From the NCBI GenBank assembly GCA_025463905.1, contig JAODBJ010000131.1, positions 1 to 33,961 of the forward strand: a DNA stretch of 33,961 bases, read 5' to 3'. Position numbers and translations under genes: made by a program. The DNA is from Actinomycetes bacterium (GTDB taxonomy: Bacteria > Actinomycetota > Acidimicrobiia > IMCC26256 > PALSA-610). The notes beneath the pieces are model-generated. The model had not been told where the DNA came from. It ran no database searches and saw only the letters and a program-made list of their open reading frames with translations. Positions 1 through 33,961 of this stretch are shown piece after piece. Positions within the stretch are counted from its first letter, which is position 1. Every line of letters starts with the position of its first letter.

Positions 1-1
1 G

Positions 2-571
2 TACGACATCGATCGCTTCGCCGACGACGTGCTCGCGGTTGCTGAGGCAGCCGGCTTCGATCGTCCCGTGGTGGTCGGGCACAGTCTCGGCGGCGTCACC
101 GCCCTTGCGTGCGCGGCACGCCCGGGCGCGGTCCGAGCGGCGGTCATGGTTGATCCCGCCCCGATCGTGGGCGAATCGCTCAACGCCTTCCTCGGCCAAG
201 CGGCGAACGAAATGGAAACCGATACGGACGGGTCGTGGCGCACCGCGTTCGTCAAGGGGATGTTCCTTCCCACCGACACCGCGCGTTGCGACGAAATCGT
301 CGCGGGCATGACCAAGCTGCCGCCCGCGATCGCGGCCGCGGCCATTCGCGCGCTTTCAACGTTCGACGGCGTCGCCGCACTCGGCAAGGTCGAAGTGCCG
401 CTGCTCTCGATCGGCGCCTCGTTTCCAACCGACGCTGCCGTCGATCTCCGCGGCGCGTGCCCGACGATCACCATCGGCCAGACCGTCGGCGCCGGCCACT
501 TCAACCAACTCGAAGTGCCCGATCAGGTCAACCACATGATCGAGCGGTTCCTCGCGATCAACGGTTGCTGA
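2..571 (+). CDS. alpha/beta hydrolase, 5'-truncated by window edge
   Basis: The reading frame is open from the first complete codon at base 2, so the true start lies outside the window. The visible part holds the nucleophile elbow GHSLGG shortly after the edge and a late catalytic-type histidine in GAGHFNQLEVPDQV, with a helical cap region between. This is the C-terminal two thirds of a typical alpha/beta hydrolase (esterase, lipase or C-C hydrolase); the substrate cannot be told. The internal GTG at 29 is only the first start codon left inside the window. The gene ends 9 bases before the stop of the convergent acyltransferase gene; a weak GC stem (575-580 with 589-594) lies across the junction. 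Confidence 0.85.
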   Translation, partial: YDIDRFADDVLAVAEAAGFDRPVVVGHSLGGVTALACAARPGAVRAAVMVDPAPIVGESLNAFLGQAANEMETDTDGSWRTAFVKGMFLPTDTARCDEIVAGMTKLPPAIAAAAIRALSTFDGVAALGKVEVPLLSIGASFPTDAAVDLRGACPTITIGQTVGAGHFNQLEVPDQVNHMIERFLAINGC

Positions 572-580
572 GCCGCCGCG

Positions 581-2515
581 TCAAGGTGCGCGGCAGCCTC
601 CGGGCGGGTTGTTGTAGCGGGGGTCGTGTCGCCATGCGCCCGCGTCCCAGTTGCGCGCGTCGAGCCCGAGATGACCGAGTACCTCATGGGTGAGCGCGGC
701 CGCGCCGTCGGGGCATAGATGCCAGCCGTCGGGCTTGCGCAGTAATCGCCCCTGCACGACGCGTGGGAATGATCCGTCGGCGCCGCGCAGCGCGGCATCG
801 ATGCTCACATAGTCGACCGTCGCGGGGTGACGCGACGGAAGTTGCGCGTATGCGGCATCGAGCTGAGGCACACTACGAAATCCGCCCGGCAGCCCGGACA
901 GCCATGCCACTTTGCCGTGCGCTGACGTGAAGCCCGCGACCGACTCGTCGATCAGCGCGCGGAACGCCGCGTCGCCGTGCGCGTGCGCCCACCCGAGATC
1001 CCACCGCCCGAGCATCACGATCGTGAGATCGACGTGGTAACGGCGGGCCTGGGTCGCCCACCAGTCGCGTACGCCTGCGGGTTGCGTCAATCCCGCGCCG
1101 GGAAACGCGGCTTCCACGACCCGCCAACCGGAGGCACTGAGGCCCGCCGCCAGCGCGGGCGTGGCGTCGTACATACCAGAGTCGCCGACGATCATCGCCG
1201 TACCCGTCGGCGACAGCGCGAGCGGTCCGGTGCCGCCCGGCAAGGGACCTGTCGGGCTCGCGATCGGCTCGACAACAACCACGTTCTTCGGTAACCGGTC
1301 AGTGCGGAAGTTCGCGTACGCGAGCGTCTCAGTCGCCGGCAGCGCGACCAGCGAGAGCGCCGCGATACCAATCGCCGGGACCGCGACCAGCGCAACGCGG
1401 CGCGGCCGGGCCCGCCGCAAGGGCCGCTCCAGCAGGAACCACGACGCCAGGGCGCCGCCAAGCGTCACCGCGAGTCGCACCATTGTGACCGGGAGCCCGG
1501 TCATACCGAGGCGCTTCGGTGTGAGCAACGTGATCGCGGGCCAGTGCCACAGATAGACGCCGTACGACACGCGGCCGAGCGCGCGTAGCGGCGCGCGGTC
1601 GAGACAGGTGGCAACGGGACCTCGGGTTGTCGTCGCGAGGACGGCCATCGCGGCACCGATCGCTACGAGTCCGAACCCGCCTCGGTAAAGAACGCCGGGC
1701 GCATCGGTACGCATGGCGACGAGCACGCCCGCGAGCCCGAGCGCGCCGCCCCATCGCGCCAACGAGAGACCGCGCGTCAGAAGGTGCGGCGCGATGAGCG
1801 CGGCCAACGCGCCGACGAGGAAGGCTTGGGCACGCGTGTCGGTGCCGTAGTACGCGCGGATCGGGTCGTGGCCGGGCGCGTACAACAACGCCATGAGCAC
1901 AGCCGACGCCACCGTGCCCAGCGCGGCGACGGCGATCAACGGCGCGCGCCGACCGCGCGACAACGCGAGCAGACCGACAACGACGAGCGGCCACACCACG
2001 TAGAACTGTTCTTCGACGGCAAGCGACCACAGGTGCACGAGCGGCGACGCGGTCGCTTGGGCGCCGCCGTACGTCACGCCGTCGCCGATCAACTTCCAGT
2101 TCGAGAAGTAGCCAAGCGCCGCGAAGCCTTGCGCGCGTATCGACGGCGTCAACGAGCGCGGTCCGTCGATGTGCACCCACAACGCGACCGCCGCGAGTAC
2201 GAGGAGCAACGCCGGCATGAGACGGCGGAACCGCCGGCCCCAAAATGCGCCGAGGCGAATCCGGCCGGCACGGTCGTGTTCGCGGAGGAGCAGTCCGGTG
2301 ATGAGGAAGCCCGACACGACCATGAAGACGTCGACGCCGAGGTATCCCGAAGGCAGCAGCTTCGGCGAGAGGTGGTACACGACGACGGCCGCGACCGCGA
2401 CCGCGCGCAGCCCGTCCATCGCGCCGACGCGATGCGAACGCTCATCGACGGGCCGCTCGGTGAGCAGCGTCGGGATCGGCTCGGCCCTCTGGTGCTCAAG
2501 CAACGCTTCGGACAC
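581..2515 (-). CDS. membrane O-acyltransferase (acyltransferase-3/OafA type) with C-terminal SGNH domain
   Basis: The 644-residue protein has the acyltransferase-3 architecture. The family R-x10-H motif is R37 to H48 in the first membrane helix region (GLRAVAVAAVVVYH), and the conserved VHLWSLAVEEQFY is at about 160-172. About ten hydrophobic segments run to residue ~390. An SGNH-hydrolase-like domain follows, with GDS at 444-446 and a DGWH block (D596, H599) near the end. Proteins of this design move acetyl or other acyl groups across the membrane onto cell-surface glycans or lipids; the acceptor here is unknown. The start is GTG, with no Shine-Dalgarno sequence but a TAGCCT hexamer 8 bases upstream, suggesting a leaderless message. 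The gene lies 38 bases downstream of the solute-binding-fold gene on the same strand. Confidence 0.9.
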   Translation of the reverse strand: MSEALLEHQRAEPIPTLLTERPVDERSHRVGAMDGLRAVAVAAVVVYHLSPKLLPSGYLGVDVFMVVSGFLITGLLLREHDRAGRIRLGAFWGRRFRRLMPALLLVLAAVALWVHIDGPRSLTPSIRAQGFAALGYFSNWKLIGDGVTYGGAQATASPLVHLWSLAVEEQFYVVWPLVVVGLLALSRGRRAPLIAVAALGTVASAVLMALLYAPGHDPIRAYYGTDTRAQAFLVGALAALIAPHLLTRGLSLARWGGALGLAGVLVAMRTDAPGVLYRGGFGLVAIGAAMAVLATTTRGPVATCLDRAPLRALGRVSYGVYLWHWPAITLLTPKRLGMTGLPVTMVRLAVTLGGALASWFLLERPLRRARPRRVALVAVPAIGIAALSLVALPATETLAYANFRTDRLPKNVVVVEPIASPTGPLPGGTGPLALSPTGTAMIVGDSGMYDATPALAAGLSASGWRVVEAAFPGAGLTQPAGVRDWWATQARRYHVDLTIVMLGRWDLGWAHAHGDAAFRALIDESVAGFTSAHGKVAWLSGLPGGFRSVPQLDAAYAQLPSRHPATVDYVSIDAALRGADGSFPRVVQGRLLRKPDGWHLCPDGAAALTHEVLGHLGLDARNWDAGAWRHDPRYNNPPGGCRAP

Positions 2516-2523
2516 TGCGCGTC

Positions 2524-2529
2524 AGGCTA
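2524..2529 (-). promoter_or_regulatory. putative -10 hexamer TAGCCT for the acyltransferase gene
   Basis: TAGCCT on the minus strand ends 8 bases before the GTG start of the acyltransferase, and there is no Shine-Dalgarno sequence in between. This matches the actinobacterial TANNNT -10 pattern of leaderless genes and recurs in the same arrangement elsewhere in the window. No clear -35 is visible. Confidence 0.35.
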
Positions 2530-2553
2530 TGAGCCGGACCTCACCAGCGCCGA

Positions 2554-3621
2554 TCAGGCTTCGAACAGTCCTTCGAACTCGAGTTCGCCGTTCTGCACCT
2601 TGCCGTACAGCAGCCAGTCGCCGCGGAACATCCCATGCTCGTACGGCGAGCACGCGATGTGCGTGCGCGCGCCGCCGGTCGTGCTCTCCATGAAGCGGAT
2701 CGTCTCGAGCCCGGCCTTGAGGCCCGGGCCGGAAAGGATCGGCGCGCGGAAGAGGCCCTCGACCAGGACGCGCGCGGTGTCGTAGGCGAGCACCGGGATC
2801 GCGTTCGGCCACAACGGCGGATCTTGCCCGTACCGCTCGGCGAAGCGCTCGCGAAAGCCGTCGACGAGTGGGTTGTTCGGGTCGAACTGATCGATGCCGA
2901 CCCAACCCTCGAACTTGTCGAAACCCATCAGATAGAACATGAACGCCGTACCCATGATGCGCGGCGGGTCCCAGCCGAGCTTGTCGAGAGCTTTGCGCAG
3001 CAACCCCTTCGCGGCGAGCATCCCGTAGCCCATATATACGAGCGCGTCGGGCTCGACGCGACGCAGGCTGTCGAGGTTCGTCGCGAGGTTGTCGGGGCTC
3101 TGACTCACGGTCTCGACCGCCGCGATGCTCACGCCGCGGCGCCGGCACTCCTGGCGAAAGAACCGGAAGTACTCCTCGCCGTTGGGTGAGATCTCGCTCA
3201 ACACCGCGACGCGCTCGTGGCCAGAACGCTTGAGCCACGCGACGACGAGCGCCGCGTCACCACCACAGTCGCCGTTGCCGAGGCGGAAGCAGTAGTCGCC
3301 CTGGAGCCGCTCCGTTCCGCACCAACTGATCAGTGGCACCTGCAGCTCGTTCGCAAGCGGCCCGACGACGATCGCGTTGTCGGAGCTGTACGCCCCCGCG
3401 ACCCCGATGCATCCCTCGTCGACCAGAAAGCGGAATCCGTCAGTCGCGTTCTTGGCCGAGCCTTGTGGGAGACCGTTCTCGGGATGGATCACGAACTCGA
3501 CCGGTCGATCGAGCAGACCCTGCGCCGCCGCTTCGTCGAAGGCGAGGCGATGGATTCGGTCGTAGCCACCGTCGGGTCCGTCGAGCGCGGAACCCAGCCA
3601 TCCGATCTTGATCGGTTCCAC
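2554..3621 (-). CDS. periplasmic-binding-protein type 1 (Leu/Ile/Val-binding or AmiC-like) protein without signal peptide
   Basis: The 355-residue protein has the type 1 ligand-binding fold of branched-chain amino acid/amide-binding proteins. It opens with beta-strand EPIKIGWLGS, has VAGAYSSDNAIVVGPLANELQVPLISW in the first lobe and VAVLSEISPNGEEYFRFF in the second, and ends in a family-typical region. I chose GTG at 3621 because a purine-rich GGAGGGGGAC sits just upstream and the homologous region starts there. No hydrophobic signal or lipobox exists at this start or further upstream in frame, so the protein is probably cytoplasmic, like the amide sensor AmiC, rather than a transporter subunit. 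No permease genes are adjacent. An acyltransferase gene follows on the same strand. The ligand is unknown. Confidence 0.82.
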   Translation of the reverse strand: MEPIKIGWLGSALDGPDGGYDRIHRLAFDEAAAQGLLDRPVEFVIHPENGLPQGSAKNATDGFRFLVDEGCIGVAGAYSSDNAIVVGPLANELQVPLISWCGTERLQGDYCFRLGNGDCGGDAALVVAWLKRSGHERVAVLSEISPNGEEYFRFFRQECRRRGVSIAAVETVSQSPDNLATNLDSLRRVEPDALVYMGYGMLAAKGLLRKALDKLGWDPPRIMGTAFMFYLMGFDKFEGWVGIDQFDPNNPLVDGFRERFAERYGQDPPLWPNAIPVLAYDTARVLVEGLFRAPILSGPGLKAGLETIRFMESTTGGARTHIACSPYEHGMFRGDWLLYGKVQNGELEFEGLFEA

Positions 3622-3657
3622 TAGGAGTCCCCCTCCGAGGCCGGCCTGCGACCTATC

Positions 3658-3685
3658 GACGTGAAACGTATATTGCATACACGTC
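3658..3685. promoter_or_regulatory. AT-rich interrupted palindrome between divergent genes
   Basis: Outer arms GACGTG (3658-3663) and CACGTC (3680-3685) enclose inner arms GTAT (3668-3671) and ATAC (3677-3680). This is the most AT-rich patch of the 244-base divergent region between the solute-binding-fold gene (start 3621) and the hydrolase gene (start 3866). It lies 37-64 bases upstream of the former, where an operator or promoter would be expected. Function is inferred from position only. Confidence 0.3.
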
Positions 3686-3865
3686 GGGGCGCGACGCAAG
3701 GCCGCGGGCTCAGCCCGCCAGCACCAACCGTGCATGCAGCTAGTAGGCAGATCCCGGGCTCTGCTGGCTGGGACGCGAAATTGAGGCTGTCCACGGAGAC
3801 GCAATGCGGCGCCGGTGCGATCGTTCATGTCACGGGTGAATCACACCCAGAGGAAGGGATGAACG

Positions 3866-4789
3866 ATGAAACCGACGCTGGTTTCGCCCTCCGCAGTAGC
3901 CCCCACGGGGGTTGGCCATCCCTACTCGCCGCCGCTTTCCTCCGGACGCGCCGTGGACCTGCCGGGTCGCGGCACAACGTTCGTACATGAGATCGAAGGC
4001 CCTCCGGGCGCTCCGACACTGATGCTCCTACACGGTCTCGGTGCGACGGCGGCGCTCAACTGGTTCACGACGTTCCCGGAGCTCGGACATCAATTTCACG
4101 TCGTCGCGCTGGATCATCGCGGCCACGGACGAGGCATTCGGGCGGCGACACCGTTCACGCTCGAAGACGCGGCCGACGACGCGGTCGCGCTGGCCGACGT
4201 CCTGCACATCGACCGATTCATCGCGGTCGGGTATTCGATGGGCGGACCGATCGCGCAGCTCATCTGGCGACGCCATCGCGATCGCGTCGCAGGACTCGTG
4301 TTGTGCGCGACGAGCCACCGTTTCCGCGTCACACCACCGGAGCACGTGATGTTTCGTTGGCTTCCTGCGTTCGAGCAGGCCACCCGGCTCGTGCCGGACG
4401 TGTTCACGCGGCGCCTGATCGCCAACCTGTCGGCGCCCTACCTGTCGCAGAACAGCTTCGCCCGCTGGGCGCTCGACGAATTGTTGCTACGCGACCAACG
4501 GTCCGTACTCCAGGCTGCGGTCGCGCTCGGGAGATATAAGGCGACGCCCTGGATCAGTGACATCGACGTACCGACGTCGGTGTTGGTACACCGCCGCGAT
4601 CGCCTGGTGCCGCCGGCGCGCCAGATGGAACTTGCGTCTGCAATACCGGGTTCGGTGACGCGCGATGTCGACGGCGACCACCTGGCCGTCGTCCGCAATC
4701 CTCAGCGATTCGTACGCACCCTGATCGCCGGAATCGACGACGTCATTTCCGCGCACGCGTCGCCCTTCGATATGCGTCAAGCGTGTTGA
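3866..4789 (+). CDS. alpha/beta hydrolase
   Basis: The 307-residue cytoplasmic hydrolase shows the oxyanion HG pair (H56-G57), the nucleophile motif GYSMGG (S124), an acid candidate in HRRDRLVPP (D245) and the catalytic histidine in DGDHLAVV (H272). The start ATG follows a good ribosome binding site (GAGGAAGGG at 3850-3859). The family covers esterases, haloperoxidase-like and C-C bond hydrolases; nothing in the sequence fixes the substrate. The first ~35 residues are proline- and serine-rich and precede the usual fold. A small gene follows after 15 bases and an HlyIII gene after that, so the three may be co-transcribed. Confidence 0.9.
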   Translation: MKPTLVSPSAVAPTGVGHPYSPPLSSGRAVDLPGRGTTFVHEIEGPPGAPTLMLLHGLGATAALNWFTTFPELGHQFHVVALDHRGHGRGIRAATPFTLEDAADDAVALADVLHIDRFIAVGYSMGGPIAQLIWRRHRDRVAGLVLCATSHRFRVTPPEHVMFRWLPAFEQATRLVPDVFTRRLIANLSAPYLSQNSFARWALDELLLRDQRSVLQAAVALGRYKATPWISDIDVPTSVLVHRRDRLVPPARQMELASAIPGSVTRDVDGDHLAVVRNPQRFVRTLIAGIDDVISAHASPFDMRQAC

Positions 4790-4804
4790 ACAAGGAGAAC
4801 CGCA

Positions 4805-5026
4805 ATGACGAAGCAGCAACTGAGCCGCCTCATCTCGATCGAGGGCAGGCGTGTGAACGTCGCCCTTCGAGACGGTTCCCGCATCGATGACTGTCAGCTC
4901 GTTTCGAGCGGCCGCAATCGCGTGACCAACATGTGGTTGTACTGGAACGGTACGGACATCTTCGTGCCGCTTGCCGACGTCCTGGACGTGTGGGAGTCGG
5001 ACCTGGGACGAGCACGGGCGGCCTGA
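4805..5026 (+). CDS. small conserved-looking hypothetical protein, 73 aa, beta-rich
   Basis: The ATG follows a strong AAGGAG ribosome binding site (4792-4797), and the frame starts 15 bases after the hydrolase stop. The predicted sequence alternates short beta strands (RRVNVALRDGSRIDDCQLV, then TNMWLYWNGTDIFVPLADV), the spacing seen in small Sm-like or SH3-like barrels, but I do not recognise the family and assign no function. It contains one cysteine and no membrane segment. The clear ribosome binding site and even codon use argue that it is real despite its size. Confidence 0.7.
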   Translation: MTKQQLSRLISIEGRRVNVALRDGSRIDDCQLVSSGRNRVTNMWLYWNGTDIFVPLADVLDVWESDLGRARAA

Positions 5027-5078
5027 CGTAGCGTTCTCTCTGCTTGATCCTTTCGACGCGCGGACTCAAGATGGCTCG

Positions 5079-5744
5079 ATGAGTCCGGCGAGTGAAGCAG
5101 GCACGGCATTGGCGAAGCCACGGCTACGTGGCGTCTCGCACCAATACGCATTCGCCGTGGCCGTCGGTGCCGGCATCGCCTTGGTGTTCAGCGCGCCGGC
5201 GGGGCGAGCCGCGGTCGCAGCAACGATCTACGCGTTGTCGATCGCAACCATGTTCGGCGTCAGCGCGCTCTATCACCGTGGCAACTGGAGCGAGGCGGTG
5301 CGGCTTCATCTCCGGCGCCTCGACCACACCACGATCTTCGTTGCGATCGCCGGGACCTATACGCCCATTGCGCTACTGGTTCTGCACGGCTGGTTCGCAG
5401 CGCTCATCCTGAGCGTCGTCTGGGGCGGTGTCGCGCTCGGCGCGCTCCTCGAGTGGTCGCCCGCGCGCCTCCCCCGCGCGCTGTTCGCGTCGCTCTACGT
5501 CGCCGTCGGTTGGGTGGCAGTGATCGTGCTTCCACAACTGTGGACGAAACTCGGCATCGTCCCGTTCAGCGGGATCATCGCCGGAGGGCTCCTCTATACG
5601 GTCGGAGCCGTGGTCTACGCGCGCAAGCGCCCCGACCCGTTCCCCGCGACCTTCGGCTTCCACGAGATCTTCCACGCGTTCGTGATCGCGGCGGCCGCCA
5701 CGCACTACACCGTCATCGCGTTTTCGGTGCTGCCCCGCGGCTAG
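5079..5744 (+). CDS. HlyIII/PAQR-family seven-helix membrane protein
   Basis: The 221-residue protein carries the hallmark motifs of the hemolysin III/PAQR family. These are a YHRGNW block after the second helix (family S-x3-Y-H type), the HTTIFVAIAGTYTPI segment after an Asp, and FHEIFHAFVIAAAATHY near the C-terminus. The conserved histidines (those in FHEIFHAF and the early YH) are the presumed zinc ligands of the family. Seven hydrophobic helices are apparent. Bacterial members are membrane proteins of poorly defined function, possibly hydrolases acting on lipids. I chose the ATG at 5079, where the homologous part begins; an in-frame upstream start at 4971 would overlap the preceding gene. 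The stop lies 22 bases from the convergent zwf stop. Confidence 0.9.
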   Translation: MSPASEAGTALAKPRLRGVSHQYAFAVAVGAGIALVFSAPAGRAAVAATIYALSIATMFGVSALYHRGNWSEAVRLHLRRLDHTTIFVAIAGTYTPIALLVLHGWFAALILSVVWGGVALGALLEWSPARLPRALFASLYVAVGWVAVIVLPQLWTKLGIVPFSGIIAGGLLYTVGAVVYARKRPDPFPATFGFHEIFHAFVIAAAATHYTVIAFSVLPRG

Positions 5745-5766
5745 CCGAGACGTCGACGGCAGTCGC

Positions 5767-7233
5767 TTACTTACTGCGCCACGCCCGCTCGAACGGAAGA
5801 CGCCACGCGTCGGGCGCGATGAGCTGATGGACAGCGTTCGGCCCCCATGATCCCGGCGGATACGGCCGGACCGGCGGAGGCCGTTCGAGTAGCGGCTTCG
5901 ACCGCTCCCACAGCTTCTCGATGCCCTCCGCGCTGGTGAACAGCGTGTGGTCACCGCTCATCGCGTCGTAGATCAGACGCTCGTACGCTTCGAGCAGGTC
6001 GGTCTCGCGCCCGGTTTCGTGCAGCGCGAATTGGAGACTCTGTTTGTCGAGCGTCATGCCCGGACCGGGCCGCTTCCCGTAGAACGACAGCGACAGTTTC
6101 GACGCGTCGGCAAGGTCGAACGTGAGGTGATCCGGCCCGTGCGCGCCGACACCCGAACCGACGGGGAACATGCTCTTCGGCGGTTCACGGAACGCGATGG
6201 AAATGATGCGCGCGCCTTCCGCCATCCGTTTGCCGGTCCGCAAGTAGAAGGGCACTCCCGCCCAACGCCAGTTGTCGATCTCGCAGCGGAGCGCGATGAA
6301 CGTCTCGGTATCTGAATGCGGCCGCACTCCGGGCTCGTCGAGGTAGCCCTCGTACTGTCCGCGCACAACCTGCGACGGTTCGATCGGACTCAGCGAGCGG
6401 AACACTTTGCTCTTCTCTTCACCGATGCTGCGCGGCTCCAGCGCCGTTGGCGGTTCCATCGCCATGAAGGCCAGCACCTGGAAGAGATGGTTCACGACCA
6501 TGTCTCGGTACGCGCCGGTCTTCTCGTAGAACGGAATGCGTTGCCCGATCGAGAGCGTCTCGGGCACGTCGATCTGCACGTGCGCGATGTGCTGACGGTT
6601 CCAGATGGGCTCGAAGAGACCGTTGGCAAACCGGAACGCGAGGATGTTGAGCGCCGCTTCCTTGCCCAGGAAGTGGTCGATCCGGAAGATCTGACTCTCG
6701 TCGAACGTCGCGTGCAGTTCGTTGTTCAACTTCACTGCGCTGGCGAGGTCGGTGCCGAACGGCTTCTCCATGATGATGCGCGCTCGCTCGGCCAAGCCGA
6801 CCTCACCCAACAAGCGGACCACCTCGGGCGCGGCCGCCGGCGGGACACTGAGGTAGAGGAGTCGCTTGACGTCTCCGCCGCCGAGATCGTCCTCGAGCTC
6901 GCCGACGATCTTCGCCAGCGCGTGGTTGCCTTCCGATTGGCAGACGTAGAAGAGCGTGGAGGAGAAGGCCTCCCACAGGTCGTCGGGTACACCTCGATTC
7001 GCGAACTCGTCGAGCGCCGCGCGCACGTACGCGCGAAAGCTGTCCTCGTCGAGGTCGTCGAGCGACGTGCCCACGATCCGGCACTCGGGCAACAGACCCG
7101 CCTGCGCCAAATGGAAGAGTCCCGGCAGGAGCTTGCGCCGGGCCAGATCGCCGGTTGCGCCGAACAGCACCAGGACGTGAGGACGCAGCGGCGATATCAG
7201 CCCGGAGTTGATGTCGATCGGATCAGAACGCAT
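5767..7233 (-). CDS. zwf: glucose-6-phosphate dehydrogenase
   Basis: The 488-residue protein is full length for the enzyme that oxidises glucose 6-phosphate to 6-phosphogluconolactone with NADP+, the entry to the oxidative pentose phosphate and Entner-Doudoroff routes. The dinucleotide-binding motif [11 protein letters not shown] begins at residue 25, EKPFG is at 156-160, and the substrate-binding active-site signature RIDHFLGKE is at 184-192. The ATG has AGGAG 8 bases upstream. The gene is not in the common zwf-opcA-pgl or tal-tkt cluster; its neighbours are an HlyIII gene (convergent) and a hydrolase-fold gene on the same strand 187 bases upstream. It may therefore be a second, stand-alone copy, which cannot be judged from this window. 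Confidence 0.97.
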
Positions 7234-7420
7234 GCGCAGGCTCCTGTGAGGCCGTATGCCGGGCCCTTCGCGCGGGTGGCGCGCCGCCGCTCAGTCGCTC
7301 CCTATATCGACAGAATAATCCCGCAACCAAGCCGCGCCGCCGCGACCAACGCGGTCGTGCACGTCTCGCCGGAATGCCGCGAAACGCCGCCGCGAACCTG
7401 ATCTCGGCAGTCGAGCGGAA

Positions 7421-8581
7421 TCACCCGCGGTTGCGTAGACGCGCAAACAGGCCGCGGCCGCGTGGTTCTGCTTCTTCCGCTTCCGCGAACACGTCGTCGA
7501 GGTCGCGGTACAGCGCGGTGAGCAATGCTTCGCGGCGAAGAAACGCGACTTCGTATCCGACGAGGCCGTTGTACACGACCGCGACCGCGAGGTCGCGCTC
7601 AGGATCGGCATACGCGAACGACGCGCCGACGTTGCCGGAATGGCCGAAGGAGGCCGGGCCGCACGCGGTGCTGAACGCGTGCTGATCGAGCGAGGTCATG
7701 AACCCGAGCCCGTACGGACTCACGCGGTCGAGCACCTGGTCGTATACGGGTGGGCGTGCTTCCGAGCAAAACTGGCGGAGCGTTGCCGCACCGGGAAGAC
7801 CGGCAACAGCGTTCCCGGCGATCCCTTGCAACACCTGTGTGTAGAAGCGCGCGAGATCGCGCGCGGTGGTGTAGCCGCCGTGCGCCGGGTTCGTCTCCTG
7901 GCACACGCGCCGGCTGCGTTCGAACAGCATCGGGAACGCCGATCCTTGCTCGCGCAGGTCGTGATTGACGCCGAGTCGCGGCAGCACCGCGTTGTAGTCC
8001 GCCTCGGTCATACCGATCCACGTGTCGTGGAGGCCGAGCGGGTCAAGAACCGCGTGTCGCAGGTACTCCCGGGTCGGCTCACCGGTCACGTCTTCGATCA
8101 GCCACCCGAGCATCTGCCAACCGGAGAACTCGCTATACGCGGCGTCCACACCAACCCGCCATGCCGTCGGTCGTGGCGTCTGCTCGACGATTTGGCGCCG
8201 CACCGCGGGAACGGTCATCTCCATCTCGATGCCCATCGGGCGGTGCAACCCCGCGGTGTGCGTCAACACGTGCCGGAGCGTCACGCCTCCTGCGAGCGCG
8301 CGGCAACGAGGGAGTCGCGCTTCGAGCGGATCGTCGAGATCCAGCAAACCGCGTTCGACGAGTTGCGCGATCGCGATGACGGTGATCGGTTTGATCGTGC
8401 AGTAGACCCGCAGCACCTGCTCGGACGTCATCGGAACGCCGAGACCGCTGTCGCCCATGGCAAGGTCGAGGACGCGCTCGCCACCGACTTCGACGACGAT
8501 CTGCGCACCCTTGGTGAAGATGCCGTCGTCGACCTCGAGTTCGGCGCGCTTGATCGTGCGAGCGAACTCGGGCGCCGTCAT
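7421..8581 (-). CDS. beta-lactamase-fold (class C/EstB-like) protein with altered catalytic motifs
   Basis: The 386-residue protein has the serine beta-lactamase/esterase fold: the N-terminal domain leads to RVYCTIKPIT where the S-x-x-K motif belongs, then AAYSEFSGWQMLG where Y-x-N belongs, and FGHSGNVGASFAY as the third (HxG) motif at H314. The nucleophile position is Cys61 (CTIK, codon TGC) with Lys64 kept, and the second motif reads Y149-S-E. Activity is therefore uncertain: it may be a cysteine variant, an acyl-binding protein or a degenerate esterase. No signal peptide is present. The start overlaps the SCP2-like gene stop (ATGA), so the two are translationally coupled. Confidence 0.85.
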   Translation of the reverse strand: MTAPEFARTIKRAELEVDDGIFTKGAQIVVEVGGERVLDLAMGDSGLGVPMTSEQVLRVYCTIKPITVIAIAQLVERGLLDLDDPLEARLPRCRALAGGVTLRHVLTHTAGLHRPMGIEMEMTVPAVRRQIVEQTPRPTAWRVGVDAAYSEFSGWQMLGWLIEDVTGEPTREYLRHAVLDPLGLHDTWIGMTEADYNAVLPRLGVNHDLREQGSAFPMLFERSRRVCQETNPAHGGYTTARDLARFYTQVLQGIAGNAVAGLPGAATLRQFCSEARPPVYDQVLDRVSPYGLGFMTSLDQHAFSTACGPASFGHSGNVGASFAYADPERDLAVAVVYNGLVGYEVAFLRREALLTALYRDLDDVFAEAEEAEPRGRGLFARLRNRG

Positions 8582-9348
8582 GGCTGCGTTTCAGCGAGGA
8601 GATCGTGGAGGAGACCGGCGACCGCAGGCGTCGCGCGCAACTCGCCCAGCGTCGCGAGCGCGATCGCGTGCCGCCCGGCCGCACGTTCCGCATCTTCGTA
8701 CTCCGGGCTCTCCATCAGGCCGGCCAGCAACGCCATCGCGCCGATCGATCCTTCGACGCGACCGTCCTGCAACGTTTCGAGGATCATCATCTCGCCCGCG
8801 CGCACGCGTGCAAGCGCTCGGTACGTGACATCGGCGGTCACGTCCGGTTCGGCGTGCACGGCGAGTTCATCGTTCGCGACGCGACCGTCGACGAACGTGA
8901 CGGCCCAGTCGATGTCGCCGAACGGGCCCTTGCGGAGGTGGTACTGCGCCCGCAATGTCGCGCCCGGCACCTTTGGGAGCGCGTCGAGCTCGGGCCGCGA
9001 GCGCAGGTCCATCGGCGCCGGCGGACCGACGTAATCACCGTCGGACGCCGGCGTCGCCACGGTGGTGACCCGGTGCGCGTCATTCCCCGACATTGCGCCG
9101 TGCCACACGCGCTCCGCATTCTCCCGGTCCCATTGCAATGTGCAATCGGGTTCGTCGACTTCGCCGCGACCCCACGCCGACACGCGGCCGTCCTGCACGA
9201 CGAGGTGCCATCGAGACCCCCCGGCGTCGAACGCCAATCGAGCGGATGCACTCGCCACGAGTTCGACGTTGTCGAACGCTTCGGCGAACGCTTCGAACCA
9301 CTCGTCGGAAAGGAATCCTCCCCGCTCGGTGCCGGCATCGGGATGCAT
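8578..9348 (-). CDS. SCP2 sterol-transfer-like domain protein
   Basis: The 256-residue protein reads as a soluble lipid-binding-type protein. The N-terminal half has FEAFAEAFDNVELVASASARLAF; the C-terminal half has an SCP2-like pattern (AVTFVDGRVANDELAVHAEPDVT..TYRALARVRAGEMMILETLQDGRVEGS). SCP2 domains bind lipids or acyl-CoA and often accompany hydrolases and acyl-CoA enzymes in actinobacteria. The frame is open further upstream into the neighbouring gene, but codons before the ATG at 9348 are the antisense-frame shadow of that gene, so I chose this start; no strong ribosome binding site is visible. It lies 23 bases after the glycine-rich gene and overlaps the hydrolase-fold gene downstream, suggesting one operon. 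Confidence 0.75.
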   Translation of the reverse strand: MHPDAGTERGGFLSDEWFEAFAEAFDNVELVASASARLAFDAGGSRWHLVVQDGRVSAWGRGEVDEPDCTLQWDRENAERVWHGAMSGNDAHRVTTVATPASDGDYVGPPAPMDLRSRPELDALPKVPGATLRAQYHLRKGPFGDIDWAVTFVDGRVANDELAVHAEPDVTADVTYRALARVRAGEMMILETLQDGRVEGSIGAMALLAGLMESPEYEDAERAAGRHAIALATLGELRATPAVAGLLHDLLAETQP

Positions 9349-9371
9349 GTCGACCAGTTTCGCAGCCACCA

Positions 9372-11498
9372 CTACTTCGGACTGATCGTGACGGTGAGTT
9401 CCTGCCAGTTCGTGAGCCCAGCCGAGTTCGTCACGATCAGGCGAAGGTGCACGATCTGCGTCGTCTTGGTGGTCGGCGCTGTCACCTTGGTCTTGGCCGA
9501 GTGCGAGTCTTCGATCGTGACCGGCACGCCGTCGACCTGGAACCAGTAGTAGGTGAGGGGCTCGCCCTGCGGATCGGTCGAACCACTGCCGTCGACGGTG
9601 ATCGTCCCCCCGGAGGTGACGGTCTGATTGGGGCCGACCTTCGAGACCGGGTAGCCGGCCGGCGTCACTGTCACTTGCGACCCGCCCGAGAACGACCCCT
9701 GCACGGTCGAGCTGCCGTTGTAGCGGGCGCCAAGGTTCTGCACGCCCGGCGGCAGCCCGAGCGTCGTGAACGCGGCCTTGCCGTCCGTGCCGACCGTTGA
9801 GGTTCCGAGGGTCTGTGTCCCGGTGCTGCCGTTGGCGGGGGTGTACCAGAAGGTGACCGTGCCGCTCGGTGCCGGCCCCGTCGTCACCACCTGCGAGGTG
9901 AGCGTGATCGACTTGCCCTGGATGATGGTCGTCGCCGACACGGAGAGGTTCGTGTTCGACGGTGTCGAAGGACTCACGCCCACGCTGAACGTCGTCGTCG
10001 TTGCGTTGTACACGGAGTCGCCCGAGTATTCGACGCGGAAGCTGTAAGTGGCGGCGTTCGTGAGCCACGAGTCCTGCACACTCGCCGAGCCGTCGGACGC
10101 GATGGGCTGCGTTCCCAAGTTGGCCGTGCCTGACGTCGTGGTGTCATAGAACGTCGCGGTTCCCGTCGGGCGCGGCGCCCACGACGGCGCGGCGGCCGGT
10201 GTCACGACGGCCGTCGACACGGAACCCGAGCCGCCCCACGGGACGGGATTGGAGTTCGTCTTCGCGGTCATGGTCGGCGCGGCTTTCGCCGGCGCGTAGG
10301 TGAACACGGTGAACTTCGACGACGGCCCGTATACGGAGTCGCCGCCGTACCTCGCGGTGAAACTGTTTGTGCCCCCGCTGAGGTTGTTCGTCGTGAGCGT
10401 CGCGACACCGCCCCCGTCGAGTGCAGCGCTGCCGACGAAATAGTCCGAGCCGTAGATCGACTGGTAGAAGTCGACGGTGCCGGTGGGGACAGGCGAAGCG
10501 ATTCCCGTCTGCGGCGACACAGTTGCCGAGAACCGAGCGAGCGTGCCGAAGCCGGACACGCTCAGCGCGACCGACGACGAGGGCTGCTGCCACACGAACT
10601 TCACGGAGCCCTCGCCACCTTGCGACGAGTAGGTCTGCGGCGAGATGACATTGCTGTCCACGTAGGACGCGCCGGCACCGCCGCCGCCACCGCCGCCTTG
10701 GCCGAGGCCGCCACCCGAGCCGCCGTCACCGCCGCACGTGGTGCCGTTGTACCCGGCGCCGCCGCCACCGCCACCGCCGCCAAGGTACGAACCGTCGCCG
10801 CCGCGGGCGCCGGACTTGTTTCCACTCTGGCTGGCGCAGCTGAGTACACCGCCGCCGCCTCCGGCCCCGACACCCGTGCCGCCGGTACCGCCGAGCGCCG
10901 CGGCGCCACCCGTGCCTCCGGGGCCGCCGTTGTATCCGGCAACACCGCCGCCACCGCCGCCACCGCCGCCACCACCGGCGACCGCGATGATGCTGGTGCC
11001 GCTCATGATCTCGGTGGCCGCGCCGCCGCCACCACCTCCGCCGGGAACGGACCCGCCGGCGTTGCCGCCAGAACCGCCGGCGTCCGAGAGCACGCCCTTT
11101 CCGCCGGTGCCGCCCGAGACTCCGTAGGTGCCGTTGATTCCGTTCGCCCCCGCGGCGCCCAAGCCCAGGTCGAAGGTGCTGCCCGGCGTCACGTTGATCG
11201 TGCCAATGACCTCGCCACCGACGCCCCCGGCACCGCCAATGTTCGTGCTCGGGTAGCCGCCGCGTCCACCGCCGCCACCCTTGGCGTCGAACCACACCTG
11301 CGTCACGGCCGGAGGCACGGTGAAGGTGGCCTTTCCACCCGTCGCGCCGGCCGTGAAGGTCTGGGTGCTCTGGTAGCTCGTGCCCGTAACCGCGCCCGCG
11401 GGTTCGGCACCGCTCGCGGCGATCGCGGCAATCGCAGGTATGACGAACACCGCCCCTGCGGCAAGGGAGGCGAGGCGGCGAAAGGTCGTTCGAGGCAT
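9372..11498 (-). CDS. secreted glycine-rich protein with three Ig-like repeats and a PKD-like domain
   Basis: The 708-residue protein starts at an ATG with AAGGAC upstream. It has a Sec signal peptide (RTTFRRLASLAAGAVFVIPAIAAI.. to about residue 36) and then a ~230-residue glycine-rich domain (about 70-300) with runs of up to 11 Gly. In that domain, AATEIMSGTSIIAVAGGGG resembles the pattern of the glycine-rich region of ALK/LTK receptors and of phage-tip poly-Gly-II domains. Three bacterial Ig-like repeats follow (about 305-403, 404-507, 508-613), each with PTGTxxFY and YxGDSxY or YNGSS signatures, then a PKD/REJ-like domain (VDGSGSTDPQGEPLTYYW) to the end. No LPXTG, no C-terminal membrane helix and no Gly-rich anchor are seen, so it is probably released or non-covalently wall-bound. 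Adhesion or matrix function is inferred. Confidence 0.85.
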   Translation of the reverse strand: MPRTTFRRLASLAAGAVFVIPAIAAIAASGAEPAGAVTGTSYQSTQTFTAGATGGKATFTVPPAVTQVWFDAKGGGGGRGGYPSTNIGGAGGVGGEVIGTINVTPGSTFDLGLGAAGANGINGTYGVSGGTGGKGVLSDAGGSGGNAGGSVPGGGGGGGAATEIMSGTSIIAVAGGGGGGGGGGGVAGYNGGPGGTGGAAALGGTGGTGVGAGGGGGVLSCASQSGNKSGARGGDGSYLGGGGGGGGAGYNGTTCGGDGGSGGGLGQGGGGGGGAGASYVDSNVISPQTYSSQGGEGSVKFVWQQPSSSVALSVSGFGTLARFSATVSPQTGIASPVPTGTVDFYQSIYGSDYFVGSAALDGGGVATLTTNNLSGGTNSFTARYGGDSVYGPSSKFTVFTYAPAKAAPTMTAKTNSNPVPWGGSGSVSTAVVTPAAAPSWAPRPTGTATFYDTTTSGTANLGTQPIASDGSASVQDSWLTNAATYSFRVEYSGDSVYNATTTTFSVGVSPSTPSNTNLSVSATTIIQGKSITLTSQVVTTGPAPSGTVTFWYTPANGSTGTQTLGTSTVGTDGKAAFTTLGLPPGVQNLGARYNGSSTVQGSFSGGSQVTVTPAGYPVSKVGPNQTVTSGGTITVDGSGSTDPQGEPLTYYWFQVDGVPVTIEDSHSAKTKVTAPTTKTTQIVHLRLIVTNSAGLTNWQELTVTISPK
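10670..11290. repeat. low-complexity GCC/CCACC tract encoding poly-glycine
   Basis: The plus strand is dominated by GCC, CCG and CCACC triplets; on the coding minus strand these are GGC/GGT/GGN glycine codons of the secreted protein. The densest stretch (about 10949-10979) codes for an 11-glycine run. Such tracts are prone to slippage and to assembly error, so length may vary between strains. Confidence 0.8.
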
Positions 11499-11894
11499 TT
11501 CTGTCCTTCGGTCGTGTGCCATCAACAATGGCCGTAAGGCCCCGGTGCCACATCTGGCACCTGCCTTATTTGTGGGAGCGCCGCGGCAAAGCCGCCTAGG
11601 GCGCAAACGGGCGGGCTATCCGGCTCGCAGCACTCGCGCGGGTGGAACGCGCGCCGCGATCGCGGCCGGAATCAGGATTCGGTCTGCCGCGCAAATCGGA
11701 TCCAGGTGAGTCGTCCCGCGATGATCCCGAGTGGAACACCGATGACGAGCGTCATCAGCACGGTGATGAGTGTATGAGTGACCAAGGTCGCGCAGGGTCC
11801 GCGCCGACAAGGACTTCACCACGCGAGCCCGCGAGTCGATCGAGCGCGGCACGGAGCTACTCGAGCGACTGGCCAAGTGACGCGGTACATCTCG
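11499..11894. other. 396-base region between genes: FtsX relic, hairpin, no intact gene
   Basis: No intact gene is visible. 11499-11610 is the leader of the glycine-rich gene and contains a small GC hairpin (GCGGC 11583-11587, loop AAA, GCCGC 11591-11595), which could end transcription from upstream. 11616-11782 holds the permease relic listed separately. On the plus strand 11803-11880 reads DKDFTTRARESIERGTELL to a TGA, an amphipathic helix-like scrap that may be the end of another lost gene; it has no start. Confidence 0.5.
11616..11782 (-). pseudogene. C-terminal relic of an FtsX-like ABC permease
   Basis: In one minus-strand frame, 11782-11672 reads HTLITVLMTLVIGVPLGIIA followed by GRLTWIRFARQ and a stop. 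Overlapping it in another frame, 11678-11616 reads ILIPAAIAARVPPARVLRAG and a stop. The first matches the last-helix region of FtsX/MacB-type permeases (usually ..LVIGVPLGIxAGRWxWxxFA). The second matches their C-terminus (..PARxAARxRPAxxLRxx). The loop normally between them is missing, the frame is broken, and nothing upstream is coding, so this is a degraded tail. The assignment rests on pattern memory, not alignment. Confidence 0.5.
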
Positions 11895-12401
11895 CTATCG
11901 ACCGGTGCGCAGAGACTCTTCGAACGATCCCGTCGCGGCGCCGGCGAAGTCGCGTTGACGCCACGCTTCGTACGCGACGACGCTCACGGCGTTCGCGAGG
12001 TTCAGGCTGCGGTTCGATGGACGCATCGGAATGTGGAGGCGACGGTCACGCGAGAACTCGGCAACGAGCACGTCGCCCAGACCGGTCGCTTCGCAGCCGA
12101 ACACAACGACATCGCCCGCGCGGTAGTCGACCTCGTCGTACCGTCGATGGGGAGCGCGCGTCGTGGTGGCAAACCAGCGCCGCTCCGCGCCAAGCGCGGC
12201 GCGGCAGCCTTCCCACGTGTCATGGATCTGCGTGTCAGTGAGTTCGTGATAGTCGAGTCCTCCGCGGCGCAGCGCGGCGGCGTCGAGATCGAAACCGAGC
12301 GGTCGCACGACGTGAAGCCGCGCGCCGACGTTCGCGCACAGCCGGACGATGTTGCCCGTGTTCGTCGCGATCTGCGGTGCGACCAGCACGACTTCGAGCA
12401 T
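11895..12401 (-). CDS. trmL: tRNA (cytidine/uridine-2'-O-)-methyltransferase TrmL, SPOUT family
   Basis: The 168-residue protein has the small SPOUT methyltransferase pattern of TrmL, which uses S-adenosylmethionine to methylate the ribose at wobble position 34 of certain leucine tRNAs. Visible motifs are APQIATNTGNIVRLCA at the N-terminus, VVVFGCEATGLGD (motif with FGxExxGL) and the knot region HIPMRPSNRSLNLANAVSVV followed by YEAWRQ. Length agrees with the family. Its ATG overlaps by one base the stop of the DUF427 gene upstream (TGATG), implying coupled translation. Confidence 0.93.
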   Translation of the reverse strand: MLEVVLVAPQIATNTGNIVRLCANVGARLHVVRPLGFDLDAAALRRGGLDYHELTDTQIHDTWEGCRAALGAERRWFATTTRAPHRRYDEVDYRAGDVVVFGCEATGLGDVLVAEFSRDRRLHIPMRPSNRSLNLANAVSVVAYEAWRQRDFAGAATGSFEESLRTGR

Positions 12402-12751
12402 CAGTTACCGACGGTGAGATCGACCCGATCGTTGTAGAAGCACAGCAGTCCGGCGACGCCTTCGGCCGACGGAATGGGCGTTTCGTAGCTCCACACGATG
12501 CCGTCGTGGACCGCGTCTCCGAGTTCGAGCGTCCAGTACGAGGCTTGACCTTTGAAGGGACACTCCGTCCTGAAGCTCGTGGGCCGCAACAAATCCATGC
12601 GGACGTCTTCGCGACGCAGGTAGTAGCGCGTCGGCATCCCGGTCTCTTCGAGCAGCACCGGATGATCGGTCTCGGCGATTTTCTCGCCGTCGACTCGAAC
12701 CTCGACGTGGAGATCTGCCGGCGTGATGGTGACGCTGTGACCTGAGTTCAT
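12401..12751 (-). CDS. DUF427 family protein
   Basis: The 116-residue protein matches the DUF427 (Pfam NTP_transf_9) pattern: VEVRVDGEKIAETDHPVLLEE, then TRYYLRREDVRMDLLRPT, CPFKGQASYWTL, and a C-terminal VAGLLCFYNDRVDL. The family has a compact beta fold and no settled function. There is no Shine-Dalgarno sequence at a useful distance; a TAGGTT hexamer ends 9 bases before the ATG, suggesting a leaderless start. It is the first gene of a two-gene unit with trmL. Confidence 0.92.
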   Translation of the reverse strand: MNSGHSVTITPADLHVEVRVDGEKIAETDHPVLLEETGMPTRYYLRREDVRMDLLRPTSFRTECPFKGQASYWTLELGDAVHDGIVWSYETPIPSAEGVAGLLCFYNDRVDLTVGN

Positions 12752-12760
12752 GTCCCTGCC

Positions 12761-12766
12761 AACCTA
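12761..12766 (-). promoter_or_regulatory. putative -10 hexamer TAGGTT for DUF427-trmL
   Basis: Minus-strand TAGGTT ends 9 bases before the DUF427 ATG. It fits the actinobacterial TANNNT -10 pattern, and the distance implies a leaderless or nearly leaderless transcript. Confidence 0.4.
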
Positions 12767-12876
12767 GACCGGCACCGTGGCATTCCGGCGCTCGACAGGC
12801 CCAGAGGCCCGGCCGGTTGTTGCACTTCTGCACCCATACGGGAGCACAACTGCTACAACCCGGGATGTCGCGTGGA

Positions 12877-13275
12877 TCACGGCGCAGGCGGGGCTGCGTC
12901 GCTTCCGAGCGCGCTCGTAAGGGCTTCGAGGTCCGCCACGGTCACCGTCAAAGCCGAATGCCCACGCCGTCGCAACGGTGACGGCACCTTGTCCGCGAAA
13001 TGGATGCACACGCCCGCGTCGCGGTTCGTGCCGAAGGTGAGACCGTCGTCCGCCATTGATCCCCGAACGCCGACGGCAGTCCACCATCGATAGTTACGTG
13101 TGATGTGCGCACCGGTGATGTTGGCAAGCGTCGTCTCGAGTTTCAGAAACCCGAAGGTCGCGACGAAGCGTCCGTCTTCCGACACGCTCACCCCGTCCTT
13201 CGAACCTCGAAACCCGAACGCAAGGAGCAAGGGTAAGTAGCGCTTGTCGACGGCGTATGCGAAGTGTTCGGTCAT
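12877..13275 (-). CDS. conserved actinobacterial hypothetical protein, 132 aa
   Basis: I recognise the pattern but no function: proteins of this kind occur in mycobacteria and other actinobacteria as a single ~140-residue domain with an FG..TTLANITG block, then YRWWTAVGVRGSMADDGLTF, TNRDAGVCIHF and a C-terminal LTVTVADLEAL. All are visible here in that order. No signal peptide or membrane helix. It stands 125 bases upstream of the DUF427 gene and 27 bases downstream of a small secreted-protein gene on the same strand. Confidence 0.8.
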   Translation of the reverse strand: MTEHFAYAVDKRYLPLLLAFGFRGSKDGVSVSEDGRFVATFGFLKLETTLANITGAHITRNYRWWTAVGVRGSMADDGLTFGTNRDAGVCIHFADKVPSPLRRRGHSALTVTVADLEALTSALGSDAAPPAP

Positions 13276-13302
13276 GTCGATGTGCGAACCGTCCCTATTC
13301 GC

Positions 13303-13701
13303 TCAAGGTGTCGCGGTCTTCAGCGCGTAGAAGCCTTGCTCCCCACCGCTGGGCGAGTTGCATAGTCCCGGCTTCTTCAAGGAACTCAGGCCCTTTTTGG
13401 CGATCGTCGCGATGCAAATGAAACCGAGCCGAGAGCCTGGAGCCGTCCACGCGAGGGAGATGACCTTGCCTTGCCGCAGCCAGGTGCCCGCCTCGCCGTC
13501 ATTGAGGCTCCAGTGGCCCGTCGACGAATCGGTGTCGACGAGCGTCATCGTGAAGGTGTCGCCGGTGCCGAGGTAGTGATTCGTATAGGTGCCGGCCGGA
13601 TCAATCGGTGCGGCGGCATTTGCAGTCGCCTCCGCAATCGCAGCGACCCCACCGAACATCAAGGCTGCGGCCGCGACGAGCGCGGACGTCCGTTTGAACA
13701 T
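13303..13701 (-). CDS. small secreted hypothetical protein, 132 aa
   Basis: Chosen start ATG at 13701 follows a purine-rich GGGGGATGGGG; 18 in-frame codons upstream lack signal-peptide character and are ignored. Residues 1-28 form a Sec signal (MFKRTSALVAAAALMFGGVA..), with cleavage probable after AxA near residue 27-30. The mature part (TYTNHYLGTGDTFTMTLVD.., STGHWSLNDGEAGTWLRQ.., WTAPGSRLGFICIATIAKKG, then a second Cys before SPSGGEQGFYAL) looks like a small beta-barrel with one possible disulphide (the two Cys). The family is not recognised. Confidence 0.7.
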   Translation of the reverse strand: MFKRTSALVAAAALMFGGVAAIAEATANAAAPIDPAGTYTNHYLGTGDTFTMTLVDTDSSTGHWSLNDGEAGTWLRQGKVISLAWTAPGSRLGFICIATIAKKGLSSLKKPGLCNSPSGGEQGFYALKTATP

Positions 13702-13888
13702 GCGATCCCCATCCCCCAACGCAGCCTCCACGGACCGCTGCCACAAGTGTTGCACACGAACATTTCAGAACCGCGGTTGACCGGACGCCAGTGGTAGCTC
13801 CGCGGTAGCAGTCCCGAGCGGGCCAAAGCCATGATCTTCGGCGCGTACTGTTCCGCCGACGCGACGTCCAGCTTCCGGAGGAAACCTG

Positions 13889-14680
13889 ATGGATCTCGAT
13901 GGCGCCGTCGTCGCGGTAACCGGAGCGTCGCGGGGCATCGGCGCGGCCGTGGCCAATGCAGTTGCCGCGCGGGGCGCTCGGCTCGGGCTCATCGCGCGCA
14001 CGGGCCACGACCTCGACGGCGTGCTGGGCAACCTTGGCGTCGAGGGCGTCGCGGTGACCGCCGACATCGCCGATCGGTCGGCGACGATCGACGCCGTCGC
14101 CGAGGTCGAAGCGGCGCTCGGTCCCATCGACGTGCTCGTGGCGAACGCCGGCATCGGCGCGTACGGACCGTTCGTCGACATGTCGTACGAGGAGCTCGAG
14201 CGACTCGTGAGCGTAAACGTGCTCGGCACGATGTACGCCGTCAAGGCCGTCCTCCCTGGCATGGTCGCTCGGCGGCGCGGGCACGTGGTGACGATCGGGT
14301 CCATCGCCGGCCGGATCGGCTCACCGTTCGAAGCCGCGTACTCGGCGACGAAGTTCGCCGGCGTCGGCTTCACGGAGGCGCTCGCAGTCGAGGTGGCGCC
14401 ATACGGCGTCGCCGTGTCCCTCGTCAATCCGGGCGTCGTTGCGACCGAGTTCGGCAACGCGCGCGGGCACCCGTATGACCGCGACCGGCCAAAGCCGATC
14501 AGCGCGGAGTCCGTCGCCAGCGCCGTCGTCGCCGCGATCGAGGCAGGCTCGGCGGAGACCTACGTCCCCCGATGGTTCCGCTCGGCGGTCGTGACCCGCC
14601 ACCTCGTCCCGCCACTGTTCCGTTGGGGCACCGCGCGCAGCTTTCGTGCGGACCTGAAGGCGGACTCGGCGAAGCGGTAA
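13889..14680 (+). CDS. short-chain dehydrogenase/reductase (SDR)
   Basis: The 263-residue protein is a classical SDR: NAD(P) motif TGASRGIG (11-18), NAG (86-88), catalytic Asn110, Ser138 and the Y151-x3-K155 pair in AAYSATKFAG. Arg15 in the glycine motif hints at NADP preference. The C-terminal segment (YVPRWFRSAVVTRHLVPPLFRWG) is basic and hydrophobic, as in membrane-associated SDRs of lipid or retinol type. GGAGGAAACC precedes the ATG. A glyoxalase-fold gene follows 71 bases later on the same strand. The substrate is unknown. Confidence 0.93.
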   Translation: MDLDGAVVAVTGASRGIGAAVANAVAARGARLGLIARTGHDLDGVLGNLGVEGVAVTADIADRSATIDAVAEVEAALGPIDVLVANAGIGAYGPFVDMSYEELERLVSVNVLGTMYAVKAVLPGMVARRRGHVVTIGSIAGRIGSPFEAAYSATKFAGVGFTEALAVEVAPYGVAVSLVNPGVVATEFGNARGHPYDRDRPKPISAESVASAVVAAIEAGSAETYVPRWFRSAVVTRHLVPPLFRWGTARSFRADLKADSAKR

Positions 14681-14751
14681 CACCGCTGGACGCAGTACGA
14701 GCAGGCAGCGATCGCGCGATGAGTTCGCGTGCTGGCGATCGTCTACATGCC

Positions 14752-15132
14752 ATGAACACTTCTCGGCCGACGTTCACGTCCGTCATAACGGTGGCCATCC
14801 CCGTGTCGAACCAAGACCGCGCGAAAGCGTTGCTGGAGCAACTTGGTTTCGAGTCCCGCATAGATGCCGAACTCCAGCCGGATTTCCGGTGGATCGAACT
14901 TGCGCTACCGGGCGCGGACACGACGCTCTCACTCGTGCGCGCTGGAGGTGAACTTCAGGCCGGAATTGACACTGGCATTCGTCTCGCAACTCCCGATGCC
15001 CGTGCTGCCCACGCACGGCTTCAGGCACTCGGCCTCAATGTCGGCGAGCTGTTGGACTGGGAGAGCGCGCCCCTCATGTTCGAGTTCCGCGACCCCGATG
15101 GCAACCGGTTCTACGTCACACAGCAGGTTTGA
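14752..15132 (+). CDS. VOC/glyoxalase-fold protein
   Basis: The 126-residue protein has one vicinal-oxygen-chelate module pair: ITVAIPVSNQDRAKALLEQL at the start, RWIELALPGADTTLSLV in the middle and FEFRDPDGNRFYVTQQ at the end. Usual metal ligands look partly missing (no His in the first strand, Gln where the last Glu is common), so binding or resistance roles are as likely as catalysis. An in-frame ATG at 14719 is an alternative start; neither has a good ribosome binding site, and I prefer 14752 because the fold begins there. Confidence 0.85.
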   Translation: MNTSRPTFTSVITVAIPVSNQDRAKALLEQLGFESRIDAELQPDFRWIELALPGADTTLSLVRAGGELQAGIDTGIRLATPDARAAHARLQALGLNVGELLDWESAPLMFEFRDPDGNRFYVTQQV

Positions 15133-15172
15133 CCCACGCAGGTCACGACACGCACGGGCGGAGAAGTTCGGG

Positions 15173-16750
15173 CTACGCAGACGCCGGTTCGGCGCGATCG
15201 AAGGCTTCGAGCGCGGCATAGCCGGCGTTGTAGCCAGGGATGAAGGTGACGCCGGGTCCGCCGTGGCAGCCCGCGCCGCCGAGGTAAAGACCCTCGAACG
15301 GGATTGGCAGGTCGAGCCATCCGGTCGGGCCCGGGCGGAAGGGGCCCATGAGGTCGGGGTGCAGGAGGCCGTGGCAGAAGTCGCCATCGGTCGCGCCGAA
15401 CATCAAGTCGAACGTGTACGACGCGTAGGTGATCTGGCGCTCGATGATGTCGCGGAAGTTCGGCGCCATCCCGGTGATCTTGTCCACGACCCGCTCGGCC
15501 ATGACGTCCTTCAGACGCGACTGCTCCTCATGGCTCCCGGTGATCGGGAAGTAAAACGCGAACACGCTCGCCGCGTGCTTCCCCGGAGGCGCGAGCGACG
15601 GGTCGTACAGGCTCGGAATCTGCATGCCCATCGACGGCCATTCAGGAACCTCACCACGACAACAGGTCTCGTAGTCCGCCTGCATGTCTTCGGGTGAGCC
15701 GAACATGCCCATCGACGCGCGGAGCTTGCCTTCGTTGAGTACCGCGTACTTGCCGGTGAACTCCGGCAGCCCGTTCAGCGCGAAGTGCATCTGGATGTAG
15801 GCCGCTCGGTGATCGACGTTGCCGACACGCGCGGCGAGATCGGCCGGTAGCAACTCCGGATCCACCAGGCGCGTGAACGTGTTCGTCGGGTCGAGGTTGG
15901 ACACCACCACCGGCGCGGTGATGATTTCGCCGTCGTTCAACTGCACGCCGTACACCCGACCGTCTTCGATCAGGATCTTCTCGGCCCGCGCGTGCAAGCG
16001 CACCGTTCCCCCGTGCGACTCGAACAGTTGGCGCACGTGATTCGACAATGCACCGATGCCACCGTCGAGCTTGCGCATCATCTGCGATCCGGTGGTGGCC
16101 ATCGCGAACGCCAGACACATCGCGCTGCCCGGCGTGTACGGGCCGCGATACGTGGAGTTCACCGCGAGGAACGCCAACATGCCGCGCAACATTGCGTGAC
16201 GTTCGCGGTCGGGCAAGTAGAGGTCCACCACGTCCATCACGCTGCCGAACATCGCGACGCGGATCGCTTCGCGTTCGGCCTCATTGTTCGCGCACGCCAT
16301 CATCTCGTCGAGCGTCTTCGGCGGCTTGCGCACATCGAAGCGACCGATCGCCCGCGCCGGCGCCTCACACCACGCCATGATCCCGGCCATGCCCATCACG
16401 CCGTCCATGCCGTTGATCTCGGCAACGTGGTTCATCAGTTTTTCGGGGTCGCTGTAGAACAGCATCGGCGCCTGGTCCGGGCCCCCGATGTTCACCGACA
16501 TCACGTCCGCCTCATAGGTGGCGCATTCGCCGAGCCCGAGGTCGTCGAAGATCTCGTCGGGCATCGGGAACAGCACCGATCCCGCGATCTCGAATTCGTA
16601 CCCTCGGATGAGCTCGGTGGTGGAGGCCATTCCGCCGGTGTATTGGTTCTTCTCCAAACACAACACCCGCATGCCGCCCCTGGCCATGACCGCGGCGGCA
16701 GTGAGGCCGTTGTGACCTGCTCCGATGACGATTGCGTCGTAGTCAGCCAT
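15173..16750 (-). CDS. phytoene-desaturase-like FAD-dependent oxidoreductase (CrtI/PYROXD2 type)
   Basis: The 525-residue flavoprotein has the N-terminal dinucleotide motif VIGAGHNGLTAA (G10-x-G12-x2-G15), an acidic-ended strand (RVLCLEKNQYTGGMASTTE) and a C-terminal FAD block GLYLGGAGCHGGPGVTFIPG followed by YNAGYAALEA. This is the CrtI/PYROXD2 amine-oxidase-like family, which contains carotenoid desaturases and many uncharacterised actinobacterial oxidoreductases. No phytoene synthase or other carotenoid gene is nearby, so a carotenoid role is not supported. The ATG at 16750 lacks a Shine-Dalgarno sequence, and a TTGACA box sits upstream at leaderless distance. Confidence 0.88.
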   Translation of the reverse strand: MADYDAIVIGAGHNGLTAAAVMARGGMRVLCLEKNQYTGGMASTTELIRGYEFEIAGSVLFPMPDEIFDDLGLGECATYEADVMSVNIGGPDQAPMLFYSDPEKLMNHVAEINGMDGVMGMAGIMAWCEAPARAIGRFDVRKPPKTLDEMMACANNEAEREAIRVAMFGSVMDVVDLYLPDRERHAMLRGMLAFLAVNSTYRGPYTPGSAMCLAFAMATTGSQMMRKLDGGIGALSNHVRQLFESHGGTVRLHARAEKILIEDGRVYGVQLNDGEIITAPVVVSNLDPTNTFTRLVDPELLPADLAARVGNVDHRAAYIQMHFALNGLPEFTGKYAVLNEGKLRASMGMFGSPEDMQADYETCCRGEVPEWPSMGMQIPSLYDPSLAPPGKHAASVFAFYFPITGSHEEQSRLKDVMAERVVDKITGMAPNFRDIIERQITYASYTFDLMFGATDGDFCHGLLHPDLMGPFRPGPTGWLDLPIPFEGLYLGGAGCHGGPGVTFIPGYNAGYAALEAFDRAEPASA

Positions 16751-16756
16751 GGGGTG

Positions 16757-16786
16757 ACGATGACAGCCCTTGCCCCAACGTGTCAA
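16757..16786 (-). promoter_or_regulatory. putative promoter of the CrtI-like gene
   Basis: On the minus strand a perfect TTGACA (16786-16781) is followed after 18 bases by CATCGT (16762-16757), which ends 6 bases before the ATG. The -35 is strong and the -10 weak (3 of 6 matches to TATAAT). The spacing would put the first transcribed base at the start codon. Confidence 0.45.
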
Positions 16787-16864
16787 GACTGACAGTATTC
16801 AGGCACGGCCGACAGCACTCGACGTTCGGCCCAATCTCAGGGCAACTCCGGGGGACAAGACACC

Positions 16865-18052
16865 ATGAATCAAGGGTTCACGCGCGGCCGCATCCGTTGG
16901 TTCCCGGTGCTGCTCGCACTCCTCGCGCTGGTCGTTGCTGCGTGCTCCACGGGCTCGAACACCGCAGCCAAGAAACCGGCGTCGTCAACGGCGATGCCCA
17001 ACCCCGACGGGCCCACGAGTGGCGCGGTGGCCGTGGCCGCGGCCCGCGTGCGAGTCGCGCCATGGTTACGCGGCACGTACCAGACGCCACCGAAGACAGG
17101 ACCGAAGGCCGCGGCGGGCGCCAAGATCTACGTGGTCTCGTGCGGTCAATTCTTGGAGAGCTGTTCCACGTTGGTGGCCGGTGTGCTCGACGGCGCCAAG
17201 GCCATCGGCTGGGAGACCACGCTCGTGGACACGAAGCTCGACTTCGCCAGCGCGGGCGACGCGATCCGCCAGGCCATGGCCGCCAAGGCGCGCGGCGCGA
17301 TCGTGGTGGGCGTCGACTGCCAGTATTTCGCCGGTGCACTCGACGACGCGAAGGCGGCCAAGTTCCCAGTCGTCGTGCTGAACGCGTTCGACTGCGACAC
17401 GACATCGGGAGGCAAGGAACCGGCGCGTTTCGCCGCGCAGGTGGACTTCACGCCGGGAAACGAGAACCCGGTCGACAACGCGAAGCGATTTGCCGCGGCA
17501 AAGGCCGACTGGGCAATCGTGAAGACGAACGCGAAGCTCAAGGTGATCAACCTCGAGCAGCAGGACCTGCTCTCCACGAAGTTGCTCGGTAAAGGCTTCG
17601 CCGACGGAGTCGCGCGGTGCGCCTCGTGTTCAGTCGTCGACACGATCCAGTTCGCGACGTCGGACCTACTCGACGGCACCTTCAGCCAGAAGATCTCGCA
17701 GTCCATCGTGCAACATCCGGAAGCCGATGCAATCAACTTTCCATTTGCAGCCACGGTGTCGCTCGGCCTTTCGGGCCTCAAGGACTCGGGACGCAGCGAC
17801 CTGATCGTTATCGGCGCCGAGGGCGCGCCGTCGCAATACCAACTCCTCAACAACGGAACCATCGCGATGGTGATGGCGTTTCCCGCCGGCTGGACGGGTT
17901 GGGCCGCGGTCGATTCGCTCAACCGGGAGTTCGCCAAGGCCCCGCAGGTGTACGAAGGCGTGGGCTACAAACTCGTGACCGCCAAGGAAATGAACGGCGC
18001 ACCCACCTTCACCGTGCCCGTCGACTACGAAGCCGCCTACCGCAAGCTGTGA
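16865..18052 (+). CDS. sugar-type ABC transporter substrate-binding lipoprotein (Peripla_BP_4/RbsB-like)
   Basis: The 395-residue lipoprotein has a basic N-terminus, a hydrophobic core and lipobox LVVAAC with Cys27, followed by a flexible Ser/Thr/Lys linker. The mature part has the ribose-binding-protein-like fold (AGVLDGAKAIGWETTLVDTK, IRQAMAAKARGAIVVGVDCQ, FPVVVLNAFDCD). Conserved features suggest a carbohydrate or autoinducer-like ligand, but specificity is unknown. It has several cysteines in the mature domain, unusual for an exported actinobacterial binding protein. The ATPase gene starts 8 bases after its stop. Confidence 0.92.
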   Translation: MNQGFTRGRIRWFPVLLALLALVVAACSTGSNTAAKKPASSTAMPNPDGPTSGAVAVAAARVRVAPWLRGTYQTPPKTGPKAAAGAKIYVVSCGQFLESCSTLVAGVLDGAKAIGWETTLVDTKLDFASAGDAIRQAMAAKARGAIVVGVDCQYFAGALDDAKAAKFPVVVLNAFDCDTTSGGKEPARFAAQVDFTPGNENPVDNAKRFAAAKADWAIVKTNAKLKVINLEQQDLLSTKLLGKGFADGVARCASCSVVDTIQFATSDLLDGTFSQKISQSIVQHPEADAINFPFAATVSLGLSGLKDSGRSDLIVIGAEGAPSQYQLLNNGTIAMVMAFPAGWTGWAAVDSLNREFAKAPQVYEGVGYKLVTAKEMNGAPTFTVPVDYEAAYRKL

Positions 18053-18060
18053 GGCGTCGG

Positions 18061-19638
18061 GTGACCGGCGCGCCCACGGCACCCGCCGCACGCGCACCCG
18101 CGCTGTCGGTACGTGGTATGTCGCAGCGATACGGATCGGTCCACGCACTGCGTGACGTCACGTTCGACGTCGCGCCGGGCACGATCCACGCACTCGTCGG
18201 CGCGAACGGTTCGGGGAAGTCGACGCTGATTCGGATCGTCGCGGGCGTGGAACCTGCCGCCTCGGGCGAGCTCAGCATCCACGGTCAGTCCTTCGACGCG
18301 ACGCGTGCCACGGTGGCCGAAGCCGCGCTCGCCGGAGTCCGCGTCGTGCACCAACACTCGAACGGATTCCCGGATCTCACCGTGGCCGAGAACATCGCGA
18401 TCGGTACTGGATTCACGCGCGGTCGACTCGGTGCAATCAGGTGGCGCGCGCTGCATCGTCAGACCGAGGCGCTGACCGAACGGTACGGACTCCACGTGTC
18501 GCCGCAAACCCGACTCGGCGACTTGGCGCCGGCCGCGCAGACGCTCGTCGCGATCGCACGAGCCTTCGCAGGGATGGACCTCCATGAGCACGCCATCAGT
18601 ACGGACGGCAGCGCCCATCGCGACGCCCGCCGGCTCATCGTGTTGGACGAGCCGACCGCGGCGCTCACCGCACCCGAGGTCGAACTCCTCCTCCGTGGCC
18701 TCCGATCGGTTCGGGCGCAAGGACACGCGGTCGTACTCGTCACCCACCGGCTTGACGAGGTCGCCGCCGCCGCCGATGTCGTGACCGTCCTACGCGACGG
18801 GCGTCACGTGGCGACCCGGCCCGCGCCGGAGGCGTCCCACGACGATCTCGTCTCGATGATCACCGGCACGAGCGCCGCGCCCACGAGCGCGCCCGCCCCC
18901 GCCAACCCTCTGCGCGATCTCGTCACCATCTCCGACCTCACCGTCGACGGGGTCTCCAACGTCTCGTTCCAGATACGCGACGGCGAAATCCTCGGGCTCG
19001 CCGGGCTCCTGGGTTCCGGTCGATCCACCATCTTGGAAGGACTCTTCGGCGCGCGGCGAACCCGCGCCGGCACCGTCACCTTCGCCGGCGCTCCGCTGAA
19101 CCTGTGCTCCCCCGCGGCCGCGATGCGGGCGGGCGCGGCCTTTGTTCCCGAACAGCGCGAACGCGCCGTGTTCCCGAATCAGTCACTCGCCGCGAACCTC
19201 AGCGCGGCGGCACTCCCGCGCCGGTGGCGCGGCTTGCGAATCGACCAGCCGCGTGAACGCAACGATGCCGCCGTCGACACCGCCGCGTTCGGCATTACGG
19301 CCGCGGGACCCGACGTGGCGATGACTACGTTGAGCGGCGGCAACCAGCAGAAGGCGATCCTGGCGCGGTGGATGCGACGCGCTCCCCGCCTCCTCCTCCT
19401 CGACGAACCGACACTCGGCGTGGACGTGGGAGCGCGTGCCGAGATCCACCGGATGATTCGTGAGTACGTAACCACCGGACGAGCCGCCCTCTACGTGTCG
19501 TCCGATGTGGAGGAACTGTGTGTGATCGCCGATCGGATCCTCGTACTACACGATGGCTCGATCGCGCATGAACTCACCGGCGTCGCGAAGAACCCCGACA
19601 CCGTGAACCAACTCGTGCATCAGAGCACCGCGGCATGA
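18061..19638 (+). CDS. sugar ABC transporter double ATPase (RbsA/MglA-like)
   Basis: The 525-residue protein contains two fused nucleotide-binding domains, as in RbsA/MglA. Domain 1 has Walker A GANGSGKST (47-55), a degenerate signature LAPAAQ (~155-160) and Walker B LIVLDEP (192-198), with a ~13-residue insertion (MDLHEHAISTDG) between signature and Walker B. Domain 2 has a Walker-A variant GLLGSGRST (315-323), the intact signature LSGGNQQ (424-430) and Walker B LLLLDEP (444-450). GTG at 18061 with GAGG upstream is preferred over an ATG at 18118. It powers the importer formed with the lipoprotein upstream and the permease downstream (4-base overlap). Confidence 0.93.
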   Translation: MTGAPTAPAARAPALSVRGMSQRYGSVHALRDVTFDVAPGTIHALVGANGSGKSTLIRIVAGVEPAASGELSIHGQSFDATRATVAEAALAGVRVVHQHSNGFPDLTVAENIAIGTGFTRGRLGAIRWRALHRQTEALTERYGLHVSPQTRLGDLAPAAQTLVAIARAFAGMDLHEHAISTDGSAHRDARRLIVLDEPTAALTAPEVELLLRGLRSVRAQGHAVVLVTHRLDEVAAAADVVTVLRDGRHVATRPAPEASHDDLVSMITGTSAAPTSAPAPANPLRDLVTISDLTVDGVSNVSFQIRDGEILGLAGLLGSGRSTILEGLFGARRTRAGTVTFAGAPLNLCSPAAAMRAGAAFVPEQRERAVFPNQSLAANLSAAALPRRWRGLRIDQPRERNDAAVDTAAFGITAAGPDVAMTTLSGGNQQKAILARWMRRAPRLLLLDEPTLGVDVGARAEIHRMIREYVTTGRAALYVSSDVEELCVIADRILVLHDGSIAHELTGVAKNPDTVNQLVHQSTAA

Positions 19639-20612
19639 GCTCCTCTCCGGAACGAGGCCAGCTGCTCGACTGGATGGAGCGCTACGCACTCGTCGTCGCG
19701 TTGATCGTGACCGTGGTGGTGTTCGCGCTGCTGCCCGCGACGCAATCGACGTTCCTCACCACCGCCAACCTCAAGTTCGTGCTCAACAACCAAACCCTGC
19801 CCGTACTCGTCGCACTCGCGGTCATGGTGCCGCTGGTATGTCACGAGTTCGACCTTTCAGTCGGCAGCGTCGCGGCGCTGTCGTCGGTGGTCGCGGCTGC
19901 TGCCATCACGCGCTTCGGATTGCCCTGGAGCGTTGCAGTGCTCATCGCGATCGCGATCTCCGCCACGATCGGACTCTGCACCGGCGTGCTCGTGGCGCGC
20001 GCGGGAATCAACTCGCTCGTCGCCACACTCGGCGTGTCGAGCATCATCATCGGCGTACTCACGTGGTACACGAAGGGCCAGAGCGTGCTCGGCGGGTTCC
20101 CACGCGCGTTCCTCCGCATCGGCGAATGGCCCACTCCGCTCATCGTGTTCGTGGTGATCGCCGCCGTGCTGTGGTACGCGATGGAACAGACGCCGGCCGG
20201 TCGCCGCATCTACGCCGTGGGGTCAAACCGGGAGGCGGCGCGGCTCGTCGGTGTGGGCGTGCAACGCAGCATCATCACCACGTTCGTGCTTTCCGGAACG
20301 CTGGCCGGCACCGCGGGCGTAGTGTCGGTGGCGCGCAACAGCGCGGGCAGCGTAAGCGTCGGTCCCGCACTGGTGCTCCCCGCACTCGCCGCCGCGTTCT
20401 TGGGTGCGACTGCGTTTCGCCGCGGCTTCAACGTGCCCGGCACCGTCGTCGGCGTGCTGCTCGTGGCGTTCACCGTGAGCGGGTTCACGCTCGCGGGCAT
20501 CGACCCCTGGGTCAAGGACGTCATCAACGGCGTCATGCTTCTCGTCGCGGTGGCGGCCGCAGCCGCGTTGCGACGCCAAACTGGTAAGGCGCGCGGCGAC
20601 TCGCTGATGTAA
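19635..20612 (+). CDS. sugar ABC transporter permease (RbsC-like)
   Basis: The 325-residue integral membrane protein has about 8-10 hydrophobic helices and the RbsC-family signatures HEFDLSVGSVAALSSVVAA near the N-terminal third, GVLVARAGINSLVATLGVSS, and AVGSNREAARLVGVGVQRS, the coupling-helix-type loop that contacts the ATPase, then ALVLPALAAAFLGATAFRRG. Its ATG overlaps the ATPase stop (ATGA). It is the last gene of the three-gene importer operon; a hairpin follows the stop. Confidence 0.93.
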   Translation: MSSSPERGQLLDWMERYALVVALIVTVVVFALLPATQSTFLTTANLKFVLNNQTLPVLVALAVMVPLVCHEFDLSVGSVAALSSVVAAAAITRFGLPWSVAVLIAIAISATIGLCTGVLVARAGINSLVATLGVSSIIIGVLTWYTKGQSVLGGFPRAFLRIGEWPTPLIVFVVIAAVLWYAMEQTPAGRRIYAVGSNREAARLVGVGVQRSIITTFVLSGTLAGTAGVVSVARNSAGSVSVGPALVLPALAAAFLGATAFRRGFNVPGTVVGVLLVAFTVSGFTLAGIDPWVKDVINGVMLLVAVAAAAALRRQTGKARGDSLM

Positions 20613-20616
20613 CGCG

Positions 20617-20638
20617 GCGAACCGCTTGCGCGGTTTGC
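20617..20638. terminator. hairpin between convergent permease and tetR genes
   Basis: GCGAACCGC (20617-20625), loop TTGC, GCGGTTTGC (20630-20638): a 9-bp stem with one G-U pair lying exactly between the stop of the RbsC-like gene and the stop of the TetR gene. It has no U-run, but its position suits a bidirectional terminator. Confidence 0.5.
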
Positions 20639-21270
20639 TATGCCAGCGGGAACGCGCGGAGGAGGTCGAATGCTTCGCGAGTGAGCGGTTGCATCTCTTC
20701 GGGTGATCCCCCACCGCGCCGAGTCCAGACGTCGAGGACACCGAGGAGCGCGCCCGCGATGGCGTTGCCGAGTACTACCGCCACGAGTTCGATGTGGTCG
20801 TCGGAATCGTGGTGCTCCTTCGCGGCGCGCGCGTGGACCCGCCGCGTGCGGATCGCGTCTTCAAGTTCACGCGCGAAGGCACCCTGCACGAGTCGCAGAT
20901 GACCGTCGATCGTTTCCGGTGTCAGCACTCCGTGGCGCACCGCGGCCAGCTGATGCAGGATCTCGCGGTCGTCGGGGAACGAACCGATAGCGATGAATAC
21001 CGAATCGAGGATGGGTTCATCGACGGGCCGGACCGCCAACGCGGCTTGGAACCATTCCAGCCGACTCTCATAGTCCTTGAACAGCACTGCTTCCTTCGAT
21101 GGGAAGTAGCGGAAGAAGGTGCGTTCGGTCACGCCCGCGTCGGCCGCGATCTCGGCAACGCTCGTCTTGGCAAAACCATCTCGGCGGAACCGCTCCAGCG
21201 CGCTGGCCTGCAGGCGGTCCTTGGTTTCCCGCCGCTGCGTTTCTCGCTTGCCCGCAACTGGTCGAACCAC
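20638..21270 (-). CDS. TetR-family transcriptional regulator
   Basis: The 210-residue protein has a typical TetR N-terminal DNA-binding domain: RLQASALERFRRDGFAKTSV, then AEIAADAGVTERTFFRYFPSKEAVLF (helix-turn-helix about 35-60). The C-terminal domain is helical and ligand-binding, rich in Glu/His. I chose GTG at 21270 because upstream in-frame codons are Arg-rich non-family sequence and this gives the usual TetR length. The gene is divergent from an SRPBCC gene across a ~100-base spacer with operator-like repeats, so it probably controls itself and that gene. The RbsC-like operon is convergent and an unlikely target. Confidence 0.9.
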   Translation of the reverse strand: MVRPVAGKRETQRRETKDRLQASALERFRRDGFAKTSVAEIAADAGVTERTFFRYFPSKEAVLFKDYESRLEWFQAALAVRPVDEPILDSVFIAIGSFPDDREILHQLAAVRHGVLTPETIDGHLRLVQGAFARELEDAIRTRRVHARAAKEHHDSDDHIELVAVVLGNAIAGALLGVLDVWTRRGGGSPEEMQPLTREAFDLLRAFPLA

Positions 21271-21284
21271 GCCTGAACGATATA

Positions 21285-21326
21285 CGACAGCTCTGACATT
21301 GTCGTGTCGAATATGACGAATATGAC
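21285..21326. promoter_or_regulatory. operator-like repeats between tetR and the SRPBCC gene
   Basis: The spacer holds a palindrome GACATTGTC (21295-21303), flanking CGACA (21285-21289) and TGTCG (21305-21309), and a perfect tandem repeat of GAATATGAC (21309-21317 and 21318-21326). It starts 15 bases upstream of the tetR GTG and ends 45 bases upstream of the SRPBCC ATG, a normal place for TetR autoregulation. Which element is bound is unknown. Confidence 0.45.
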
Positions 21327-21359
21327 GCGCGCGAACTCGGCCGACGCCGCATCGGCTCC

Positions 21360-21365
21360 TAGCCT
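21360..21365 (+). promoter_or_regulatory. putative -10 hexamer TAGCCT for the SRPBCC gene
   Basis: TAGCCT ends 6 bases before the ATG at 21372, and no Shine-Dalgarno sequence is present, consistent with a leaderless transcript. Confidence 0.4.
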
Positions 21366-21371
21366 TTCGAC

Positions 21372-21833
21372 ATGCCCCGCACGGACACCGCCTCGCGGGT
21401 GATCGCCGCACCGCCCGCACATGTCTACGCCGCCCTCGTCGACGCCGAGGCACTCGTGGCGTGGCTCCCTCCCGAGGGGATGACCGCCAGGTTCGAGCGG
21501 TTCGATCCAAGACCGGGAGGCTCGTACCGGTTGGTCTTGGCGTACACCGACACGGCTGCCACTTCCGGGAAGGCCGCGCCTGACTCCGACATCGTCGAGG
21601 CCCGCTACCTCGACATCGTTCCCGACGCCCGCGTCGTCCAGGCGGTCGACTTCGTTTCCGACGACGCTGCCTTCGCCGGCACGATGACGATGACCTGGGA
21701 GGTGAGCGCCGTCGATAGCGGCACTCGTATCGACATCACTGCCGACAACGTCCCGGACGGCATCTCCGCCGAGGATCACGCGACGGGACTCGCGTCCTCC
21801 CTTGCGAAGCTGGCCGAGTACGTCCAGCGCTAG
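21372..21833 (+). CDS. SRPBCC/AHSA1-like protein
   Basis: The 153-residue protein has the START/SRPBCC pattern: SRVIAAPPAHVYAALVDAEAL, then VAWLPPEGM (the W-x-P loop after helix 1), a central FDPRPGGSYRLVLAY, EARYLDIVPDARVVQAVDF, TMTMTWEVSAVDSGTRIDIT and a closing helix ASSLAKLAEYV. This is the Aha1-like (AHSA1) subfamily, a hydrophobic-ligand cavity protein. It is divergent from tetR and probably its target, so a role in sensing or removing a small hydrophobic compound is plausible but unproven. Confidence 0.9.
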   Translation: MPRTDTASRVIAAPPAHVYAALVDAEALVAWLPPEGMTARFERFDPRPGGSYRLVLAYTDTAATSGKAAPDSDIVEARYLDIVPDARVVQAVDFVSDDAAFAGTMTMTWEVSAVDSGTRIDITADNVPDGISAEDHATGLASSLAKLAEYVQR

Positions 21834-21861
21834 GTCACTCACCGCCGAGAAGCGGTAGGAG

Positions 21862-22170
21862 TCAGCTTCGCGTGTTGTCCTGTCGCCTCACGACATGGAA
21901 CTCCACGCGATAGACGAAGGTGTCGTCGTGGATCGGGCCGGCGTGTGCGGCGCGTCGACGAAGCGTCTCGAGGTCGGCCTCTCCCGTCCGAGCGAGATCC
22001 TCGTCTGTGATCGACGAGAACGGCAGCAGATCGATGTCGTCGATCTCGATCGTCACGGAACCGCTCCCGTAGACGCCTCCAAGTTTTACCTGTGGTCTCG
22101 ACCAGAGCCGGTAGGAGACCGTGATGCTCCCGTCAGCCACTCGGTCTCGGAGCTCAGCGCTGAACTGCAT
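21862..22170 (-). CDS. ASCH-like domain protein, 102 aa
   Basis: The 102-residue protein shows an ASCH-type pattern seen in many actinobacterial hypotheticals: an N-terminal DRVADGSITVSYRLW then RPQVKLGGVYGSGSVTIEID, an acidic/Ser segment, and a C-terminal YRVEFHVV strand. ASCH domains are PUA-like folds thought to bind RNA or nucleotides; function here is not known. The open frame continues upstream for over 1.7 kb opposite the permease and glyoxalase-fold genes; the ATG at 22170 is chosen because the recognisable domain starts there. It is divergent from the next gene. Confidence 0.75.
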   Translation of the reverse strand: MQFSAELRDRVADGSITVSYRLWSRPQVKLGGVYGSGSVTIEIDDIDLLPFSSITDEDLARTGEADLETLRRRAAHAGPIHDDTFVYRVEFHVVRRQDNTRS

Positions 22171-22251
22171 GCTGCGATTGTCTCGCGAAACGCAGATGCC
22201 GACCCGGCGGTAGGTGGCATCGGTCAGCCGACCGACTCTGCCTTTGACATC

Positions 22252-22257
22252 TACGCT
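22252..22257 (+). promoter_or_regulatory. putative -10 hexamer TACGCT for the glyoxalase-fold gene
   Basis: TACGCT ends 6 bases before the ATG at 22264; no ribosome binding site is present. A TTGACA at 22244-22249 is too close to act as its -35. Confidence 0.35.
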
Positions 22258-22263
22258 GGCGCC

Positions 22264-22791
22264 ATGCAGACAGCGCGGCCGACATTCCGAATGGGACGAC
22301 TCGACCATGTGCACATCCGCGTGCCGGATCGCGCGCAGGCGGCCCAGTGGTACGCGGAGCATCTCGGGTTCGAGCCGGTCGACACGTACGACTTCTGGGC
22401 GACCGGGTTCGAGGGTGGCCCGCTCCAGATCTCGGCCGATGGCGGTCGGACGATGCTGGCACTGTTCGAGGCCAGCGAGGGTCACCCGATGGTTCGCCAG
22501 CAGACCGGGGTGGCCTTCAGCGTCGACGCGGACACCTTCATCTCGTTCGCCCGCTCGTTGCCCTGCGGTATCGACAACCCGCGCGGCGAGCGTCTCACGC
22601 TCACCGATCTCGTGGACTTCGACTTGTGTTGGGCGTTCGATCTCGTCGACCCGTGGGGCAATCAGTACGAGCTCAACTGCTACGACTACGACCGAGTCAG
22701 AAACCAACTGGTAGAGGCTGACGCAGTGAAGGTCGCCCGCTACTGGCCACGCGAGCTCTACGTCGCATACCGCGACGCCGCATCCTCGTAG
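22264..22791 (+). CDS. VOC/glyoxalase-fold protein
   Basis: The 175-residue protein has MGRLDHVHIRVPDRAQAAQW followed by YAEHLGFEP at the start, a standard VOC beginning with a potential metal-ligand His. It ends with FDLVDPWGNQYELNCYD, giving the C-terminal Glu ligand. Between are ISADGGRTMLALFEA and a second half with GVAFSVDADTFISFAR. The family includes glyoxalases, dioxygenases and resistance proteins; with His and Glu kept, this one may be catalytic. The frame continues upstream, but the fold begins here and a leaderless promoter fits this ATG. Confidence 0.85.
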   Translation: MQTARPTFRMGRLDHVHIRVPDRAQAAQWYAEHLGFEPVDTYDFWATGFEGGPLQISADGGRTMLALFEASEGHPMVRQQTGVAFSVDADTFISFARSLPCGIDNPRGERLTLTDLVDFDLCWAFDLVDPWGNQYELNCYDYDRVRNQLVEADAVKVARYWPRELYVAYRDAASS

Positions 22792-22884
22792 CGGGAGCCG
22801 AACTTCGACGAGCGTTCCCGGAGTGCCCCGCGGCCGGCTCCGGTGCTCGTATGCTCCCGCCGTCGCCGCGCACCGGGGGTTTTG

Positions 22885-24189
22885 TTGCCGAAGGCAGGCC
22901 GGGTCGTCGTCGTGTTCGGGCTCGCCAGTATCAGCGCGCTTCTCAGTGGGGGTCGGGCGCACGCAGTCACCACCACCACGACGACGTCGACGGCGTCGGC
23001 CGCTTCCATCGGCGGCATGCTCACCGTCGACAATCACCCGGTTCCGGGCGTGCGCGTCACTGCCTCCCGAGGCGCAGCCGAGGTCGGGCATGCGGTCTCC
23101 GATCGGCGCGGTGCGTGGCGGATCGGGGTGCCCGGCCCGGGTACCTACAAGGTGGCACTCGACGTATCGACCTTGCCGTCGGGCGTCCGCGCCGAACGCC
23201 CTGAGCTTGCCGAATATCGAGTGTTCGGATCGTTCGCGCAAAGCGCGGGGTTCACACTGTCGGCCGGGCAGTCGAAAGCCCCGGGCGGGCAGTCGCGCCT
23301 CGATGTCTTCCTCAACCTGTTTGTAAGCGGAATCCGCTTCGGGTTGATCGTGGGTTTGTGCGCGGTCGGCCTTTCGCTGATCTACGGCACCACGGGGCTC
23401 GTCAATTTCGCGCACGGGGAGCTCGTGACGTTCGGCGCGCTGATCGCGTGGTTGGTGAACACCATGAGCTCGGGGCCCAAGCTTCCACTCGTGTTGGCGG
23501 CGATCATCGGAATGATCGCGACCGGTCTCCTCGGCGCCACCCTCGAGCTTGGCTTGTGGCGGCCGATGGTGCGACGGCGGTCGGGAGCGAGCGGACGCAT
23601 GCTCGTGTCGATCGGGCTCGCGCTCTTCCTGCGGTACATCTACGAGGTGATCTTCAAGGGCGCGCCCCGCTCTTTCCGGCAGTACGCAGCGCCGAGCCCC
23701 GTAAAGCTCGGGCCGCTGCAATCGCCGGTTCGCGACTACGTCATCATGGCCATCTGCCTTGCGACGCTGCTCGTCGTGGGCACCATGCTTCGGCGTACGC
23801 GGCTCGGCACCGCGATCCGCGCCGTCTCCGACGAACGTGATCTCTCGTCGGCATCGGGCATCAACGTCGAAGGGGTGACGCTTCTCGTGTGGATCAGCGG
23901 TGGGATGTTGGCTGCGCTCGGCGGTGTGATGCTCGGTATGGGATCGCAAGGAGTGCAATGGAACATGGGGTTCCGTCTGCTGCTGACGATATTCGCGGCC
24001 GTTGTACTGGGCGGTCTCGGCAACCCGTACGGCGCGATGGCTGGTGGTTTGGTCGTCGGCGTGGCATCGCAGGTCGGCACCTACTGGTTACCGTCTGACC
24101 TTCAGTTTGCGATCGCGCTCGTCATCCTCATCCTCGTATTGCTCGCACGACCGCAAGGCATTCTCGGCGTGCGAGAACGGATCGGCTGA
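22885..24189 (+). CDS. livH: branched-chain amino acid-type ABC permease (LivH-like) fused to N-terminal signal peptide and Ig-like domain
   Basis: The C-terminal ~300 residues are a LivH-type permease: IRFGLIVGLCAVGLSLIYGT, then TGLVNFAHGELVTFGALIAW, the loop IRAVSDERDLSSASGINV and VLGGLGNPYGAMAGGLVVGV. Before it stands an N-terminal Sec signal (about 1-27, ending GGRAHA), a Thr-rich linker and a ~90-residue carboxypeptidase-regulatory-like Ig domain (GGMLTVDNHPVPGVRVTASR, SDRRGAWRIGVPGPGTYKV) reaching residue ~125. Usual LivH is ~290-310 residues, so the added module is an exported sensor or docking domain by inference. Start is uncertain: TTG at 22885 with GGGGG upstream fits best; TTG 22882 or GTG 22843 are alternatives (448 residues). 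Confidence 0.88.
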   Translation: MPKAGRVVVVFGLASISALLSGGRAHAVTTTTTTSTASAASIGGMLTVDNHPVPGVRVTASRGAAEVGHAVSDRRGAWRIGVPGPGTYKVALDVSTLPSGVRAERPELAEYRVFGSFAQSAGFTLSAGQSKAPGGQSRLDVFLNLFVSGIRFGLIVGLCAVGLSLIYGTTGLVNFAHGELVTFGALIAWLVNTMSSGPKLPLVLAAIIGMIATGLLGATLELGLWRPMVRRRSGASGRMLVSIGLALFLRYIYEVIFKGAPRSFRQYAAPSPVKLGPLQSPVRDYVIMAICLATLLVVGTMLRRTRLGTAIRAVSDERDLSSASGINVEGVTLLVWISGGMLAALGGVMLGMGSQGVQWNMGFRLLLTIFAAVVLGGLGNPYGAMAGGLVVGVASQVGTYWLPSDLQFAIALVILILVLLARPQGILGVRERIG

Positions 24190-24194
24190 CTGGT

Positions 24195-25190
24195 ATGAAC
24201 TGGACCGGGATTCTCAGCGATGGCGTCCGCGCCGGCCTCGGCATCAACGCCGCGATCTACGCGCTCGCGGCCGTCGGCTTAAACGTGCAGTTCGGCTACG
24301 CCGGCTTGTGGAACTTCGGCCAGGCGGGTTTCTTGCTCGTCGGCGGCTACGGCACTGCTATTGCCGTGAGCAGTTGGGGGCTGTGGCTGCCGTGGGCGGT
24401 GCTCGTCGGTATCGCGGCGTCGATCCTGCTCGGACTCCTGCTCGGCGTCCCGACGTTGCGCCTGCGCGGCGACTATCTGGCGATCGTCACCATCGCGGCC
24501 GCCGAAATCCTGCGCATCGTCGTCAACTCCACGAAGGTGCAGTCCGTGACCGGAGGACCGCAGGGCATCGGTGGGTTCGCGAACTGGTTTTTCGATCACA
24601 ACCCGATCGCGCGGGGTCGCTACGGATTCGGCACGATCACCTACGACCAACGTCAGTTGTGGGTGACGCTTGTGACGTGGGTGCTTGTCGCGCTCGCGTC
24701 CGTGTTGGTTGCGCTACTCGTGCACAGCCCGTGGGGGCGGGTCGTTCGTGCCATCCGCGAAGACGAGGACGCAGTTCGATCGCTGGGCAAGAACGTGTAC
24801 TCGTACAAGATGCAAGCGCTGTTGCTCGGCGGTGCGATCGGCGGCGTCGCGGGGATCATGCTCGTGTTCGATCAACAGTTCATTCAGCCCGACCTCTTCC
24901 AGTCGGCCATCACCTTCTACGCATTCGCCGCGCTGATCCTCGGTGGCACCGCGCGCATTTTGGGTCCAATTCTGGGCGCGATCGCGTTCTGGTTCCTCGT
25001 CGAGGGCGCAGACAGCTTCCTCGGCAACGCAGTCGACCACAACTTCCTCGGAGTCGGCCACCTGGTCGATCCGACGCAGATCGGTACGTTCCGCTTCGTG
25101 CTCGTCGGGCTCGTCATCATGCTGCTGGTGATCTTCCGGCCTCAAGGATTCCTCGGGTCCCGGCAGGAAGTGATGCTCGGTGAGCAATAG
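24195..25190 (+). CDS. livM: branched-chain amino acid-type ABC permease (LivM-like)
   Basis: The 331-residue permease shows LivM-family signatures: AVGLNVQFGYAGLWNFGQAG near the N-terminus, LRLRGDYLAIVTIAAAEILR, VRAIREDEDAVRSLGKNV (coupling-loop type) and FYAFAALILGGTARILGPIL. About nine hydrophobic helices are seen. It starts 5 bases after the LivH-like stop; its end overlaps the LivG-like start by 11 bases. It pairs with the fused LivH-like permease to form the channel of the importer. Confidence 0.93.
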   Translation: MNWTGILSDGVRAGLGINAAIYALAAVGLNVQFGYAGLWNFGQAGFLLVGGYGTAIAVSSWGLWLPWAVLVGIAASILLGLLLGVPTLRLRGDYLAIVTIAAAEILRIVVNSTKVQSVTGGPQGIGGFANWFFDHNPIARGRYGFGTITYDQRQLWVTLVTWVLVALASVLVALLVHSPWGRVVRAIREDEDAVRSLGKNVYSYKMQALLLGGAIGGVAGIMLVFDQQFIQPDLFQSAITFYAFAALILGGTARILGPILGAIAFWFLVEGADSFLGNAVDHNFLGVGHLVDPTQIGTFRFVLVGLVIMLLVIFRPQGFLGSRQEVMLGEQ

Positions 25191-25977
25191 CTCCGACGCC
25201 GTTCCGGATCCGATCCTCGTCGTGGAGTCGGTCGTACGACGCTTCGATGGCTTGGTTGCGGTATCGGTCGATCACCTCGCGGTGCATCGTCACACGATCA
25301 CCGCGCTCATCGGTCCCAACGGAGCGGGCAAGACGACGTTGTTCAACGTCTTGACCGGTTTCGATCGTGCCGACGCAGGAAGTTGGAAGTTCGATGGCGT
25401 CGATGTCTCCGGCTGGCCCGCGTATCGCCTCGCCCGGCAGGGCATGGTCCGAACGTTCCAACTCACCAAGGCGTTGGCGGGCTTGACGGTGCTCGACAAC
25501 ATGCTTCTAGGCGCCTCCGGTCAGTCGGGCGAGCGCATCGTCGTCGCTCCGTTTCGCTTCCGCTGGCGTGCGGAGGAGCGCGCAACACACGAGCGCGCAC
25601 TCGCACTGCTCGACGACTTCGGATTGTCGGCGAGACAGCGCGATCTTGCTGCGACGTTGTCGGGCGGTCAGCGCAAGCTGCTCGAGATGGCCCGCGCGCT
25701 GATGGTCGAACCGAAGCTCGTGATGCTCGACGAACCTATGGCGGGCGTCAACCCGGCACTGGTGCAATCGCTTCTGCACCATGTGCAGCGATTGCGCGAC
25801 GAAGGTCGAACCGTCGTCTTCGTGGAGCACGACATGGACGTGGTCATGTCTATTTCCGATCGCGTCGTATGCATGGCCGAGGGACGGGTCATCGCCGACG
25901 GCACGCCGGAGGAAGTTGTCGACAATCAGGCCGTCGTCGACGCGTACCTCGGACAGCGCCACGCGAGAGCACGATGA
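25180..25977 (+). CDS. livG: branched-chain amino acid-type ABC ATPase (LivG-like)
   Basis: The 265-residue ATPase has Walker A GPNGAGKTT (45-53), LivG-typical GMVRTFQLTKALAGLTVLDN, signature LSGGQ (160-164), Walker B LVMLDEPMAGVNP (180-192) and switch His217 in VEHDMDVVMSISDRV. It begins with GTG inside the LivM-like gene. With the LivF-like protein it forms the ATPase heterodimer. Confidence 0.95.
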   Translation: MSNSSDAVPDPILVVESVVRRFDGLVAVSVDHLAVHRHTITALIGPNGAGKTTLFNVLTGFDRADAGSWKFDGVDVSGWPAYRLARQGMVRTFQLTKALAGLTVLDNMLLGASGQSGERIVVAPFRFRWRAEERATHERALALLDDFGLSARQRDLAATLSGGQRKLLEMARALMVEPKLVMLDEPMAGVNPALVQSLLHHVQRLRDEGRTVVFVEHDMDVVMSISDRVVCMAEGRVIADGTPEEVVDNQAVVDAYLGQRHARAR

Positions 25978-25978
25978 G

Positions 25979-26749
25979 ATGAGCGTCGGGAACGCTGTCC
26001 TTCTCGATGCACGCGACGTCGTCGCCGGCTACCTCCCCGGCGTCGACATCTTGAACGGCTGCAGCGTCGAGGTGCACGAAGGTGAGATCGTCGGGGTCAT
26101 CGGGCCCAACGGCGCGGGAAAGTCGACGCTGTTACGGGCAATCTTCGCGCTCGTGCCGCTCCGGCGAGGTGCGGTGCATCTACGGGGCGACGACATCACG
26201 GTGCGTCCGCCGCACGAGCTCGTGCGGCGCGGCGTCGGCTACGTGCCGCAGCTGCACAACGTGTTCCCAGCCCTGACGGTCGAGGACAACCTTCGCATGG
26301 GTTGTTTTCTCCGCCCCCACGACTTCCACGAACGGCGAGACGAGCTCCTCGGCCTGTTGCCGCGTCTCGGCGAGCGCTTGCAGCAGCGCGCTGGTTCGTT
26401 GTCGGGTGGTGAACGCCAGATGCTCGCAATGGCCCGCGCGCTCATGATGCAACCAACGGTCCTGCTGCTCGACGAGCCATCGGCCGGCCTGTCGCCGATG
26501 ATGCAGGACGACGTCTTCGACCGGATCGTCAGCGTGAACCAGAGCGGCGTGTCGGTGCTGATCGTCGAGCAGAACGCGCGCCGGTGCCTCGAGGTGGCTC
26601 ACCGCGGCTACGTGCTCGATCAAGGTCGCAACGCCTACACCGGAACGGGCGCCGAACTGCTCGACGACGACAAGGTCGTGCAGCTGTATCTCGGCACACT
26701 CGCGCGCGCCGGGGCCCGGGGTGAAGCCCCGGGCCCCGATAACGCATGA
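25979..26749 (+). CDS. livF: branched-chain amino acid-type ABC ATPase (LivF-like), with hairpin-encoded C-terminal tail
   Basis: The 256-residue ATPase has Walker A GPNGAGKST (42-50), signature LSGGE (141-145), Walker B LLLDEPSAGLSP (162-173) and the LivF-type VLIVEQNARRCLEVAHRGYV. The ATG follows one base after the LivG-like stop. The LivF core ends around LYLGT (240); the last ~13 residues (RAGARGEAPGPDNA) are encoded by a perfect 12-bp GC palindrome and look like an added tail. The convergent lipoprotein gene ends 7 bases away. Confidence 0.95.
   Translation: MSVGNAVLLDARDVVAGYLPGVDILNGCSVEVHEGEIVGVIGPNGAGKSTLLRAIFALVPLRRGAVHLRGDDITVRPPHELVRRGVGYVPQLHNVFPALTVEDNLRMGCFLRPHDFHERRDELLGLLPRLGERLQQRAGSLSGGERQMLAMARALMMQPTVLLLDEPSAGLSPMMQDDVFDRIVSVNQSGVSVLIVEQNARRCLEVAHRGYVLDQGRNAYTGTGAELLDDDKVVQLYLGTLARAGARGEAPGPDNA
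26710..26738. terminator. perfect 12-bp GC hairpin at the convergent livF/lipoprotein gene ends
   Basis: CGGGGCCCGGGG (26710-26721), loop TGAAG, CCCCGGGCCCCG (26727-26738). The stem is perfect and lies inside the last codons of the LivF-like gene, ten bases before its stop, opposite the end of the convergent lipoprotein gene. It has no U-run. It can act as a two-way terminator or mRNA-end stabiliser, or be a REP-like repeat captured by the reading frame. Confidence 0.55.
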
Positions 26750-26756
26750 GTGTCGG

Positions 26757-28061
26757 TCAGCCGTTGATCTTGATCTGCGCCGCACCCGGGACATTGGCGT
26801 AGCCGCCCTTGGCGTCGTACTGCCAGACGTCGTACACGCCGTTGCCGGGCTCGTGTTTGCTGGTGAGGTCCACCGGGCCCGACGCGCCGTCGTAGTCGAT
26901 GTCGGTGCCGGCCTTGAGGAGGTCGGAGCACGACTTGAAGTTCTGGCACTTCGTACCGCCAAAGCTCACCGCGATCATCTTGGCCTTGATCTTGGCGGGA
27001 TCATCGGACCCGGCCGCCTGCGCGGCGAGCGCGATGAGGTTGGCGCAGTCGTAGTAGTACGAGGAGAAGATCGTGTCGATCTTCGTCGCCGCGAACCTGG
27101 CGATGAACGGGTTCGTCACGCCCGACGGTGCCGCGGCCGGTGCCGTTCCCTTGATCCCTTGCACAACTGCGGGATTGCTCGGATCGACCGCCTTGGACAA
27201 CGAAGAACTCTGCATGCCGTCGGCCGTGTAGACCTGAACGTTCTTCGGTCCGACGTTCTGGGCAATCATTTCCTTGAGCACCTTGCCGCCATCGTCGTTG
27301 AAACCGATCACGACGATCGCGTCGGCACCTTTGCCGGCCACCTTGGAAACGTCTGCTCTGTAGTCGGAAGACTTCGGGTCGTACGCGACATTGGCCACCA
27401 CATCGGCACCGCCGCCGGTGAGTGCCTTCGACAGCGAGGAACCGAAGCCCGTGCCGTACGAATCATTGCGCGTGAGGATCGCGATCTTGTGCTTGTTGCC
27501 GCTCAACACCAGCTGCGCGAGTGCTGGGCCCTGCAGATTGTCCGACGGCGCAGTGCGGAAGAAATACCCGCCTCCGGCACCACCGGCGACCGACAGCGCA
27601 GCGGACGTGGTCGAACCCGAACAGGCAACGACACTGTTCGTCTTGATCTTGTCGATGATGCCGAGCGCGGTTGTTGACGAGGCCGGGCCGACGATGGCGT
27701 CGACCTTGCCGGACGTGAGCAAAGTATCCAGCGAGCTCGACGCAACGTCGGGGCTCGTGCCGTCGTCGGCATGCTTGACGACAACCGGCTTACCGTTGAC
27801 GCCGCCGGCCGCGTTGATCTCGGCCACGGCCATCGTCAGCGGCGTGTTCAGCGACTTGTAGATAACAGAGAGATCACCGGACTGCGGTAGTAGCGCACCC
27901 AGCACGAGCTGGCCGTTGACGTTGCCACGCGCTCTTGACGAAGCACCCGTGGTGCTCGTCGATCCTGACTTCGCATTCTTGCTGCTGCTGCCGCATGCGG
28001 CCGCAGCGAGCGCGAGGACCACGACGATGGTGATCGCACCCAGGTTCTTGCGTTGTGCCAT
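26757..28061 (-). CDS. branched-chain amino acid-type ABC substrate-binding lipoprotein
   Basis: The 434-residue lipoprotein starts at an ATG with GGGAGA upstream (in-frame codons further upstream carry no signal). The N-terminus has a hydrophobic core and lipobox LAAAAC (Cys23), followed by a Ser/Thr-rich linker. The mature part has the type 1 periplasmic-binding fold: VLGALLPQSGDLSVIYKSLN, AVAEINAAGGVNGKPVVVKH, DAIVGPASSTTALGIIDKI, and GADAIVVIGFNDDGGKVLKE. It faces the permease/ATPase genes convergently with a 7-base gap and is the obvious partner of that importer. A TAGGTT hexamer 32 bases upstream of the start could be its -10. The ligand is unknown. Confidence 0.93.
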   Translation of the reverse strand: MAQRKNLGAITIVVVLALAAAACGSSSKNAKSGSTSTTGASSRARGNVNGQLVLGALLPQSGDLSVIYKSLNTPLTMAVAEINAAGGVNGKPVVVKHADDGTSPDVASSSLDTLLTSGKVDAIVGPASSTTALGIIDKIKTNSVVACSGSTTSAALSVAGGAGGGYFFRTAPSDNLQGPALAQLVLSGNKHKIAILTRNDSYGTGFGSSLSKALTGGGADVVANVAYDPKSSDYRADVSKVAGKGADAIVVIGFNDDGGKVLKEMIAQNVGPKNVQVYTADGMQSSSLSKAVDPSNPAVVQGIKGTAPAAAPSGVTNPFIARFAATKIDTIFSSYYYDCANLIALAAQAAGSDDPAKIKAKMIAVSFGGTKCQNFKSCSDLLKAGTDIDYDGASGPVDLTSKHEPGNGVYDVWQYDAKGGYANVPGAAQIKING

Positions 28062-28093
28062 GTGCTGTCTCCCGTTCCGGATGAGCGACGCGG

Positions 28094-28099
28094 AACCTA
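28094..28099 (-). promoter_or_regulatory. putative -10 hexamer TAGGTT for the lipoprotein gene
   Basis: Minus-strand TAGGTT lies 32 bases upstream of the lipoprotein ATG, leaving room for a short leader with its GGGAGA ribosome binding site. No strong -35 is visible 17 bases further up. Confidence 0.3.
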
Positions 28100-28197
28100 G
28101 CCTCGCAGGACCATGGCGTGAGGCATCCCCTTCAATCTCCGTTCGGTCCGAGTCGGGTGATTGCGTCCGCCGAGGGATGCACACGGCTGACCGGCAT

Positions 28198-28242
28198 CGT
28201 CAACCTCGGTCGCGTCAACCTCGATCGTGTCAACGCGCTCGC
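28198..28242. repeat. three 15-bp direct repeats upstream of the lipoprotein gene
   Basis: CGTCAACCTCGGTCG (28198-28212), CGTCAACCTCGATCG (28213-28227) and the diverged TGTCAACGCGCTCGC (28228-28242) stand head to tail. They lie 137-181 bases upstream of the lipoprotein start in a gene-free spacer (28062-28290). They may be activator sites or decayed coding; no gene is convincing there. Confidence 0.45.
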
Positions 28243-28290
28243 GGACACGTTTCCGGGCTTCGCGTGGCGACTTCGGCGATCAGGTCGGGA

Positions 28291-28887
28291 TCATGCGTTC
28301 GCCGAAGCAGTGTGGTGCAGCTCCGTCGTCAACCGAGCAGTCAGCGCGTCGAGGGTGCGGTGCCCGATGCTGAAGTAGCGACGACCCGGACGCACGTGAT
28401 TTTGGGGCTCGAGGCTGACCTTGGTCCACGCGCCGAGACGGGGCCACAGCTGCAGCTCGACAGGAATCCATCGCCGCAGCCACGGGCTACGCAGAGCCCC
28501 ATGCAGCCGCCACGTGCCGCTCGGTTCAAGGCTCGGTGCTTCGAGCACGAGCTGCCGGCTCACACGGACGCGCGCGTCGTTGGCCCGTCGACGCCACCAG
28601 TTCGGAAGATCGGCAAGCAACGCCGGGTTCAGAGCGGTCATTCGAGTGAACGTCGCGGATCTCCGATCGCCCGCGTCCACTGGCGATCGGAGATCCCCGG
28701 CGATCAACCAGGGCGGTCGAGTGCGAATCGATGCTGCGCCTGCGAGGGTTGCGCTCCTCCGCTTTGGGCGGATCGCGAACAGGTCGCGCATGCGCCAGTA
28801 ACTGGCAACCGGTGCCGGCGGCACCGGCACACAGTCCTCGTACACCGGGAGCGGCTCGAGGACATCGTCGTCACACGACTCGTCCAA
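28291..28887 (-). CDS. hypothetical protein, 198 aa, interrupted by an inverted repeat
   Basis: I do not recognise the family. The C-terminal half (GTWRLHGALRSPWLRRWIPVELQLW, then LGAWTKVSLEPQNHVRPGRRYFSIGHRTLDALTARLT, shown in parts) looks like real protein, alternating strands and a final helix as in small SRPBCC-like folds. The N-terminal half is rich in Arg and Pro. Residues around 64-77 (AGDLRSPVDAGDRRSA) are encoded by a perfect inverted repeat and may be an in-frame insertion. The TTG start at 28887 has no ribosome binding site, but a TAGCCT hexamer sits 9 bases upstream; an ATG inside (residue ~33) is an alternative. Confidence 0.5.
   Translation of the reverse strand: MDESCDDDVLEPLPVYEDCVPVPPAPVASYWRMRDLFAIRPKRRSATLAGAASIRTRPPWLIAGDLRSPVDAGDRRSATFTRMTALNPALLADLPNWWRRRANDARVRVSRQLVLEAPSLEPSGTWRLHGALRSPWLRRWIPVELQLWPRLGAWTKVSLEPQNHVRPGRRYFSIGHRTLDALTARLTTELHHTASANA
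28657..28696. repeat. perfect 15-bp inverted repeat with 10-base loop
   Basis: GGATCTCCGATCGCC (28657-28671) and GGCGATCGGAGATCC (28682-28696) are exact reverse complements around a 10-base loop. The element lies within the reading frame of the hypothetical protein and keeps it open, like small palindromic repeat elements inserted into genes. No second copy was found by eye in this window. Confidence 0.7.
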
Positions 28888-28896
28888 GGCACAGTC

Positions 28897-28902
28897 AGGC
28901 TA
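28897..28902 (-). promoter_or_regulatory. putative -10 hexamer TAGCCT for the 198-aa hypothetical gene
   Basis: Minus-strand TAGCCT ends 9 bases before the TTG start and overlaps the end of the ArsR reading frame region; it fits the leaderless pattern seen for other genes here. Confidence 0.3.
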
Positions 28903-28906
28903 GCGC

Positions 28907-29476
28907 TCACCCATCCAGTGGGAATCGAATTCGACGGACCGAGATCAGGGAATGTGCACCCGTCGAATCCGTCTCGTGACAACGAGTTGTAGGGACGAAA
29001 GTAGGGACGGCACGAACCCATCTACATCCACGTTCTCGATCGACGGCGCTGCTTCCGATCCCTCCTGTAACCGGGTCTAGTCCCGTAACGCTGTCAGATC
29101 TCAGAGCACTCCGACCTCCGTCGGTGTCAGCGCTCGTGAAGGGATCGGCGGCGTGTGCTTGTTCGGCGAGTTCCTTTATCGCTCGGAGGCGGCGGTCCCA
29201 GCGGTTGGCAACTTGGGACAAGGCGCCGGTTGCTTCGGCGAGGCGCTGTTCGCGGACCTTGTAGCGAACTTCGCGTCCTTGACGGTGCGCGTCTATCAGT
29301 CCGACTCGCTGCAGGATCGAGAGATGTTTGGATATCGCTTGGCGACTGACAGGCATGTCCGCGGTGAGTGTCGTCGCCGTGGCCTGACCGCGGGCAACGA
29401 GGAGATCGAGCAGTTTGCGGCGAGTCGGATCGGCCATCGCTTCCCAGAGATCGTCGTCCTCGTCTTGGTCGCTCAT
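28907..29476 (-). CDS. ArsR-family transcriptional regulator with unusual C-terminal extension
   Basis: Residues 1-~110 are a standard winged-helix ArsR regulator: LWEAMADPTRRKLLDLLVAR, then TATTLTADMPVSRQAISKHLS and ILQRVGLIDAHRQGREVRYKV, ending ELAEQAHAADPF. No metal-binding Cys pair is seen, so it is of the SdpR/AHSA1-linked, non-metal type. The frame runs on for ~80 residues of family-foreign sequence (GGIGSSAVDRERGCRWVRA...), suggesting loss of the original stop. The ATG overlaps the SRPBCC stop (ATGA). ArsR-SRPBCC pairs usually regulate themselves. The true functional end may be near 29140. Confidence 0.88.
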   Translation of the reverse strand: MSDQDEDDDLWEAMADPTRRKLLDLLVARGQATATTLTADMPVSRQAISKHLSILQRVGLIDAHRQGREVRYKVREQRLAEATGALSQVANRWDRRLRAIKELAEQAHAADPFTSADTDGGRSALRSDSVTGLDPVTGGIGSSAVDRERGCRWVRAVPTFVPTTRCHETDSTGAHSLISVRRIRFPLDG

Positions 29477-29940
29477 CGTGAAGATTCATGCCCGGCGACG
29501 AACAGGTCTCGCAGCCTGTCTCCTTGGACCTGCCAGCCGTGTCGGTGCTGGTCGACGTACTTCTGCTTGTCGTCGTCGGTCCAGTCGAGTTGGTCGAGCC
29601 CGGTTTCGACCACGCGCAGGCGTGATCGCGCGTCGCCGTCCGCGGTGAGTGTGAACGTCACGAGCGTCGAGTTGCCGGCCGTTGCGTGTTCGCCGGGCGG
29701 ATACGACCAACGGAACGAGAAGCGATGCGGCCGCTCGGCGGCGACAACCGTGATGTCGACCACGAGCGGGTCATCCGTGTCTGCGCGGAACGTGAGTGTG
29801 CCGACCGCGCCGGGTCGCGCTTCGAGTTCCACCGCATCGCTGAACCAGGTGCGGATCTGTTCGGGTTCGGTGATCGTGCGCCACACGACGTCTACCGGGG
29901 CCTCGATCTCGATGTCGCGTTCGATCGTGTAGGTGCTCAT
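29473..29940 (-). CDS. SRPBCC/AHSA1-family protein
   Basis: The 155-residue protein has the AHSA1 pattern: IERDIEIEAPVDVVWRTITE, the W-F loop RTWFSDAVELEARPGAVGTL, PHRFSFRWSYPPGEHATAG, a TLVTFTLTADGDARSRLRVV strand pair and the closing helix HGWQVQGDRLRDLF. It precedes and overlaps the ArsR gene, the common SRPBCC-ArsR two-gene unit. Members have a hydrophobic cavity and ligands are mostly unknown. The promoter should lie in the 102-base spacer, which holds a 13-bp inverted repeat. Confidence 0.92.
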   Translation of the reverse strand: MSTYTIERDIEIEAPVDVVWRTITEPEQIRTWFSDAVELEARPGAVGTLTFRADTDDPLVVDITVVAAERPHRFSFRWSYPPGEHATAGNSTLVTFTLTADGDARSRLRVVETGLDQLDWTDDDKQKYVDQHRHGWQVQGDRLRDLFVAGHESSR

Positions 29941-29962
29941 GGGCGCCAGTCTCGTTTGGTGT

Positions 29963-30014
29963 TCGGGTTCAGCGTCGCCAGGAACGTTCGTGTGCCCGTC
30001 AACGCTGAACCCGA
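29963..30014. repeat. 13-bp inverted repeat between two SRPBCC genes
   Basis: TCGGGTTCAGCGT (29963-29975) and ACGCTGAACCCGA (30002-30014) are exact reverse complements separated by 26 bases. The element fills the spacer between the stop of the upstream SRPBCC gene (30043) and the start of the next (29940). It could be a terminator or attenuator hairpin, or a pair of binding sites. Confidence 0.55.
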
Positions 30015-30042
30015 CGCAAGGCGGGTGATCGGTTCGTCAAGG

Positions 30043-30528
30043 TCAGGCCGACGCGTCGCGCGGTTCGTTCGGGCGGCCGACACCGGTCTCGAGGAACTGG
30101 TACAGGCTGGGCATGAAGTGGTTCCAGCCGGCGCGGCACTGGTCGAAGCACTCCAGCGCGGGCCCCAATCCGACGTGCCGGAACTCGATGGTGCTGGTCC
30201 CGTCGGCGTTCGGCCGCACCGAGAACGACGGCTTGGTGCCGACCCAGTCGGCCATCACCGCACAGTCCGTCACCGTCCAGGTGACCTGGTTTGTTTCCGG
30301 AGCGTGTTCGACCGTGAAGAAGACGAAGGGAGCGTCGCCGCCGATGAAGAGCTGCACCTCGTCGTCATGACGCTCGGACCCAGTCACGGCTGTCCACCAG
30401 CGGCTAATCAATGTGTCGTCGGTCAGGGCCGCGACGATCTGCGGCAACGGAACGCGCACCCGCATTTCGTAGGTGTAGTCGTCCGCGGCTGCGGTAACGG
30501 GCGAAGCGAGAGAGGAACGGTCCGTCAT
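30043..30528 (-). CDS. SRPBCC/START-like protein
   Basis: The 161-residue protein begins at an ATG with AGGAGA 5 bases upstream (16 in-frame codons further upstream are not family-like). It shows YEMRVRVPLPQIVAALTDDTL followed by ISRWWTAVTG (W-W loop), VQLFIGGDAPFVFFTVEH, VTWTVTDCAVMADWVGTKPSF and a C-terminal helix CRAGWNHFMPSLYQFLETG. This is an AHSA1/polyketide-cyclase-like cavity protein. Two near-identical palindromes lie directly upstream, so it is probably repressed by a dimeric regulator, perhaps the ArsR protein encoded downstream. Confidence 0.88.
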   Translation of the reverse strand: MTDRSSLASPVTAAADDYTYEMRVRVPLPQIVAALTDDTLISRWWTAVTGSERHDDEVQLFIGGDAPFVFFTVEHAPETNQVTWTVTDCAVMADWVGTKPSFSVRPNADGTSTIEFRHVGLGPALECFDQCRAGWNHFMPSLYQFLETGVGRPNEPRDASA

Positions 30529-30564
30529 GATGTCTCCTGTTCGAGCCGCCGGGGGCGTTCCCGG

Positions 30565-30587
30565 ACGTGCAACCAATCATTGCACGT
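30565..30587. promoter_or_regulatory. operator palindrome 1
   Basis: ACGTGCAA (30565-30572) and TTGCACGT (30580-30587) are perfect 8-bp arms around CCAATCA. The core GCAACCAATCATTGC resembles sites placed before ArsR/AHSA1 genes (CAACC..GGTTG type). Centre at 30576, 48 bases upstream of the SRPBCC start. Confidence 0.6.
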
Positions 30588-30598
30588 TGCTGCCGAAC

Positions 30599-30617
30599 AC
30601 GCAACCATTAGTTGCGT
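30599..30617. promoter_or_regulatory. operator palindrome 2
   Basis: ACGCAA (30599-30604) and TTGCGT (30612-30617) are perfect arms around CCATTAG. The core GCAACCATTAGTTGC matches palindrome 1 at 12 of 15 positions. The two centres are 32 bases apart, about three helical turns, so two dimers could bind on the same face. The divergent AraC gene starts 83 bases further on. Confidence 0.6.
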
Positions 30618-30699
30618 AACTTTGGAGCGACCCGCGAGGAAGGGCCGAGCGACTGCCCCTCCCGGCCAGTCACCGCGAGTTCTGTGGTGCAATCACGAC

Positions 30700-31602
30700 A
30701 TGGCTCTGGACGAGCTTCGCGAACTGTTGCAACGGCATGGGCGCCTCGAGGTGACGACGGCCATCGACGGCGTCCGGATCTGCAAGACCGATCACGCGGC
30801 GTCGAGGGAGACTTCGATGTCCGGCACGGTGCTGGTGGTCGTCGCCCAGGGTGGCAAGCGACTCGCGCTGGGAGAGCGCGTTTACGAATACGGCGCTGGT
30901 CAGTATCTCGTCGCCTCGGTCGATCTCCCGGTGGAGGGACACATCATCGATGCTGCCCCAGGCCACCCGACGCTCAGTTTCTCGATGACCCTGGAACCTG
31001 ACGCAATCGCGGAGCTGCTGCTGCAGGCCGGGCCGGGGGACCTACCGCAATCTTCAGGCACCGCACGCCCCGGAATCGCGGTCAGCGTCGCTCCGGACGA
31101 GCTGCTCGATCCCATTGTGCGGTTGTTGCGCCTGCTCGACCGACCACGAGACCGCACGGCACTGACGCCGTTGTTCAAGCGCGAGATCCTCTGGCGGTTG
31201 ATGACCGGGGAACAAGGGGACGTGGTCCGTCAGCTGGGCCTCGCGGACAGCAGCCTGAACCACATCACGCGGGCGGTGCAGTGGATCCGGGAGAACTACA
31301 GCCGGCCGTTCCGGGTCGAGGAAGTCGCACGACTTTCGGGGATGAGCGTCTCCGCGTTCCACCGGAACTTCCAGGCGGTGACGGCGATGACACCGATCCA
31401 GTTTCAGAAGCACATCCGGCTTCAGGCGGCGAGATTGTTGCTCGCGAACCACCCGAACGACGTCACCGGCGTCGGCCACCGCGTCGGCTACGACAGTCCG
31501 TCGCAGTTCAGCCGGGAGTACCGGCGCCAGTTCGGCGCTCCACCCAGCCTTGATGCGGCGCGCATGCGAGGTGGACTCGGTCTCGCGGCGGCGCTGCCAT
31601 AA
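30700..31602 (+). CDS. AraC-family regulator with AraC_N cupin-like domain
   Basis: The 300-residue protein has an N-terminal ligand domain (LVVVAQGGKRLALGERVYEY, YLVASVDLPVEGHI, about 20-170) of the AraC_N type, and a C-terminal pair of helix-turn-helices. The first is in FRVEEVARLSGMSVSAFHRN (204-223) and the second in VTGVGHRVGYDSPSQFSREY (255-274). Its frame is open upstream through the opposite-strand SRPBCC genes, but the family sequence starts at this ATG; no ribosome binding site is visible. AraC_N regulators commonly control neighbouring oxidoreductases, here the F420-type reductase and the truncated aldo/keto reductase downstream. Confidence 0.92.
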   Translation: MALDELRELLQRHGRLEVTTAIDGVRICKTDHAASRETSMSGTVLVVVAQGGKRLALGERVYEYGAGQYLVASVDLPVEGHIIDAAPGHPTLSFSMTLEPDAIAELLLQAGPGDLPQSSGTARPGIAVSVAPDELLDPIVRLLRLLDRPRDRTALTPLFKREILWRLMTGEQGDVVRQLGLADSSLNHITRAVQWIRENYSRPFRVEEVARLSGMSVSAFHRNFQAVTAMTPIQFQKHIRLQAARLLLANHPNDVTGVGHRVGYDSPSQFSREYRRQFGAPPSLDAARMRGGLGLAAALP

Positions 31603-31607
31603 GAAAG

Positions 31608-31639
31608 CGCGTGCACCAAGAGCTTTGTGCAAACACGCG
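31608..31639 (+). terminator. putative hairpin after the AraC gene
   Basis: CGCGTG (31608-31613) and CACGCG (31634-31639) can pair, and an inner imperfect palindrome runs from TGCAC (31612) to GTGCA (31631). It starts 6 bases after the stop codon. No U-run. Confidence 0.35.
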
Positions 31640-31745
31640 AGACGATGTTGCTAGCTCTGAATCTGCGGCGCTGGTGTCATTGGAGGTACCGGAACGTGTC
31701 ATGGATTCCGGGACAGCCACCACGAAGCAGGAGGCCGGCAATGCA

Positions 31746-31801
31746 TGTCGCCGACCACGCACTGTGCGCATCCCGGGCCGGACGTTTAGCGGTCGGCGAC
31801 A
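31746..31801. promoter_or_regulatory. 11-bp inverted repeat in the leader of the reductase gene
   Basis: TGTCGCCGACC (31746-31756) and GGTCGGCGACA (31791-31801) are exact reverse complements with a 34-base loop, ending 31 bases before the reductase ATG. A shorter palindrome CCGGAA/TTCCGG stands at 31689-31711. One may be the AraC target or an mRNA leader stem; nothing shows which. Confidence 0.45.
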
Positions 31802-31832
31802 CGCCCCTCCACGACGAGCGGCATCGCGGACT

Positions 31833-32309
31833 ATGACCGTCGACGACGCCGTCGTCCGCGCCCTCGACATCGGGCCGGAGTCGTCCGCGGACGAGCGCAC
31901 CATCGATATCACGACGGTGGGTAGACGCACCGGTATCCCGCGCCGCATCGAGATCTGGTTCCATCGCGTCGGCGGTCGCTGGTACCTCACCGGTGTGCCC
32001 GGCCCCCGAGGTTGGTACTCGAACGTGCTCGCCGACCCGCGGCTCATCGTGCATCTCAAGTACGGGGTCACGGCCGACCTGCCTGCGACGGCGGTCCCGG
32101 TCGACGAGCCGACACGGCGGCGAGTGATCACCGCGGTCCTCGATCTGCAAAATCGGCCTGAGATCGCGGCGCGGGTCAGCGAGCGCCAACAGCTCGACGA
32201 CTGGCTCGCCGGCAGCCCGCTCGTCGAGATCGTGTTCGACGACGAGCAGCTGGGGGCGGAGTCCCCGGCACAGTCGACATTTCGCGATCATCCTGAGGGG
32301 AAACCATGA
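31833..32309 (+). CDS. F420-type (deazaflavin-dependent) nitroreductase-family protein
   Basis: The 158-residue protein has the Ddn/F420H2-dependent quinone-reductase-like pattern: ERTIDITTVGRRTGIPRRIEIWFH, shown up to its W-F-H, then VGGRWYLTGVPGPRGWYSNV, LADPRLIVHLKYGV and a C-terminal helical part. Family members in actinobacteria bind coenzyme F420 (or flavin/heme in related branches). This agrees with an actinobacterial host. The ATG at 31833 is chosen because the family homology starts there. The stop overlaps the ATG of the truncated aldo/keto reductase (ATGA). Confidence 0.85.
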   Translation: MTVDDAVVRALDIGPESSADERTIDITTVGRRTGIPRRIEIWFHRVGGRWYLTGVPGPRGWYSNVLADPRLIVHLKYGVTADLPATAVPVDEPTRRRVITAVLDLQNRPEIAARVSERQQLDDWLAGSPLVEIVFDDEQLGAESPAQSTFRDHPEGKP

Positions 32310-32395
32310 AGTACCGGTCTCTGGGGCGGACCGGAATCGAAGTCAGCCACGCGAGTTGGGGCTCTCACGGAAGGTCTGCGACCTCATCCGTGTGA
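32306..32395 (+). pseudogene. truncated aldo/keto reductase (N-terminal 20 codons only)
   Basis: The ATG has a good ribosome binding site (AGGGGAAACC) and overlaps the previous stop by four bases (ATGA). It reads MKYRSLGRTGIEVS, then HASWG, the classic beginning of aldo/keto reductases (MKYRxLGxTGxxVSxxxLG). After about residue 20 the similarity stops and the frame ends after 29 residues. What follows to 32586 is not reductase. On the opposite strand 32365-32460 reads a tail ending ENPFEHFHTDEVADLP and a stop, perhaps a scrap of another gene. A deletion or rearrangement joined these pieces. Confidence 0.7.
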
Positions 32396-32586
32396 AAGTG
32401 CTCGAACGGGTTTTCGGCGGTTGTGGTCAGTTGCCGAAACTGCTCGTGACCTGCACTTACGTGTACTCGGGTTGTTCGCGAGTTGGGAGCAATTCTCAGC
32501 ATCGCGCGGACGTGTCGCGGACCTGACGCGCGCTGGATCGCGCGAAAAAGCGCCTCCGAGCGCGGCCTGCCCGTCACGATGGTGGC

Positions 32587-33618
32587 ATGGACCGCGTCGC
32601 ACTCGACCAACTCTTCCGCGACGCTGCTGCCGCGTACCGAGCCGATAGCGATGAAACATGGGTGATATTCGACGAGGCGGTCAAGGCTGACGCGGTCGCT
32701 GTCGGTGAAGCGGCCATCCCTTTGGTGTCGTCGCCCGACGCGGTAGAGAGAGTCGTCGCGATCTGGGCGCTCCGGCAGGCATGCAACATCTGCGAGGACA
32801 CTCGCGAGCCGTCGTTCGTTCCCCTCGCTTCGCGCGTCGGTGTCGAAGACGATGTCGACGCTTGTCGATGTTTCGCGCAGGCGCTCGGAGCGGTTGCCGA
32901 CGCCCGCGCGGTCGCGCCGCTCGTCGCCCTGTCGCATCACACCGATGCCGATGTGCGTCAGCACGTCGCAACCTCGCTGTCGGCGGCGCTTCTCGAGCAA
33001 CCCGCTCAGGCTGGCATCGACGCGCTCCTGCGCCTGATGACGGACGGCGACAACGATGTTCGTGACTGGGCGACGTTCGCGATCGGACAACAGCTCAACG
33101 TCGACGGCATCGCTATTCGACAGGCGTTGGTGGCGCGACTCGGCGACACCTTCGACGACGCGCGCGAAGAAGCGATGGTCGGTCTCGCGCGTCGTCGCGA
33201 TCGACGGGCATTGCCGGCCGTCATCGAGGCGTTGCGTGGCGACGCTGGCCGCCTCGCCTTCGCGGCGGCCGAGTACCTCGCCGATCCAGTCCTCGTACCC
33301 TTACTCGAGCTTCACGACAGCGCCGAAGTTGACGCGGCACTGCAGCGTTGCGACCCGCGGCGGCGCGCATCCTGGGACGAGCGGGTAGAAGAGTTTGCGT
33401 CGGTGCTACAAGCCCGACTCGACATCGACTTCACCGGAGCCGCAGCCGCCGTCGGATGCGAACTGTGCGAAACCGAAACGTGGCTGCGTATCGAGGCCGT
33501 TGGCGCCAGTGAGTGGTGCGTCGACGTACTCCTCGAGCTCGACGACCCGACCTCCGCCGCGGATCGAATCATCCACCAACTCACCCAGCACGCACTCCGA
33601 CGTGCCGACACGCCGTGA
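32587..33618 (+). CDS. HEAT-repeat protein
   Basis: The 343-residue protein is a chain of helical HEAT/PBS-lyase-like repeats: SPDAVERVVAIWALRQACN, CFAQALGAVADARAVAPLVA, DADVRQHVATSLSAALLEQP, DNDVRDWATFAIGQQLN and DAREEAMVGLARRRDRRALP occur in order between residues ~45 and ~235. A non-repeat C-terminal domain (~265-343) contains CELCETETWLRIEA. HEAT scaffolds bind proteins; no enzyme motif is present and no partner can be named. It has no signal peptide. The start ATG has only a weak GGTGG upstream. Confidence 0.85.
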   Translation: MDRVALDQLFRDAAAAYRADSDETWVIFDEAVKADAVAVGEAAIPLVSSPDAVERVVAIWALRQACNICEDTREPSFVPLASRVGVEDDVDACRCFAQALGAVADARAVAPLVALSHHTDADVRQHVATSLSAALLEQPAQAGIDALLRLMTDGDNDVRDWATFAIGQQLNVDGIAIRQALVARLGDTFDDAREEAMVGLARRRDRRALPAVIEALRGDAGRLAFAAAEYLADPVLVPLLELHDSAEVDAALQRCDPRRRASWDERVEEFASVLQARLDIDFTGAAAAVGCELCETETWLRIEAVGASEWCVDVLLELDDPTSAADRIIHQLTQHALRRADTP

Positions 33619-33751
33619 CCCGTACGGCCGGCGCACGAGTTCATTTGAACGCACATGCTCCGGGCGCGACGTCAATCTTGGCAACGTGGTCGGGCAAGAC
33701 CTCGACCCGCGTGAATGAACGCATTGCAGTAGGAGCATGGTGCGCGCGGTA

Positions 33752-33820
33752 GTCGCCGTCACGACCCGTGAACACCCGGACTTCCCACACGCCCCGGCCC
33801 TTCTCGCGGATCGTCGCCAC
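33752..33820 (-). pseudogene. relic of a tyrosine-recombinase/integrase N-terminus
   Basis: Minus-strand GTG at 33820 opens VATIREKGRGVWEVRVFTGR followed by DGD. This matches the start of phage-type integrases in actinobacteria (xxxIRxRGxGxWEVRVYxGRDP...). After ~23 codons the resemblance ends, and the frame runs to a stop at 33641 without catalytic domain. It sits next to the acyl-CoA dehydrogenase end and a gene-free stretch (33619-33900), as an integration scar would. Assignment by pattern only. Confidence 0.45.
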
Positions 33821-33900
33821 GAGGCGAACTGTGGCGTCAAGTTGTAGGGATGGAGCAGGGATAAACGGCCCTGGACAGCGCCGCACTCGCCAGACTCAAA

Positions 33901-33961
33901 TCACGGAATGTGCACGCCAGAGATGGCGCGGGCGACGACCAGGCGTTGGATCTCGCTCGTG
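33901..33961 (-). CDS. acyl-CoA dehydrogenase, C-terminal end only (window edge)
   Basis: The minus-strand frame reads TSEIQRLVVARAISGVHIP and stop (TGA at 33903-33901). The T-S-E-I-Q-R-x-V-x-A-R sequence is the conserved C-terminal helix of acyl-CoA dehydrogenases, near the FAD-binding end of the catalytic domain. The rest of the gene lies beyond the window. Chain-length class cannot be judged from 19 residues. Confidence 0.75.
   Translation of the reverse strand, partial: TSEIQRLVVARAISGVHIP

Follow-up and report, generated by a model that had tools for sequence, protein, structure and literature searches.

The window analysed here, a stretch of 33,961 nucleotides from an Actinomycetes bacterium (genome of 4.85 Mb in 366 contigs), raises the question of why the first permease of a livHMGF operon should open with a signal peptide and an exported Ig-like domain. 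The gene at 22885-24189 (+) is single and uninterrupted, starts with TTG and encodes 434 aa, comprising, in order, a cleavable-type signal peptide, a short linker, a beta-sandwich of ~87 residues and a nine-helix LivH-type permease (Table 1). Its enclosing ORF (22843-24189, +) matches PF02653 (BPD_transp_2; 5e-46) with ~137 residues ahead of the match, and the permease scores 157.4 bits against a curated cut-off of 26.8. LivM, two ATPases and a binding protein are all present, as expected for a LivH-type operon. Permease core and operon (LivM/G/F plus binding protein) are thus shared with LivH of the HAAT-type importers (PF02653; E. coli LivHMGF), from which the window gene differs by its added signal peptide and exported beta-sandwich; against the LivH equivalog NF008011 (PRK10740), it reaches 99.5 bits, far below the NCBIfam cut-off of 379.

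Table 1. Features of the extended permease gene and its operon in the window.
Feature	Coordinates	Strand	Residues	Basis
Shine-Dalgarno-like GGGGG (22875-22879) and spacer before TTG	22875..22884	+		counterpart GGGAGGT in L038
Signal peptide (MPKAGRVVVVFGLASISALLSGGRAHA), AxA-type cleavage site	22885..22965	+	1-27	orthologue conservation; helix 4-21 in model
Thr/Ser/Ala-rich linker, composition unconserved	22966..23004	+	28-40	pLDDT <50 at residues 23-36 in model
Extracytoplasmic prealbumin/CarboxypepD_reg/SdrD_B-like beta-sandwich	23005..23265	+	41-127	profiles, model, Foldseek, alignments
Short linker into TM1	23266..23295	+	128-137	model, alignment
LivH-type permease core; nine helices predicted, N-out; residues 306-323 form the coupling helices	23296..24189	+		PF02653 5e-46; model; charges
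LivM-type permease, without extension	24195..25190	+		PF02653 6.6e-52
LivG-type ATPase	25180..25977	+		ABC_tran, BCA_ABC_TP_C
LivF-type ATPase, start MSVGNAVLL (from ORF translation)	25979..26749	+		ABC_tran 1.7e-33
Substrate-binding lipoprotein, lipobox LAAAAC, Peripla_BP_6, convergent	26757..28061	-		profile match

The layout of the binding-protein gene is unusually stable. Among 73 domain-bearing loci it is convergent in 62 and on the same strand in one, the other ten either yielding no such gene or being cut short by the contig; the convergent placement downstream of livF holds from the window's own class through to Arthrobacter and Nonomuraea (L041, L050-L123, L160). Beyond the operon, recurring neighbours comprise only the operon itself, its antisense frames and small groups.

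To place the start codon, we drew on an 87%-identical relative (L038), in which a 1-base indel at ~22878 destroys the frame from GTG 22843 while sparing the second TTG (22885) and a GGGAGGT ~5 bases upstream of it; on these grounds we assign the start to TTG 22885, as the sequence-only reading had implied. The stretch just upstream (22840-22876) is also well conserved with L038 and includes the sequence TATGCT, similar to a –10 box, so that a promoter immediately upstream of livH is possible.

That the fusion is an annotation artefact, with an internal start for the permease and a chance or separate ORF upstream, is barely conceivable in general and ruled out for the window gene. A few orthologues do lack the domain, and the two livH copies of one genome (G127) both appear split across overlapping frames—one between domain and permease (L089), the other inside the permease (L124)—perhaps through indel errors in the assembly. 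Against this stand fused open frames at about 100 loci and the dN/dS values obtained with L038 (0.19 for the domain, 0.13 for the permease), by which measure the domain is under purifying selection. Moreover, no in-frame start codon occurs between residues 113 and 154 of the window ORF; since TM1 spans residues 138-170, an internal start near 23310 cannot yield an intact permease here. The sequence-only reading had named such a start, a frameshift between the two parts and a failure of the domain to be conserved as the outcomes that would overturn it; the fused frame is uninterrupted, and the domain is kept across the lineage.

The signal peptide proposed from the window alone is corroborated by its relatives: of 98 domain-bearing orthologues tested, all have the h-region and 95 an A/V/S/T-x-A motif. 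The Thr-rich linker proposed alongside it fared less evenly, as it is seen in the window gene and its nearest relative, while the linkers of other members differ in composition. An N-out topology of the permease core is strongly supported by its cytoplasmic coupling helices and by basic segments at residues 227-240 and the C-terminus, although four basic residues in the outer loop 258-281 mean that the positive-inside evidence is not clean. With the core N-out, the domain lies outside the membrane, where it had originally been placed.

As to what is exported, several lines of evidence agree on a prealbumin-like (Ig-like) fold, which we regard as strongly supported. In the window, the match to CarboxypepD_reg (PF13620; 3.7e-5, 24.4 bits) falls under the Pfam gathering score of 32.3. 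However, one orthologue (L064) lies above it with 47.1 bits, and 52 of 54 orthologue domains match the family independently, more than by chance, in keeping with the carboxypeptidase-regulatory-like, Ig-like domain first suggested. A single-sequence search for a solved homologue returned none. The fold was read from profiles and from an AlphaFold2 model of the whole protein, built from an alignment of 69 sequences with the plasmid record L041 left out (pLDDT 89.4, pTM 0.84). In this model, the domain (residues 41-127) is nearly all-beta, its pLDDT, taken in ten-residue blocks, exceeding 80 throughout and 90 in most, and the permease part resembles PsaBC and BtuC. Profile search and Foldseek converged on the same structures (SdrD B, TIE, UafA, CnaB2, carboxypeptidase-regulatory and transthyretin-like), with a profile match to SdrD at 8.9e-13 and a Foldseek probability of 1.00 with TM (query) 0.60-0.69 to SdrD, TIE and CnaB2.

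Nearly all conserved residues of the domain are residues of the fold (G55, G76, Y88, L97, P98, F123); the main polar exceptions lie in two turns, D93 and T/S96 in LDxxTLP and T/S72 and D73 in TDxxG. Fold and motifs (TDxxG, P-G-Y, TLP) are shared with the prealbumin-like domains of the SdrD B, CnaB, SpaA and CarboxypepD_reg kinds, of which those compared mostly reside within large surface proteins or enzymes, whereas here a single domain sits on an ABC permease. CnaB isopeptide domains carry a conserved Lys/Asn/Glu triad; the domain alignment has no conserved Lys or Asn column fit for such a bond, and we therefore do not count the domain among them.

This architecture recurs across the whole of the window's class as well as in further members of the Actinomycetota, and is thus no oddity of one genome or lineage. 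Matches at E <= 1e-40 were found in 121 of 296 genomes of the class, most of those outside a small-genome family (f22) reaching into the N-terminal region, and a domain-only profile run against 396 genomes of the phylum gave about 57 hits at E < 1e-12, spread over 53 genomes. Each of the 30 loci fetched from this search proved to be a LivH fusion, one being truncated where its contig stops; carriers include Arthrobacter sp. StoSoilB13 and Nonomuraea gerenzanensis, both with livHMGF and a convergent binding protein. A scan of a genome collection yielded three loci. In a plasmid collection, 587 records had a LivH homologue, of which 585 failed to cover 80% of the extended query, and the six other LivH-like permeases scored in the window's own genome (L002-L005, L007, L008) lack the domain.

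How was the domain acquired? On a permease tree of 111 rows, the domain label needs three changes, counting a frame-split G127 copy as domain-bearing, and the simplest reading would be a single gain at the clade's base followed by about two losses; as the tree was rooted merely for display and includes several long outgroup branches, this is not proof of a single gain. A housekeeping-type importer has gained an extracytoplasmic permease domain in the Actinomycetota, probably once, and kept it across distant classes. Two domain-less members (L102, L113) retain, as read from their sequences, a hydrophobic, signal-like stretch ahead of the permease and appear to be relics of domain loss, which argues that export of the N-terminal tail and possession of the domain are separable. 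At one further locus (L064:1175-3565, genome G185), the domain occurs twice in tandem ahead of the permease.

Extended permeases are known from elsewhere. In Gram-negative urea importers, UrtB (543 aa in Shinella sp. PSBB067) likewise places a signal peptide and an exported N-terminal domain of ~220 residues before a LivH-type permease, and the general plan thus has a precedent. The UrtB domain, however, is HEAT-like and helical, with HEAT_2 matched only in UrtB, while that of the window is a nearly all-beta sandwich and hence a distinct version; with 142.3 bits against a cut-off of 250.3 for the UrtB equivalog TIGR03409, we set aside an assignment to UrtB-type extended permeases. The expectation that LivH proteins begin directly with membrane helices consequently holds for some permeases and not always, given UrtB and a lineage in which the extended form is the rule. 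Nor does the gene belong with permeases bearing fused extracytoplasmic substrate-binding domains, such as GlnPQ and OpuA (PMC8025302): those domains bind substrate, whereas the window's domain has a prealbumin-like rather than a binding-protein fold, and a separate lipoprotein is encoded in the operon's vicinity. Literature searches for a LivH-type permease combined with an exported beta-sandwich found no paper, and the combination of exported Ig-like domain and LivH-type permease appears to be undescribed. Together with UrtB, it shows that exported N-terminal domains of unrelated folds can be accommodated in the LivH family, so that simple domain deletion offers a way to test what permease-borne domains contribute to binding-protein-dependent import.

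What might the domain do? We tentatively favor, at somewhat below even odds, a mainly structural extracytoplasmic cap at the mouth of the permease. The signal peptide would secure outward translocation of the permease N-terminus, which would fold outside the membrane as a prealbumin-like beta-sandwich, joined by a linker of ~10 residues to the outer end of TM1. The folded domain would then pack on the permease's outer mouth, stabilising it and framing the landing place of the lipoprotein binding protein, and could thus help the importer without any conserved, specific surface recognising binding protein or substrate. Read indirectly, the pTM of the model suggests that the placement of the domain on the permease is predicted with some confidence, the permease alone making up 69% of the residues. 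Conservation centred on fold residues also speaks for a cap. The main domain-less clade has four members, and these share no permease position that changed along with domain loss. That two lineages lost the domain with no consistent change at conserved permease positions argues that such a cap is not needed for folding everywhere, and its absence from the six other LivH-like permeases scored in the genome likewise counts against it.

The main rival is a specific docking module that captures or retains the binding protein. A parallel is the MalF P2 domain, which lies between membrane helices of an importer whose permease belongs to a different family. Like the domain studied here, it is an accessory on the binding-protein side of the permease, and in MalFGK2 it contacts MalE (PMC3150292). 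Side of the membrane, shortness of the linker and a binding protein encoded convergently beside the operon in 62 of the 63 domain-bearing loci where it was found all fit docking, one of the roles that the sequence-only reading had proposed. Loci without the domain, however, have a binding protein of the same family at the same position, and co-variation does not favor such a contact. Mirror-tree partial correlations on 62 loci recovered the known contacts (LivH–LivM, +0.74; LivG–LivF, +0.40; permease–binding protein, +0.41), and the 95 fastest permease columns, taken as a control, gave +0.43 with the binding protein, whereas domain and binding protein yielded –0.36 (5–95%, –0.45 to –0.27), in what is a weak test given a short, fast-evolving domain. 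The domain's highest partial correlation among the components of the system was with its own permease (+0.45), partly expected within one gene. As neither the mirror-tree comparison nor the charge analysis below, both of them weak tests for such a domain, favors docking, we prefer the structural cap and regard docking as possible yet rather unlikely. Equally doubtful is its wider corollary, a phylum-level class of HAAT importers in which the exported Ig-like domain is a dedicated docking or gating element, with a MalF-P2-like function reached by independent N-terminal fusion in the LivH family.

Less likely again is an envelope anchor or spacer, whereby the domain would bind cell wall, S-layer or an envelope protein, or set the distance of the permease. 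Its best structural and sequence relatives are indeed stalk domains of surface proteins (SdrD B/CnaB kind), weaker domain matches in the phylum fall mostly in ORFs of 1000-5000 aa and the tandem domains of L064 would suit a spacer; yet no conserved surface patch extends beyond the two turns, and the short linker would hold the domain at the membrane. A ligand sensor or substrate-capturing domain, for which its extracytoplasmic location would be apt, is highly improbable: the few conserved polar residues form almost no site, and the fold is not that of a binding protein, such that the ligand sensing once suggested finds no support.

Finally, the domain's net charge correlates more closely with the binding protein's (rho 0.50) than with those of the cytoplasmic ATPases (0.39, 0.31). 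That the domain's charge tracks that of the binding protein fits its location outside the membrane and speaks against charge-based docking, for which complementary charges had been considered and like charges were found. Both domain and binding protein are basic in the window and acidic in most of the other loci (62 loci), a co-variation that may perhaps reflect adaptation to external pH.
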